64,000 nt of DNA. It comes from Salinigranum marinum (GTDB taxonomy: Archaea > Halobacteriota > Halobacteria > Halobacteriales > Haloferacaceae). Every line of letters begins with the position of its first letter. Position 1 is the stretch's first letter. The DNA lies in assembly GCF_024228675.1 (NCBI RefSeq), contig NZ_CP100461.1, positions 682,001 to 746,000 on the forward strand, in the 5' to 3' direction. A program made the position numbers and the translations under genes. The notes beneath the pieces were generated by a model. That model ran no database searches and had not been told where the DNA came from. It was given only the letters and a program-made list of their open reading frames with translations. Positions 1 to 64,000 of this stretch are shown here, piece by piece.

Positions 1-689
1 CCCTCCCCTGGATTCGACCGATCGAGCACTTCGACGGGGCCGATCTCTTCCGTGTTGGAGACGTGGGTCCCGCCACAGGCGGCGACGTCCCAGCCGTCGA
101 CGGTCACGATCCGAACCGTGTCCGATCCGGCCATCACGCCCTCTTCGGTCTTCGTGTTGAACGCGACGTCCTCGCGGGAGTGAGCCTCCTCGGTGGATAG
201 TTGCTCCCACGACACGGGACGAGAGTCCCACACCGTCCGGTTCACCAGCCGTTCCAGTTCGACGAGCGTCGCGTCGTCGATGTCGGTCGACGTGGCGAAA
301 TCGACGCGGACCTTCTCGTCGGTGATCCCGAAGCCGCCGTAGCCGAGGTCGTCGAGCAGGCGACGACCGGCCCCGTAGAGCACGTGGCTCGCGGTGTGCG
401 CGCGCATGCAGTACGTCCGAAAGGCGTCGTCGACGACGCACGCGACCGTCTCGCCCGGCGCGAGGTCGAGCGCGTCGTCGCCGGCGGGTGACAGCGTGTG
501 TTCGACCGCGCCGTCGCGTTTCTGCACGTCGACGACCGGGTGGCCCGCGACGGTGCCGCGGTCGGCCGGCTGGCCGCCGCCCTCCGGGTAGAACCAGCTT
601 CGATCCAGTTCGACGGTCGACCCTTCGACCGCCGTTACCTCGGCTTCGAACGTCCGGACCTCGGGTTCTGCAGGGGCTCGGGAGTGCAC
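1..689 (-). CDS. alaX: AlaX-type alanyl-tRNA editing protein (partial, C-terminus beyond window)
   Basis: Homolog of the editing domain of alanyl-tRNA synthetase. Free-standing members hydrolyse Ser- or Gly-tRNA(Ala) mischarged by AlaRS. About 229 codons are visible. A GGGQPAD motif near residue 40 precedes the zinc-binding HTASH box (about residues 97-101) and the matching CGGTH box (about residues 203-207), the signature of the AlaX/ThrRS second additional domain. The reading frame runs off the left edge, so the last few residues are missing. I chose the GTG at 687-689 because no ATG lies in frame upstream and the family homology begins a few residues later. There is no synthetase catalytic domain in the visible part, so it is probably free-standing rather than AlaRS itself. 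Confidence 0.88.
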   Translation of the reverse strand, partial: MHSRAPAEPEVRTFEAEVTAVEGSTVELDRSWFYPEGGGQPADRGTVAGHPVVDVQKRDGAVEHTLSPAGDDALDLAPGETVACVVDDAFRTYCMRAHTASHVLYGAGRRLLDDLGYGGFGITDEKVRVDFATSTDIDDATLVELERLVNRTVWDSRPVSWEQLSTEEAHSREDVAFNTKTEEGVMAGSDTVRIVTVDGWDVAACGGTHVSNTEEIGPVEVLDRSNPGE

Positions 690-842
690 GTCCGGCGTGG
701 CGCACTTCGGGAGAAAAAAGCTTCCGCCCACGTCACTCGACACTGTGTGCGTAACCGGGGCGACGCGGTGTGCGGACCGCGCTGACGACGCCGAGAGGAG
801 CGGTACCGTTCGGTCCCCGCCGGTGCGGGATCCGGCGCCGAG

Positions 843-1364
843 CTACTCGTCGACCAGTCGGACGTCGAGGCGCTGTTCCAGCGCCCGAACGACTGAGCCG
901 CCGACCCCGGCCCGCGACGCGCGCCCCTGTTCGACGGCCAGCAGGTCGCTCTCGTCGACGTCGAGTTCGGCCGCCAACTCGGCGAGTTGGAATCCCTCGG
1001 CCTGCCGCGCCTCCTCGACCAGTTCGCCGTAGCCGGAGACGAGGTACGGGAGTCGGTCCTTCTCGTAGTTCGTTCCCTCGCGCTCCCACCGCTTGGAGTC
1101 GCCCTTCTGCTTGTCGTACAGCTTCGCCGTGCGCTGGGCGGCGCGCTTCTTGCGGTTGCCCTCGAACGCGGAGCCGTCGTCGCTTCCGGTGTCGCCGGAG
1201 CGACCGCCGCCGCGCTGGTCGCCGTGAGGCGCGCAGGAACCGCAGACGAGGAGGTCGGCACCCGCGACGTTCGCTCGTCGCAGGTCACCGGTCTCCTTCC
1301 CACAGAGCTCGCAGGCGTCGCCGGAGTCCCCGCCGCCACCCGAGCCTGTCGAGTATTTAGCCAT
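843..1364 (-). CDS. mbf1: Archaeal multiprotein bridging factor aMBF1-like HTH protein
   Basis: 173-aa homolog of the archaeal multiprotein bridging factor. The eukaryotic form links activators to TBP, while the archaeal form has also been tied to ribosomes. Residues 16-48 form a zinc ribbon with two Cys-x2-Cys pairs (C18, C21, C41, C44). A charged linker follows, and residues 110-165 form a Cro/C1-type helix-turn-helix with the family's AELAAELD...LLAVEQG pattern. Length and domain order are normal. It is a single gene with its own promoter: a TTTAAA element lies 24-29 nt before the ATG, so the transcript is probably leaderless. The role in this organism is inferred from the family only. Confidence 0.88.
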   Translation of the reverse strand: MAKYSTGSGGGGDSGDACELCGKETGDLRRANVAGADLLVCGSCAPHGDQRGGGRSGDTGSDDGSAFEGNRKKRAAQRTAKLYDKQKGDSKRWEREGTNYEKDRLPYLVSGYGELVEEARQAEGFQLAELAAELDVDESDLLAVEQGRASRAGVGGSVVRALEQRLDVRLVDE

Positions 1365-1385
1365 ATCCTCCGTATTCGTTCCAAC

Positions 1386-1395
1386 CGTTTAAATT
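1386..1395 (-). promoter_or_regulatory. TATA-like promoter element of the aMBF1 gene
   Basis: TTTAAA core on the minus strand, 24-29 nt before the ATG at 1364. This is the spacing expected for a leaderless archaeal transcript. Confidence 0.55.
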
Positions 1396-1621
1396 CGCGG
1401 ACACACCGCCGTATCCGCGTGATCTGTCCGGGAGCGCTCTTTCGTCCCCGGCTCCCGGTCCGGCCTCGACGCACGAGCGAACACACTAACGAGCCGCCGC
1501 TCGTCGTGTAGCGTTCGGAGAGATTGTGCGTGGGTGTTGTCCGCAGAGGGACGACACCTGCATCGTCTACCTCGGCGACCGCGTCGCCTCGGTGCCGCGG
1601 TCTTGGCGACCGCGCTTGCGA

Positions 1622-1706
1622 TGCGTGGGACCGGATTTGAACCGGCGGACCCCTATGGGACAGCGCCCTCAACGCTGCGCCGTTGGCCTGGCTTGGCTAC
1701 CCACGC
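1622..1706 (-). tRNA. trnL: tRNA-Leu (GAG anticodon)
   Basis: An 85-nt tRNA can be folded by eye on the minus strand. The acceptor stem GCGTGGG pairs with CCCACGC, with discriminator A (complement of 1622). The anticodon stem CAGCG/CGCTG encloses the loop TTGAGGG, giving anticodon GAG, which reads CUC and CUU. The long variable arm (about 12-14 nt with paired ends) is the class II feature of tRNA-Leu. The T arm GCCGG-TTCAAAT-CCGGT is intact. CCA is not encoded and no intron is seen in the anticodon loop. A TTTAAT promoter element lies near 1744-1752 on the same strand. Confidence 0.95.
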
Positions 1707-1743
1707 TCGCAGTTGCGTGTGCATCATCTCGTATCCCGCCCCC

Positions 1744-1752
1744 GATTAAATG
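1744..1752 (-). promoter_or_regulatory. TATA-like promoter of tRNA-Leu
   Basis: A CATTTAATC element on the minus strand about 40 nt upstream of the mature tRNA 5' end. It leaves room for a short 5' leader removed by RNase P. Confidence 0.45.
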
Positions 1753-1898
1753 ACTTTCCTTTCGGGGCAAGCACGCGAGTCATCCACACTGACTCGCTCG
1801 CACGCGATCTGCTATCGCATGGCGCGTACGGTGTCGGACGGTCCCAGGGCGCGGGGGAAGTCCGAACGGTTTTGTTCGCCAACTGCCTCCCCGGAGAC

Positions 1899-2465
1899 AT
1901 GGAACTTCGTGCCCGCGCACGCGATCACATCCCCGGTCTGACCGCCGTGCTCACCGTCGTCTCTCTGCTCTTGGTCTTCGGCGCAGCGCTCGGTGCGGTC
2001 CCGCGAACCGTCCTCCCTCAGGCGTCCGATGCCGTCCTCGGTCTGATCCCCCACGTCAACGCCGTCATCAGCACGGTCGCCATCGGCACGATCCTCCTCG
2101 GCGTCCGGGCCATCCGCCGGGGGGACTGGCGACGACACCGCGCGTTCATGCTCGCGTCGCTCGTCCTGTTCGTCGGCTTCCTCGCGCTGTACCTCTACAA
2201 GGTGAGCATCCAGGGGCCGGCACCGTTCCCCGGCCCCGACGCAGTCTATCGGTTCGTCTACCTCCCGACCCTGGCGATCCACATCCTCCTCGCGATCGTC
2301 TGTCTCCCGCTCCTGTACTACGTCGCCCTCCTCGCGCTCACCCACCCCGTCGCGGAGCTCACCGGGACGCGTCACGCGCGGGTCGGTCGGGTCGCCGCCG
2401 CGCTGTGGCTTGTCTCGTTCGTCCTCGGGAACGTCGTGTACGCGTTCCTGTACGTCGTCTACTGA
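1899..2465 (+). CDS. DUF420 family integral membrane protein
   Basis: 188-aa membrane protein of the DUF420 family, found beside heme-copper oxidase genes in many prokaryotes (here it stands alone). About five hydrophobic helices are visible: residues 14-34, 45-66, 79-97, 121-145 and 165-187. The loop between helices 2 and 3 carries a basic RRGDWRRHR patch followed by an RAFMLAS segment, where the family has its conserved His/Arg cluster. The biochemical role is unknown. Start at the ATG in GGAGACATGG because the upstream in-frame residues lie inside the tRNA promoter region and are not hydrophobic. Confidence 0.8.
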   Translation: MELRARARDHIPGLTAVLTVVSLLLVFGAALGAVPRTVLPQASDAVLGLIPHVNAVISTVAIGTILLGVRAIRRGDWRRHRAFMLASLVLFVGFLALYLYKVSIQGPAPFPGPDAVYRFVYLPTLAIHILLAIVCLPLLYYVALLALTHPVAELTGTRHARVGRVAAALWLVSFVLGNVVYAFLYVVY

Positions 2466-2527
2466 GCCGTCCGTGGGTCTGCCGACGGAGACGAACGGCT
2501 TTTGTCGACGCTTCCCTTGGACCGTGT

Positions 2528-2923
2528 ATGAGCCGTGAGCTGGTCGAAGAGCCCTGGGCGGCCCTCTCGGACGTGGTGGGGTCGGATCTTCGGGTGGTGA
2601 CGTGGCACGACGGCCGGGCGTTCGAGACGAAGATGCGCGACGACGTCCGGTGGCGGTACTCCTCGCTGGACGATCAGGCGGTCGTCGACGACATCGTCGG
2701 CTGGCAGCTTCGGCTTCCCGGCTCGGAGGACCGACACGACTCCGGAGCGCTCGAAGCCATCGTTCGCGTGTTCGAAGAGGCGTGGGTCGTCGCCTGGCCG
2801 CACTCGTACGCCGAGCGGTCGGGCGTCGTCGTCTCGATCGAGCGCGGCAACGACGCCTCGATGGACGACGTCGACACCTGCATCCAGTACCTCTCCTCGG
2901 AGGTCGAACCGCGCCTGCACTGA
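2528..2923 (+). CDS. Conserved haloarchaeal protein of unknown function
   Basis: 131-aa acidic soluble protein, not recognised. It has no signal peptide, membrane helix or cysteine pair suggesting metal binding. The composition (alternating Asp/Glu/Arg with aromatic positions) and codon pattern are those of an expressed haloarchaeal gene. The C-terminal half reads like an alpha/beta fold ending with a Cys-containing strand (DTCIQYLSSEV). The ATG at 2528 begins just after a pyrimidine-rich promoter-like stretch. It lies 62 nt downstream of the DUF420 gene on the same strand, so co-transcription is possible, but no functional link is evident. Confidence 0.6.
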   Translation: MSRELVEEPWAALSDVVGSDLRVVTWHDGRAFETKMRDDVRWRYSSLDDQAVVDDIVGWQLRLPGSEDRHDSGALEAIVRVFEEAWVVAWPHSYAERSGVVVSIERGNDASMDDVDTCIQYLSSEVEPRLH

Positions 2924-2949
2924 ACCGTCTTTTGCTCCCGCGTGCGCCG

Positions 2950-3915
2950 TTACGTCGTGCGGTACTCCGTGACGACCTCCTGCCAGCCGACCGTCCCCTG
3001 ATCGACGACGTTCTCCGGAGTGAGCGCCTGGCTCTCCAGCGCTGCCGCCGAACTCGGGACGTTCGGGTTGAGCCCGGCGACGATCGAGGGGAGCGCGTTC
3101 TCCTCCTCCGGGGGCCGACCCGGGGGCCCGATGTCGAGTTGGGGCACCGACCCGTCGCCGTCCCAGACGACCACCCGCATCACCATTCCGAAGACGCCGT
3201 GGGGCGGACAGTAGAGGTCGTACACGCCCTCGGTGTCGAACTGCGCAAGCCAGAAGCCCCCCACCGGCACCAGCGGTGCAGAGAGCGGCCCCACACCGGC
3301 GGGAACCCGGTTCTGCCGACCGTGTCGCTGGTGGAAGGCCGCGACGCCGTGGTCCGGTGACTCCGCGTTGAACAGCACGACGTCGCCGGGCTGGACGCGC
3401 AGTCCGGCCGGGTCGAAGTGGAAGCCGGCGGTGTCGACGAGCGCCTCGGCGACGGCGGTGACAGACAGCTGTTCCCCGTCGATCTGCGTGCCGCCGTCGG
3501 GCAGGTCGTCCCCCGTTAGCGATCCGTCGGCGACCGCTTCGTTGATCGCGGCCGTGGTCTCGTTCGAGAGGCCGCCCGCCTCCGCGACGGCGAACAACAC
3601 CTCCGGAATCTCGATGTGCATGTCGACCCTCGCCGCCGGCCTGATCGGCTCCGGGAACGCCCCGAGACAGTCGGTCCCGTCGGTGCCGGCACAGGGGTTC
3701 GGGCCCATCGCGGCGAAGCCGAACACCGGATCGACGACGTTCTTCACCCCGGCGGTCCCGACCTGTTCGACCGCCGACTCGCCGTCGACCGCACCCGCGA
3801 CCGACCCCGTCCCGACCGACAGCGCCGCGGCTCCCCCGGTCGCCTTCAGTACTGTCCGTCGTGCGAGGTCGTTCGGTCCGAGCGGATCCTGTTCTCCCCC
3901 GCCATTGCTAGTCAT
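2950..3915 (-). CDS. Tat-exported plastocyanin/cupredoxin-domain protein
   Basis: 321-aa blue-copper type protein. The N terminus carries a twin-arginine signal (RRTVLK, residues 19-24, followed by a small-residue hydrophobic stretch), so it is exported folded. Residues 160-255 form a cupredoxin domain with likely type 1 copper ligands H189 (SPDHGV), C236, H239 and M244 in CPPHGVFGM. There is no lipobox cysteine after the signal. Between signal and copper domain is a haloarchaea-type helical segment. Proteins of this kind are thought to shuttle electrons at the cell surface; the partner is unknown. It is convergent with the preceding gene. An A/T-rich promoter element (ATTTATTTG) lies at 3956-3964. 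Confidence 0.85.
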   Translation of the reverse strand: MTSNGGGEQDPLGPNDLARRTVLKATGGAAALSVGTGSVAGAVDGESAVEQVGTAGVKNVVDPVFGFAAMGPNPCAGTDGTDCLGAFPEPIRPAARVDMHIEIPEVLFAVAEAGGLSNETTAAINEAVADGSLTGDDLPDGGTQIDGEQLSVTAVAEALVDTAGFHFDPAGLRVQPGDVVLFNAESPDHGVAAFHQRHGRQNRVPAGVGPLSAPLVPVGGFWLAQFDTEGVYDLYCPPHGVFGMVMRVVVWDGDGSVPQLDIGPPGRPPEEENALPSIVAGLNPNVPSSAAALESQALTPENVVDQGTVGWQEVVTEYRTT

Positions 3916-3955
3916 TATCTAATATACCCCCGTAGACTGGTTCGTCCCCCTCCCG

Positions 3956-3964
3956 CAAATAAAT
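3956..3964 (-). promoter_or_regulatory. TATA-like element of the cupredoxin gene
   Basis: ATTTATTTG on the minus strand about 42 nt before the start codon, implying a leader of 10-20 nt. A second A/T-rich stretch at 3920-3928 is too close to the ATG to act as its TATA box. Confidence 0.4.
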
Positions 3965-4080
3965 GTCGTTCAGTAGTCATCACTCCGGAACACGCGGGCG
4001 GGGCGGTCCGGACCGCACGCGCAGCCCCCGGAGAACGGTCTGTCGGGTCCCTCCACGGGGGGACCCAAAGCACGGGGTTG

Positions 4081-5553
4081 TCAGTCGTCGGCCGGTGCGG
4101 TGTCGGTGACGCCGGGACGTTCGACGTCCCGATCGGTCTCCTCGCCGTCGATGTCGTACGGGTACTCGCCGGTGACACAGCCGAGACACAGATCCGCCCG
4201 GGACGACGAGAGGGCCTCGGCGACGGCGTCGATCGAGAGGTACGACAGCGAGTCCGCGCCGATCTCGTCGCGGATCTCCTCGACCGACTGATGGGCGGCG
4301 ATGAGTTCCTCGCGGGTGGCCATGTCGATCCCCATGTAACAGGGGGCGACGATTGGCGGCGCACCGATCCGGACGTGGACCTCCTCGGCACCGGCGTCGC
4401 GGAGGAGGCTCACCAGTTGGCGCGAGGTCGTGCCGCGGACGATGCTGTCGTCGATGATCGTGACCGAGCGTCCCTCGATGGTGCTCCGGATGGGGTTCAG
4501 TTTCAGGCGGACGGCGCGCTCGCGTTCGTCCTGCGTGGGCATGATGAACGTCCGCCCGACGTAGCGGTTCTTCATCAGCCCCTCGGCGAATTCGACATCG
4601 GCGCCGTCGTCCGCCGCGGCCTCGGCGTAGCCGGAGGCGAACGCCCGCCCGGAGTCGGGGACGGGCATCACGACGTCCGAGTCGACGCCGCTTTCGTCCC
4701 AGAGCTTTCTCCCCAGGGCGCGCCGGGCCTGGTAGACGAGCGTGCCGTCGATGCGCGAGTCGGGACGGGCGAAGTAGACGTGCTCGAAGAAACAGCGGGC
4801 GGTGTTCTCCCGTGTGACCAGCTGGTACGAGTCGAAGCCCGACCCGTCGCGTTCGAGGACGACGAGTTCGCCGGGCCGGACGTCACGGACGAGGTCGCCA
4901 CCCAGGGTGTCGATCGCCGCGCTCTCGCTGGCGAGGACGTAGCCGTCTTCGAGTTCGCCGATACAGAGCGGCCGGTTCCCCTCGGGGTCTCTGACCCCCA
5001 AGACCGTGTCGTCGTGCATGATCGTGAGCGAGTACGAGCCGTGGATCCGGTCCATCGTTCGCTTCACCGCGCGCACGAGGTCGGCCTCGAGGAGGTTTCG
5101 GGCGAGGTCGTGGGCGATGACCTCGGTGTCGCCGTCGGAGGTGAAGGCGTGACCCCTCTCTGCCAAGCCGTCGCGGATCTCGCCGGCGTTGACGAGGTTG
5201 CCGTTGTGCGACAGGGCGAGCGACCCCGACTTGAACGAGACGGTAAACGGCTGTGCGCAGGACTTGTCGACGCTCCCCGCGGTGGGGTAGCGGACGTGGC
5301 CGATCCCCGTGGTGCCGTTCAGCCCCGCGAGATCCGACTCCGAGAAGGCGTCGCCGACGAGTCCCATGTCGACGTGGCTGTGCTGTTGGAAGCCGTCGTG
5401 GGTGACGATGCCCGCCGACTCCTGCCCGCGGTGCTGGAGGGCGTACAGCGAGTAGTACAGCGGACGCGCGGCGGCTCTGTCGGCCAGCGAGAGTCCGACG
5501 ACGCCACACTTCTCTGTCGGCCCGTCCGGGAGTGGGTCCCGCCCGTGTGCCAT
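4081..5553 (-). CDS. purF: Amidophosphoribosyltransferase (PurF)
   Basis: Catalyses the first step of de novo purine synthesis: PRPP plus glutamine gives 5-phosphoribosylamine. 490 aa, normal length. The N-terminal nucleophile cysteine is C16 in KCGVVG; the preceding 15 residues would be a propeptide removed in B. subtilis-type enzymes. The glutaminase domain spans about residues 16-250. The phosphoribosyltransferase domain contains the PRPP loop VTIIDDSIVRGTTS near residue 365. A C-terminal CLGC suggests retained Fe-S cluster ligands. Start at the ATG at 5553, because homology begins at MAHG and a TATA element lies 24-30 nt upstream. It is a single gene, not in a pur operon. Confidence 0.95.
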   Translation of the reverse strand: MAHGRDPLPDGPTEKCGVVGLSLADRAAARPLYYSLYALQHRGQESAGIVTHDGFQQHSHVDMGLVGDAFSESDLAGLNGTTGIGHVRYPTAGSVDKSCAQPFTVSFKSGSLALSHNGNLVNAGEIRDGLAERGHAFTSDGDTEVIAHDLARNLLEADLVRAVKRTMDRIHGSYSLTIMHDDTVLGVRDPEGNRPLCIGELEDGYVLASESAAIDTLGGDLVRDVRPGELVVLERDGSGFDSYQLVTRENTARCFFEHVYFARPDSRIDGTLVYQARRALGRKLWDESGVDSDVVMPVPDSGRAFASGYAEAAADDGADVEFAEGLMKNRYVGRTFIMPTQDERERAVRLKLNPIRSTIEGRSVTIIDDSIVRGTTSRQLVSLLRDAGAEEVHVRIGAPPIVAPCYMGIDMATREELIAAHQSVEEIRDEIGADSLSYLSIDAVAEALSSSRADLCLGCVTGEYPYDIDGEETDRDVERPGVTDTAPADD

Positions 5554-5576
5554 ACGAGGAGGATGCGTTCGACGGG

Positions 5577-5584
5577 GTAAAAAG
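5577..5584 (-). promoter_or_regulatory. purF promoter (TATA-like element)
   Basis: A TTTTTACC element on the minus strand about 27 nt before the purF ATG, consistent with a leaderless transcript. Confidence 0.5.
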
Positions 5585-5602
5585 ACCCGTGGTTGTGCCG
5601 AT

Positions 5603-5648
5603 CCTCCCATCGGAATGGGGAGAAATATACTCGTTCGTGTATATCTCT
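5603..5648. repeat. Two adjacent inverted repeats between purF and rpl37e
   Basis: Repeat 1: TCCTCCCAT and ATGGGGAGA around a CGGA loop (about 5602-5623). Repeat 2: AGAAATATAC (5621-5630) and GTATATCTCT (5639-5648) around 8 nt, 9 of 10 positions symmetric. Repeat 2 is A/T-rich and contains TATA-like sequence in both directions. The pair lies about 50-95 nt upstream of purF, which fits an operator, and downstream of the rpl37e stop, so repeat 1 could instead be a terminator hairpin of the lsm-rpl37e transcript. Its role is not known. Confidence 0.5.
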
Positions 5649-5753
5649 GCGGGGTGGGAGGTGAACGGTCGGCGGTGGACGTCAGGACCGACGGTCCGGT
5701 CGCTCGCGGTCGGACGTCGTCGAACGGATAACCAGTGCGTCTCGCGGGCGGCG

Positions 5754-5930
5754 TCAGTTGTCGCCGGCTTTCGACTGCCAGGCGTAGTCGCGGCGCTTGG
5801 CGGACTTGCCGAAGCCGCAGGAGGCACACGCCTTCTTCTTCACGTGGTAGGATTTTTCGCCACAGCGGCGGCACTTCACGTGTGTCGTCTTGTTCTTTTT
5901 TCCTTGGCTCGGCGTTCCTGCGCCAGTCAT
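5754..5930 (-). CDS. rpl37e: 50S ribosomal protein L37e
   Basis: 58-aa zinc-ribbon ribosomal protein of the large subunit. Two Cys-x2-Cys pairs (C20/C23 and C35/C38) in KCRRCG and CASCGFG are intact, with the basic [10 protein letters not shown] segment after them. Its ATG overlaps the last four bases of lsm, so the two are translated from one mRNA. This lsm-rpl37e overlap is a conserved archaeal arrangement. The ORF is very short but unmistakable. Confidence 0.96.
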
Positions 5931-6154
5931 GTTGTTATCGTCACGACGTTGTCGCCGCGTATAATCGTTGTGTCTTGGACTGCCGTGGCGTCGAGATCAC
6001 CGTGGACGTCGGCGGTGCCGTCGCTTTCGAGTACCAGGTTCATGTGTTGGTCGTACCCGGCGAGCACGCCGTGATAGATCGTCCCGTCCTTGAGATGGAC
6101 CGTGACGAGCGCGTCGAGCGACGCTTCGAGTACGTCCAGCGGTCGTCCGCTCAT
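5927..6154 (-). CDS. lsm: Sm-like archaeal RNA-binding protein (Lsm)
   Basis: 75-aa Sm-fold protein expected to form a ring (usually a heptamer) that binds U-rich and small RNAs. The Sm1 motif covers about residues 17-45 ([19 protein letters not shown] followed by MNLVLE). The Sm2 motif [10 protein letters not shown] is at residues 63-72. It overlaps rpl37e by 4 bp. A TTTATTAGG element 21-29 nt before the ATG suggests a leaderless transcript. It is divergent from the RNase J gene, placing two RNA-metabolism genes around a shared intergenic region. Confidence 0.95.
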
Positions 6155-6174
6155 GCCTCAACACCCTCCGTCGC

Positions 6175-6183
6175 CCTAATAAA
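6175..6183 (-). promoter_or_regulatory. lsm-rpl37e promoter (TATA-like element)
   Basis: TTTATTAGG on the minus strand, 21-29 nt before the lsm ATG. Confidence 0.55.
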
Positions 6184-6263
6184 CGTACCGTCTGTCGACC
6201 ACGGCGGGCGGCCGGGAAACCGCGCGCCGCTCTCGGGGGGCGCCCGCGCGACGCAACCCGTGG

Positions 6264-6440
6264 GCTTTTAGTACCCCGGCGTGTAGCGCACAGTACCACA
6301 CTCCCGCGGGTAAGTGCGGGTGGGGTCGTCCTCACCCGTACTGCGGGAACCACCGACCGACAGGCTGTAAGACGCCGGGGCCCGTGGCTTCCGCCACATC
6401 CGCAGGATTTCACATACGCGAGACGACTCCCGCGTTTCAG
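6264..6440 (+). ncRNA. Candidate structured leader or small RNA upstream of rnj
   Basis: A TATA-like CTTTTAG (6264-6270) would start transcription near 6290, about 158 nt before the rnj ATG, in a genome where most mRNAs look leaderless. The stretch folds well by eye. A two-part hairpin has an outer stem CCCGC (6303-6307)/GCGGG (6343-6347) and an inner stem TGCGGGTG (6315-6322)/CACCCGTA (6333-6340), separated by an asymmetric internal loop. A second hairpin is GTGGC-TTCC-GCCAC (6384-6397). An ACA follows the first hairpin at 6360-6362, which recalls archaeal H/ACA guide RNAs, but the pocket is too asymmetric for me to call it one. It may be a long rnj 5' UTR or an independent RNA. Confidence 0.4.
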
Positions 6441-6447
6441 TGCTACC

Positions 6448-7794
6448 ATGGAAATAGAAATCGCAACAATCGGCGGCTACGAGGAAGTCGGCCGCCAGAT
6501 GACAGCAGTCCGAGCCGGCGACGACGTCGTCGTCTTCGACATGGGTCTGAACCTCTCGCAGGTTCTCATCCACGACAACGTCGAAACCGAACAGATGCAC
6601 AGCCTCGACCTGATCGACATGGGCGCGATCCCCGACGATCGGGTCATGAGCGACCTCGAAGGCGACGTCAAGGCGATCGTCCCCACTCACGGTCACCTCG
6701 ACCACATCGGCGCGATCTCCAAACTCGCCCACCGCTACAACGCGCCGATCGTCGCGACGCCGTTCACCATCGAACTCGTCCGCCAGCAGATCGAGGGCGA
6801 GAACAAGTTCAACGTCAACAACGACCTGGTGAAGATGTCGGCGGGCGAGACGATGTCGATCGGCGACCGCGTCGAACTGGAGTTCGTCAACGTCACCCAC
6901 TCCATCATCGACGCCATCAACCCCGTCATCCACACGCCCGAGGGTGCCATCGTCTACGGGCTCGACAAGCGGATGGACCACACGCCGGTCATCGGCGACC
7001 CCATCGACATGAAGCGCTTCCGCGAGATCGGCCGCGAGGGCGAGGGCGTCCTCTGCTACATCGAGGACTGCACCAACGCGGGTCGCAAGGGCCGGACCCC
7101 CTCCGAGGCCGTCGCCCGTCGTCACCTCCGCGACGTGATGACCTCCATCGAGGATTACGACGGTGGCATCGTCGCCACGACGTTCAGTTCGCACATCGCC
7201 CGTGTCACCTCCCTCGTCGAGTTCGCGAAGGACATCGGCCGCCAGCCCGTCCTCTTGGGCCGGTCGATGGAGAAGTACTCCGGCACCGCCGAACGGCTCG
7301 GCTTCGTCGACTTCCCCGACGACGTCGGGATGTACGGTCACCGCAAGTCCGTGGACAGAACGTTCAAGCGCATCATGAACGAGGGCAAGGAGAACTACCT
7401 CCCGATCGTGACCGGCCACCAGGGCGAGCCCCGTGCGATGCTCACCCGGATGGGCCGCGGCGAGACGCCGTTCGAGCTCGACGACGGCGACAAGGTGCTC
7501 TTCTCGGCGCGGGTCATCCCCGAGCCCACGAACGAGGGGCAGCGCTACCAGTCCGAGAAGCTCCTGAAAATGCAGGGCGCGCGCATCTACGACGATATCC
7601 ACGTCTCCGGTCACCTTCGCGAGGAGGGCCACTACACCATGCTGCAGGCGCTGCAGCCCCAGCACGTCGTTCCGGCTCACCAGAACCTCAAGGGCTTCTC
7701 GCCGTACGTCGACCTCGCCGAGAGTCAGGGATACGCCCTCGGGCGCGACCTCCACATCACCCGGAACGGCAACATGATCCAGCTGGTGGACTGA
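6448..7794 (+). CDS. rnj: Ribonuclease J (5'-3' exoribonuclease, metallo-beta-lactamase fold)
   Basis: 448-aa beta-CASP family RNase J, which degrades RNA 5' to 3' and may also cut internally. The zinc-binding HGHLDH signature ([11 protein letters not shown]) is near residues 75-85, followed by a histidine in VTHS and the beta-CASP motifs with LLGRSMEKY and [12 protein letters not shown]. The last metal-binding part is [12 protein letters not shown] and VVPAHQN near the C-terminus. Normal length for archaeal RNase J. The stop codon overlaps the idsA start (TGATG), so the two are translationally coupled, a conserved haloarchaeal order. Confidence 0.95.
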
Positions 7795-8846
7795 TGGAAC
7801 CCGACGCGAACGCCACCGAGGAGCGGGTGCTCGCCGCTGTCGAGGAGCGTCGCCGCGTCGTCAACGACGCCATCGACGATTACCTCCCGATGGCGGAGCC
7901 CGAGCGCCTCTACGAGGCGTCGCGTTACCTGCTGCTCGCCGGCGGCAAGCGACTCCGCCCGACCGTCTCGCTGCTCGTCGCCGAAGCACTGCTCGACGTC
8001 GACCCGATGTCGGAGCCGTACACCGACTTTCCGACGCTCTCTGCGGGGCATATCGACGTCCTCGCGGCGGCGATGAGCATCGAGGTCATCCAGTCGTTCA
8101 CCCTCATCCACGACGACATCATGGACGACGACGACCTCCGGCGTGGCGTTCCCGCGGTCCACAAGGAGTACGACATCGACACGGCCATCCTGGCCGGAGA
8201 CACGCTCTACTCCAAGGCGTTCGAGATACTCACGCACACGGGTGCGCGACCCGAGAACGGCCTCCGTGCGACCCGGAAGCTGGCGACGACCTGCACCCAC
8301 ATCTGCGAGGGCCAGGCGCTCGACGTCGACTTCGAGGGCCGCACGGAGGTCCGCCCCGAGGAGTATCTGTCGATGGTCGAGTCGAAAACCGCCGTCCTGT
8401 ACGGGGCCGCCGCGGCCATCCCGCCGATCCTCCTGGACGCCGACGACGAGGTCGTCGACGCGCTTCACCAGTACGCCATCGAGGCCGGCAGCGCCTTCCA
8501 GATCCAGGACGACGTGCTCGACCTCACCGTTCCCTCCGACCACCTCGGCAAGCAGCGGGGGTCGGATCTCGTCGAGGACAAAGAGACCCTCATCACGCTC
8601 CACGCCCGCCAGCAGGGGGTCGACGTCGACGCGCTCGTCGACGCCGATAGCCCGGAGGAGCTGTCCGAGGAGGAGGTCGATGCGGCCGTGTCGACCTTGG
8701 AGGAGTCCGGCAGCATCGACTACGCACGGGAGAACGCCCAGGACCTCGTCGCGAAGTCGAAGTCCCGGCTGGAGGTGCTCCCCGACAACGAGCCGCGGAG
8801 CCTGCTCGCGGACATCGCCGACTACCTCATCACGCGCGGCTACTGA
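7794..8846 (+). CDS. idsA: Geranylgeranyl diphosphate synthase / polyprenyl synthetase
   Basis: 350-aa trans-prenyltransferase that condenses IPP onto allylic diphosphates to make C15-C20 chains for archaeal ether lipids. The first aspartate-rich motif is HDDIMDDDDLRRG (about residue 105) and the second is QIQDDVLDL (about residue 240). GGKRLRP near residue 45 binds diphosphate. The start overlaps the rnj stop by one base. Together with mvk and ipk at 48-50 kb it covers several steps of the modified archaeal mevalonate pathway and lipid side-chain synthesis, although those genes are about 40 kb away. Confidence 0.94.
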   Translation: MEPDANATEERVLAAVEERRRVVNDAIDDYLPMAEPERLYEASRYLLLAGGKRLRPTVSLLVAEALLDVDPMSEPYTDFPTLSAGHIDVLAAAMSIEVIQSFTLIHDDIMDDDDLRRGVPAVHKEYDIDTAILAGDTLYSKAFEILTHTGARPENGLRATRKLATTCTHICEGQALDVDFEGRTEVRPEEYLSMVESKTAVLYGAAAAIPPILLDADDEVVDALHQYAIEAGSAFQIQDDVLDLTVPSDHLGKQRGSDLVEDKETLITLHARQQGVDVDALVDADSPEELSEEEVDAAVSTLEESGSIDYARENAQDLVAKSKSRLEVLPDNEPRSLLADIADYLITRGY

Positions 8847-9316
8847 CGGACGCCGCTTCCGTCGGCGTACCGAGACCCCACGACTTCGTCGTCCACGAGC
8901 CGACGGTGAGTCGGATCGTCGGCGGTGGCGCGTGGCGTCGCGCCGGTCCATCGGCGTTCCCGTGAGAAGAGGAACGAGAGCCAGTGAGACCGCAAATCCG
9001 CCAGGCGCCCCACGCGCGAGGGATGCGGACGCGAGCGAACGCGGTGGGCGAGCGTCCGAATCGGTTGGGGAGGACGTGGCCCCACCGCCCTCCTGATCAC
9101 TCCTGACAGGCCGGTCCATCGAAGTCCGGCGATTCCGACGCTGAACCCATCACGAGAGACGACATGGTGGATCGAGGACTCATCTGCTACCGAGGCGACG
9201 AAACGCTCATACGCCTCGGTGTGTTACAGTTTGACGTACCCTTACCCGCGTGTGCCGACGATCGCCGGGCCACGAATCCGGGTTTCTTTTGCCGACCCCA
9301 CACGCATCCGGAGACA
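8847..9316. other. Intergenic region without a recognisable gene
   Basis: 470 bp between idsA and gltX. Open frames exist on both strands but have random composition for GC-rich DNA (runs of Arg, Pro and Ser). I see no RNA fold, repeat or attachment site. The last 35 nt contain a T-rich stretch (TTTCTTTTG, about 9284-9292) that could serve as the gltX promoter with a near-leaderless start. Confidence 0.5.
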
Positions 9317-11050
9317 ATGGACGCAGAACTCCGCGAGCGCGTCGAACGGGCGGCGGAAACACACGCCCTCTTCAACGCGCTGAAGCACGACGGTGACGCC
9401 GACGTCGGCGCCGTGATGGGACCGTTGATGGGCGAGAACCCGGATTTCAGACCTCACGGCGACGCGATTCCGGGTGTCGTCGCGCCGGTCGTGGGGCGGG
9501 TGAACGAGATGGACACCGACGAGAAGCGCACCCGTCTGACGGAACTCGCCCCCGACCGCGTCGACGAACTCGACGCCGACGACGACGGCGAGGAGCACAC
9601 CCTGCCCGACCTGTCGAACGCCGACGCCCACGAGACGATCCGGATGCGCGCCGCACCGAACCCGAACGGCCCGTGGCATATCGGTCACGCGCGCATGCCC
9701 GCAGTCATCGGGACGTACAAACAGCGATACGACGGCGAGTTCGTCGTCCGCTTCGACGACACGGACCCCGAGACGAAGCGGCCCGACCTCGACGCCTACG
9801 ACGCCATCCTCGACGACATCGACTACCTCGGCTTCGAGCCGGACGCGGTGGTGACGGCGTCGGACCGCGTCGAGACCTACTACGATCACGCCCGCGACCT
9901 CATCGACGCCGGCGGGGCGTACACCTGTTCGTGCCCACAGGCCGCGTTCTCAGACCTGAAGAACGCGGGCGAGGCCTGCCCACACCGCGACAAATCGACC
10001 GAGGAGACCCACGAGGAGTTCGATGCGATGGTCGCGGGCGACTACTCGTCGGGCGAGATGGTGCTCCGCGTGCGGACGGATATCGAACACAAGAATCCGG
10101 CCCTCCGCGACTGGGTCGCCTTCCGCATCATCGACACGCCCCACCCCCGCGCGGCCGCGGCCGACTACCGCTGCTGGCCGATGCTCGACTTCCAGTCGGG
10201 CGTCGACGATCACCTGCTCGGGATCACCCACATCATCCGTGGGATCGACCTCCAAGACTCGGCGAAACGACAGCGGTTCGTCTACGACTACTTCGACTGG
10301 GAGTACCCCGAAGTGATCCACTGGGGGCACGTCAACGTCGACGCCTACGACGTGACGCTCTCCACGTCGACGCTGAAAGCGAAGATCGACGCCGGCGACC
10401 TCGACGGCTGGGACGACCCGCGCGCGCCGACCCTGGCGAGCCTCCGTCGACGCGGCATCCGCGGCGAGGCGGTCGTCGGCGCGATGATCGAACTCGGAAC
10501 GTCGACGTCGAACGTCGACCTGTCGATGTCGTCGGTCTACGCCAAAAACCGCGACCTCGTCGACGACGAGTCGGATCGCTGTTTCTTCGTCCGCGACGGC
10601 GTCGAGAAGCCAGTCATCGCCGGGCCGACAGCGGGCGAACCACCCGTTCACCCCGACCACGAGGACCGTGGCCGACGCCACATCCCCGTCGCGGGTGCGG
10701 TGCTCGTCGAACCGGATGACGTGCCGCCCAACGGCCAGCGCGTCTGGCTGAAGGGGTACGGCTGCGTCCGCCACACCCGCGACGCGTTCGAATTCACCGG
10801 CGACGACATCGACGTCGTCCGCGACGGCGACGTGGACGTGATCCACTGGGTGCCCGCCGACGGCTCCGTCCTGGTGCGGATGCGCACGATGGACGGCGAC
10901 GTCACGGGGCTCGCCGAACCCGGCTTCGCCGACCGAGACGTCGACGACGTGCTCCAGTTCGAGCGGGTCGGCTTCGTCCGCGTGGACGAGGTGGCCGAGG
11001 ACGGCGCGGTCTCGGGCGACGAGTCGGTCGTCTACTTCGCCCATCCCTGA
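9317..11050 (+). CDS. gltX: Glutamyl-tRNA synthetase (archaeal, probably non-discriminating)
   Basis: 577-aa class I aminoacyl-tRNA synthetase. The HIGH motif is in PNGPWHIGHAR (about residue 120) and the KMSKS equivalent is LSTSTLK (about residue 350), as in archaeal/eukaryotic GluRS. Residues 175-240 carry the catalytic RFDDTDPE and a CSC...C zinc-like patch. The C-terminal beta-barrel domains bind the anticodon. Archaea with this type usually also charge tRNA(Gln) with Glu and repair it with GatDE; the latter is not in view. The ATG at 9317 was chosen because the haloarchaeal N-terminal domain begins MDAELRERVE and the upstream extension is promoter-like DNA. Confidence 0.95.
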   Translation: MDAELRERVERAAETHALFNALKHDGDADVGAVMGPLMGENPDFRPHGDAIPGVVAPVVGRVNEMDTDEKRTRLTELAPDRVDELDADDDGEEHTLPDLSNADAHETIRMRAAPNPNGPWHIGHARMPAVIGTYKQRYDGEFVVRFDDTDPETKRPDLDAYDAILDDIDYLGFEPDAVVTASDRVETYYDHARDLIDAGGAYTCSCPQAAFSDLKNAGEACPHRDKSTEETHEEFDAMVAGDYSSGEMVLRVRTDIEHKNPALRDWVAFRIIDTPHPRAAAADYRCWPMLDFQSGVDDHLLGITHIIRGIDLQDSAKRQRFVYDYFDWEYPEVIHWGHVNVDAYDVTLSTSTLKAKIDAGDLDGWDDPRAPTLASLRRRGIRGEAVVGAMIELGTSTSNVDLSMSSVYAKNRDLVDDESDRCFFVRDGVEKPVIAGPTAGEPPVHPDHEDRGRRHIPVAGAVLVEPDDVPPNGQRVWLKGYGCVRHTRDAFEFTGDDIDVVRDGDVDVIHWVPADGSVLVRMRTMDGDVTGLAEPGFADRDVDDVLQFERVGFVRVDEVAEDGAVSGDESVVYFAHP

Positions 11051-11290
11051 CCTCGCGCCGCACACCGATCGGACCTGGCTCGGCCGAGACGGCCCGCCTG
11101 TCTGGAACGCTCGACTCGCCGTCGTCCGCGGCGCGTCCAGCGCACCGAGGGCGACGTCTCCAGCGGTGAGCGACCGTGCGTCGTGGCAGGCGAGTTCCGG
11201 ACCGCGAGCGGCGGAGAGTGTGTCTCACTCGGTGACATGTCACGCCGAACAGCACGCCTTTGTAGGCGGCCACGCTTTTGTCGAGCGACG

Positions 11291-12289
11291 ATGCCCGCGG
11301 ATCTTGACCGCCGAACGTACGACCTCATGCGGCTCGTTCGGACGCACGAACCGATCGGGAGCATCCGGCTCGTCGACCTGCTCCAGCAGCGTGGGTACGA
11401 CATCAAGGGTCGGACGGTCCGACTGATGCTCTCCGACCTCGACGAGGCGGGGTTCACGCAGAAGGTGCCCGGCAAGGGACGCCGACTCACCTCGGCGGGG
11501 CACGCGGAACTCGACCGCGGCGACGTGGAGGGCCGGCTGCGACAGGTCCGCGAGCGCATCGCGACGCGCACCAGCCAGGTGACGTACGACCCGACGGTGG
11601 AGGCGGGCGAACTGTTAGCTTGCACCGCCGCCATCGCTTCCGACGACGTGCCGGCGGCGTTCGACGCGCTCGAGTCGCTGGGGGCGTCGTCGCTCGGTCC
11701 CGTGGTGGCCGCGGCCGACGTGACCGACCGCGGGGTCGTCCTCCGGTTCCCGTCGAGCATCACCCTCGACGGGGTGTTCCTCTCTCACGGGATCGACGCG
11801 ACTCTCGTCACCGCCGGGCTGGTCGAGTACCGCCCCTCGGACGAGCGCGTCGTCAGGTATATCGACACCCTGAGCGGCGAGGGGTCGACGATCGACGTGG
11901 TGCGCCTCCTGATCGAGGCGGGGCGGACCGATGTCGACGCCACCCTCGCGGGCGAGACGGGCGTGCTCGTCGTCGACAACCGCGAGTTCCCGCTCACCCG
12001 GTTCACCGAGGGCGACGACCTCGCGACGGCGACGGCCGCGAACCTCGGCGGAGTCCTCGACATCCGCCGACCCCGCGAGGACGGGCCGTTTCCCCGCGGC
12101 GAGCCGAGCTGGGAGTTCGCGTCGCTCACCTACGGCGGTGCCGGCGAGTTGGCGCTCGCGCTCTTGATGGAGCGGTCGCTCGTCGACTCGTGGGAGACGC
12201 TCGGCGGGCCAGTGGCCCGGGAGGAGTTCGCGCCCGTGTCGGTCATCCGGACCGCGCTCGCCGAGGCAGACGTGGGGACCGAGCGGTAG
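11291..12289 (+). CDS. nrpR: NrpR-type transcriptional regulator (winged HTH plus NRD domain)
   Basis: 332-aa homolog of the euryarchaeal nitrogen repressor NrpR. Residues 8-75 form a winged HTH (LVDLLQQRGYDIKGRTVRLMLSDLDEAGF). Residues about 100-320 form one NRD (DUF128) domain, which in methanogens binds 2-oxoglutarate to relieve repression. Two NRD copies are common in Methanococcus; here there is one, the usual haloarchaeal form. It is a single gene with no nitrogen genes adjacent, so its targets are unknown. A CTTTTG element 13-20 nt before the ATG and another CTTTG further up are weak promoter candidates. Confidence 0.85.
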   Translation: MPADLDRRTYDLMRLVRTHEPIGSIRLVDLLQQRGYDIKGRTVRLMLSDLDEAGFTQKVPGKGRRLTSAGHAELDRGDVEGRLRQVRERIATRTSQVTYDPTVEAGELLACTAAIASDDVPAAFDALESLGASSLGPVVAAADVTDRGVVLRFPSSITLDGVFLSHGIDATLVTAGLVEYRPSDERVVRYIDTLSGEGSTIDVVRLLIEAGRTDVDATLAGETGVLVVDNREFPLTRFTEGDDLATATAANLGGVLDIRRPREDGPFPRGEPSWEFASLTYGGAGELALALLMERSLVDSWETLGGPVAREEFAPVSVIRTALAEADVGTER

Positions 12290-12361
12290 CCACCGAACGA
12301 CAACTCTCGCAGTGCGTGCTCCGACGGTAAGAGGTAACTCCCCGGTGGGAGAGCCGAAGGT

Positions 12362-13003
12362 ATGGCCACGTTCGATCTCTCTCGGTCCGTCGAGTCGGGC
12401 ATGCAGACCTACCCTGGCGATCCGCCGGTGCGAGTCGAGCCACACGCCGACTTCGACGCGGACGGCTACCGGGTGACGGCGCTCGCGATGGGAACCCACA
12501 CGGGGACCCACGTCGACGCGCCCAGTCACACGGAGGAAGACGGAGCGACGCTCGGGGTGTTCCCGCTCGATACGTTCCGGTTCGACGCCCAACTGGCCGA
12601 CGTCAGGCTCGGTGCCCGCGCGCCCATCTCGGTCGCGGCCCTGCCCGACCCGACCGACGCCGACCTCCTCGTCCTCCACACGGGGTGGGACGACCACTGG
12701 GGAACCGACCGCTCCCGCGACCACCCGTTTCTCACCCGGGAGGCGGCCGCGTGGTGCGTCGACCACGGCTACCACGTCGCCACGGACGCGCTGAGCGTCG
12801 ACCCCACGCCGGGCCCGAACGCGGGAGCGGACGAGCCGACGGGGTTCGAGGCGCACCACGCGCTCCTCGGCGCCGGGCGACTCGTCTACGAGAATCTCCG
12901 CGGACTCGACCGACTGCCGTCCCGCTTCCGGCTCCACGCGTACCCCCTCGCGGTCGACGCCGACGGCTCCCCCGTCCGGGCGGTCGCGATCACCGGGGAG
13001 TGA
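12362..13003 (+). CDS. Cyclase / kynurenine formamidase family metal hydrolase
   Basis: 213-aa member of the cyclase family (PF04199), which includes kynurenine formamidase and isatin hydrolase. The metal-binding HTGTHVDAPSH motif is at about residues 46-56, and a catalytic-site D/H pair lies further on (FEAHHALLG). The family N-terminus (DLSRSVESGMQTYPGDPP) starts right after the ATG. No tryptophan-degradation genes are nearby, so the substrate cannot be assigned. It follows nrpR on the same strand after 72 nt with its own likely promoter. Confidence 0.85.
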   Translation: MATFDLSRSVESGMQTYPGDPPVRVEPHADFDADGYRVTALAMGTHTGTHVDAPSHTEEDGATLGVFPLDTFRFDAQLADVRLGARAPISVAALPDPTDADLLVLHTGWDDHWGTDRSRDHPFLTREAAAWCVDHGYHVATDALSVDPTPGPNAGADEPTGFEAHHALLGAGRLVYENLRGLDRLPSRFRLHAYPLAVDADGSPVRAVAITGE

Positions 13004-13080
13004 GACCGGAAGGATCCGGAAACCGGCGGAGCCACGACGACGTCGGAAGAGGCTCTCCCCGCGGACGGTCGACGGATCGG

Positions 13081-13563
13081 TCAGCGGACGACGACGACGA
13101 CGATCCCGACGAGGAGCGACAGCGTGAGCAACACCTGGACGACGGCCGACCCGAGCACGCCGACCGTCGCGTACAGCGCCGCGCGTCCGCTCGCCTCGCG
13201 CTCGCCGGTCCGGTAGTACTCGACGGCGAACGCCGCACCGGCGATGCCGAGCACGAACCCGAGAGGTCCGGTGACGAGACCGAGGACGAGGCCGGCGACG
13301 AGCGCGACGCCGGCGGTGAGCGGCGAGGCACCGCCCGCCCGGACGGCGACGGCGCTCCCGGCGAGGTCGACGACGGCCGCGACGCCGGCGACGAGCGCGA
13401 ACCCCACGAGGACGACAGGCGACGGGTCCGTGTAGCCCGTCGACCACCAGTAGACGAGGATGCCCGCGAACGAGAGCGCCGCCCCTGGCACCGCCGGGAG
13501 GAGACTGCCGACGACGCCGCCGACGGCGAGCCCGATCGCGACCCACGCGAGCGCGGAGACCAT
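13081..13563 (-). CDS. DUF456 family membrane protein
   Basis: 160-aa, almost entirely hydrophobic protein with about five membrane helices and glycine-rich turns (GGVVGSLLPAVPGAALSF at the start, typical of DUF456). Function unknown. The frame extends 32 codons upstream, but those residues are hydrophilic and Arg-rich, so I start at the ATG at 13563. It is convergent with the cyclase gene, with the stop about 80 nt away. Confidence 0.82.
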   Translation of the reverse strand: MVSALAWVAIGLAVGGVVGSLLPAVPGAALSFAGILVYWWSTGYTDPSPVVLVGFALVAGVAAVVDLAGSAVAVRAGGASPLTAGVALVAGLVLGLVTGPLGFVLGIAGAAFAVEYYRTGEREASGRAALYATVGVLGSAVVQVLLTLSLLVGIVVVVVR

Positions 13564-13692
13564 GACCGACCCCACGGCGGGAACGGTGAAAACAGTCACC
13601 GCTCGGCGGCTGTCGTCCCTCACGTGAGCGTCGGCGAGCCCCGAACGTGTTCCGTGCAAGAGTTAAGTAGCCGCCTGGTTATGTACCCATAG

Positions 13693-14043
<351 letters not shown>

Positions 14044-14147
14044 CGACGGTCTCTCTCTGAACTCGGTCTCTCGACTTCTTCAGTTCGTGCGCGTCTCAGT
14101 GCCCACAGCGGCGTCGTCGTTCCTGTCAAACGAGAACAAGGGCAAAA

Positions 14148-14157
14148 GATTATTACG
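14148..14157 (+). promoter_or_regulatory. fix operon promoter (TATA-like element)
   Basis: AGATTATTAC about 27-36 nt before the fixA ATG. It is one of the few A/T-rich stretches in the 140-nt gap after the ferredoxin gene. Confidence 0.5.
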
Positions 14158-14183
14158 AAAACGTGCTGAGATGACTGCGAGAC

Positions 14184-15068
14184 ATGGGAGAACTCGACAC
14201 GGTCGTACTGACCAAGGGTGTACCGGACTTTCGCGAGGGCCAGGTATCGTTCGACGACGACGGCCACCTCGAACGGGGGAAGACGCCGACGGTGATGAAC
14301 CCGAACGACAAACACGCGCTGCGGGCGGCGCTGCAGACCCGGGTTAGACACGGAGGCACCGTCTCCGTGATGTCGATGGGTCCGCCGGGGTACAAAGACG
14401 TGCTCCGCGAGGCGATGGAGACGGTGTACGCCGACGACCTCACGCTCGTCTCCGACCGGGAGATGGCCGCCGCCGACACGTGGGCGACCGCCATCACCCT
14501 GGGTTCGGCGATCCGCAAACGCGGGCTGCCCGACCTGGTGTTCGCCGGGTTCAAGACGGCCGACGGCGAGACGGGTCACACCGGCCCGCAGACGTGCTGG
14601 TGTCTCGACATGCCGGTCATCACGCACGTCGTCGCGCTCGACATCGACACCGACGAACGGACCGTCCGCGCCAAACGCCTCGTCGAGGGCGACATTGAGG
14701 AGATCGAGACGGTCGAGGCACCGCTGCCGGCGTTCATCGTCTCGGATCCGGATTTCGAGCCGGTGTACCGCACCGCCGGCGACCGTCTCGAACTGAAGCA
14801 ACTCCGCCACCGGACGCGCGAGCGCGCCGCGGACTTCGAGGAGCACCTGACCGTGTGGGACCACGCTGACCTGAACCTCGACCCCGACTACATCGGGCTC
14901 GACGGCTCCCCGACGATCGTCTCATCGGTGGATCCAATCCCGAAGTCACCGGCCGAGCGCGAGGCGACGATGGTCGATCCGTCGGACGCGGCGGCGATGC
15001 AGCAGGTGGTCGAGGAACTCACGCCCTTTGCCGGATCGCCGGGGGCCGCGGAAGCCGGGGGTGACTGA
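14184..15068 (+). CDS. fixA: Electron transfer flavoprotein beta subunit (FixA/EtfB)
   Basis: 294-aa ETF beta subunit. With FixB it forms the FAD/AMP-binding heterodimer that passes electrons from dehydrogenases to the FixC quinone-oxidoreductase. The AMP-binding style segment KTADGETGHTGPQ is at about residue 125, and the family pattern MNPNDKHALRAAL is near residue 37. The stop precedes the fixB start by only 2 nt. It is the first gene of a four-gene operon ending at 18883. Confidence 0.92.
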   Translation: MGELDTVVLTKGVPDFREGQVSFDDDGHLERGKTPTVMNPNDKHALRAALQTRVRHGGTVSVMSMGPPGYKDVLREAMETVYADDLTLVSDREMAAADTWATAITLGSAIRKRGLPDLVFAGFKTADGETGHTGPQTCWCLDMPVITHVVALDIDTDERTVRAKRLVEGDIEEIETVEAPLPAFIVSDPDFEPVYRTAGDRLELKQLRHRTRERAADFEEHLTVWDHADLNLDPDYIGLDGSPTIVSSVDPIPKSPAEREATMVDPSDAAAMQQVVEELTPFAGSPGAAEAGGD

Positions 15069-15070
15069 GC

Positions 15071-16780
15071 GTGGTCGAGATCGACCCGAACGAGTACGAG
15101 ATCGCCGAACTCGGCCCGAAGATCAAAGACGTCGACGACCGCGAGGAGTTGGAGGCGATGCTCGCCGCGGAGGAGGCGGGCGAGGATCGCCCAGCCGTGA
15201 AGACGCTCATCCAGTCGCGCATCGATAAACTCGCTGACGACGGCGGTGACGGCGAGATCGACCTCGAAGAGATGGGGATGGCCGACCTGGCCAACGCCAT
15301 CCGGTCCATCGACGATCCCGACCGCCTCCGCGACCTGCTCGCAGAAGAGGAGGCAGGCGAGGACCGCGACACGATCAAACAGCAGTTCGAAAACCGGCTG
15401 GAGTCGCTCGAAGGCGACGACGGCGAGGCCGACGAGACGGCCACCGAACGGCGCTCGCCCGAGGAACGACATCCGGACCTCGACCACCCCACCGAGGACA
15501 AGCAGTACGTCCACGCCCTCGAGGACGGCGCCTACCGCGACATGTGGGTGTACTGCGAGACGCAGGCCGGGGAGCTGATCGACGTCTCGAAGGAGATGCT
15601 CGGCAAGGCCCGCGAGCTGATGGACACGTACAACGCGGAGTACGACGAGGACGAGCGGGTCGTCGCGGTCCTCGTCGGTGACGACGTCGAGAGACACGCC
15701 GACGAGTGCATCGCCCTCGGTGCGGACGTCGTCGTCTACCAGGAGGACCCGCGCCTGGAACGCTTCCGACACAAGCCCTACACGGAGGTCTTCTGCGACA
15801 TGGCCCGGAGCGCGGACCACCCGTTCGGGCGGGAGAAAGAAGCGGAGGAGTGGCGCGACTACGACGAGCCGCGCTACGTGCTGTTCCCCGCGACCAACAA
15901 CGGCCGCGACCTCTCCGCGCAGGTCCAGGCCGAACTCGACTCGGGGCTGGCCTCGGACTGTTCGGGGCTGTACATCGAGGACACCGTCATCTCGAACCCC
16001 GTCAAGACGGGCGAGCCCGGCACGAAGAAGACGTTCGAGCGCGTCCTCCACATGAAGCGCCCGGACTTCTCGGGCTTCGAGTACTCCACGATCCTCTGTC
16101 TCGACAACCCCCACCGCGAGTTCCACCCACAGGGTGGCTCGGTCATCCCGGGGAGCTTCGAGATCCCCGGCCCCGACCCGTCCAGGGAGGGTGAGGTCGT
16201 CCGACACGACCTCCCGCTGGACGACGACTGGTTCCGGGTCTCGGTCACGGAGTACGACCAGCTCGATTCGGGTGTCGACCTCACCGGTAACGACGTGGTC
16301 GTCTGCGTCGGCCGCGGGATCAGCGCCGATCCGACGAAGGGCGTCGAACTCGCGCTCGAACTCGCCGAGACGTTCGAGAACGCCGACGTGGGCGTCACCC
16401 GCGGCATCGTCACGGGCTCGTTCCAGTTCGACGGCCACGTCGAGCAGTACACCCACGAGGAGCGACAGATCGGCGAGACCGGGCAGGTCATCCAGCCGAC
16501 GCTGTACGTCGCCGCCGGGGTGTCGGGGGCGGTCCAGCACAAGGTCGGCTGCGACGAGTCGGAGACGATCGTCGCCATCAACACCGACGCCGACGCCCGC
16601 ATCAAGGACTGGTCGGACTACTTCATCGAGGGCGATCTCTTCGAGGTGCTCCCCCGATTGACCGAGGCGGTGAAGACGGGCGAACTGGACGTCGAGGCGG
16701 TCGCCGACGGGGGAACGCGACCGAGAACCGACGGCGGGCGAGCGGAGACGACCGGGGACAACGGTGATGCCGATGAGTAG
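15071..16780 (+). CDS. fixB: Electron transfer flavoprotein alpha subunit (FixB/EtfA) with duplicated N-terminal module
   Basis: 569-aa ETF alpha subunit. Residues about 150-540 are the conserved core, ending with the FAD domain: RQIGETGQVIQPTLYVAA, GVSGAVQHKVG, and AINTDADARI near the C-terminus. Residues 1-125 are an extension made of two similar helical units (about residues 5-54 and 61-115), each with a central AEE-AGEDR block and ending in a RI/RL-E/DKL helix, followed by an acidic linker. Usual EtfA length is about 310-330 aa, so the protein is unusually long. The start is GTG at 15071, 2 nt after fixA. The last 8 bases overlap fixC. Confidence 0.93.
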   Translation: MVEIDPNEYEIAELGPKIKDVDDREELEAMLAAEEAGEDRPAVKTLIQSRIDKLADDGGDGEIDLEEMGMADLANAIRSIDDPDRLRDLLAEEEAGEDRDTIKQQFENRLESLEGDDGEADETATERRSPEERHPDLDHPTEDKQYVHALEDGAYRDMWVYCETQAGELIDVSKEMLGKARELMDTYNAEYDEDERVVAVLVGDDVERHADECIALGADVVVYQEDPRLERFRHKPYTEVFCDMARSADHPFGREKEAEEWRDYDEPRYVLFPATNNGRDLSAQVQAELDSGLASDCSGLYIEDTVISNPVKTGEPGTKKTFERVLHMKRPDFSGFEYSTILCLDNPHREFHPQGGSVIPGSFEIPGPDPSREGEVVRHDLPLDDDWFRVSVTEYDQLDSGVDLTGNDVVVCVGRGISADPTKGVELALELAETFENADVGVTRGIVTGSFQFDGHVEQYTHEERQIGETGQVIQPTLYVAAGVSGAVQHKVGCDESETIVAINTDADARIKDWSDYFIEGDLFEVLPRLTEAVKTGELDVEAVADGGTRPRTDGGRAETTGDNGDADE

Positions 16781-18476
16781 CGCAACCACGGAGACGACGG
16801 AAGTCGAGCCGGGCACCGAGTACGAACACTACGAGGCGGTCGTCGTCGGCGCGGGGCCGGGCGGGGCCGCCGCGGCCGCCACGCTGGCGTCGTACGGCGT
16901 CGAGACGCTGGTCCTCGAACGGGGCGTCGACGCCGGTTCGAAGAACGTTTCTGGGGGATTAATCTACGCCGAGGAATCCGCGCCGTACACGATCGACGGG
17001 ATCTTCGACGGCTTCCGCGAGGAGGCGAGCGAGCGACCGATCACGAAGTACTACATCCACAACGTCGCCGGCACGAGCGTGAAGTCGTTCGACCTCACCG
17101 GCCTGCACGAGGCGGACACGGCGTGGTCCGACGCCGTCCTCCGGCGGAAGATGGACTCGTGGCTCGCCGAACGGGTCCACGAGCGGACCCACGAGACCGG
17201 CGGCGGCCTCCTGACCGAGGTCCACGTGAACGGCCTCTTAGAGGAGAACGGCGAGATCGTCGGCGTCACCTGCGACGAACTCGACCCGATCCGTGCCGAC
17301 CTGGTCGTCGCCGCCGACGGCGTCAACTCTGAACTCGCCCGGCAGGCGGGACTGATGGACTGGGAGCGCCCCGAGGAGTGGTTCCAGGGCGTGAAGGCGG
17401 TCGTCGACATGCCTGCTGGAGAGGTGAACGACCGGTTCGACATCGACGACGACGAAGGGGTCGCCCACCTCTTCTCGGGCGATCTGTTCGACGAGGCCCG
17501 CGGCGGCGGCTTCCTCTACACCAACCGCGACTCGCTCTCGTTGGGGACCGTCTTCCACCTCGACAGCATCGTCGAGGAGGAACTGGAGTCGCACCAACTA
17601 CTTGACGCGCTGCTCACCCACCCACTCTTGGCGCAGTGGCTCGGCGACGAGTACCACGAACGCGAGTACTCCGCGAAGTTGGTGCCCGACTCGAAGAAGG
17701 TCGCCCTGCGCGAACCGTACCGCGATAACCTCGTGCTCGTCGGCGACGCCGCCGGGCAGATGCAGGCGCAGGGACCGATCATCAAGGGGATGAACCACGC
17801 CGTCACCGCGGGGGCGCTCGCCGCCGAGGCGTTCGCGGAGTCGCGGGCGCGCGGGTCGCCCGGCAGCGCGGGGACGCGCTACGCGGAGAAGCTCCGCGAG
17901 GAGGGCGTGATGAAGAAGCTCCGACCCACGCAGTACGACCTCCTCGGCTCCCTCGGCGAGCGCGAACCCGTCGCGGGGGTCGTCGACGACGTGGTCGACT
18001 CCCCGCTTGGTCGGTTCGGCGTCCGCCTCCTCGGGTCACAGCTGGAGAGGCTGTACAACTCGCCCCTCATGGTGTCGATGATCCCCGACACGCGGACGCC
18101 GTACGTCACGCTCCCGACCGTGATCGCCGAGGAACTCGGGACGCCCGTCCGAGAGACGAGCGACGTCGAGCCACCCTCGCTGGAGGAGCGCATCGGAAAC
18201 CTGGCGTACAACACCGACATCGGCAACCCCCACATCGTCGTCCAGGACAACTCGATCGAGGCCTCGGGCGCGGCCGTCTACGCCTGCCCCGTCTCCGCGC
18301 GCGACTTCGGCGGCGGCTGTTACCGCGAGGAGACAATCAGGACCAACGGGAGCGAGGAGCAGGTCGTCTCGCTCGACACCCAGCCCTGCGTCGAGTGTGG
18401 GACCTGTGCCGTCGTCGCCGACACGACCTGGGTGCACCCGCGCGGCGGCAAGGGCGTGGAGTTCAAACAGGGGTGA
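16773..18476 (+). CDS. fixC: Electron transfer flavoprotein-quinone oxidoreductase FixC fused to a FixX-type ferredoxin domain
   Basis: 567-aa FAD protein accepting electrons from FixAB. GAGPGGAAAAATLASYG (about residue 27) is the Rossmann motif. LVVAADGVNSELARQAG is the second FAD-contact motif and LVLVGDAAGQMQA the GD motif. Residues about 485-567 form an iron-sulfur domain like FixX or the ETF-QO C-terminus (YACPVSARDFG, CVECGTC, then HPRGGKGVEF), so no separate fixX gene is needed. I prefer the ATG at 16773 over the upstream GTG (16764). It overlaps fixB by 8 nt and the next gene by 4 nt. Confidence 0.92.
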   Translation: MSSATTETTEVEPGTEYEHYEAVVVGAGPGGAAAAATLASYGVETLVLERGVDAGSKNVSGGLIYAEESAPYTIDGIFDGFREEASERPITKYYIHNVAGTSVKSFDLTGLHEADTAWSDAVLRRKMDSWLAERVHERTHETGGGLLTEVHVNGLLEENGEIVGVTCDELDPIRADLVVAADGVNSELARQAGLMDWERPEEWFQGVKAVVDMPAGEVNDRFDIDDDEGVAHLFSGDLFDEARGGGFLYTNRDSLSLGTVFHLDSIVEEELESHQLLDALLTHPLLAQWLGDEYHEREYSAKLVPDSKKVALREPYRDNLVLVGDAAGQMQAQGPIIKGMNHAVTAGALAAEAFAESRARGSPGSAGTRYAEKLREEGVMKKLRPTQYDLLGSLGEREPVAGVVDDVVDSPLGRFGVRLLGSQLERLYNSPLMVSMIPDTRTPYVTLPTVIAEELGTPVRETSDVEPPSLEERIGNLAYNTDIGNPHIVVQDNSIEASGAAVYACPVSARDFGGGCYREETIRTNGSEEQVVSLDTQPCVECGTCAVVADTTWVHPRGGKGVEFKQG

Positions 18477-18883
18477 CCCGCGTGGACCGGGACTCCGTCG
18501 ACGGACACGAGCGACACTCGGGGTACTACGCCCGCATCGCCGACCTCGCCGAGGAGGCCCGCCACGAGCGGGAGACGTTCGACCCGCCCGACGGGGTCGA
18601 CGAGGACCGTGCGTTGCGGTACGCCCGTGACGGCCTCGGCGACGTCGTCGCGCTGTACATCGAGGCCCGCACGGCCGAGTGGGACGTCGAGTTCTCCGGC
18701 CGCGAACTCGAGTTGCTCCACCGCGCGACGAACGACTACCTCTCGCTGTACACCCGCTGCCACGGGGTCGCGTTCGACACGGACGTGACCGTGCGCGAAG
18801 CCGCGGAGATCCTGTTGAAGACGCACAACATCGTCGACACCGCACAGCTGGTGACGAAGGTCCCGGGTCGGGACGGCGACTGA
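18473..18883 (+). CDS. Small uncharacterised protein, last gene of the fix operon
   Basis: 136-aa soluble, mostly helical protein, not recognised. It has no cofactor motif (one Cys, no CxxC). The GTG at 18473 overlaps the fixC stop (GTGA), so it is almost certainly co-translated with the ETF genes and may be an assembly or partner protein. A second GTG nine bases later (18482) is possible. Conserved-looking segments are [18 protein letters not shown] and NDYLSLYTRCHGV. No function can be assigned from sequence; its position is the only clue. Confidence 0.7.
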   Translation: MTRVDRDSVDGHERHSGYYARIADLAEEARHERETFDPPDGVDEDRALRYARDGLGDVVALYIEARTAEWDVEFSGRELELLHRATNDYLSLYTRCHGVAFDTDVTVREAAEILLKTHNIVDTAQLVTKVPGRDGD

Positions 18884-19032
18884 GCGCCGGCAACACCGAT
18901 CGTCGGGAGCCGGGACAGCTGTCGGGAGGCCGACGTTCTCCGACGGCGGCCAGCGGTGTCCTCCCGGCCCTGACGCGGGTCTCGCTCGGAGTCACGGTCG
19001 ACAGCTATCCGATCTGTTACATTCACGAACAA

Positions 19033-19057
19033 CAATTAAGTACTGGAGTGTGGTACT
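19033..19057 (+). promoter_or_regulatory. Promoter of the GNAT gene with a short inverted repeat
   Basis: TATA-like CAATTAAG (19033-19040) lies 25-32 nt before the ATG. It overlaps an inverted repeat AGTAC (19039-19043)/GTACT (19053-19057) with a 9-nt spacer. That places a possible operator between TATA box and start codon, where a repressor would block initiation. Confidence 0.45.
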
Positions 19058-19064
19058 GACGAGC

Positions 19065-19808
19065 ATGGACATTACTGACAAGCTCACCTTCTCGCACAAG
19101 GACCGCAAGGACCTCTACGACTACGTCGAGAGCCACGGAACGGTTCGCAAGGACGAGGCCCGACGCGCACTGAACATGGACCCCGGCGCGTTCGGGGCCC
19201 ACATGACGATCCTGCGGCAGGAGGGGTACATCCGCGAGGTCGGCGACCGGCTCCAGATCGCTTACCAGGAGGACGAACCTCGGGAGTACGTACGCGAAGG
19301 CGTCGACTTCGTCATCCGCACGGCACGCGAGGACGATCAGGACGACCTCACCGAGACGATCCGCGAGGTCGCAAAGGAGGGCGACTACTTCGAGGCCGAG
19401 ACGGTCGCTGAGGTGCTCGACCACGAGGAGGCACTCATCCGGCACAACGAGGTCCACTCGCGGCTCTTTTTCGTCGCCTGCGTCGGTGAGGACGACGAGG
19501 TCGCCGGCTGGGTCCACCTCGACCTCCCCGAGACGGAGTTCCTCTCACACACGGCCGTTCTCACCGTCGGTCTCAGGAGCGAGTACCGCGGCCACGGCAT
19601 CGGATCGGCGCTCCTCGACCGCGGCGTCGAGTGGGCACGCGAACACGGCTTCGAGAAACTGTACAACTCCGTCCCCGAGACGAACGAGCGCGCGATCTCG
19701 TTCCTCGAAGACCACGGGTGGGAGACCGAGGCCGTCCGGACGGACCACTACCGGATCGACGGCGAGTACGTCGGCGAGGTGATGATGGCGGTCGACCTCC
19801 TCGACTAG
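19065..19808 (+). CDS. GNAT acetyltransferase with N-terminal HTH domain
   Basis: 247-aa two-domain protein. Residues 5-75 form a winged-helix-like domain (LYDYVESHGTVRKDEARRAL and the following recognition-helix region). Residues 85-245 form a GNAT domain with the acetyl-CoA binding RSEYRGHGIGSALLDRG (the R/Q-x-x-G-x-G/A loop) and a C-terminal NERAISFLEDHGWE. Such fusions may sense acetyl-CoA or act as protein acetyltransferases. The substrate is unknown. The ATG at 19065 fits the TATA spacing. Its stop shares the palindrome CTAG with the stop of the convergent small gene. Confidence 0.8.
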   Translation: MDITDKLTFSHKDRKDLYDYVESHGTVRKDEARRALNMDPGAFGAHMTILRQEGYIREVGDRLQIAYQEDEPREYVREGVDFVIRTAREDDQDDLTETIREVAKEGDYFEAETVAEVLDHEEALIRHNEVHSRLFFVACVGEDDEVAGWVHLDLPETEFLSHTAVLTVGLRSEYRGHGIGSALLDRGVEWAREHGFEKLYNSVPETNERAISFLEDHGWETEAVRTDHYRIDGEYVGEVMMAVDLLD

Positions 19809-19969
19809 CGCCAGTTGTCCGCCGCGTCGTCGAGGGGTTCGGCCACCACGCCCTCGGACTGGACGATAGCCCGCGCGTGCGCCGTGCAGACGTCGCGGTC
19901 GTCGGCCCACGGGACGTACACACGCACCGCGGCCCGGTTCTCACAGCCGTCCTCGCTGCACGTCTCCAT
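19805..19969 (-). CDS. Small zinc-finger-like protein
   Basis: 54-aa protein with C4, C9 and C28, H31 in CSEDGCENRAAVRVYVPWADDRDVCTAH, an arrangement that could bind one zinc. No function is known. It is too short for reliable homology by eye, but the spacing of Cys/His residues and the balanced codon pattern support it as real. The ATG is 27 nt after the first possible upstream start. Its TAG stop overlaps the TAG of the convergent GNAT gene in the sequence CTAG. Confidence 0.62.
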   Translation of the reverse strand: METCSEDGCENRAAVRVYVPWADDRDVCTAHARAIVQSEGVVAEPLDDAADNWR

Positions 19970-20052
19970 AGCCGAACGAACTCTCCCGACCGACAAGAGT
20001 GTGCACCCCGGGTTCGAGGCGGCGCTTGTCAGATCCCGGCCGTCGCCGAGCG

Positions 20053-22413
20053 TCAGTCGGTCGGCTCGTACCGCTTTCTGAACCCCGCCGCCGTCTCGCC
20101 GCCCTCACGTTCGACGAGCGACTGGTACGTCTCCCCGAGCGCTTTCATACAGCGACTGGGCGAGACGTAGTCGAGTTCGTCGGCGACGATCGGCCACGGG
20201 CGCGCCTGCAGTGTCTTCAGGACGAGCAGTCGCTCCTCCCGCGGCGTCAGCAGCCCCTCGTGTTTGGGGCCGACGAGCGCGCGGAGCGCGAGTCGGCGGA
20301 ACGCCCCCGGATCGGCAGTGTACAGTCCCGGCCCGAACGAGGCGTCGACGACGACCCGCCACTCGCGGTCTGTGAGCGTGACCGTGGGCGCCTCGTCGAC
20401 CGCACGGAGCGACGCCCGGACGACGTCGGCGTCGGCGTCGCGGAGCGGGTCCGAGAGCACCCCGGCGATCCGGTCGCAGAACCACCGCGTGTGTCGGTCA
20501 CGGAGCGCCTCTCCCCCCGACGTGAGCGCGTCGAGCATCACCACCGAGTACTCGCCGCTAGTGTCGTTTCGCGAGGTCGAGAGGTAGAGCGTCCGGAAGC
20601 CGTTCGCCCGCCAAAACGAGACCAGCGCGGGCGTCGCCCCGTAGCCGGCGCCGAGCCAGTCGACGCCTGTACCGGACTCGACGGGTACGAGTCGGTCGCC
20701 GAGCGGGTCCGTCTCACGGAACTCCGCGCGGACCCTGTCGAGGAGCGCCGACCCGAGCCCGCGCGAGCGGACGGCGTGGTGGGTGGCGATCCGCATCACG
20801 CGGTAGCCGACCGGGGCGCCGGCGTCCTCGTCGCGGCACTGCGAGGTGAGCACGTCCGGAAGCATGTTGCCGCGAACGCGCTCGCCATCGTACATCTGCC
20901 TTCGAGTCTCGGCGTCGAGCCCGCCCTCGCGGGCGAGAAGCGCGACCGACACGACGTGGCCCTCGTGCGTGAGCGCCCGCAGCGTGAGGTTCGGCGCGTC
21001 GAGCAGGCGAGCCAGGTCGTCCGGCTCGGTGCGGTAGTGCGCCAACACGAGGAGCCCGAACGCCTCACGGAGCCGGTGTTCGTCCGCGAGCAGGTCCTCC
21101 GGGGAGAACGTCTCGTAGTCGGCCGCCGCGGGGGTGGCCTCGTCGACGAGCGGCGCGACCGGCGGACGGGCGTCGAGGAGGAGCGCGCGGAAGACGAACG
21201 ACTCGACGGGGTCGCCGCGGGCGTACCGGATGGGGTCGTCGAGGCGGACGTCGGTGACCGTGTGCGACCCGCCGAGCAGGTGGTCGCGGAAGCGAACCGA
21301 AAAGCCCCGCCCAGCCCCTTCGTAGCCGTGAACGGTCGTGAAGAAGGCGACGCGCTCGGCGTCGAGAAGCGAGGTGAGGACGCGCACCGGGAGCGCCGCG
21401 GCCTCGTCGACGAGGACGACGTCCGACTGGTCGATCTGGTCGGTCGCCTCGGGCGGACGGAGATACCGGATCCGTCCGCCGCTCGCGTTTCCGTCGCCTC
21501 CGGGCGCGGCGACGACCACGTGCCGCTCCTCGTCGTGATCGACGGTGACCCCCAGCGTCTCGAACAGAGCCAGCGCCCGGACGAACACCTCACGGGCGTT
21601 GCGGTACCGCGGCGCGGTCACGAGAACGTCGCGGCCGTCGAGCGCGAGCGCCGCCGCGGCGAGGCCGGCGGCGCTGGACTTCCCCCGACCGCGATCGGCC
21701 TCGACGACGACCGCTTCCGGGCCCCGACCGAGCCGTTCGAGGGCGGCGACGGCCCGCGCCTGGTCCCGCGTCCGACACGCCTCGTACGTCTCGCGCGGAA
21801 ACGCGGCCGTCGGGGGCACCGACGGGGCCGTCTCCCCGGTTCGATCCGTCGTGCGGTCGTCCCCGTCGGTCGCGCCGTCGCGTCGAACCACGCCCGCGTC
21901 GACGTCGACCACGGCCACGCCGGGGTGGGTGCGGAGCACGTCGACGAGCCGCCGCCGGAACCGCCCGGTCACGTCCTCTGCGGTGAACGGCGGGACGGCG
22001 AGGCGGTCGTCGAAGTCGGTTCGGCGGTCGGGCCACTCACAGAGCGGGGGCGTCAGGAGGACGAAGAGCCCGCCGCCGTCGGCCACGCCCGTGAGCCGGC
22101 CAAGGAGGTTCGGCGAGAACCCCTCGTGCGCGTCACAGACGACCAGTCCGCGGGTGGTCCCGAGGAGCGAGTCGGCCTGAGCCGGCGAGACACGCTCGAA
22201 TCGGAAGCCCTCGCGGGTCGTGACGACCGTCACGTCGCTGTCGTCGACTCCCGCGCCATCGGCGGCTTCGAAGGCGGCGTCGAGCCCGGCGTCGCGGTCG
22301 CCGCTCAGCACGAGGAGCCGGCGTTGATCGGTCGCCGTCGCCGCCGCCGAGAGGGAGGCGGCCAGGGCCCGGACGGGGGACGAGGCGGACGGAGCGGAGG
22401 ACGGTCCCGGCAT
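20053..22413 (-). CDS. tmcA: tRNA(Met) cytidine acetyltransferase TmcA
   Basis: 786-aa ATP-dependent RNA acetyltransferase making N4-acetylcytidine (in elongator tRNA-Met in bacteria; archaeal homologs also acetylate other RNAs). The order is: DUF1726-type N-domain (to about 160), helicase-like ATPase with Walker A EADRGRGKSS (about residue 250) and Walker B VVLVDEAAALP (about residue 335), GNAT domain with RSRGLGSALLDRV (about 550), and a C-terminal tRNA-binding tail (LDYVSPSRCMKALG). A disordered Asp/Thr-rich insert near residue 195 is haloarchaea-typical. The upstream ATG at 22413 fits. No neighbouring gene is clearly linked. Confidence 0.94.
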   Translation of the reverse strand: MPGPSSAPSASSPVRALAASLSAAATATDQRRLLVLSGDRDAGLDAAFEAADGAGVDDSDVTVVTTREGFRFERVSPAQADSLLGTTRGLVVCDAHEGFSPNLLGRLTGVADGGGLFVLLTPPLCEWPDRRTDFDDRLAVPPFTAEDVTGRFRRRLVDVLRTHPGVAVVDVDAGVVRRDGATDGDDRTTDRTGETAPSVPPTAAFPRETYEACRTRDQARAVAALERLGRGPEAVVVEADRGRGKSSAAGLAAAALALDGRDVLVTAPRYRNAREVFVRALALFETLGVTVDHDEERHVVVAAPGGDGNASGGRIRYLRPPEATDQIDQSDVVLVDEAAALPVRVLTSLLDAERVAFFTTVHGYEGAGRGFSVRFRDHLLGGSHTVTDVRLDDPIRYARGDPVESFVFRALLLDARPPVAPLVDEATPAAADYETFSPEDLLADEHRLREAFGLLVLAHYRTEPDDLARLLDAPNLTLRALTHEGHVVSVALLAREGGLDAETRRQMYDGERVRGNMLPDVLTSQCRDEDAGAPVGYRVMRIATHHAVRSRGLGSALLDRVRAEFRETDPLGDRLVPVESGTGVDWLGAGYGATPALVSFWRANGFRTLYLSTSRNDTSGEYSVVMLDALTSGGEALRDRHTRWFCDRIAGVLSDPLRDADADVVRASLRAVDEAPTVTLTDREWRVVVDASFGPGLYTADPGAFRRLALRALVGPKHEGLLTPREERLLVLKTLQARPWPIVADELDYVSPSRCMKALGETYQSLVEREGGETAAGFRKRYEPTD

Positions 22414-22452
22414 CGCCCGGGGTTGGGCGGGCGAGGCTAAGGCGGTTCGGGT

Positions 22453-24765
22453 TCAGCTGTCGGTCCGAACCCGGAACTCGAACCGCGCGCCCCCGTCGTC
22501 CCCGGCGGTCGCCGTGACGGTCCAGCCGTGGGCTTCCGCGACGTCGCGGACGATGGTGAGCCCGTAGCCGGTGCCGTCGGTCGCCGTGGAGACGCCGGGG
22601 TCGAACAGCCCGTCGGGGTCGTCGACGGAACTCCCGAAGCCGGGGCCGTCGTCCTCAACGAAGAACCCCCGGCCCGCTCCGTTTTCGAGCACGCCGACCC
22701 GAACCTCGACGCGGTCGGCGGACCGTGGGGCGGTCTGACTGCTGGCGGGGGGGTGGTCGGTTGCGCTGTCGATCTGCGATCGACCGTTCGTCGAGCCGTG
22801 CTCGACGGCGTCGTCGGTCTCCGGCCGACTGCTCGTTGAGCTACGCTCAATGGCCTCACCGGACTGCGCGGCAGTCCTGTTGCCTGTGGAACCGTGCTCC
22901 ACACTGTTCCGAAAGAGGTTCTCGAACAGCCCTGCGAGCCGCGATGGGTCGGCCGACACCGCCGGCAACCCGTCGTCGAGGCTGAGGGTGGCGTCACCGG
23001 TGTCGGTCACGGCCCAGGCGTCCCGGGCCACGGCGTCGATCGTGACCGGCTCGGGGTCGTTGACGACCGCGCCCGTTCGGGCGAGCAAGAGCAGTTCGTC
23101 CACCATGCGGTCCATCCGTTCGAGCGCGTCCTCGGCGGTGTCGAGACGCTCGCTCGACTCCGTCTCCAGCGCGAGTTGGACGTGACCCAGCGCGACCGAC
23201 AGCGGGTTTCGCAGGTCGTGTGAGACGACCGCGGCGAACTTGTCGAGCTGGTCGCGCTGGCGGCGGAGCGTCGCCTCCCTGTCCTTTCGGCGACTGATGT
23301 CGCGGATGACGCCCGCGGTCCCGCGGAAGTCGGCGTCGGTCGGCAGCAGCGAGAGGTGGTCCTCACAGGGGATCGCGTCGCCGTCAGCGGTCTGGAGGTC
23401 GAACTCGAACCGCTCGGGGCTGTCCGTCTCTCTCGCCCGCCGGATCGCCGAAAACGCCGCCTCGCGGCCCTCCTCGGTCTTCAACAGCGCCGCGGCGTCG
23501 GCACCGAGCGCCGTCTCGAAGTCGTAGCCCGTCGCCTCGACGAAGGCGTCGTTGACGTAGGTGAGCTTCCCGACCGCGTCGGTCGTGTAGACGGGGTCGC
23601 CGAGCGCCTCGACGATGGTCTCGACCCGTTCGAGGTGCGCCTCGCGCTCGCGCTGGGTTGTGACGTCCCGACCGATGCCACAGACCCCGACGAGTTCCCC
23701 GCTCTCGTCGTGGAGGGGGACCGTCCGGAACTCGTAGAGCCGGGGGTCGTCCGGCGTGTCGAACCGCGCGACTCCGGAGACATCCTCGCCGTCGAGGACG
23801 CGTTCGATCGTCCGAGTGACGTCCGTCCGGTCGGCGGGCACGAACAGTTCGGTGACGGGCGTCGACGCGAGCTCCACGTCGGTGCGTCCAGTGAGCGCCG
23901 CCAGCCGGTCGTTCCACCGGACGAGTCGTTCGCCGCTCCCGTTGAGGACGTAGAAGACGTCGTCGATGGCGTCGAGCGCCGCGTCGAGCAGGCGGCGTTC
24001 CGCCGCGAGTTTCTCCCGGGTGCGCTCTTCGTCCGTGACGTCACGGACGTAGATCGACAGTCCGTCGTCGCCCGGGAACGCCCGGACGGCGAAGTGAGTC
24101 CCGAGCGGATCGAAGTACGCGTCGAACGAGACCTCCTCTCCGGTCTCCATCGCTCGTCGGAGCTCCGTCTCGAACCGGGTGCCGACGAGACCGGGGAACG
24201 CCGACCACACCTCCGTTCCGAGCAGCTCGGCCGACGCCGCGCCGAGGATCTCCTCTGCGCGTGCGTTCGCGTACGTGTACCGCCACTCGCGATCGACCGC
24301 GATCACGCCGTCGGTCGTCCGCTCGTACACCTCTTGGAGGCGTTCGGTCGCCTCCCGTGCCCGCTCGTTCGCCCGCGCTTCCGAGACCACGGTCCGGATG
24401 CGGTTGACGAGCAACTCGTAGCGCTCCGACCCTCCGCCCTTCTGCAGGTAGCCGCTGACGCCCGCGGCGATGGCTTCGCTCGCGATCTCCTCGTTGCCTT
24501 TGCCAGTGAAGAGGACGAACGGGAGCTCCGGATGTCGGTCGCGGACCCGGCGGAGGAGGGTGAGCCCATCGGTCTCGGGCATGTCGAAATCAGAGACGAC
24601 GCAGTCGACGGCGTCGAGTCGCTCTAGGGCTACCTCGGGATCGGTCTCGCCGTGGACGACGATGTCGTCGTGACGCTCCAGAAACGTCGCGACGAGGTCG
24701 CCGAAGGCGGGGTCGTCGTCGACGTGAAGCACGTCGATGTCGTCGTGTTTCGCGATAGTGCTCAC
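22453..24765 (-). CDS. Soluble receiver-PAS-histidine kinase with a repeat insert in the ATPase domain
   Basis: 770-aa cytoplasmic sensor kinase; no membrane helix. An N-terminal receiver domain (about residues 8-125: HVDDDP, D in DFDMPETD, K in LQKGG) is followed by three PAS/PAC units (about 145-255, 265-380, 385-500). The HisKA box is AVVSHDLRNPL (about residue 530) and the HATPase domain has N-box FENLFRNSVEHG and G-boxes EDDGPGFG and GTGYGLTIV. Between N-box and first G-box is an unusual insert of about 55 residues with three VEHGST-like repeats. Start: GTG at 24765, which follows a TATA box at about 40 nt; a longer frame would begin upstream of that promoter. The signal is unknown. Confidence 0.92.
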   Translation of the reverse strand: MSTIAKHDDIDVLHVDDDPAFGDLVATFLERHDDIVVHGETDPEVALERLDAVDCVVSDFDMPETDGLTLLRRVRDRHPELPFVLFTGKGNEEIASEAIAAGVSGYLQKGGGSERYELLVNRIRTVVSEARANERAREATERLQEVYERTTDGVIAVDREWRYTYANARAEEILGAASAELLGTEVWSAFPGLVGTRFETELRRAMETGEEVSFDAYFDPLGTHFAVRAFPGDDGLSIYVRDVTDEERTREKLAAERRLLDAALDAIDDVFYVLNGSGERLVRWNDRLAALTGRTDVELASTPVTELFVPADRTDVTRTIERVLDGEDVSGVARFDTPDDPRLYEFRTVPLHDESGELVGVCGIGRDVTTQREREAHLERVETIVEALGDPVYTTDAVGKLTYVNDAFVEATGYDFETALGADAAALLKTEEGREAAFSAIRRARETDSPERFEFDLQTADGDAIPCEDHLSLLPTDADFRGTAGVIRDISRRKDREATLRRQRDQLDKFAAVVSHDLRNPLSVALGHVQLALETESSERLDTAEDALERMDRMVDELLLLARTGAVVNDPEPVTIDAVARDAWAVTDTGDATLSLDDGLPAVSADPSRLAGLFENLFRNSVEHGSTGNRTAAQSGEAIERSSTSSRPETDDAVEHGSTNGRSQIDSATDHPPASSQTAPRSADRVEVRVGVLENGAGRGFFVEDDGPGFGSSVDDPDGLFDPGVSTATDGTGYGLTIVRDVAEAHGWTVTATAGDDGGARFEFRVRTDS
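22789..22903 (-). repeat. Three in-frame palindromic repeats inside the histidine kinase gene
   Basis: Three 15-17 bp palindromes lie 45 and 51 bp apart. A: GTCGAGC-CGT-GCTCGAC (22790-22806), perfect. B: TTGAGC-TAC-GCTCAA (22836-22850), perfect. C: GTGGAAC-CGT-GCTCCAC (22886-22902), one mismatch. Read on the gene strand they encode VEHGST, IERSST and VEHGST. The stems differ in sequence, but paired positions change together (CGAG/CTCG, TGAG/CTCA, TGGA/TCCA), so symmetry is kept. Both spacings are multiples of three, keeping the frame. The first copy coincides with the N-box of the ATP-binding domain. Confidence 0.75.
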
Positions 24766-24803
24766 TGAGTCTTCGTCCGGTTGCCGACCGTATTCCGCTC
24801 GGG

Positions 24804-24810
24804 GATATAT
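24804..24810 (-). promoter_or_regulatory. TATA box of the histidine kinase gene
   Basis: ATATATC on the minus strand, about 40 nt before the GTG start, implying a leader of some 10-15 nt. It decides the start codon: any longer frame would include the promoter. Confidence 0.6.
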
Positions 24811-24888
24811 GCCCTCCGGTGGGGTTCTCACAGCTGATAGCCGTCGCGTCGTGCGCCCGCCTCACACGCCGTGACGGCTTTGAAAGCG

Positions 24889-25035
24889 CTTTTATGGAGT
24901 GATGTGTTACGACTGCGTACACCCCTGTCCGTGGGTCGATGACTACTCCTCGCCGTCAGGGATCTCCGTCGCGGCGGCGGACGCCGGAAGACCGGTTTGG
25001 CGAGGCAGTCGAGCCCCGGAGGGAGGAGGAACACA
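24889..25035 (+). promoter_or_regulatory. Promoter and long leader of the rpl7ae operon
   Basis: TATA-like CTTTTATG at 24889-24896 predicts transcription start near 24920, so the leader would be about 115 nt, GC-rich and foldable, ending in a strong Shine-Dalgarno-like GGAGGGAGGAGG just before the ATG. L7Ae is known in some archaea to bind a kink-turn in its own leader; I could not identify a convincing kink-turn by eye. Confidence 0.45.
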
Positions 25036-33414: not shown

Positions 33415-34412
33415 GCTTCGACCTCCTCGGCGGCGGCCGCCGCGGCCAGCGTCCCCAGCTTCTCGCGGTACTTCGAGACGGGCAGGTAGAACAGCTCGGC
33501 GTTCGACGTCAGATACACCGTGTCGAACTCCTGGGCGGGAACCTGCTCGGTGAACCAGTCGACGCGCTCGCGGACGGTCTCGGGCGATTCGACCCGCGTG
33601 TTCTGCCCGTCGACCAGCCCGAGCGCCACGTCCGACGTCGTGCCGTACTCGGTCACGTTGTAGATCGTCTCCTCGCGGTCGCCCGCGACGAGGTCGAAGC
33701 CGAGCGCTTCCACGCTCGAATCCATCAGGTGGGCGTACGTCTTCTCGTCGACGGCACCCCAGTAGGTGTGGACAACCACGTCGGCGTCGGTCTCGGCGGC
33801 GACCTGCGAGATGGCCTCCGGCACGCGTTCGTCGAGGTCCGCACCGGGCGGCGACTCGACGAGCGAGGGTTCGAGCAGGAACAGGGTCTCGTGGTCGGGG
33901 AACGCCTCGACCTCGCCCGCGAGAAAGTCCGTGACGCCGGCGAGGAGCTCTTCGTCGCTCCCGTAGTGCTCGTCGGTCGCGAGATCGGCCAGCGAGTACG
34001 GTCCCGGCAGGACGGCCTGGAGCGGCTCGTCGGTCAGGTCGGCGGCCGCTTCGAGCTCCGCCGCGACGTCACCGGAGAAGTCGAGGTCACCCCTGATCTG
34101 GGGGTCGCGGTAGAAGTTGTTGTTGTCGTAGTACCGCACGATCCCGCCCGTCTCGACGCTGTCGTGGACGGTCAGCGGGTGCGCGAGCATGTCGTCCCAG
34201 CGCAGCTGTCCCTCGACGACGCGGTCCAACCCCGCCTCGTGCTGGTGCTCGATGGCCTCGCTCCGGGCGCGGTCGTACGCCGCTACGATCTCCTCCCCTT
34301 CGTCGCCGCCGATGAGGTCACCTTTCTGGTGCCCCTTCAGGTCGGACAGTCCCTCCTTCGCCCAGTCGGGCAGTGGGAACAGCCCTGGTGTCGTCGCTAC
34401 GAGTTCAGTCAT
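33411..34412 (-). CDS. MetE-family protein lacking recognisable zinc ligands
   Basis: 333-aa paralog of the methionine synthase downstream. Overall pattern (LPGPYSLADLA, DVALGLVDGQNTRVESPE, YLTSNAELFYLP) aligns with the family, but the H-x-C motif is HTY (VVHTYWGAV) and the final ligand Cys is replaced in LTSNAEL. It therefore probably cannot bind zinc the usual way and may be a partner subunit. ATG at 34412 (a GTG precedes it) lies 27 nt after the operator/TATA. Confidence 0.88.
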   Translation of the reverse strand: MTELVATTPGLFPLPDWAKEGLSDLKGHQKGDLIGGDEGEEIVAAYDRARSEAIEHQHEAGLDRVVEGQLRWDDMLAHPLTVHDSVETGGIVRYYDNNNFYRDPQIRGDLDFSGDVAAELEAAADLTDEPLQAVLPGPYSLADLATDEHYGSDEELLAGVTDFLAGEVEAFPDHETLFLLEPSLVESPPGADLDERVPEAISQVAAETDADVVVHTYWGAVDEKTYAHLMDSSVEALGFDLVAGDREETIYNVTEYGTTSDVALGLVDGQNTRVESPETVRERVDWFTEQVPAQEFDTVYLTSNAELFYLPVSKYREKLGTLAAAAAAEEVEA

Positions 34413-34438
34413 CACCGATCCTTTGAAATGCCGACGCT

Positions 34439-34463
34439 TAATATTTGCTAAACCAAAATATTA
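34439..34463. promoter_or_regulatory. Inverted repeat overlapping the TATA box of the metE operon
   Basis: TAATATTT (34439-34446), 9-nt spacer, AAATATTA (34456-34463), perfect 8-bp arms. The arm nearer the gene is 27-34 nt from the ATG at 34412, where a leaderless TATA box belongs. Binding of a repressor there would block TBP. The regulator and signal (methionine or SAM is a guess) are unknown. Confidence 0.6.
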
Positions 34464-34473
34464 CCAGAGGTGA

Positions 34474-35094
34474 TTAGTCGCGGTCGGAGCGGAGCCGGAC
34501 GACGGTGAGCGTCTCGAACGGGTACGACTCCTCGACCGCTTTCTCCGCCGAGAAGCCGCGGGCGCGGGCGCGGTCGAGCACAGCCTCGTAGCCCGCGAGG
34601 CTACTGACGAGCAACAACACGAAGCCGTCGGGCGACAGGACGCGTCCGACGGTGTCGAGAAACGGATCGATGACCGCTCGGCCCGACTCTCCACCCGACA
34701 GCGCCCGCTCCATCCAGTCGTCCCACTCGTTGTCGGGGTCGGTCGGGAGGTACGGCGGGTTGAACAGGACGACGTCGAACGTGGCGTCGGCGAACGGCGA
34801 GACGAGGTCGGCCGCGACGACGTCGAACCCGCCTTCTCCCTCGGATTCAAGCGCCCGGGCACGCGAGCGCGCCTGCCGGCAGGCGTGGGGGTTCAGGTCC
34901 GCGGCGACCACCTCGGCGGTCGTCTCCGCCGCGATCCGTTCGGCGACCCACCCCGAGCCAGTGCCGACCTCCAGCGTCCGATCCGTGGCCGAAACGGCGT
35001 CGACCGCGGCCCGCGCGAGCAACGCCGAGTCCTCGGCGGGTTGGTACACCGACGTCTCGACGCCGCGGCGCGCCGCGAGGTCGTCGCGGCTCAC
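34474..35094 (-). CDS. hemK2: HemK2/MTQ2-type protein N5-glutamine methyltransferase
   Basis: 206-aa SAM-dependent methyltransferase; archaeal and eukaryotic homologs methylate the GGQ glutamine of release factor aRF1/eRF1. SAM motif I LEVGTGSGWVAERIA (about residue 41) and the catalytic NPPYLPTDP (about 110) are intact. It lacks the N-terminal helical domain of bacterial PrmC, as expected. GTG start overlaps the mscS stop (GTGA). Last gene of the rpl21e-rpoF-DUF655-rsmA-mscS-hemK2 cluster. Confidence 0.88.
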   Translation of the reverse strand: MSRDDLAARRGVETSVYQPAEDSALLARAAVDAVSATDRTLEVGTGSGWVAERIAAETTAEVVAADLNPHACRQARSRARALESEGEGGFDVVAADLVSPFADATFDVVLFNPPYLPTDPDNEWDDWMERALSGGESGRAVIDPFLDTVGRVLSPDGFVLLLVSSLAGYEAVLDRARARGFSAEKAVEESYPFETLTVVRLRSDRD

Positions 35095-36260
35095 GAGCCG
35101 TCACCCCCGCCGTCCTCGTCGGGTCGACTCCGACCGCCGTCAGGTTCGGCCGTCGCGGACTCGGGGTCACCCGTGAGCCGCTGTCCCTCCGAGAGCAGGA
35201 GGCCGCCGGTCTCCTCGCGGCCCATGACCTCGCGCTGGGGGAAGGGGATCTTCACGCCCTCGCGCTCGAACGCCTCCTTGACCGCGCCCACGACGGCCGT
35301 CCGCGTGCGCCACTTCCGCCGGGCGCTGGGGTTGTCGATCCACACGCGGACCCCGAGCATGATCGCGGAGTCGGCGAACTCCTTGACGACGACCTGCGGC
35401 GTCGGCACCCGCAAGACGGCGTCGAGTCCCCGCACGGCGTCGCGGGCGAGTTCCGCCGCGTGCCTGGGATCGGCGTCGTAGTCGATGCCGACGTCCACCT
35501 CGATCCGCAACCGCCCTTTCCGCGAGCGGTTGACGACGCTCTCGGCGGAGACGACGTCGTTCGGCACCATGACGTACTCGCCGTCGAACGTCTGCATCCG
35601 GGTGGTGACGATGGTGATTTCGGTGACGATCCCCTCGTGATCGCCGATCTCGACCCAGTCGCCGATTTCGAACGGGCGGGAGAACATGAGGACGAAGCCG
35701 GCCAGGAGCGCGCCGAGCGTCTGCCGGGCCGCGAGCCCGACGACGATCCCGAGAAAGCCCGCGCCGACGAGCAGGCCGCCGAGGTTGACGCCCCACAGCC
35801 CGAGGATGATCGAGAGGGCGACGACGTAGATCGACACCTGCGAGAGGCGGTAGAGGATCTCGCGCTGGTGTTCGCTGATGGCGTGGCGACTGTCCGTGAG
35901 CTCGCGGGTCACCCGGCCCACGAGGTCGGTCGTCCCGTACGCGGTCGCGAGGATGATCATCGCGAGGACGCCGTTGACGACGGTCTCCGGGCCGAGACTG
36001 TACGACTCGATGACGTCGACGAGCGGGCCCGTGAGCCCCCACACGGCGATGACGACCAGCCCGCCGGCTGCGGTCACGAGGACGCTCGCCGCCGAGAGCC
36101 CGAAGTGCCGGAGCGTCCGCGGCACCGTGTCGGTGTCGTGGTCGTGGAGCCGCTCGACCGCGCGCCACGTCGCCAGCACGACCGCGAGCGTCACGAGCGT
36201 CACGAGCGCCTTCCCAGTGAGCGAGGGGACGAGCGCGTCGAGCCCGCCGAGCTGGAGCAT
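35091..36260 (-). CDS. mscS: MscS-family mechanosensitive channel
   Basis: 389-aa channel. Membrane helices span about residues 15-33, 50-76, 90-111, 137-160 and the pore-lining TM3 at 163-195 (LVGAGFLGIVVGLAARQTLGALLAGFVLMF). The hinge motif FEIGDWVEIGDHEGIVTEITI and FDGEYVMVPNDVV begin the cytoplasmic beta-domain. The C-terminal 40 residues are acidic and disordered. ATG at 36260 abuts the rsmA stop with one base overlapped; the gene overlaps hemK2 by 4 bp. Confidence 0.9.
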   Translation of the reverse strand: MLQLGGLDALVPSLTGKALVTLVTLAVVLATWRAVERLHDHDTDTVPRTLRHFGLSAASVLVTAAGGLVVIAVWGLTGPLVDVIESYSLGPETVVNGVLAMIILATAYGTTDLVGRVTRELTDSRHAISEHQREILYRLSQVSIYVVALSIILGLWGVNLGGLLVGAGFLGIVVGLAARQTLGALLAGFVLMFSRPFEIGDWVEIGDHEGIVTEITIVTTRMQTFDGEYVMVPNDVVSAESVVNRSRKGRLRIEVDVGIDYDADPRHAAELARDAVRGLDAVLRVPTPQVVVKEFADSAIMLGVRVWIDNPSARRKWRTRTAVVGAVKEAFEREGVKIPFPQREVMGREETGGLLLSEGQRLTGDPESATAEPDGGRSRPDEDGGGDGS

Positions 36261-37102
36261 CAGCGGTGGTCGGCGGCGAGCGCGGTCAGTTCGGCGAACT
36301 CGCCGGGACGGAGGTCGCCGGGGCGTTTCGCTAACAGCTCCTCGGGGGCGCGCTCGACGACTGCCGACCCGTCTGCGACGCCCGAGATGTGTGTCGTGTT
36401 CCGGATCGCGTTGCGGACGGTCTTCCGTCGCTGGGTGAACAACGCCTTCACGAAGTCGAGGAAGAAGGCCTCGTCGTCGACGGCGTAGTCCGGCGCTCGG
36501 GGGGTGGTCCGGACCACGGCGCTCTCGACCGCGGGTGCGGGGTCGAACGCCTCTTTCGGTACTCGTTCGACGACCTCGACGTCGGCGTAGTGCTGTGCGC
36601 CGACCGAGAGTCGACCGTACTCGCTCGTCCCCGCCTCGGCGGCCATCCGTTCGGCGAACTCCAACTGGAAGGTCAAGACGAGCGGCCGCTCGGTCGGGAG
36701 GAGCCGAAAGGTGACCTCCGAGGAGATTCCGTAGGGTAAGTTCGAGACGCACGCCGAGAAGTCGGGGAGATCGACCGCGAGCGCGTCGCCCTCGACGACC
36801 GATAGCCGGCCGTCCTCGACGTCGGCCGAGAACTCCTCGCGGAGGAACGCGGCGAGCCCGGCGTCCCGTTCGACGACCGTCACCCGCTCGGCCACGGCGA
36901 GCAGTCGGTCGGTGAGCGCGCCGGTTCCGCCGCCGATCTCCAGCAGGTGGCTCCGGTCCGCGGAGTCGGGCAGGTAGCCGGGGATCCGATCGAGCACCCG
37001 GTCGTCGACGAGGAAGTGCTGGTCGCGGTCGGGGTTGCCGCTGACGCCCGCCCGACGCATGAGGCGGTCGGGGTCGCGGTGACCGGTCGCGTCCGTATCC
37101 AT
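36260..37102 (-). CDS. rsmA: 16S rRNA dimethyladenosine transferase (RsmA/KsgA)
   Basis: 280-aa enzyme that dimethylates two adjacent adenosines near the 3' end of 16S rRNA. SAM motif I LEIGGGTGALTDRL (about residue 53) and the catalytic NLPYGISSEV (about residue 125) are clear, as is the C-terminal FDPAPAVESAVVR. Start at the ATG at 37102, where homology begins; the frame is open further upstream but the residues are Arg/Ser-rich. Translation is coupled with mscS. Confidence 0.93.
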   Translation of the reverse strand: MDTDATGHRDPDRLMRRAGVSGNPDRDQHFLVDDRVLDRIPGYLPDSADRSHLLEIGGGTGALTDRLLAVAERVTVVERDAGLAAFLREEFSADVEDGRLSVVEGDALAVDLPDFSACVSNLPYGISSEVTFRLLPTERPLVLTFQLEFAERMAAEAGTSEYGRLSVGAQHYADVEVVERVPKEAFDPAPAVESAVVRTTPRAPDYAVDDEAFFLDFVKALFTQRRKTVRNAIRNTTHISGVADGSAVVERAPEELLAKRPGDLRPGEFAELTALAADHR

Positions 37103-37151
37103 TACCCCCGGTTTGCGGCCGAGCGAGCTAAAACCCTGTCGTTCACCCCGC

Positions 37152-37760
37152 TCACTCCTCGCGCCGGACGAACGCCTTGTACTTGAGGTCGTCGTCGCGG
37201 AGTTCGGACATGATCCGTTCGGCGAGGATGTCCTTCGGGTTGTGAAGCCCCGAGATCCTGTCTTCGAGGTCCGCGAAGCTCTCGAACGGGCCACGCTTTC
37301 GCTGGTCGAGGATGTTGTTCCGGAGCTTCTTGCCGATCCCCGGCAGGAGGTTCAGCTGGTGGAGGCGGATGGTGATCGGCTGGGCGTCGTTGTAGAAGTC
37401 GACGAAGCGTGACTCGTGTTCGGTGAGGATCTCGTCGACGACGTACTCGAGCTCCGACAGCGCGGTGTTCGAGAGGGCGTCGTAGTCGATGTCACGGACC
37501 TCTTCGACGCTCTCGCGCTCAGCGGACGGCTCGACGACGACGCGGTCGCCGATGCTCACGTCGCTGTCGTCGCCGAGCCGGAGTTCGACCAGCCGGAAGT
37601 CCTGCTCGCCGAGGCCGTACGCCAGGGGTGACTTCTTGTACCGGGGGCGGTCGTCATCGGCACGGCCGTGCGGGAGAACGTCGAGAACGACGGCGAAGCT
37701 CGGGGTTGTCTCCTCCGTCTCGCTGGTGCCGCTAGCGTCGCCGCTCTCGCTCGTGGTCAT
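37152..37760 (-). CDS. DUF655 RNA-binding protein (S1-like plus HhH)
   Basis: 202-aa archaeal DUF655 protein. An N-terminal beta-barrel region (residues 20-80, ending GDRVVVEP) is followed by a helical linker and a helix-hairpin-helix segment LNLLPGIGKKLRNNILDQRKRGPFESFADLEDRI (about residue 135). The family always sits next to rpl21e-rpoF-rsmA and is thought to act in RNA metabolism or ribosome assembly. TATA-like TTTTAAATC at 37783-37791 gives it its own promoter, separate from rpoF. Confidence 0.9.
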   Translation of the reverse strand: MTTSESGDASGTSETEETTPSFAVVLDVLPHGRADDDRPRYKKSPLAYGLGEQDFRLVELRLGDDSDVSIGDRVVVEPSAERESVEEVRDIDYDALSNTALSELEYVVDEILTEHESRFVDFYNDAQPITIRLHQLNLLPGIGKKLRNNILDQRKRGPFESFADLEDRISGLHNPKDILAERIMSELRDDDLKYKAFVRREE

Positions 37761-37898
37761 ACTGGGTTATACGCTGACAGATGATTTAAAAGGTAGGCAC
37801 CGATCCGGGAGCCGAACCCCGCGGCGGCGCGGACTCGGCGACGGAAGGGGGCGGCTCAGATGGGAACGGGGGATGGTGAGACGGGACGCCGACCCGAC

Positions 37899-37922
37899 GG
37901 TGCGGAGGTGCGGAGGTACGGC
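37899..37922. repeat. Short direct repeats between DUF655 and rpoF genes
   Basis: Three consecutive 8-mers, GGTGCGGA, GGTGCGGA and GGTACGGC. Imperfect, possibly slippage product. No function is evident. Confidence 0.4.
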
Positions 37923-37929
37923 GGCACGC

Positions 37930-38286
37930 TCAGGCGTACTTGGCGACGACGTTGAGGATCTCGTCGAGTTCGTCGCCGGAGAGGGCGTACCGCTGCTGGG
38001 CGTACACCGCCCGGAGTTCGTCCCGCGACTGCGGGAGCAGGTCGGCGATCTTGAACGCGGTCTTCTCGTCGACCGTCTCCAGTTCGACGAGTTCCTCGGC
38101 GAGCGCGCGCGACTCCTCGGGGTCGAGGAAGGCAAAGCGGTTGACGTGTTCGATCGCGCGGGCCAGTTCGTACCGGACCTCTCGCTCCTCGTCGGCCGCG
38201 CGTTCGGCCTCGACCTCCTCGAGGAGCGCCTTCACCTCCGAGGTCGTCAGGTACTCCTCCCCGAGTTTTTCCTTGAAGATCGTCAT
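37930..38286 (-). CDS. rpoF: DNA-directed RNA polymerase subunit F (Rpb4 homolog)
   Basis: 118-aa stalk subunit pairing with RpoE (Rpb7). All-helical HRDC-like protein: TTSEVKALLEEVEAER, EEVELVELETV-like region and the C-terminal LPQSRDELRAVYAQQRYALSGDELDEILNVV are typical. Its ATG immediately follows the rpl21e stop. A 169-nt gap with its own promoter separates it from the DUF655 gene. Confidence 0.94.
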   Translation of the reverse strand: MTIFKEKLGEEYLTTSEVKALLEEVEAERAADEEREVRYELARAIEHVNRFAFLDPEESRALAEELVELETVDEKTAFKIADLLPQSRDELRAVYAQQRYALSGDELDEILNVVAKYA

Positions 38287-38577
38287 CTACTGCTGGGCGC
38301 GAAGGTGTGCAGGGCGGGTGATGAGGGTCTTCTCTTTCCCGCCGTCCGTGATCGTCACCTTGAACGAGCGGCCCTGTTTCCCGACGACCTCACCCGTGTG
38401 CCCGTTGAACCGCGGGTGGAAACGGCCCTTCCGCACGCTGGGGTCGATCTTCAGGTGGACCTTCTGTCCGACGTCGTACTCCTGAATGGCGCGCTGCGGC
38501 GGCGACGTCCCACGCTCTCGGGGTTTGTTCTTCAGCTTGTTCCGCGTCCCCTTCATTGGACCGTTGGAACTCGGCAT
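38287..38577 (-). CDS. rpl21e: 50S ribosomal protein L21e
   Basis: 96-aa large-subunit protein with a conserved SH3-like core ([33 protein letters not shown]). The stop abuts the rpoF start. A strong TATA element (GGTTATAAAAC read on the plus strand) lies 28-38 nt upstream. The 12-nt near-palindrome AGTCGTGCGACT sits directly before the ATG, with no clear role. Confidence 0.96.
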
Positions 38578-38604
38578 AGTCGTGCGACTCAGTACTTGGG
38601 ACGC

Positions 38605-38615
38605 GGTTATAAAAC
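38605..38615 (-). promoter_or_regulatory. rpl21e-rpoF promoter
   Basis: TTTTATAACC on the minus strand, 28-38 nt before the rpl21e ATG. Confidence 0.6.
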
Positions 38616-38782
38616 GCACGTTCCCGTCCGCGCGCGTCACGCCGACACATAGTCTGTGACGTGGACGGCTCTCGGGCCGTCCCCTCCGTCGGTGATCGCC
38701 CTCGGAGCCGAACACTGCGGTCGTTCCCGCTCGGTGCGGATCGTGGCAAAGCATATCAGCCTGCGAAGGCGAATGCGTTCGT

Positions 38783-39073
38783 ATGAGCCAGGAGGTCACC
38801 GCGGCGACGGACGTCTCGCGTTCGGCGGAGCCGGAGACACGAATGGAGGCGGCGGAGTCGGAGGCGCTCGCCCCCGACACGCCCGTGGAGGGCGTCGACG
38901 CAGGCCCCGGCGCGAGCGAGGGCGGCTTCGCGGTCCGGTTCGGGAGCGGCTTCGCGGCCGGGATGCTTCTCGGTGGACTCGTCGGGGTGGCGCTCAACTC
39001 CCTCGCCCTGGCGATGTTCGCCGGGTTCATCCTCGGCAGCCTCGTCGGCGTCGTCTTCGCGGCGCGAGCGTGA
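38783..39073 (+). CDS. Small glycine-rich membrane protein
   Basis: 96-aa protein with a disordered acidic first half and two close hydrophobic segments at residues 53-72 and 75-94 ([30 protein letters not shown]). The Gly spacing suggests packed helices. No family recognised. Isolated gene on the plus strand between two minus-strand clusters. Confidence 0.6.
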
Positions 39074-39155
39074 CGGGCACGGACGGCAAAAGCGGCGGAC
39101 GGCGCGGGCGCTCGTGAGCGCTCGCGGTCGATCAAAAGGGTGAGCGGACGGACAG

Positions 39156-39422
39156 TCAGATCCGGCCGACGTTCTCGACGGAGACGCTCTCGACGCCCTC
39201 GACGCCGCTGAACGACTCCTCGACGACCTCGGTCCCGCCGGCGTCGTCGGGGACGATGACCGTCGGGAGGAGCGCGACGAGGCCGAACGCGACGTCGTCG
39301 CGCTCGAAGCCGTTGATCCGCGCCCCCTCGGGCAGGGACTCCTCGAGGCGCTCTTGGAGCGCGTCGAGGTCGATCTCTGGGCTGTTCGGCATGACCTTGA
39401 TCTTGGCGGCGACTTTTCCCAT
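39156..39422 (-). CDS. ef1b: Translation elongation factor 1 beta (aEF1B)
   Basis: 88-aa guanine exchange factor for aEF1[25 protein letters not shown], then [15 protein letters not shown] and the C-terminal [15 protein letters not shown], match the archaeal factor. It is 7 nt downstream of the zinc-finger gene and co-transcribed with it. Confidence 0.95.
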
Positions 39423-39429
39423 GGTAGTG

Positions 39430-39615
39430 TCAGGGACCGGTGAACCCGCAGTCGGGGCACTCGTAGAGGTTGCTCTGCTTGCGGCACTTCGCACAGCGGG
39501 AGATCTCGTGGCCACAGTCCGGGCAGTCGAACGTCGCGGCACTCATGCCGGCGATGTTGATGCCACAGGACACGCACTGTCGCACGTGTCGCCGGTCTGT
39601 CTCGCTCTCGCTCAT
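39430..39615 (-). CDS. Four-CxxC zinc finger small protein (HVO_2753 family)
   Basis: 61-aa protein with eight cysteines in four CxxC units (CVSC, CPDC, CAKC, CPDC), two zinc sites. Matches the HVO_2753 microprotein of Haloferax, for which I recall a solved structure and a role in swarming and biofilm formation. It precedes the EF-1 beta gene by 7 nt, a conserved pairing that suggests a link to translation. No DNA-binding domain is visible outside the fingers. Confidence 0.92.
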
Positions 39616-39673
39616 ACTTCCACGAACCCGGGCGTGACGTTTAACGGTTGTCTTTCGGCGCATGGCTCGGGGA

Positions 39674-40894
39674 TCACCCGACGACGAGCGGGACCGCGAG
39701 CACGCCCATGAGATGCACCCGTCGCACGCCCAGCCTGACGGGGAGGAGGCCGACCAGCCCCGCGACGACGAGGACGGCGACGCCGGCAAGGCCCGCGAAG
39801 AACGCCGACAGGAGGCCGAGCAGGCCGCAGGCGACCAGACTCGTCGCCCGTGGGTCGAGCCGTCCCACCGCCCGGAGGTACCGGTCGCCGAGAGTCGGGA
39901 CGAGCACCCCGGCCCCGACCCCGGCGGTCACGGTGACCGCCAGCAACGTCGGGAGCGGTGGGGTCCCGATCTCGCCGAGCGCGACCGTCACGCCGGTCCG
40001 CGGAGCGTCGAGCGCGACCAGCGAGAACAGCGCAAACACCGCCGTCGCGGTGTTGGCCCCGCTCGTCGCCACGAGATACGCGCGATCGGGGTCTCCTCCG
40101 CCCGCGATCGGGAGCGAGAGCGTCGCGGCGACGCCGGCGGAGACGCCCGGCACGTAGCCGACCATCCCGCCGCCGGCGACCCCGGCGAGCGCGGCGCGGG
40201 CGATGTCCCGCGGCGGCGTGGCGATCGTCGTGTCGCCCTGTGACGGGACGCCGCCGCCACGGGCGGCGTCGACGAGCACCGGGATCCCGAACAGCCCGGC
40301 GAACAGCGGGGTGAGCACCCCGCCGACGGCCACCACGCCACCGAACGGGCGGTCGAGCGTGACGACGCCGAGGAGCCCCGAGAGACAGACGAGAAAGGCG
40401 GCCGCGGCGATCCGTCCGGGTCGCCGCTCGGCGACGACGAGCGTCGCGAAGACGACCACGAGCACGAGCGGGAGCGCGGCGTAGAGGTCGGACTGGCCGC
40501 GACGGACGAGCGCCGTCAGCGGGACCGCCACTGGGACGGCGACGAGGAGCGCGCCGCCGCTCCCCAGCGCCGACAGCCTGAGCGCCTCCCGGCCGCGCCC
40601 GCCGAGGACGAGTCGGTGCCCCGGAAGCGACCCCGCGGCCATCGCTGCGTCCGGGACCCCCAGCGCGAGCGCGGGGACGACGTCGAGGAACGTGTGCGTG
40701 ATCCCCGCGGCGAGCACCGCGACGGCGACCGCGACCGGCGGCCCGGGGACGCCGGCGGCGACCGCGACGAGCACAAGCGCGAAGTTGTTCGCGTGGAGCC
40801 CCGGCACGAGCCCCGAGAGCGTGCCCAGTCCCACGCCGGCGACGGTGAACGCGACGAGCGTCAGCGTGTGCGGGGCGACGAGCGTCGGGTCCAT
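39674..40894 (-). CDS. TctA-like/COG1784 membrane protein
   Basis: 406-aa, about 11 membrane helices, related to the TctA membrane subunit of tricarboxylate transporters. The N-terminal [23 protein letters not shown] segment and the later [15 protein letters not shown] repeat one motif, PG(L/V)(H/S), as in inverted-repeat transporters. No TctB or TctC gene is nearby, so substrate and coupling are unknown. TATA-like element at 40919-40927. A common neighbour of the zinc-finger/EF-1 beta genes in relatives. Confidence 0.85.
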
Positions 40895-40918
40895 CCCCCC
40901 GAGGTGGCCGCGGTATCG

Positions 40919-40927
40919 AATATAAAT
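40919..40927 (-). promoter_or_regulatory. Promoter of the TctA-like gene
   Basis: ATTTATATT on the minus strand, 25-33 nt before the ATG. Confidence 0.55.
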
Positions 40928-41058
40928 TCACAGCCGGGCCGACTCGCCGGTCCGTCGCCTCGCTGGCGCGGTCGAGCGACGGGACACGCGCCGCTCCGGA
41001 GTTGTCCCGAAAGAAAGTCGCAGGTGGTCGCGGGCGACGCTGGAACGCGTCGTCCGAT

Positions 41059-41394
41059 TCAGCCGAAGAGTTCGCCGAGGCCCTCGCCGCCGGCGTCGTC
41101 GTCCTCGTCCTCTTCTTCTTCCTCGGCGGCCTCGGCCTCTTCGGCCTCCTCTTCCTCGTCGTCGTCGTCGTCGTCGCCACCGGCACCGCCGGCGGCACCA
41201 CCGGCCGCGGCGGGCGCGGCGGCGGCCGTCTCGATGGCGTCCTCGATGTCGACGTCCTCCAGCGCGGCGACGAGCGCCTTGACGCGGGACTGCTCGACGT
41301 CGACGCCCGCGGCTTCGAGCACGGCCGTGATGTTGTCTTCGTTGATCTCTTCGCCCGACTCGTTCAGGATGAGTGCTGCGTAAACGTATTCCAT
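41059..41394 (-). CDS. rpl12: 50S ribosomal protein P1 (L12)
   Basis: 111-aa acidic stalk protein. N-terminal dimerisation helices ([21 protein letters not shown]) precede an Ala/Gly hinge and an acidic tail of Asp/Glu ending in GLGELFG, the factor-binding tip. Third gene of rpl1-rpl10-rpl12, 18 nt after rpl10. The tail matches the end of L10. Confidence 0.96.
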
Positions 41395-41412
41395 TGGTTG
41401 TCTCCAGTTGTG

Positions 41413-42456
41413 TTATCCGAACATCGCACCGAGGCCGTCCGCGCCGTCATCGTCGTCGTCTTCCTCGTCGACGTCGGTGTCGGCGTCGGCGTCTGCCTCG
41501 CTGTCGGTGTCTTCCGTGGCTTCTTCCTCAGTCGATTCGTCGGTGGACGCGGGTGCGGCGTCGGCCACACCGCGCAGTTCCTCCGGGAGCGCCTCCTCGT
41601 CGTCGACCAGCGCCGCGAGCGACCGCAGCTGGGCGTCGGCCCGACGGATCAGGTCCGGCATGAGTTCCTCGTCCTCGATGGCGGCCTGGAGGCCGACGGA
41701 CTTGGCCTCGCCGGCGGCCTTCGCCAAGAGCGTCCCTGCCGTCCGAGCGGTCGGGTACGCGGCGTTGACCGAGAGGTTGCGGCCGGCGGCGGCGGCGGAC
41801 TCGATGTCCGCGCGGTACTCGTCGACGTCGATGGCGAGCTCGTCTGGCTCGAACAGCACGCCCTCCGAGAAGACGGCGCGCAGGTCCAGGCCGACCTCCT
41901 TGGGCTCGATGCCGAGCTCCGAGAGCACGTTCGCCAGCTCCGCGGAGACGACCTCTCCTTCCTCCAAGACGGTCGAGTCCTCGGTCACCTTGATCGAGCC
42001 GTCCATGATGCGCGCCGAGGCGCCCACCTGCTGGAGTTCGCCGACGAACGGCCCCGGATCGACGCCCGTGTCACCCTCGGGGATGACGACGTCGTTCGGG
42101 GCGACTTCACCGGCGTTGATCGGTGCGGGCGTCTTCGACGCCTCCAGCTCCTTGAACAGCCCGAACGGGTTGTCGTCCGTCCCGATGAGCGCGACCTCGC
42201 CAGCGACGTACTCGCCGAGTTCCTCGAAGCCGTCGTCGACTTCGTCGAGCGCACGCTCCATCAGCGTGTTCCGGCTCATCCGCACGGCCGCCTTGCCGTG
42301 CAGGTCGCGGCGCATGTTCTGGAGCTGTCGCGAGGGGATCCCCGTCACGCGGACGACACCCACCGACTGGTAGGTGTCGACGAAGTCGACCAGTTCGTCG
42401 ACCTCCGCGCGCTTCCACTGCGGGATGGTCTCGGTCTTTCGTGCGTCGGAACTCAT
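41413..42456 (-). CDS. rpl10: 50S ribosomal protein L10 (P0)
   Basis: 347-aa stalk base protein that binds 23S rRNA and several L12 dimers. The RNA-binding part covers residues 1-110 ([22 protein letters not shown] and the [17 protein letters not shown] segment). A spine helix leads to an acidic tail ending GLGAMFG like L12. One nt follows rpl1. Confidence 0.96.
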
Positions 42457-42457
42457 C

Positions 42458-43096
42458 TCAGGCGCGCACCTCCACGGACGGCCCCATCGTCGTCTTGACG
42501 TAGATGCCGTCGATGTTGAGGGGGCCTTTCTCGAGGTTCGCTTCGAGCCGCCGGATGATGACGTCGATGTTCTCCGCGATCTCGTCGGCGGACATGTCCT
42601 GTGCACCCACGCGGGTGTGGAACGTCCGGCGGTCACGAGATCGCAGTTGGACCGTGTTCTTCATCCGGTTGACGGTCTCGACGACGTCGTCGTCGGGCTG
42701 CAGCGGCGTCGGCATCTTGCCGCGCGGCCCGAGGACGGTCCCGAGATAGCGCCCGATATCTTGCATCATCGACGCCTCGGCAACGAAGAAGTCCGTTTCG
42801 TTGGCGAGGTCCTTCGCGGCGTCAGTGTCGTCACCGAGGTCTTCGAGGTCGTCCCCCGAGAGCACCTCGTCGGCGACGTCTTCAGCGCGCAGCGCCGTCT
42901 CGCCGGACGCGAACACCACAATTTTGGTGTCCTGTCCGGTCCCGGCAGGGAGGACGACGCTCTCGTCGACGCGGTTCGCTGGATCGTTTAAGTCAAGATC
43001 GCGCAGGTTGATGGCGAGGTCAACCGTCTCGCGGAAGTTGCGAGGCGGAGCCTCGTCGAGTGCGCGTGAGACTGCTTCGACTATCGTATCTGCCAT
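42458..43096 (-). CDS. rpl1: 50S ribosomal protein L1
   Basis: 212-aa L1-stalk protein; also a translational repressor in archaea that binds a copy of its rRNA site in its own m[21 protein letters not shown], the [18 protein letters not shown] and the [19 protein letters not shown] segments are classical. Strong Shine-Dalgarno sequence (GGAGGTGA) 4 nt before the ATG and a structured leader suggest translational control. Confidence 0.97.
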
Positions 43097-43190
43097 TATT
43101 CACCTCCGTAGTACGCAGGATCTGCTCCTACGGGTCAGTGACACAGGCGATGCCTGTCTCATCGGAAAGTGGACGATGCCGGACTTAAAC
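43097..43190 (-). promoter_or_regulatory. rpl1-rpl10-rpl12 promoter and structured leader with probable L1-binding site
   Basis: TTTAAG TATA element at about 43184-43190 predicts a start near 43165 and a leader of about 70 nt. The leader contains GATGAG (43158-43163), part of the L1 site of 23S rRNA, next to hairpin ACAGGC/GCCTGT (43143-43157), then a CGTAG/CTACG hairpin and Shine-Dalgarno GGAGGTG (43101-43107). Shimmin and Dennis described a similar leader in Halobacterium cutirubrum. Confidence 0.7.
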
Positions 43191-43333
43191 CCGTCGAAGC
43201 GAGAGCGTGCGAAAAAGCCGAATTCGGACGGTTCGAGGCGTGATACCGATCCACAGGGGCAGCGTGGCTCCGCTTCGGTCGCGTGTGAGTCCAAGTCCGC
43301 CACGCTTTTTCATCCGTCCGGCGATCCCGAGCC

Positions 43334-43639
43334 ATGGACGAACAACGACGGGTGGCCGCGTTCGTCGACCGACACGGACTGGAGACACCACCCGAGTTCA
43401 GACTGCTGGATCTCACGTCCGAACTCGGGGAACTGGCGAAGAACGCGACCGAGTCGACCGGCTACGGCGACGATCCCGGCGGACTGACGCTCGAATCCGA
43501 CGAGGTCGGCGACGCACTCTTCGCGCTGCTCGCACTCGCCGAGTCGGTCGACGTCGACGCGGGCGAGGCGCTCGACGAGGCGCTCTCGAAGTACGACGCC
43601 CGGCTGTCCGAAAAGGAGACCCCCGCCTCCGGGGAGTGA
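43334..43639 (+). CDS. MazG-like nucleotide pyrophosphohydrolase
   Basis: 101-aa all-helical NTP pyrophosphatase of the MazG superfamily. The metal-binding pattern is E-x2-E (LTSELGELAKN, about residue 28) followed by DEVGDALFALLALAES (about 57). Likely a house-cleaning enzyme for odd nucleotides. Short but complete for the single-domain family. Confidence 0.85.
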   Translation: MDEQRRVAAFVDRHGLETPPEFRLLDLTSELGELAKNATESTGYGDDPGGLTLESDEVGDALFALLALAESVDVDAGEALDEALSKYDARLSEKETPASGE

Positions 43640-43697
43640 CGACGCGAGCGAAGCGAGCGACCGTACCTTCTTTTCACGGCCGCGGAAACGACTGGCC

Positions 43698-44486
43698 ATG
43701 GCCACGACCGACAGCGACGATATCGGGGAGATCGAGACCGTCGCCCGGGCGGCCGTCCTGGCGGGCGGTGCGGAGCTCCGTCGACGGTTCCGTGCCGGCG
43801 ACGAAGATGGGGAGTACGGCTCCTACGACGTGAAAGCCGCCGCCGACGAGGCTGCCGAGGCGCGGATGCTCCCTGTCATCCGACGTGCGTTCCCCGACCA
43901 CGCCGTGTTCGCCGAGGAAGCCGGCGAGTTCGCCGGCACCGGACCCTACCGCTGGATCATCGATCCCCTCGACGGGACGAACGACTTCGCCACCGGACTC
44001 CCAACGTTCGCCGCCTCGGTGGCCGTGCTCCGGGAGGGCACGCCGGCACTGGCGGTCGTCCACCAGCCCGCGACGGACGAGACCTACCTCGCTCGCCGCG
44101 GCTCGGGCGTTCGCTACCAGGGTCGACGCGTGAGTGCCGACACCGACCGGGACGTCGAGACCGCGACGGTGGCGACCATCGTCGGCCGCGACGTGCCCCG
44201 TGATCCCGACCTCGCTCGGGAGGCCGACGACATCCGGGGAGCGGTGGATGACCTCGTCAAACGCGTCATCAGTAGCTGGGCACCGACCGTTCACTCGGGG
44301 CTGTTCGCCCGGGGTCGGCTCCAGGGGGTCGTCCAGTTCCACCCCGACGAGGAGGAGCAGGCCGTCACAGAACTGCTCGCGCGGGAGGCGGGAGCGGTCG
44401 TCCGGCGCGACGGCCCGCGCTCCGTCGCCGCGAGCGACGAGGAGACGCTGGCGGCGCTGTGGGACGCGGTCGATCCCGCGCGGTAG
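43698..44486 (+). CDS. Inositol monophosphatase/fructose-1,6-bisphosphatase family protein
   Basis: 262-aa Mg-dependent phosphatase. AEEAG (about 74) and WIIDPLDGTNDFATG (about 90-104) carry the metal ligands. The third family motif W-D-x-A-A-G is replaced by HPDEEEQAVTELLAREAG, so the substrate-binding Asp is not obvious. Archaeal members act on inositol-1-phosphate and fructose-1,6-bisphosphate; the substrate here cannot be told. Convergent with rpl11. Confidence 0.85.
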   Translation: MATTDSDDIGEIETVARAAVLAGGAELRRRFRAGDEDGEYGSYDVKAAADEAAEARMLPVIRRAFPDHAVFAEEAGEFAGTGPYRWIIDPLDGTNDFATGLPTFAASVAVLREGTPALAVVHQPATDETYLARRGSGVRYQGRRVSADTDRDVETATVATIVGRDVPRDPDLAREADDIRGAVDDLVKRVISSWAPTVHSGLFARGRLQGVVQFHPDEEEQAVTELLAREAGAVVRRDGPRSVAASDEETLAALWDAVDPAR

Positions 44487-44555
44487 TCAGACAGCCGTCG
44501 CTTCCGCGGCGAACACACCGAAAACTCGCTCCGCTCGCGCTCGAGCGTTCGTCGC

Positions 44556-45044
44556 CTACGCTTCTGCTTCGGCGACGAACATCTCGTCGTACTCGCCGCC
44601 GTCGAGCCGTTCCTTGAACTCGCGGGGGTTGTTGCCCTCGATCGTGACGCCGAGGGAGGTACAGGTTCCAACGACCTCCTTCGCGGCGTTCTTGAGGTCG
44701 TACGAGAGCAGGTCAGACTGCTTCTGCTTCGCGATCTTCTTCACCTGATCGACGGAGAGGTCGGCGACGAACTCCTTCTGGGGCTCGCCGGAGCCCGTGT
44801 CGAAGCCGGCCTCGTCCTTGATCAGCGCTGCCGTCGGCGGCACGCCGACTTCGATGGTGAAAGAGCCGTCGTCGTCGTACTCGACGGTGACGGGGACCTC
44901 CATCCCGTCGAAGGCGGCGGTCTGGTCGTTGATCTCGCTCACGACGTCCTGAACGTTGACGGGCGTCGGCCCCAGCTCGGGACCGAGCGGCGGGCCAGGA
45001 TTGGCCTCGCCGCCGGGAACGAGCACTTCGATAGTTCCGGCCAT
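44556..45044 (-). CDS. rpl11: 50S ribosomal protein L11
   Basis: 162-aa protein binding the GTPase-centre rRNA. GPPLGPELGPTPVNVQDVVSEIN near residue 17 and the C-terminal RNA-binding domain (SDLLSYDLKNAAKEVVGTCTSLGVTIEG) are diagnostic. Encoded separately from rpl1-rpl10-rpl12 with its own TATA element (45067-45074), the usual haloarchaeal layout. Confidence 0.97.
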   Translation of the reverse strand: MAGTIEVLVPGGEANPGPPLGPELGPTPVNVQDVVSEINDQTAAFDGMEVPVTVEYDDDGSFTIEVGVPPTAALIKDEAGFDTGSGEPQKEFVADLSVDQVKKIAKQKQSDLLSYDLKNAAKEVVGTCTSLGVTIEGNNPREFKERLDGGEYDEMFVAEAEA

Positions 45045-45066
45045 GTCTACTCGGACCCGCCAGCGA

Positions 45067-45074
45067 CCTTTAAC
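45067..45074 (-). promoter_or_regulatory. rpl11 promoter
   Basis: GTTAAAGG on the minus strand, 23-30 nt before the ATG. Confidence 0.55.
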
Positions 45075-45132
45075 GGTTTTCTTTCCCGTCGCCCCCGTGT
45101 GAGCCCGAAACAGGGGGATTGCGACGGGTGCG

Positions 45133-45438
45133 TCACTCCCCGCTCTCTTCGTCCGGCGTCCCCCTGCCCTCGATCTGTGATTCCACCCACGCGTGGTGAT
45201 CGAGCAACCGCCGTCGTCCCGCCTCGGTGAGCGCGTACCGGTCCGCGAGGCCGTCCTGCGCGCGAGAGAGGAAGCCACCGTCGACGAGTGCCGCCAGCGC
45301 ACCGTGGAACGTCTTCGGCTTGATTCGGTCGTCGTAGTGTCGTTCGAGCGCCGCCTTCGCCTGTTGGCCGGTCGGGTCGTCGAGTCCGGCAACGATGACG
45401 CAGATGTCGCGCCGGAGTCCGCTCTGGAGCCACCGCAT
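45133..45438 (-). CDS. PadR/PhiH1-like winged-helix regulator
   Basis: 101-aa DNA-binding protein. The winged HTH spans residues 5-75 (LRRDICVIVAGLDDPTGQQAKAALERHYDDRI, then KTFHGALAALVDGGFL and a basic wing ending YALTEAGRRRLLDHH). Similar to haloarchaeal PadR/PhiH1-type repressors. ATG at 45438 begins the homology. No obvious target gene is adjacent other than rpl11. Confidence 0.75.
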   Translation of the reverse strand: MRWLQSGLRRDICVIVAGLDDPTGQQAKAALERHYDDRIKPKTFHGALAALVDGGFLSRAQDGLADRYALTEAGRRRLLDHHAWVESQIEGRGTPDEESGE

Positions 45439-45732
45439 GCCGGGGGGTTCCGCACCGTGAGTCAAAGGTGTGGCTGTCCGCGTTCGTCGGGCGAACTGAG
45501 CCGCCGAGGCCTGCCGGTCGGTGAGCGGGCTCTGCCTCGTTTGCACCTCACGCTGGGAACGGAGTACGGCACACGGGCGCGGTGAGCGGCCTCCCCCTCG
45601 CCAGCCGTCGGCTCGAAGCGGCTCCGCCGCTCCGGGGACGTAGCTTCACCGCCCTGACGATCGTCTCGCCGCCTTCTCCACCCCGGAACCGGTCGCCGTC
45701 TGTGCCGAACAGCCCACGCCGCGGCGGCGCGG
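45439..45732. other. Intergenic region without a recognised gene
   Basis: 294 bp between the HTH gene and the M42 peptidase gene. The first 30 nt contain a CCTTTGAC-like promoter for the HTH gene. No RNA fold or repeat is evident in the rest. Confidence 0.45.
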
Positions 45733-46797
45733 TCAGATCCTCACGGAGAAGTCGTCGTACTCGCCGGCGGCGTCGGCCACCTCGGCCAACAGCGCGACCG
45801 TCGCGTCGAGGTCGTCGGTGTCGACCACCTCGACGGGCGTGTGCATGTAGCGGTTCGGGATCCCCACGTTCACGGCCGGGATCCCCGACCGCGAGGTGTA
45901 GAAGGCGTCGGCGTCTGTCCCGGTCCGGACGCCGGTCGCCTGCAACTGGGCGTCGACGCCGGCCGCGTCGGCGGCGTCGCACAACAGGTCGACGAGCACC
46001 GGATGGTTAGTGCTCCCTCGGGAGACGACCGGCCCGCAGCCGAGCTCCACCGGCCCGCTTCGGTCGCCCGACACCGCTGGCGTGTCGGTCGCGTGGGTGA
46101 CGTCGAGCGCCACGACGGCGTCGGGGTCGAGGTCGTAGCCGACCATCCGCGCCCCCTGCAGGCCGACCTCCTCCTGAACGGTCGAGATGGCGTAGACGGT
46201 CGCGTCGACGCCCGAATCGGCCGCCAGGCGGAGTCCTTCGGCGGCCACCCAGACGCCGACGCGGTTGTCGATGCCGCGGGCCGAAAGCCGCGTGCCCTGG
46301 AGGGCCTGCAGTCCGCTGGAGAAGGTCACGGGGTCGCCGATCCGGACCAGCGACCGGGCCTCCTCGGCGTCCGTCGCGCCCACGTCGACGAACTGCGCTT
46401 CGAGGTCGTCGTACGTCTCGTCGTCGCGCTCGCGGAGGTGGATCGCCGCCTGCCCGACGACGCCCGGAACCGGGCCCTCGTCCGCGTGGATCGTCACGTG
46501 CTGCCCCTTCGAGACGGTCCGGTCGGCACCGCCGATGGGGCCGATCCGGAGGAAGCCGTCGTCGGTAACGTCGCGCACGATGAAGCCGATCTCGTCGACG
46601 TGACCGCTGAAGGCGATCTCGGGACCGGCGCCGTCGCCGTCGACGACCGCGACGGCGTTGCCGTAGGCGTCCGTCCACACGTCGTCGGCGATCCCCGAGA
46701 CGTAGTCGAGCCAGACCCGCTGGCCCCGGCTCTCGAACCCCGACGGGCTGTGGGTAGTCAGGAGTTCGTCGAGGAACCCCCGTGGCGTGGCGTCCAT
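45733..46797 (-). CDS. M42 family metallopeptidase (glutamyl aminopeptidase-like)
   Basis: 354-aa co-catalytic zinc aminopeptidase, usually a dodecameric (TET) complex degrading short peptides. Ligands and catalytic residues visible are SGHVDEIGF (His, about residue 67), IDNRVG (Asp, about 178), QEEVGLQGA (catalytic Glu pair, about 214), ALDVTHATDTP (Asp, about 238) and the final His in NRYMHTPVEV (about 316). Normal length. Single gene. Confidence 0.92.
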   Translation of the reverse strand: MDATPRGFLDELLTTHSPSGFESRGQRVWLDYVSGIADDVWTDAYGNAVAVVDGDGAGPEIAFSGHVDEIGFIVRDVTDDGFLRIGPIGGADRTVSKGQHVTIHADEGPVPGVVGQAAIHLRERDDETYDDLEAQFVDVGATDAEEARSLVRIGDPVTFSSGLQALQGTRLSARGIDNRVGVWVAAEGLRLAADSGVDATVYAISTVQEEVGLQGARMVGYDLDPDAVVALDVTHATDTPAVSGDRSGPVELGCGPVVSRGSTNHPVLVDLLCDAADAAGVDAQLQATGVRTGTDADAFYTSRSGIPAVNVGIPNRYMHTPVEVVDTDDLDATVALLAEVADAAGEYDDFSVRI

Positions 46798-46901
46798 GGA
46801 CGCTACCGGTGGACGGCCCCCGAATAAGCGTTGCCCTCGGTGTGCGACCCGTGGAGAGAGCCGTCACAACGTTGATACCTGTCCTCGTCGTCTACGTTCG
46901 C

Positions 46902-47246
46902 ATGGACAAGTTCACACTGTTCGAACTACACGTTCACGACGGCATGGAGTTCAGCGCGACCAACACCGCACCCGCCATCGGTGGTGCCGACGACGAGGTG
47001 GCCGAGGAGGAGTACGAGGAACTCGAGGCGTCGGTCGAGGAGGGCGACGCCGAGTCGGCCGACGAGGACGCCGGTCGGAGCGTCGGTCCCGTCAGCCTGC
47101 TCGTGGGGCTCGTCGTCCTCGCCGCGCTCGCCTTCGCGATCCGGAAGTTCCGGGGCGACGACACCGACCTCGAGGTCGCCGAACTCGACGACCTCACGGA
47201 GGCCACCGAGGGGTTGGACGAAGAGGAAGCCGAGCCCGAACACTGA
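46902..47246 (+). CDS. Small acidic single-pass membrane protein
   Basis: 114-aa protein. N-terminal MDKFTLFELHVHDGMEFSA is followed by a very acidic stretch, one membrane helix at residues 64-82 (VSLLVGLVVLAALAFAIRKF) and an acidic C-terminal tail. No enzymatic motif. It is separated by zero bases from the decarboxylase-like gene downstream, so the two are probably one operon. Not recognised. Confidence 0.65.
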   Translation: MDKFTLFELHVHDGMEFSATNTAPAIGGADDEVAEEEYEELEASVEEGDAESADEDAGRSVGPVSLLVGLVVLAALAFAIRKFRGDDTDLEVAELDDLTEATEGLDEEEAEPEH

Positions 47247-47969
47247 ATGGGCACAGGCGAACCCGCCGCACGTCGCCTCTCGACCGGACACGACGTCACG
47301 CTGCCGCTGTCCTGTCGCGCCCGGCTCGGGGGGAGTGTCTTCGCGGCCGACTGGTCGCCGCTCCGCGCGGCGTTGCCCGACGACCTGACGCCGATCCGGC
47401 TCGGCCCGCGCCGCGGTGCCGTCGCGGTCGTCGGCATCGACTACCACGCGGTCGGTTCGCTCGACCCGTACCGTGAGTTCGCCGTCGTCGTTCCCGTCGC
47501 CGACAGCGGCGTCGCGGGCGTCCCGGCCACGCTCTCGGGCGTCGGCGGCTACGTCGTCGACCTTCCGGTGACGACAGAACCCGCCCGCGCGCTCGGCGAC
47601 GTGTGGGGCTTCCCCAAGTCGGTGACCGACGTCGACGTCGAGGCCACGCCGCGGACCGTCGACGTGGCGGTCGCGGACGACGGCCGGCCGGACGTCGAAC
47701 TATCGGTCGACGTGGGGGACGCCCCTGCCCGCCGGTTTCGTCGGCGACTCACGGCCTACGCGCATCTCGACGGCCGCCTCGTCCGCATCCCGATCGACCT
47801 CGACGCCGAGGTCCGCTACGCCCGGGGCGGCAGCGGGGTCCGGCTCGGGCGCGGGCGCGGCCGCTACGCCGCGGTGTTGCGCGACCTCGGTGTCGACCCG
47901 CGGGTGTACGCCCGGTTCGTCGCCTCGCACGCAACCGCCGAGATCCATCCGCCCCGGGACGCCGGCTGA
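47247..47969 (+). CDS. Acetoacetate decarboxylase-fold protein
   Basis: 240-aa member of the acetoacetate decarboxylase superfamily (ADC). GDVWGFPKSVTDVDVE (about residue 115-130) matches the G-x-P-K region carrying the Schiff-base lysine (K in FPKS). Homologs include decarboxylases and enzymes of unknown reactions. The ATG follows the preceding stop directly. Substrate not deducible. Confidence 0.78.
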   Translation: MGTGEPAARRLSTGHDVTLPLSCRARLGGSVFAADWSPLRAALPDDLTPIRLGPRRGAVAVVGIDYHAVGSLDPYREFAVVVPVADSGVAGVPATLSGVGGYVVDLPVTTEPARALGDVWGFPKSVTDVDVEATPRTVDVAVADDGRPDVELSVDVGDAPARRFRRRLTAYAHLDGRLVRIPIDLDAEVRYARGGSGVRLGRGRGRYAAVLRDLGVDPRVYARFVASHATAEIHPPRDAG

Positions 47970-48067
47970 CCGGCGCGTTCGGAGTCAGCGACGAGACCGG
48001 CATCGACCGCGCTATCGCCGACCCGGAATCGGCCACCCTTTTTGTCCACCGCTGTCCATCACCGGCC

Positions 48068-49123
48068 ATGACCGTTTCGAGCGCCCCCGGGAAGGTGTAT
48101 CTCTTCGGGGAGCATGCCGTCGTCTACGGCGAACCGGCCGTCCCCTGTGCGATCGAGCGCCGGGCGCGGGTCGACGTCGAGGCACGGGCGGACGACCACG
48201 TACGCGTCCGGGCGGCGGATCTGAGCCTCGACGGGTTCACCGTCGAGTACACCGGATCGACCGACGGCCGTCCGGACGTCGACGTCCCCCGGCCGCTGGT
48301 GGACGCCGCGATGGGGTACGTCGACGCCGCCGTCGACCAGGCGCGCGACGCCGCCGACGCGCCCGACGCCGGCTTCGACATCGTCGTCGAGAGCGACATC
48401 CCGCTGGGTGCGGGGCTGGGGTCGTCGGCGGCGGTCGTCGTCGCCGGGATCGACGCCGCGACGCGCGAACTCGGCCACGAACTCGCGCCCGAGGAACTGG
48501 CCGACCGCGCCTTTCGCGCGGAGTACGAGGTCCAAGACGGCCAGGCCTCCCGGGCGGACACGTTCTGCTCGGCGATGGGCGGTGCCGTCCGGGTCGAAGG
48601 CGACGACTGCCGGGCGATCGAGACGCCCTCGCTTCCCTTCGTCGTCGGCTTCGACGGGGGTGCGGGCGACACCGGCGAACTCGTCGCGGGCGTCCGCCGC
48701 CTCCGCGAGGAGTACGAGTTCGCCGCCGACACGGTCGAGAGCATCGGCGACATCGTCCGGCGCGGCGAGGAACTGCTCCGCGCCGCCGACCCTGACGCGC
48801 CCCCGACCGAGGAGCTCCTCGTGGAACTCGGCCGGCTCATGGACTTCGACCACGGCCTCCTCGAAGCGCTCGGCGTCTCCTCGCGCTCGCTGGACGCGAT
48901 GGTCTGGGCCGCCCGCGACGCCGGCGCGCACGGCGCGAAGCTGACCGGCGCGGGCGGCGGCGGCTGTATCGTCGCGCTCGACTCGACGCCCGGGTCCCGC
49001 ACCGCGTTGCGGTTCACCCCGGGCTGCGAGGACGCCTTCCAGGCCGAACTCGCGACCGAGGGCGTGCGGGTCGGAGACGCCGGGGACGCGAAGGGCGACG
49101 GCCCCGCGGGTGCGGCGCGATGA
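48068..49123 (+). CDS. mvk: Mevalonate kinase
   Basis: 351-aa GHMP kinase phosphorylating mevalonate in isoprenoid synthesis. The substrate-binding SAPGKVYLFGEHAVVYGEPA (residues 5-24), the ATP-binding PLGAGLGSSAAVVVAG (about 114) and the C-terminal GAKLTGAGGGGCIVAL (about 295) motifs are complete. Its stop overlaps the ipk start (ATGA), so both are made together. In archaea the phosphomevalonate dehydratase or decarboxylase route leads to isopentenyl phosphate, used by IPK. Confidence 0.95.
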   Translation: MTVSSAPGKVYLFGEHAVVYGEPAVPCAIERRARVDVEARADDHVRVRAADLSLDGFTVEYTGSTDGRPDVDVPRPLVDAAMGYVDAAVDQARDAADAPDAGFDIVVESDIPLGAGLGSSAAVVVAGIDAATRELGHELAPEELADRAFRAEYEVQDGQASRADTFCSAMGGAVRVEGDDCRAIETPSLPFVVGFDGGAGDTGELVAGVRRLREEYEFAADTVESIGDIVRRGEELLRAADPDAPPTEELLVELGRLMDFDHGLLEALGVSSRSLDAMVWAARDAGAHGAKLTGAGGGGCIVALDSTPGSRTALRFTPGCEDAFQAELATEGVRVGDAGDAKGDGPAGAAR

Positions 49124-49866
49124 CGACGGTGCTCAAACTCGGCGGGAGCGTCGTCACCGAGAAGGACGAACCCGAGAGCGTGGACGAGGCGGCGCTGGCG
49201 CGCACGGCCGACGCGGTCGTCGACGCCGACGTCGGTGACCTCGTCGTCGTCCACGGCGGCGGGTCGTTCGGCCATCACCACGCCGCGACCCACGGCGTCT
49301 CCACGACCGACGGAACCCACGACGCGACGGCCATCGCCGACATCCACGGGGCGATGAAGCGGCTCAACCGCCGCGTCGTCGACGCGCTGCTCGCGCGGGA
49401 CGTCCCCGTGGTGCCCGTCCACCCGCTCTCGCTCTGTGCGCGCGACGAGGAGGGGGCGCTCTCGCTCCCGCACACGTCGGTCGAGACCCTCTTACACGAG
49501 GGGTTCATCCCCGTCCTCCACGGCGACCTCGTCGCTCACGCGGGGGCGGGCACGACGGTCGTCTCGGGCGACGAACTCGTGACGGCGCTGGCGTCGGGTC
49601 TGAACGCCGACCGCGTCGGGATGTGTTCGACCGTTCCGGGGGTGCTCGATTCGGACGGGAGCGTCGTTCCACAAATCGAAGCGTTCGACGACATCGCCGA
49701 CGCGCTCGGCGGCTCCGATTCGACGGACGTCACCGGCGGGATGGCGGCGAAGGTCCGCGCCCTGCTCGCCCTCGGCGCGCCGGCGTTCGTCTTCGGCCCC
49801 GCCGAGTTGGACGCGTTCCTGGCCGGGGCGGACGCCGGGACGCGGATCGAGGGCGACCGGTCGTGA
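49120..49866 (+). CDS. ipk: Isopentenyl phosphate kinase
   Basis: 248-aa amino-acid-kinase fold enzyme turning isopentenyl phosphate into IPP, the last step of the alternative mevalonate pathway. LKLGGSVVTEKD (residues 5-16) and HGGGSFGHHHA with the catalytic His (about residue 55) are present, as are GDL and the C-terminal DVTGGMAAKVRALL. Overlaps mvk by 4 bp. The product feeds IdsA at 7.8 kb. Confidence 0.95.
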   Translation: MTTVLKLGGSVVTEKDEPESVDEAALARTADAVVDADVGDLVVVHGGGSFGHHHAATHGVSTTDGTHDATAIADIHGAMKRLNRRVVDALLARDVPVVPVHPLSLCARDEEGALSLPHTSVETLLHEGFIPVLHGDLVAHAGAGTTVVSGDELVTALASGLNADRVGMCSTVPGVLDSDGSVVPQIEAFDDIADALGGSDSTDVTGGMAAKVRALLALGAPAFVFGPAELDAFLAGADAGTRIEGDRS

Positions 49867-50077
49867 CGGGCGAGCGTATCGGGTCGAGGGATGGCCGCCG
49901 CCGTCGGCGGGCCACTCGGCGTTGCCCTCCTCCGCGTGAGATCGTGCCATCCGGACTTCGACCCAGAGGACCGAGCAGTCGCCCGGGCGGGTGCGGTGCC
50001 ACTGGCGCGCCGCGGTCGCCCCGAGCGGTTCGTTCGCTCGGAGACCCGCTCACGAAGCGTGCGACGTCACGCGCCGT

Positions 50078-50854
50078 TTAGATCTCGAGCCGCAGGCCGT
50101 CTTTCGCCATCCGCACGTCGCCGTCGAACGACCGCTCCACCGAGCGGATCATCTCCGAGTGTTTGCCGCGCGTGTGCGGGTACAGGTGGGTGAGGTAGAC
50201 GCGGTCGACGTCCGTCCCCGATAGCGCCTCGCCGAGCTGCGTCGGCGTGGGGTGGTTCGAGACGTCGACCTCGTCGGGGAACGAACAGTCGTGGGCGAGG
50301 ACGCTCACACCGGACGCGAAGTTCGCCAGCCCGCGGAACGCCTCGCTGTCCCCGCTGAAGACGAACTCGTCGCCGAAGCGGTAGGCGAGACACGGCATCG
50401 AGTGCCGCGTCTCGAACCCCTCGACCGCGAAGCCCGCCACTTCGAACGACTCCGCGCCGACCTCACGAACACGGAGGTCCATCCGCCCCTGCAGGTAGTC
50501 GTGGACCTCGAGGAGACCGTCGACGAGCGCCTTGGTCCCGGCGGGGCCGACGACTTCGAGGTGTTCTTCGCCCGCGAGCCACCGCGCCTTCAAAAGCGCC
50601 ATCAGGTCGGAGACGTGGTCGAGGTGGTGGTGCGTCAGGAGAACGGTCGACACCGCTTCGTAGCCGGCGTCGGTCGCCGACAGTCGGCCGAGCACGCCGC
50701 TCCCGCAGTCGATGAGGAGTCGCCGCGCCCGTCCGTCACCGCCCCCGTCGCCGTCATCGTCGGTCGCGGCCGCGGCCGGTTCGACGAGGATACCGGTCTG
50801 GACACGGTCCGGCGTCGGCATGGCGCTCCCGGTGCCGAGAAAGGTGACGCGCAT
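50078..50854 (-). CDS. RNase Z-like metallo-beta-lactamase fold hydrolase
   Basis: 258-aa MBL-fold protein. FLGTGSAMPTPDR at the start and the zinc-binding LLTHHHLDHVSDL (about residue 75) resemble tRNase Z, followed by AHDCSFPDE (Asp ligand, about 188) and LTHLYPH (about 222). It lacks the flexible arm of true RNase Z, so it may be a tRNase Z homolog or another phosphodiesterase. A short acidic, glycine-rich insert (residues 29-40) is haloarchaea-typical. Confidence 0.8.
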   Translation of the reverse strand: MRVTFLGTGSAMPTPDRVQTGILVEPAAAATDDDGDGGGDGRARRLLIDCGSGVLGRLSATDAGYEAVSTVLLTHHHLDHVSDLMALLKARWLAGEEHLEVVGPAGTKALVDGLLEVHDYLQGRMDLRVREVGAESFEVAGFAVEGFETRHSMPCLAYRFGDEFVFSGDSEAFRGLANFASGVSVLAHDCSFPDEVDVSNHPTPTQLGEALSGTDVDRVYLTHLYPHTRGKHSEMIRSVERSFDGDVRMAKDGLRLEI

Positions 50855-50962
50855 GCGGACTGCTCCGTCGGCGGGGCCGAAAGTCGTTCTGGATGGCGGG
50901 GGGACTCTCGATTCCGAGAACGCGGGAGCAACGTTGATTACCAGTCGTCACAGACGACTTTC

Positions 50963-51844
50963 ATGCGTTCTGAAACGAGCGGGGAGTCGAGTGGGTCGCG
51001 TGAGTCACGTGGGGGGCCGGCGGTGTCGAAACGGACGGCAGACGGGCCGCCGGCGCGACGCCGGGGCAGGCGGGCGTTTCTCGCGGGCGCTGGCGCGGCG
51101 CTCACCGCGCTGTCGGGCTGTACGTTCAACGTCAACGTCGGTGGAGGGGACTCGTCCTCGCCGACAGCGGCCCCGTCGACGGCGACGCGGACGCCGACGA
51201 CGACACCGACCCCGACGGCAACGCCGACAGCCACGCCGACGGAGACGCCCACACCCACGCCGACCGCGACGGCGACGCCCGAACCGGAGTACGTCGTACT
51301 GACCGCACAGCCCGAACCGCGGTTCGTCGTGTTCGAGACGGTGACGCCGACGCCGGGGCCGCTCCGGTATCGGCTGGAGAACTTCTACCTGTACGTCGTC
51401 GACGCCGACGACGCGCTGCTCAACTCGCCGGACACGGAGGAACTGTACGGCTCGATCACGGTGCGAGGCAACGACGGCGACGCCGACGTCGCGACGACGG
51501 CGGGGCTCGAAGAGGTGTGGGAGCGCGACCGCGCCGATGCGATCGAACTCGCGGAAGGAAGCGGTACGGCGCTCACGACGGTGTTCGATCCCGTCTTCGA
51601 GTTCCCCGCGAGCGTCGACCGCGGGGCGGCGTACATCGAGATCACGCCGAAGTTCTTCGAGGCCGACAAGGGGGCCAACGGCGACGATACGCTGGAGAAC
51701 TGGGGGGCGAACACGCGGTGGTTCCTCGATCAAGAGCCCACGCGGGCGGACTACTCTCGGGACACGGGGGAGTCGTGGTTCCGCATCGACATGGACGACC
51801 GGGGGACGTACGTCCGGCTCTCGTTCGACATCGTCCAGTTCTGA
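50963..51844 (+). CDS. Tat-type lipoprotein with TP-rich linker
   Basis: 293-aa predicted lipoprotein. The N-terminal part has RRGRRAFLAGAGAALTALSGC (about residues 33-53), a Tat signal with lipobox LSGC where the mature Cys would be lipidated. A 50-residue Thr/Pro repeat linker follows (alternating TPT units) and then a beta-rich globular domain of about 180 residues with no recognised family. Probably anchored outside the membrane. ATG at 50963 lies in a normal position for the signal. Confidence 0.8.
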   Translation: MRSETSGESSGSRESRGGPAVSKRTADGPPARRRGRRAFLAGAGAALTALSGCTFNVNVGGGDSSSPTAAPSTATRTPTTTPTPTATPTATPTETPTPTPTATATPEPEYVVLTAQPEPRFVVFETVTPTPGPLRYRLENFYLYVVDADDALLNSPDTEELYGSITVRGNDGDADVATTAGLEEVWERDRADAIELAEGSGTALTTVFDPVFEFPASVDRGAAYIEITPKFFEADKGANGDDTLENWGANTRWFLDQEPTRADYSRDTGESWFRIDMDDRGTYVRLSFDIVQF

Positions 51845-51898
51845 TCGGGGGGTGCGCCGCCCGCAACCCACTTACACACCCGGTCCCACGCACTCACA

Positions 51899-54649
51899 AT
51901 GAGCGAGGGCGGCGAGAGTCACGGCCGGGCACTGCTCCGCGACAGCGACACGGACTTCGACCCCGATGCCGTGGACATCGCCGACGAAGACGTGCTCTCG
52001 CTGCTCGACCCCGCGGTCCGCGAGTGGTGGGTCGACCAGTTCGGGGCGTTCGTTCCGCAGAACGGCGGCTTCTTCACGCCGCCACAGCGCGAGGCGATCC
52101 CCCTCATTCACGCCGGCGAGAACGCGCTCATCTGCGCCCCGACGGGGTCGGGAAAGACACTCGCGTCGTTCACCGCGATCATCAACGAACTGTTCCGGCG
52201 GGAGCGCGAGTCCGCCGACGGTCTCGACAACTCGGTGTACTGCCTCTACGTCTCGCCGCTGAAGTCGCTCGCGAACGACATCCACCGCAACCTCACCGAG
52301 CCGCTTTCGGGGATCTCGGAGCGGATGGAGACGGACGAGTGTGAGATCCGTCACGCGATCCGCCACGGCGACACCCCCTCCGCCGAGCGTCAAAAGATGC
52401 TGGAGGTGACGCCGCACGTCCTCAACACCACGCCGGAGACGCTGGCGATCCTCTTGAACTCCCCGAAGTTCAAGGAGAAACTGCGAACGGTCGAGTACGT
52501 CGTCGTCGACGAGATCCACTCGCTCGCGGAGAACAAACGCGGGACGCACCTGTCGGTGTCGCTCGAACGGCTGGAGGGGCTCGTCGAGGAGTCGCCGACC
52601 CGCATCGGCTGTTCGGCCACCGTCGAACCGCTCACGACGATGGCGGAGTTCCTCGTCGGCCGCGAGGGGGGCGAGCCGCGCGAGTACGAGCTCGTCGACA
52701 CCCGGTTCGTCCGGGAGTTCGACATCCGGCTGGAGTGTCCGACGGACGACCTCATCGACACGCCCGCCGGCGTCGTCCACGAGCGCTTCTACGATCGCCT
52801 GCACGAACTCGTCTCGTCGCACACGAACACGCTGGTGTTCACCAACACCCGGTCGGGGGCCGAGCGGGTGTTACATACCCTCCGTGAGCGCTTTACCGGC
52901 TACGACGAGGAGAACTCGGGCTGTCACCACGGCTCGCTCTCGAAAGAGCGACGCCAGACGATCGAAGAGCGGCTCAAGCGCGGGGAGTTGGACGTCGTCA
53001 CCACCTCCACCTCGCTGGAACTCGGCATCGACATGCCCCACATCGACCTCGTCGTGCAGGTGGGCTCGCCGAAGTCCGTCGCGAGCCTGCTCCAGCGCGT
53101 CGGCCGGGCAGGCCACCGGCTCGGCCAGACGGTCGAGGGTCGTGTGCTCGCGCTCGACCGCGACGAACTCGTCGAGTGCGCCGTGATGTTACGGAAGGCC
53201 ACCGAGGGGTTCGTCGACCGCGTGTTCGTCCCCGAGAACGCCCAGGACGTCGCCGCACAGCAGGTGTACGGCATGGCGATCAACGGCGTCAAACGGGAAG
53301 TGAGCGTGAAGGAGACGCTCCGCCGGGCGTACCCTTACCGGGACTTCTCGGACGCGGAGTGGGAGCGGCTCATGCGGTATCTCACCGCGGCGTACGACGG
53401 CCTTGAGGAGAAGAACGTCTACGCGAAAGTGTGGCGCGACACGAACGACCCGCCCTCGGGCGAGCACCACTACGAGGCGTTCGACGTCGGCGAGCCCCTG
53501 CTCGGCAAGCGCGGCCGGATGGCCCGCGTCATCTACATGACGAACCTGGGGACGATCCCCGACTCGTTCACCTGCGACGTCGTCACGCGCGGCGGGAACG
53601 ACTGGGTCGGAAACCTCGACGAGAACTACCTCGACACCCTCGAGAAGGGAGACGTGTTCGTCCTCGGCGGCGACAACTTCGAGTACCGCTACCGCCGCGG
53701 CTCGAAGGTGTACGTCGATCCGACGTCGAAGCGGCCGACCGTCCCCTCGTGGTTCTCCGAACGGCTTCCGCTGTCGTACGATCTGGGTCGGGAGATCGCG
53801 GCGTTCCAGGGGGAGTTGACGGAGCGGCTCGAACACGGCGGCCGGCCTGCTGCCCGCGAGTGGCTCCGCGAGTTCCCCCTCGACGAGAACTCCGTCCGCG
53901 CCGTCGCGTGCATGTTCGACGAGCAACTGCGGTACGCCGGCGTGGACTCCGTCTCGACCGACAGCCGCCTGGCGGTCGAAGAGGTGAAAGACCGCGGGGA
54001 GTATCGCCGACACTACCACGTCCACTCGCTGTACGGGCGGCGGTTCAACGACGGGCTCTCCCGGCTCGTGGCGTACCACTGCTCGCGGCGGGCCAACGCC
54101 AACGTCCAGGTCACGGTCGCGGACAACGGCTTCACCGTGTCGATGCCACTCAACCGGAAGGTCGACGTCGCGAGCCTGCTCGCCGGGCTCGATCCCGACT
54201 CGGTGGTCGGCGACCTCCGCGCTGCCCTCGAGGGGACCGACCTCCTGAAACGCTACTTCCGGATCAACGCCACGCGCTCGCTGATGATCCTCAAGCGGTA
54301 CAAGGGGTACGAGAAATCCGCCGCCCAGCAGCAGGTCTCCAGCGAAATGCTGCTGTCGTTCGCCCAGGAACTGGACTCCTTTTCGGTGATGGAGGAGACC
54401 TACCGCGAGATCCTCGACGACAAGCTGAACGTCGACGGGATCCGGGAGGTGCTCTCGGCCGTCCAGCGCGGGGAGATCACGGTCGAGAGCCGATCGGCGG
54501 ACACGCCGTCGCCGCGGGCGTTCGGCCTCGCCACGCTCATGGCGAGCGACGTGGTCCTCGCGGAGGACGAAAGCGAAGTGCTCCAGGAGTTCCACGAACG
54601 GGTGCTCGCGGAGATCGACGACGTGACGCGCGTCGACGCCGACGACTAG
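51899..54649 (+). CDS. lhr: Lhr-type ATP-dependent DNA helicase
   Basis: 916-aa SF2 helicase of the Lhr-core family implicated in DNA repair. Helicase motifs: Walker A APTGSGKT (about 80), DEIH (about 205), SATV (about 240), then QRVGRAGH (about 400, motif VI). The conserved Lhr C-terminal winged-helix and beta-sheet part (YHVHSLYGRRFNDGLSRL, YHCSRR) is present. Length is normal for Lhr-core. Single gene; ends in a CTAG shared with the convergent gene. Confidence 0.92.
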   Translation: MSEGGESHGRALLRDSDTDFDPDAVDIADEDVLSLLDPAVREWWVDQFGAFVPQNGGFFTPPQREAIPLIHAGENALICAPTGSGKTLASFTAIINELFRRERESADGLDNSVYCLYVSPLKSLANDIHRNLTEPLSGISERMETDECEIRHAIRHGDTPSAERQKMLEVTPHVLNTTPETLAILLNSPKFKEKLRTVEYVVVDEIHSLAENKRGTHLSVSLERLEGLVEESPTRIGCSATVEPLTTMAEFLVGREGGEPREYELVDTRFVREFDIRLECPTDDLIDTPAGVVHERFYDRLHELVSSHTNTLVFTNTRSGAERVLHTLRERFTGYDEENSGCHHGSLSKERRQTIEERLKRGELDVVTTSTSLELGIDMPHIDLVVQVGSPKSVASLLQRVGRAGHRLGQTVEGRVLALDRDELVECAVMLRKATEGFVDRVFVPENAQDVAAQQVYGMAINGVKREVSVKETLRRAYPYRDFSDAEWERLMRYLTAAYDGLEEKNVYAKVWRDTNDPPSGEHHYEAFDVGEPLLGKRGRMARVIYMTNLGTIPDSFTCDVVTRGGNDWVGNLDENYLDTLEKGDVFVLGGDNFEYRYRRGSKVYVDPTSKRPTVPSWFSERLPLSYDLGREIAAFQGELTERLEHGGRPAAREWLREFPLDENSVRAVACMFDEQLRYAGVDSVSTDSRLAVEEVKDRGEYRRHYHVHSLYGRRFNDGLSRLVAYHCSRRANANVQVTVADNGFTVSMPLNRKVDVASLLAGLDPDSVVGDLRAALEGTDLLKRYFRINATRSLMILKRYKGYEKSAAQQQVSSEMLLSFAQELDSFSVMEETYREILDDKLNVDGIREVLSAVQRGEITVESRSADTPSPRAFGLATLMASDVVLAEDESEVLQEFHERVLAEIDDVTRVDADD

Positions 54650-54828
54650 TCGACGAGGAGTTTGAGGGCGACGAAGACGATGAGTCCGATGACGATCGCG
54701 ACGCCGTAGCGCTGGAAGAGTCCCCCCTCGAGGCCGGCGGCCGTGATCCCGGCGATCGCGCCCGAGATAGCCCCGATCACGCCGCGTCGGACCTGCTGGT
54801 TGTCGTGCCAGGCCGATCTCAATCCCAT
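54646..54828 (-). CDS. Small membrane protein
   Basis: 60-aa protein with two hydrophobic segments at residues 16-33 and 41-59 (GVIGAISGAIAGITAAGLEGG, YGVAIVIGLIVFVALKLLV) around a short loop. Start ATG at 54828. Its TAG overlaps the helicase TAG on the other strand in CTAG. No family recognised; a haloarchaea-specific membrane peptide is likely. Confidence 0.65.
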   Translation of the reverse strand: MGLRSAWHDNQQVRRGVIGAISGAIAGITAAGLEGGLFQRYGVAIVIGLIVFVALKLLVD

Positions 54829-54924
54829 GTAGCCCGCGTTCGACGGAGAGCCGTATCAACTTCCCGGTGTCCGGTCGGTCCCGGTGAAACGGTTCGTCGC
54901 CCGCGGCCCTAGAGGTGTATCCAG

Positions 54925-55043
54925 AGATATATACAGTAGTTATCGGGTATGAGTCTCGGTAGTGAATTCTTATATCCCATCACAGAAAACTTATTGCCGA
55001 ACGAATATCACCCACAAACGAGAGTGGGAGGGAGCCATGACAG
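54925..55043 (+). promoter_or_regulatory. A/T-rich upstream region of the C2H2 protein gene
   Basis: Three TATA-like elements (AGATATATAC at 54925-54934, CTTATATCC at 54969, ACTTATTG at 54989) are followed by a CCCAC-N8-GTGGG hairpin (about 55010-55028), a Shine-Dalgarno-like GGGAGGGAG (about 55026) and a five-codon upstream reading frame (ATG at 55037) that overlaps the start codon. Unusually A/T-rich for this region and clearly regulatory in look. Confidence 0.5.
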
Positions 55044-56456
55044 ATGACACTTAGCGATGAGTACCGGCAACTCGCGGCGCTCATCGACGCGTTGGAGGCG
55101 CGGGGGATCACTGTACGGGAGGCAGCTCCGGTCAACGGAAGCGGTCACGACGGATCGAGCACCGATCGGTTCACCGTCCACCTGGAGGTCGAGCTCCCGG
55201 AACAGGGCTCTTCCCAGCGGCTCGTCGCCGACGACGTGATCGCTGTCGGCGAGGAAGACGAGGGTCCCGACGGCTCGACCGACGGTGTGAGCGACGCGAC
55301 GCGCCAGTCCGACGAGGGGGCCGAGGAATCGACGACCGTCGCCGTGGACGCCGGTCGCGATGGCGACGTGGACGACGAGGCCGACACCGGTGTCACTGAG
55401 CCCGATCCACCCCGGGCCGGCCGGAAAGCCGGTGCCAGCGACGGGGCGGAGCCAAGGTCCGCCGACGAAGACACCGAGACCGTCAGCGACCGTGTCGACG
55501 AGGCGGAACGCGAAACGGTGGACGACGCCGAGACCGTCAGCGACGCGGACACGACCGACGACGAGTCGGACGCGGGGGCCGTCCCCTGCACCCACCCCGA
55601 CTGCGACCGCACGTTCGAGACGGAGCGCGGCATGAAGATCCACCGGACCAAGGCCCACCCGCTCTCGGACCTCGTCGACCCCTCCGCGCGCGGCGCGATC
55701 CACCACGATCCCGAAGCCCTCGCCGAGGTGTACGACGAGTACGAGACGTTCGCCGAGATGACCGCGGCGCTCGACGTCGACGTCGGGGCCCAGGCGGTCC
55801 GCAAGCAGATGATCCGCCACGGGATTCACGAACCCGAGGGACAGACTTCGGCCAACGCGTCGTCGACGAGCGTCGAGGAGAACGACGCCGACGAGTCGAC
55901 GACGGACGGCGAACCCGCCGACCCCGTCGCTTCGGAGGCCGACAGCGGCGAGCGGCCGCCGCCCGGCGACGCGACCAACGGAACGACCGGAACCGCCGGC
56001 CTGGCGGACGGCGGGACCGGACCGTTGGAGGCCCCCGATGAGACGGAAGGAGTGGACGGTGCGCGAGATCACGACGAACTCGACGGACCCGACTCCGAGG
56101 CGGGAACGGACGGCTCCGGGCGCTCGCCGGCCGCCGACGCCGGGTCGGACGGGGCGGCGGAGCCGGAGTCCCACCCCGACCCCGAGCCCGAACCGGAACC
56201 CGAGCGCATCGCGGACCGACTGCCCGACCTCGACCTCCCGGGGTCGCTCTCCACGGAGGAACTGATGTCGGCCGTCGAGACCGCGAACACGCTCTACGAC
56301 GTCCAGCGTCACCTCGACCTCGACCGCGAGACGACCAGGGACGTGCTCTCGGAGTACGACCTCCTCGAACTGGTCTCGGGGCGGGCCGCCTCCGTCAGCG
56401 ACCGCGAGAAAATGAAATCCGAGATCCACGAACGCCTCCGCCGAGCGGCGACGTAG
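55044..56456 (+). CDS. C2H2 zinc-finger protein with N- and C-terminal helical domains
   Basis: 470-aa protein with a C2H2 finger at about residues 182-206 (C-x4-C, CTHPDCDRTF, then MKIHRTKAH). A region of about 60 residues after the finger reads like a winged helix or HTH (LAEVYDEYETFAEMTAALDVDVGAQAVRKQMIRHGI), and the C-terminal 80 residues another (STEELMSAVETANTLYDVQRHLDLDRETTRDVLSEYDL). The rest is acidic disordered linker. Probably a DNA-binding regulator. Not assigned to a family. Upstream region is unusually A/T-rich. Confidence 0.7.
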   Translation: MTLSDEYRQLAALIDALEARGITVREAAPVNGSGHDGSSTDRFTVHLEVELPEQGSSQRLVADDVIAVGEEDEGPDGSTDGVSDATRQSDEGAEESTTVAVDAGRDGDVDDEADTGVTEPDPPRAGRKAGASDGAEPRSADEDTETVSDRVDEAERETVDDAETVSDADTTDDESDAGAVPCTHPDCDRTFETERGMKIHRTKAHPLSDLVDPSARGAIHHDPEALAEVYDEYETFAEMTAALDVDVGAQAVRKQMIRHGIHEPEGQTSANASSTSVEENDADESTTDGEPADPVASEADSGERPPPGDATNGTTGTAGLADGGTGPLEAPDETEGVDGARDHDELDGPDSEAGTDGSGRSPAADAGSDGAAEPESHPDPEPEPEPERIADRLPDLDLPGSLSTEELMSAVETANTLYDVQRHLDLDRETTRDVLSEYDLLELVSGRAASVSDREKMKSEIHERLRRAAT

Positions 56457-56504
56457 TACGCTCGGGAACACACGACGCGCCCGGGCTCTCCTCCCTCGAC
56501 GGAC

Positions 56505-56930
56505 CTACTCACCCCGACGATCCAGCCAGGTTTCGTGGAGGTGGACCCACTCGACCCCGTTCGGCGTCTCGGGGGCGCGCCGGAACAGCACGGTCGAGAT
56601 TCGCCCCGTCCGGTCGTCGCCGACCGTCTGCCACTCCTCGTACGTGCCGAGACAGATCTCGGATCCGACGACGCGCGGCTCGAACGTCGACGTCTCGACC
56701 GTGACGTCGTCGTGGACCGCGTGTGCGTCGAAGACATCTCTCGTGATCCCCTCCCGACTCCGCGTCAGCCCCGACGGCTGTACCATCCGGAAGTCGTCGG
56801 CGAGCACGTCGGAGAACCGTTCGAGCGCCGCGCGCGTCTCAGGGAGCTCGCCCACGAACCACAGCTCGAAGAACGCGTGGAGCTCCGCCACCTCTGTCGC
56901 ACACCGCTCGGCCAGCGAACCGTCGGTCAT
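56505..56930 (-). CDS. NTF2-like protein of unknown function
   Basis: 141-aa NTF2-fold protein. The N-terminal helix ATEVAELHAFFELWFVGELPETRAALERFSDVLADDFRMVQPSGL and the final strands (TVLFRRAPETPNGVEWVHLHETWL) suggest a SnoaL/DUF4440-like fold. Catalytic residues are not evident. ATG at 56930 begins the fold; the longer frame upstream is Arg-rich and not NTF2-like. Convergent with the zinc-finger gene. Confidence 0.7.
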   Translation of the reverse strand: MTDGSLAERCATEVAELHAFFELWFVGELPETRAALERFSDVLADDFRMVQPSGLTRSREGITRDVFDAHAVHDDVTVETSTFEPRVVGSEICLGTYEEWQTVGDDRTGRISTVLFRRAPETPNGVEWVHLHETWLDRRGE

Positions 56931-57025
56931 ACGGGCCGAACGGCGGCGACGCTCTTGACTCTCGGTGGTCTCCCGTTCGGCGGGGGCAGAGTGGCAGCGG
57001 ATGGGACCGCACGACCGGTCGCCCG

Positions 57026-59674
57026 CTACCGCCGCGCCCACGCGAGCATCCGCGCGTAGAACGGCTCGGAGCCGAGCGCCGTGGCGTCGCCGACGAGGAC
57101 GAGCGCCTTCTTCGCACGGGTCAGCGCGACGTTCACCCGCCGGTGGTCCTCGAAGATGGGGCCGTCCAGCGCACCCGTAGCGACGAACGAGACCACGACG
57201 ACCTCCTTCGCGGAGCCCTGGAACCGATCGACGGTGTCGACGGTCACGTCGACCCGGCGGCTGATCTCGGCGACCTGCGCGCGGAACGGCGCGATGACGC
57301 CGATCTCTTCCTCCGAAACGCCGGCGTCGAGAAACGCCCGGACAACGCCCGCCACCCGGTCGGCCTCGATCGGGTTGGCGTTCCCCTCTCGCCGGCCGCC
57401 GGGGTCGACGAACGAGACGGCGTCCCGTAGCTCGGCGGGCAGTCGGGAGTCGTCGACGCCGGGCAGGTCCGAGAGCCGCTGGGCGGCGACCGCGCCCGAC
57501 GCGGGCCGGAGCCGGCCGTCGTAGAACTCGCTGGAGGAGAACGCCTGGATGCGCTGGGCCATCCGGTACTGCCGGTCGAGCATCACCGAGGCGCCCGGAT
57601 ACCGATCGACGAGCCGCTCGAACAGCGACGTCGAGAGATCGGTGTCCGCCCGGACGACCGGCGGCAGTTGCTGGTGGTCGCCGACGAGGACGAACCGATC
57701 GGCGAGGTTGATCGCGGCGAGCGTCCCCGGCTCGGTGAGCTGGGAGGCCTCGTCGACGAGCGCGACGTCGAAGCTCCCCTCCCGGAGGACGCGCGAGCCG
57801 CAGGCGGCGGTGGTTGCGGCGACGACCGGCGCGTCGCGGAACGCGGCGGCGAGCGCGTTCGGATCACCGCGCTCTCGGAGCCGGAGGTCGTGCATGTCGT
57901 CGCGGACGCCGTTCTCGCTCCCGACGCGGACCGCGCGCTCGAACCCCTGGTCGCGGAGCGCCTCCAGGGCGTTGTCGACCGCGCGGTTCGTGAACGCAGC
58001 GAGGAGGACGCGGTCGCCGCGGTCGACCAGGGCGCGGACCGTCCGGGCGATGGTGTACGTCTTCCCCGTGCCGGGCGGGCCGTGGACGAGCGCGCAGTCC
58101 TCGGCGTTCACGGCGCGGTTCACCGCGGCGTTCTGCGCGGCGTTGTTGTCGATGTACGTTCGCTCTTCGGCCGAAAACGATGGTTCGGTCCGCCCGAACA
58201 GCACGTCCTTCCGGCGTTCGTCGCCCTTGAGGAGGGCGTCGTGGAGCGCCGTCAGCAGCCGCGAGACGGTGATCTCCGACGGGTAGACGTCCAGCCGCCG
58301 GAGCTCGACCGGTTCGTCCGTCGTGACGACGATCTCCTCGTCGAGCCGCTCGATCCGACAGAGTTCCGCGTGACCGGCGACCGGGTCGCCGTCGGATGCG
58401 AGCGCGACGTCGCCTGTCCTGAGCTTCGACACCGCGTCAGACCGCTTCCGCGCGCGAAGTTCCCACCGGCCGTCCGCTCGTTCCGTCCGACCGAGCGGTT
58501 CGAGGTCGATCAGCGCGCGGTCGTCCGCGGCGCGTGCTTCGGCGGTCTGTTCCCACAGCTTACGGTACTCGGCGTGTGTGGCCCGACGTTCGGCCTCGAT
58601 GTCGCCGTACGTGCGGTCGAAGTACGCGCGCTCTTCCTCGGGGATCGCCGTGCCGATCTGTCCGGCCTTCGACTCCTGGTCGAGGCGGCCCGAGACGACC
58701 ATACAGGTGTCCTGCTCGAAGCAGTACTCGCACTTCGCGCCGGCTTCGTACCCCGTCGGGACCCCGGCGTCGAACTCCATCGCGGCGATCTCGTTTCTGG
58801 TCCGAACGACGTACTCGAGGAGGCCCTTCCCGATGGAGAACTCCTTGGCGGGCGAGAGATCGCCGCTCTCTTCGACTCGTTCGAGCGCCGTGTTCTTCGT
58901 GTACAGCAGCGTCCCGGTGTCGGGCGCGTCGGCTCCCGAGTCGCCGAGCATGAGCGCGTAACACGCCGCCTGGATCTTGTCCTGAAAGCGTGGCTCGCGT
59001 TTGAGGTTCTTCCCGGTCTTCAGTTCGACCGGACAGTCCCGACGAATGGCGTCGGCCCGTCCCTTCATCCCGAACGTCGGCGAGACGAGCGTGTACTCCG
59101 ACCGCCACTCGTCGGCCTGGGTGAGCGTCCCCTGCGCGAGCCACCCTTCGATGGCCGCGGCGTTGCGCCGCACCTCGTCTTCGACCTCGTTAGCGTCCCT
59201 CCCCAGGAGGCCGAGCTCCAGCCCCGCCTCGGCGACGCGCTCCTCGACGGCCGAGTCGAGGTCCACGCCGCGAAGGAGATCGCCGAACACCTCGTGCACG
59301 ACGGTCCCTTTCACTACGGGGTAGTTCAGGGGGATCCCCGAGAGCTTGTTCAGGTAGTACATCCGCGGACACTGCACCCACGACCGAACGTCGGTCACGT
59401 CGACGAGGAACTCCGGTTCGAGGACGACGTACGAGGCACGCGAGGTCGCGTACGTCGTCTCGCCGCGGAACTCTTCTTCTTCGACCTCGGTGACGAGGAG
59501 CGTCATCCCCGCTTCGGCGTGGTCGGCCGTCGCCGTCCACTTCCCCCAGAGCGTCACTCGCACCGGGTCACTGTCGTCGGGTCTGATGGAGAACTCGACG
59601 AGGTCCCGCTCGCCGTAGCGCGTGTCCACGGTCCGTGCCGTACCGACGTCGACGACGACTCCGCGGAGGTTCAC
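57026..59674 (-). CDS. Dna2-like nuclease-helicase
   Basis: 882-aa protein combining a Cas4/RecB-like nuclease with an SF1B helicase, as in eukaryotic Dna2. The nuclease has Fe-S cysteines at about 111 and in CEYCFEQDTC (about 330), KGTVVHEVFG (about 123) and GRADAI...ELKTGK (about 206-222). Helicase motifs are GPPGTGKT (about 532), DEASQLTEPG (about 640), GDHQQLPP (about 665), QYRMAQRI (about 700), VDTVDRFQG (about 815) and VALTRAKKAL (about 855). An N-terminal OB-like region (residues 1-90) precedes it. It lies in a minus-strand group with two low-complexity proteins. Confidence 0.9.
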   Translation of the reverse strand: MNLRGVVVDVGTARTVDTRYGERDLVEFSIRPDDSDPVRVTLWGKWTATADHAEAGMTLLVTEVEEEEFRGETTYATSRASYVVLEPEFLVDVTDVRSWVQCPRMYYLNKLSGIPLNYPVVKGTVVHEVFGDLLRGVDLDSAVEERVAEAGLELGLLGRDANEVEDEVRRNAAAIEGWLAQGTLTQADEWRSEYTLVSPTFGMKGRADAIRRDCPVELKTGKNLKREPRFQDKIQAACYALMLGDSGADAPDTGTLLYTKNTALERVEESGDLSPAKEFSIGKGLLEYVVRTRNEIAAMEFDAGVPTGYEAGAKCEYCFEQDTCMVVSGRLDQESKAGQIGTAIPEEERAYFDRTYGDIEAERRATHAEYRKLWEQTAEARAADDRALIDLEPLGRTERADGRWELRARKRSDAVSKLRTGDVALASDGDPVAGHAELCRIERLDEEIVVTTDEPVELRRLDVYPSEITVSRLLTALHDALLKGDERRKDVLFGRTEPSFSAEERTYIDNNAAQNAAVNRAVNAEDCALVHGPPGTGKTYTIARTVRALVDRGDRVLLAAFTNRAVDNALEALRDQGFERAVRVGSENGVRDDMHDLRLRERGDPNALAAAFRDAPVVAATTAACGSRVLREGSFDVALVDEASQLTEPGTLAAINLADRFVLVGDHQQLPPVVRADTDLSTSLFERLVDRYPGASVMLDRQYRMAQRIQAFSSSEFYDGRLRPASGAVAAQRLSDLPGVDDSRLPAELRDAVSFVDPGGRREGNANPIEADRVAGVVRAFLDAGVSEEEIGVIAPFRAQVAEISRRVDVTVDTVDRFQGSAKEVVVVSFVATGALDGPIFEDHRRVNVALTRAKKALVLVGDATALGSEPFYARMLAWARR

Positions 59675-59717
59675 GACCGCTCTCCGCCCCCGACGAGTAA
59701 AAACCCTGTCCGTCGGC

Positions 59718-60182
59718 TCAGCCGTCCTCGGTGCGCTCGGTCCGTCGGGGCTCGCCGTGTCGCCGGAGCGTCGACAACAGCGCGGTCGCCTCGTCGTCGA
59801 TCCCCCGCAGGCGCGCCGTCGTGACGATCTCGGGATCTAGGACGAGACCGGTCGGCCCGCCGTCGGCCGCCGCAGTCGTGTCGACCGCTCCGTCCGTCGC
59901 CGCGGGTTCCGACCGGGACCGCTGCTTCCGGTCGTCCTCCGGGTTACACCACTCGAACCCGCTCTCGGTCGCGAACTCGATCTCGGTCGGTGACTGCGCT
60001 TGGTCACACCAGACGAACTCCGACGTGGTCGGGGCAGGAGCTGCTCCACCCGTCGGACACGCGAGCGACTGCTCGTCGTCCCGGGCATCGACCGCGCGGT
60101 CCGCGTCGCTCGGGGCCGCCGTGACGTCCGCCTCCCGCTCTCCGACCGCCCCCCGATCCGAGTCCGTCGAGCCGCGTCTCAC
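59718..60182 (-). CDS. Acidic low-complexity protein with two F-x-W-C motifs
   Basis: 154-aa protein, not recognised. Residues 1-50 and 90-120 are Ala/Thr/Asp-rich and probably disordered. Between them the motif F-x-W-C-(D/N) occurs twice, EFVWCDQAQ and GFEWCNPED, 25 residues apart, and a further Cys lies before them. The C-terminal 40 residues are helical and basic. GTG start at 60182 (a stop lies in frame upstream). 43 nt from the Dna2-like gene, probably one transcript. A paralog family among haloarchaea is suspected. Confidence 0.55.
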   Translation of the reverse strand: MRRGSTDSDRGAVGEREADVTAAPSDADRAVDARDDEQSLACPTGGAAPAPTTSEFVWCDQAQSPTEIEFATESGFEWCNPEDDRKQRSRSEPAATDGAVDTTAAADGGPTGLVLDPEIVTTARLRGIDDEATALLSTLRRHGEPRRTERTEDG

Positions 60183-60239
60183 GGCGGCGACACACCTCGC
60201 CGTTCGGCGTCATGCCGGGACCGGAGGCGGCCGCGGCAC

Positions 60240-60878
60240 TCATCGGTAGTGCCTGAACAGGACGGCTCGCACGTCGTCTTTCGTCCGTGCTCGTTCGGCC
60301 CCCCCGTCCGGGAGGTCGACCTCGTACTTCTCCTCGCCGCCGCCCGTCTCGCGCCACTTCCCGTCGTGGTCGTCGAGGAGGCTCATCACGGAGTTCAGTC
60401 GCGCCTCGTCGTTCGCCTCGTCTTCCGTCTCGTCGCTGTCGCTCGTCGGGTCGGGGCTGCTCGTCGTCGGGTCCTCGCTCCCAGCCGCGTCCTCGGCCGT
60501 CTCGGTCGCGTCTTCTCCCGCGTCCGCGTCGGCGCTCACCGCCCCCGTCCGGTCGTCACCGAGGCCGGTCAGCCCACCCGAGGCAGCGACGTCTCCGCCG
60601 TTCATGACGACGAATCCGCCGGTCCGGCCTGGCGTGTCCGTCGACGCGGTCGTGGACGCCGAGTCCGACGCCGTCTCTTCTGGGCCCGAGTCCGACGCCA
60701 TCTCCTCGGGATCCGTGTCCATCGCGGGCGAGAGTTCGCCGGCCTCGTCGGCCCGGTCCAGCAGGAATTCGAGCGCGTCGCGTGGTCTGACGTGGCCGTA
60801 CTCGACGTCGTCTTCGAGTCGGGCCTGGATCCAGCGGAGGCGCTCGCGCTGGTCGTCGGTGATCGAGATCGCTGGCAT
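60240..60878 (-). CDS. Protein with N-terminal helical DNA-binding-like domain and acidic linker
   Basis: 212-aa protein. Residues 1-45 (PAISITDDQRERLRWIQARLEDDVEYGHVRPRDALEFLLD) look like a short ribbon-helix-helix or helical domain common in haloarchaea. A 100-residue Asp/Glu/Ala/Thr-rich linker follows, then a conserved-looking C-terminal end (DGKWRETGGGEEKYEVDLPDG, then ARTKDDVRAVLFRHY). ATG at 60878 begins the first domain. Upstream of the F-x-W-C gene on the same strand; operon with the Dna2-like gene possible. Function unknown. Confidence 0.65.
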   Translation of the reverse strand: MPAISITDDQRERLRWIQARLEDDVEYGHVRPRDALEFLLDRADEAGELSPAMDTDPEEMASDSGPEETASDSASTTASTDTPGRTGGFVVMNGGDVAASGGLTGLGDDRTGAVSADADAGEDATETAEDAAGSEDPTTSSPDPTSDSDETEDEANDEARLNSVMSLLDDHDGKWRETGGGEEKYEVDLPDGGAERARTKDDVRAVLFRHYR

Positions 60879-61015
60879 GGTGAGCCGATTCACCGCGAGC
60901 GTGATGAATCTCCCTCCACCGTTCTCCGTTGTGATACTCGCGTGGCGGACGCACGGTTCGACGGGCCAGTGTGCCGGACCGACACGCTAAGGTGCGTGCC
61001 ACCCAACGTCCATCC

Positions 61016-61567
61016 ATGCGCGTCCGCGACTGGAAGGACATCCTCGCCGATGTGTCGTCCGACTCGACCGAGCAGGCGGGATGGCGTGCGGTGGCCGGGC
61101 AGCGTCGGACCGGCGTGGGGGAAGACCTCTACTTCGGTCACCCCTCACAGGGCGTCTACCATCTCAAAACGTACGCGAAGAACCCCTACGAGGTGAAAGG
61201 GATCGGCACCCAGGTCGCCCGGAAGGTCGACGGCGATCTCGACTCGTTGCTCCCGACGGACGATGAGGGTGGTCGGTTCGCCGTCCAGAGCCCGCCGGAG
61301 GACGAAGACCACGCGAAGACGATGGCTACGCGCCTCCAGGAAACCGTCCGGGTCCACAGCGAGACGCCGACCTCGCCGGAGGACTTCTTCGAGGATCTCA
61401 TGGAGGCGATCGAGAGTCCCGCGTTCGGCCCGATGGAGTACGAACTGAGCGACCGGCCGGACCGACTCGACGCACTGTCGTCGACGTTCGAGGAGAGCGA
61501 GGAGTTGCTCAACGCGGAGCTCGACGACCTCATCGACGACGACGAGATCGGCCGCGGCTTCGCCTGA
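61016..61567 (+). CDS. Conserved haloarchaeal protein of unknown function
   Basis: 183-aa acidic protein, not recognised. The centre has a conserved-looking GVYHLKTYAKNPYEVKGIGTQVARKVDGDLDSLLP segment. No membrane helix, cofactor motif or cysteine cluster. Divergent from the Dna2-linked gene at 60240-60878 with a 137-nt spacer. Likely cytoplasmic. Confidence 0.65.
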   Translation: MRVRDWKDILADVSSDSTEQAGWRAVAGQRRTGVGEDLYFGHPSQGVYHLKTYAKNPYEVKGIGTQVARKVDGDLDSLLPTDDEGGRFAVQSPPEDEDHAKTMATRLQETVRVHSETPTSPEDFFEDLMEAIESPAFGPMEYELSDRPDRLDALSSTFEESEELLNAELDDLIDDDEIGRGFA

Positions 61568-61641
61568 CCAGGCCACTTCGTCGCCCGGTCGTGAAACCAC
61601 AGTCCCTCGGTTTCAAATCCTCTCACCCCCTTGCCACTCGC

Positions 61642-62061
61642 ATGAGTGTTCGGCAGACGGTTCGCGACTACTACGAGGCGCTCCGGCGAGGTGAGCCGCT
61701 GTATCCGTACTTCGCGGAGCGATCCGACGTGGTCAAGGTAGGTGTCTTCTCTCGGCTGGTCGGCGGCGACGCCGTCGCCGAGGGGCTTCGCGAGCAGGGG
61801 CGGACGACCGACGACTGGACAGTCGACAGCCACGACCTCAGTGTCACGGAACGCGACACCTACGCTCGGTTCACGGATCGGGTCGACCTCTCGTGGACCG
61901 ACACCGCCGACGACGCCACCTACGCCTTCGAGACGCGCTGGAGCGGGGTGCTCGAACCGCGCGGCGGTGCGGACCCCGAGTGGGTGTTCGTCGACATGCA
62001 CGTCTCGGCCCCGCACGACAGAGCCCAGCCGGCCGGAGCCGACCGGTCCGGTTCGGTGTGA
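61642..62061 (+). CDS. NTF2-like (SnoaL/DUF3225-type) protein
   Basis: 139-aa protein with an NTF2-like fold: RQTVRDYYEALRRGEPLYPYFAERSDVVKVGVFSRLVGGDAVAEGLR and the beta-sheet TYARFTDRVDLSWTDTADDATYAFETRWSGVL. Reaction unknown. Start ATG at 61642 is preceded by an A-rich CACCCCCTTGCC stretch. The following membrane-protein gene starts 2 nt after its stop. Confidence 0.72.
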   Translation: MSVRQTVRDYYEALRRGEPLYPYFAERSDVVKVGVFSRLVGGDAVAEGLREQGRTTDDWTVDSHDLSVTERDTYARFTDRVDLSWTDTADDATYAFETRWSGVLEPRGGADPEWVFVDMHVSAPHDRAQPAGADRSGSV

Positions 62062-62063
62062 AC

Positions 62064-62306
62064 ATGGTCGGCCCGAGCATCACCGACGACGAGCGTCGGC
62101 TGGCCAACCGCCGTCTCCAACTCGGCTTCGTCGTGCTCGTGGGGGTCTCGGCCGGGCTGGTCGCACTCCAGGCCGGCGCGTCGACCCTCCAGGTCGGGAT
62201 CGCCGCCGTCGCCGGCTTCGGTCTCGGCGGCGCGCTCCTCCTGTGGCTCCGTCGGTGGTCCGCGCAGTTCCGGCGGGAGACGAACCGACGACGGTCGCGT
62301 CGCTGA
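62064..62306 (+). CDS. Small two-helix membrane protein
   Basis: 80-aa protein with two hydrophobic segments at residues 21-38 and 43-62 (GFVVLVGVSAGLVALQA, LQVGIAAVAGFGLGGALLLWL) and a basic Arg-rich tail. Co-transcribed with the NTF2-like gene upstream (2-nt gap). No known family. Confidence 0.65.
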   Translation: MVGPSITDDERRLANRRLQLGFVVLVGVSAGLVALQAGASTLQVGIAAVAGFGLGGALLLWLRRWSAQFRRETNRRRSRR

Positions 62307-62347
62307 GGTCGTCGAAAGGGAGGTCCGACCGGCCGGGGAGACTCGAC

Positions 62348-63310
62348 TCAGGGGTCGATCCGACGGATCCACCGCGAGGGGTCGTCGAGTTCCGCGCTCG
62401 TCGGGAGGTTCTCCGGCCGGTCCCAGACGCGGCTCGCCGCGGCCACCCCGCGGGCGTCGGCGACGCTCCGGAAGAACCGGGCACCGCGTTCGTACTGCCG
62501 CCGCTTGAGACCGAGACCGAGCAGTCGTCGGGCGAGCCGAGCGATGGGGCCGCCGCCCTGCCGTCGCGCGTCGAGTTTCGCGCGGAGGTCGCCGTACTCG
62601 TCGTCGAACGCCCGGTCCATCAGGAGTTCGGCGTACCCCTCGACGGCGGTCATGGCGACGTCGAGTTCCTCGAACGCCTCGCGGTCGAGGCTCCCCTCGG
62701 CGAGGGCGTCGAGGCCGCGCTCCATGCGCGTCTCGAGGTGCCCGGAGAGCCACGGCGCGGCTCCGAACTCCGCCGCGTGGGCCACCTCGTGGAAGGCGAT
62801 CCACCGACGGAACCGCGGGTACTCGACGTCCAGCAGGTCGGCGACCCGAACGATGTTCGGGTGGACGAAGTAGAGGCCGTGGTCGTCGTCGCCGTCCGCC
62901 AGGAGGAGCGGATCGTACTGCCCGAGGACGTGTCTGGCGAGAAACGAGAGGACGAACGCCATGGTCCCCGTGTTGACGACGCGCGTCACGCCCGGGAGCA
63001 CCGTCGCGCCGTGCTCCTCGATGGGGTGCATCACCCGCTCGAACGTCCGGATGTTGGCGTCGATCCAGTGGTGGCGGTTCTGTATCTCGATCGTCCGCGG
63101 GAGGTCGAACTCGACCTCGCCCACCGACTGGAGCCGCGTCCGTGCGTCCCTGACGTCGGCGGCGTACCCTTCCCGCTCCGCCGCCGTGAGCGCGAGCGAC
63201 CCGGCCTCGGTCGAGACCTGCGCGGCCTCGGCGACGGCCTCCCAGTCGATGGCTCCCGTGCCGTCGCCGGTCGATTCCGCGACCGCCCGAACGCTCCGAA
63301 ACAAGTTCAT
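62348..63310 (-). CDS. Zinc-dependent metalloprotease-like protein (DUF2342/F420-associated family)
   Basis: 320-aa protein with the HExxH-like FHEVAHAAEFGAAPWL (about residue 163) and VNTGTMAFVLSFLARHVLGQYDPLLL before it. Similar to the family of zinc-dependent metalloproteases found near coenzyme F420 genes in actinobacteria and haloarchaea. Signal peptide absent. Start ATG at 63310 is the first codon of the homology. No F420 genes are in view. Confidence 0.8.
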   Translation of the reverse strand: MNLFRSVRAVAESTGDGTGAIDWEAVAEAAQVSTEAGSLALTAAEREGYAADVRDARTRLQSVGEVEFDLPRTIEIQNRHHWIDANIRTFERVMHPIEEHGATVLPGVTRVVNTGTMAFVLSFLARHVLGQYDPLLLADGDDDHGLYFVHPNIVRVADLLDVEYPRFRRWIAFHEVAHAAEFGAAPWLSGHLETRMERGLDALAEGSLDREAFEELDVAMTAVEGYAELLMDRAFDDEYGDLRAKLDARRQGGGPIARLARRLLGLGLKRRQYERGARFFRSVADARGVAAASRVWDRPENLPTSAELDDPSRWIRRIDP

Positions 63311-63554
63311 GCGGTTCAGTCGGTGAGCGAGCGACAAAACCCTTCGGCCCGGGTTGTCGGCGACGTTCGCGTGGATCCGACCGGCGTCCACGTGGACGCG
63401 ACGGACCGTCCGAACGGCTGAATCCGTCCGTGATTGGAGCGAACACCGAGTGGACGCGGCGTGTCGCCAGGGCGATGTACCCTCGCCACGCTCGCGCCCG
63501 AACCCGATCCACTGACACCCACACGCTCATCCCCGTCGGAGCCAATGCGAACCC

Positions 63555-64000
63555 ATGCACGTCGATCACGTCGCCTTCGGCTGGGACGACCTCGACACGG
63601 TCCGGGCTGCGCTCGATGCGGTCGGGCTCCCGTTCGACGAGGGTGGGACCCACGCCGACGGCACGACACACATGGCGTTGACCGGCCTTCCGGACGGCTC
63701 GTACCTGGAGTACATCGCACCGACCCCGGGGACGAACCCCGAAGCCGCGGGGTTTTGGCCCGCGGCGCTCGCCGCCCGCGCCGGCCCCGCGGCGTGGTGC
63801 GTCCGCGTCGACGACGTCGTCGCCGAGACGAAACGAGCGATCGACGCCGGCTTCGCGGTCGAGGGGCCGCTGCACGGCGGCCGCGACCGACCCGACGGCC
63901 GGCGCGTCGAGTGGGACCAGACGTTCGAGCGCGTCGACGCTCCCGACAGGTGGCTGTTCCCGTTCCCTCTCGTCGACCGCACGCCCCGGTCGTGGCGCGT
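63555..64000 (+). CDS. VOC/glyoxalase-like protein (partial, C-terminus beyond window)
   Basis: N-terminal 148 codons of a vicinal oxygen chelate family protein. MHVDHVAFGWDDLDTVRAALDAVGLPFDEGG is the first beta-alpha-beta unit with metal-binding His, followed by ALTGLPDGSYLEYIAPTPGTNPEA with the Glu ligand. The second half continues beyond the window edge. Substrate unknown; resembles the Glyoxalase_3-like group. Confidence 0.75.
   Translation, partial: MHVDHVAFGWDDLDTVRAALDAVGLPFDEGGTHADGTTHMALTGLPDGSYLEYIAPTPGTNPEAAGFWPAALAARAGPAAWCVRVDDVVAETKRAIDAGFAVEGPLHGGRDRPDGRRVEWDQTFERVDAPDRWLFPFPLVDRTPRSWR

Follow-up and report, generated by a model that had tools for sequence, protein, structure and literature searches.

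Why should in-frame palindromic repeats lie inside the ATPase domain of a sensor histidine kinase? The gene in question, within the 64,000 nucleotides of haloarchaeal DNA analysed here (termed the window), encodes a protein with the domain order response regulator-PAS-PAS-PAS-HisKA-HATPase_c (Pfam scan). Its downstream neighbour, at 20053-22413 on the minus strand, has a Walker ATPase motif and presumably encodes a TmcA-like RNA acetyltransferase. The original prediction was that a small in-frame palindromic element, resembling the Rickettsia palindromic elements (RPEs), had been amplified within the kinase gene while its pairing was maintained; covariation, copy-number variation and related inserts now support this. 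Judged from sequence comparison, the insert very probably consists of a few tandem copies of a palindromic mobile element that codes for protein, the haloarchaeal counterpart of the RPEs. Direct support for this reading comes from the positions and in-frame insertion of the units, from empty orthologous sites and changes in copy number, from spread among the kinases of a genome, and from covariation at the DNA level.

Anatomy of the insert and of its units

The insert follows the N-box (RNSVEHG), precedes the strand VEVRVG, and consists of units of 51, 45 and 45 nt followed by a decayed 48-nt remnant (Table 1). In the AF2 model of this fragment, pLDDT is below 50 at residues 126-180, between a helix (106-124) and a strand (186-191); according to the model, the loop behind the N-box is disordered, and it probably tolerates additions. 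Each intact unit contains two hairpins, each with a 7-bp stem and a 3-nt loop: H1, which lies over VEHGST, and H2, which lies over the spacer. In H1a, the V-E-H-G codons of the N-box themselves supply the loop and the first arm. Three palindromes had been noticed beforehand, namely H1a, H1b and H1c; all are present at the predicted centres, their spacings (45 and 51) are indeed multiples of three, and they do translate as VEHGST, IERSST and VEHGST, but they constitute only half of the set. A second palindrome lies in the spacer 22-25 nt downstream of each; this presence of H2 in every spacer had been overlooked, as had the three spacer classes and the units in non-kinase genes. The H2a hairpin occurs in this genome only in kinases, apart from one outside match with one mismatch. 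No hairpin pairing at six or more of its seven positions is left in unit 4.

Synonymous shuffling of the insert leads one to expect 0.25 perfect palindromes with a 7-bp stem and 3-nt loop; there are three, a number reached in none of 5000 shuffles. For palindromes in which six or all seven pairs form, six are observed and 1.35 expected (P = 0.0004), and the kinase insert is the sole place in the window where three such palindromes cluster within 150 bp. These shuffles reject both chance and codon preference as the cause of the palindromes.

Table 1. Features of the kinase gene and its insert (positions in the window)
Feature	Position	Strand	Description	Basis
Host gene	22453..24831	-	sensor histidine kinase, 792 aa	ORF and Pfam scan
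N-box codons	22891..22908	-	NSVEHG, N = residue 642	sequence, coordinates; end of N-box helix in AF2 model
Insert	22714..22890	-	about 59 aa, from N-box helix to next beta strand (VEVRVG)	AF2 model
Unit 1	22852..22902	-	51 nt, VEHGSTGNRTAAQSGEA, 11-aa spacer class	sequence; 33-nt spacer common to seven kinases of the genome
Hairpin H1a	22886..22902	-	GTGGAGC-acg-GTTCCAC, 6/7 Watson-Crick plus one G.T; overlaps N-box	sequence
Hairpin H2a	22861..22877	-	GGACTGC-cgc-GCAGTCC, 7/7	sequence
Unit 2	22807..22851	-	45 nt, IERSSTSSRPETDDA, 9-aa spacer class	sequence
Hairpin H1b	22835..22851	-	ATTGAGC-gta-GCTCAAC, 6/7	sequence
Hairpin H2b	22813..22829	-	GTCGGCC-gga-GACCGAC, 6/7	sequence
Unit 3	22762..22806	-	45 nt, VEHGSTNGRSQIDSA, 9-aa spacer class	sequence
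Hairpin H1c	22790..22806	-	GTCGAGC-acg-GCTCGAC, 7/7	sequence
Hairpin H2c	22768..22784	-	GTCGATC-gca-GATCGAC, 7/7	sequence
Unit 4	22714..22761	-	48 nt, TDHPPASSQTAPRSAD, decayed	length and position only

Across haloarchaea the units are 45, 48 or 51 nt long, with spacer classes of 9, 10 and 11 residues. In the 9-residue class the H2 stem comprises 7 bp and the loop 3 nt; the 10-residue class combines a stem of 6 bp with an unpaired T.C/C.T step and a short tip; and in most members of the 11-residue class a stem of 10 bp closes a 3-nt loop. Successive perfect hairpins are spaced 22 and then 23 nt apart, and H1 copies 45, 48 or 51 nt apart. About 40 distinct H2 stems occur, which share a single reading frame and offset. 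The codon preceding an internal kinase unit is GAC in 128 of 145 cases, and GAC is followed mostly by GCC or AGC; the tetranucleotide CGTC (GACG when read on the coding strand) is frequent there, not constant. Of 939 Asp codons counted in these genomes, 823 are GAC, by far the commonest form, so that the GAC rule is in part merely an Asp rule; and because GAC is shared, the left edge of a unit can be placed only to within the length of this codon. A longer module ending in EPSVADAP accompanies units both in kinases and in a Rieske gene (loci L216, L226, L231, L251, L145 and L320-L323); by eye, it contains two inverted repeats, GGAAGCG..CGCTTCC and then CCTCGG-TC..TC-CCGAGG, the second of which appears once as CCTCTG..CAGAGG.

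Base pairing in the inserts

The inserts of 111 haloarchaeal kinases contain 172 perfect 7-3-7 hairpins, against 17.1 ± 3.9 when synonymous codons are shuffled from a common pool and 20.8 ± 4.3 when each gene's own codons are used--that is, shuffling abolishes about 90% of them. The flanks of these genes have no hairpin excess, either upstream (2 versus 1.3) or downstream (7 versus 4.2). Because the kinases were collected through the string VEHGST, the amino acids of H1 are pre-selected, whereas its codons and the whole of H2 are not.

Pairing had been predicted to exceed what codon preference would yield, and within the N-box copy it does: the wobble pair V3-S3 is complementary in 133 of 143 cases (71.0 ± 5.5 after shuffling) and E3-G3 in 120 of 143 (66.9 ± 5.8). 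These synonymous positions covary in later copies as well, with each of the four possible paired combinations occurring commonly. Copies were sampled by sequence patterns, and their kinship was handled by shuffling within genomes; the signal survives (V3-S3, 127 versus 98.8 ± 4.3; E3-G3, 108 versus 72.1 ± 5.2), so that a few founder alleles within genomes are rejected as the cause of pairing. H2 pairs covary at all codon positions and in all spacer classes--in the 10-residue class, for instance, 70, 72 and 79 of 83 units are paired at three positions, against 27.7, 31.4 and 41.2--and paired residues change together, as in RPEAD with arms GGCC/GGCC, RTESD with GGAC/GTCC and RPEVD with GACC/GGTC. 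Stems are thus kept paired through non-synonymous changes on both arms. Exchanging arms between units lowers pairing from 433 to 358 ± 6, from 569 to 420 ± 10 and from 165 to 106 ± 8, and in an independent sample in which both variable bases were left free, 30 of 32 were complementary.

Certain unpaired bases are conserved too. The T.C/C.T step within the stem of the 10-residue class is kept in 81 of 83 units, and its unpaired T is supplied in 79 of 83 by GCT or ACT, codons that upstream of the inserts account for 71 of 1225 Ala codons (6%) and 32 of 861 Thr codons (4%), respectively. Because unpaired bases are conserved while paired bases vary freely, a folded or dyad-symmetric shape appears to be what matters. 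In the attC sites of integrons, likewise, stems vary with pairing kept and unpaired bases are conserved, which is a mark of folded-DNA recognition; the likeness is an analogy of possible working only, the haloarchaeal unit having neither integrase nor cassette structure.

Copies in kinases and in other genes

Within this genome, which has 53 HATPase_c matches, an insert directly follows the N-box in at least 18 kinases (from 28 protein-search matches that were then inspected), and all but one of the exact H1 palindromes of the genome lie inside these genes. Seven of them have a 33-nt spacer in common at a mean identity of 82%, as compared with 47% for their upstream DNA aligned without gaps, which indicates that units were copied between paralogues. 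A congener's closest kinase (67% identical) has no recognisable units. More widely, the anticipated family-wide occurrence in haloarchaea holds: a VEHGST-coding 17-mer was found in 199 of 292 Halobacteria genomes sampled, a few of these being chance matches in other genes. When 84,980 bacterial and archaeal species were scanned with an exact internal-unit pattern, 41 stretches matched, all of them haloarchaeal. A plasmid search found the unit in Haloferax species, and every one of its haloarchaeal matches bears a histidine kinase or PAS sensor annotation. Viral carriage of the unit is rejected: two exact patterns had no match in IMG/VR, nor did a protein search in phages.

Repeat number varies, as had been suggested, from 1 to 8 H1-like motifs per kinase and, at one orthologous site within a genus, from zero through one to two units. 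Several individual kinases are unusual. One from Natrialba swarupiae (L241) has a long run of near-identical 48-nt units, with six consecutive exact pattern matches, which suggests recent expansion; a second (L061, G069:C1:2752745) apparently loses its reading frame right behind the first unit, in what appears to be a frameshift or assembly error; and a third (L302) has an extra protein repeat, PGTDDHPGTDDH, behind its units.

Four unrelated non-kinase genes contain one or two in-frame units, and some of their orthologues have none. Each of these units is directly preceded by the Asp codon GAC and reads VEHGST, or a derivative of it, in the same frame as in kinases. A Halorussus AMP-binding gene (PF00501) has a 48-nt insertion, EDAVEHGSTTPRSQTH, at a site that is empty in six congeners. 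A VLRF1-type gene of Halopenitus persicus carries one unit within an insertion of 24 residues; in a relative with 94% identity the copy has diverged, and ten more distant relatives are without the unit. A Natrinema thermotolerans gene of no assigned family has two units, one relative has one and three have none. Finally, a Natrinema Rieske gene varies between species: one species has two units, several have one and others none, with the EPSVADAP module also present in four of those with a single unit. Pairing has partly decayed in some ectopic copies (L258, L305, L306). A further six places outside kinases that match VEHGST codons (e.g., L057, L063, L104, L109, L114 and L130) look like chance, there being by eye no unit behind them. 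Among the genes examined, all but four of those with copies belong to one gene family and have them at one site, unlike what a free-roaming element would give.

Origin of the element and its relation to known systems

Could such palindromes be a by-product of something else? If the repeat were a disordered, acidic, tunable linker of the ATPase domain, selected as protein, and the palindromes reflected only the codon preference of VEHGST, then one would understand why units are always in frame, disordered in the AF2 model, fixed in position beside the N-box and variable in number between kinases. As a sole explanation, however, this is contradicted by the loss of hairpins on synonymous shuffling, by the covariation of third positions and by H2 residues that vary freely while pairing stays, and it is considered very improbable. 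Selection on mRNA structure in the kinase transcript--for translation pausing, stability or processing--is improbable as well: strong hairpins do form on the transcribed strand, mainly in one gene family, but G.T pairs, which would be G.U in mRNA, are depleted like A.C pairs (0.38 and 0.42 of the shuffled expectation), no Rfam match was found at gathering scores in 22400-23300, and units occur in unrelated genes too. The equal depletion of G.T and A.C argues for a pairing constraint on DNA rather than on mRNA.

Pairing might also arise, with neither selection nor mobility, if hairpin-templated strand switching during replication copied one arm onto the other; every short palindrome in this loop would then turn perfect and remain so. 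Two observations are what this process would produce: a kinase of genome G226 (L060/L167, G226:C1:736684-736700) has an H1 copy with an inverted loop (VEPCST, cat for atg), and the Rieske sites of two related species (L322 and L323) differ by two complete double changes, GTGGAAC..GTTCCAC versus GTCGAGC..GCTCGAC. Yet arm copying would erase the mismatch that the 10-residue class retains through rare codons, it would leave the lack of palindrome excess in the flanks and the insertions into other genes unexplained, and as the cause of pairing it seems unlikely. Somewhat more credible, though still doubtful, is that units are duplicated and converted among kinases only, with non-kinase copies reflecting rare illegitimate recombination, so that 'mobile element' is too strong a term. 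The great majority of copies do lie at the kinase N-box, which offers direct homology; against this, small samples sufficed to reveal non-kinase insertions in four genera-level contexts (2 of 41 stretches, 1 of 30 loci and one more), whose ends are precise and in frame and which, in two genes, form two-unit arrays.

For the protein-coding mobile element favoured here, the following course may be envisaged. Units would enter genes in frame right after a GAC (Asp) codon and, because they both end in GAC and sit after GAC, whole-unit gain or loss keeps the frame; arrays could then lengthen and shorten by whole units. The N-box codons (GCC GTS GAR CAC GG) match the unit over its first half and would give it a homologous target; most likely, the N-box is the main home because of this match and because the loop behind it tolerates disordered additions. 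The N-box may be the historical source of the unit, as originally proposed, or its preferred target. Pairing would be kept because it is the folded or dyad-symmetric form of the DNA that is copied or inserted. The element would be non-autonomous, moved by homology-guided recombination or by a hairpin-recognising enzyme: recombination of hairpin-forming DNA, guided by homology or microhomology, has about an even chance of being the machinery; a trans-acting HUH transposase that recognises hairpins, of the IS200/IS605 or RAYT type, is a more tentative candidate; and some other machinery is rather unlikely. A bolder possibility, to which only modest credence is given, is a class-wide mobile element recognised by its folded shape, inserting after Asp codons and moved by a dedicated putative enzyme, with kinase ATPase domains as its reservoir. 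If so, stems would drift with pairing kept while the internal T.C/C.T mismatch and the GAC tag stay fixed, and protein sequence would be added without breaking genes.

Elements of this kind comprise the RPEs, the Wolbachia elements, the coding repeats of Methanocaldococcus jannaschii and the PARCELs (PMC3767692, PMC10969869, PMC2996958). RPEs and Wolbachia elements are short palindromic DNAs found in frame in unrelated protein genes, whose frame they leave intact (PMC3767692, PMC10969869). Like RPEs, the haloarchaeal unit has palindromes beyond protein demand, empty orthologous sites and multicopy dispersal by in-frame insertion into unrelated genes, though its dispersal is mostly within one gene family. 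RPEs, however, are about 100-150 bp long, occupy many genes and are confined to Rickettsiales, whereas the haloarchaeal unit is 45-51 bp long, with two hairpins, tandem arrays and one dominant home motif; unit length and host thus place it outside the Rickettsia RPE family. No sequence relation is apparent, the two being set apart by their descriptions.

The M. jannaschii repeats are archaeal and in frame and also include stand-alone gene insertions, according to their citation in PMC2996958; they represent a different archaeal class, likened here by that description rather than by sequence. PARCELs resemble the haloarchaeal unit as tandem protein repeats encoded by palindromic DNA that spread within genomes, but they form a structured, amphipathic 25-residue repeat in genes of no assigned function, rather than 15-17 disordered residues in kinases; the PARCEL paper reports them absent from the archaeal genomes then available. 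REP/RAYT elements are short imperfect hairpins that adjoin a short tag and are regarded as non-autonomous mobile DNA, and the CGTC-tagged REPs include RPEs of R. conorii (PMC3733652). REPs, however, are mostly extragenic, with stem sequences conserved per family and a GTAG or CGTC tag, whereas stems of the haloarchaeal unit vary freely and its constant neighbour is GAC. Haloarchaea do have non-autonomous elements, such as the PATEs, MITEs and short mobile repeats of Haloquadratum walsbyi, PATE palindromes resembling IS605-type ends; these derive from transposons and have palindromes near their termini or inverted repeats, and the relevant parts of that source do not describe them as in-frame kinase coding repeats (PMC3119063). 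The haloarchaeal element thus belongs to a known kind, from whose other members it differs in taxon, length, double hairpin, tandem arrays and home site. No prior description of it was found in the open-access literature, where papers containing the string VEHGS include none on kinases.

In-frame palindromic elements have so far been described chiefly from Rickettsia and Wolbachia, organisms difficult to handle experimentally, and how these elements move is still unexplained. Many genera of Halobacteria carry the haloarchaeal element, which shows recent gains, empty sites and a series of zero, one and two copies; and because it is found in Haloferax, a genus with good genetics, movement of coding palindromes becomes directly testable. 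The element also presents a case in which selection or mutation acting on the shape of DNA is strong enough to make amino acids of a signalling protein change in pairs, an effect that can mislead both coevolution analysis and the annotation of haloarchaeal kinases.
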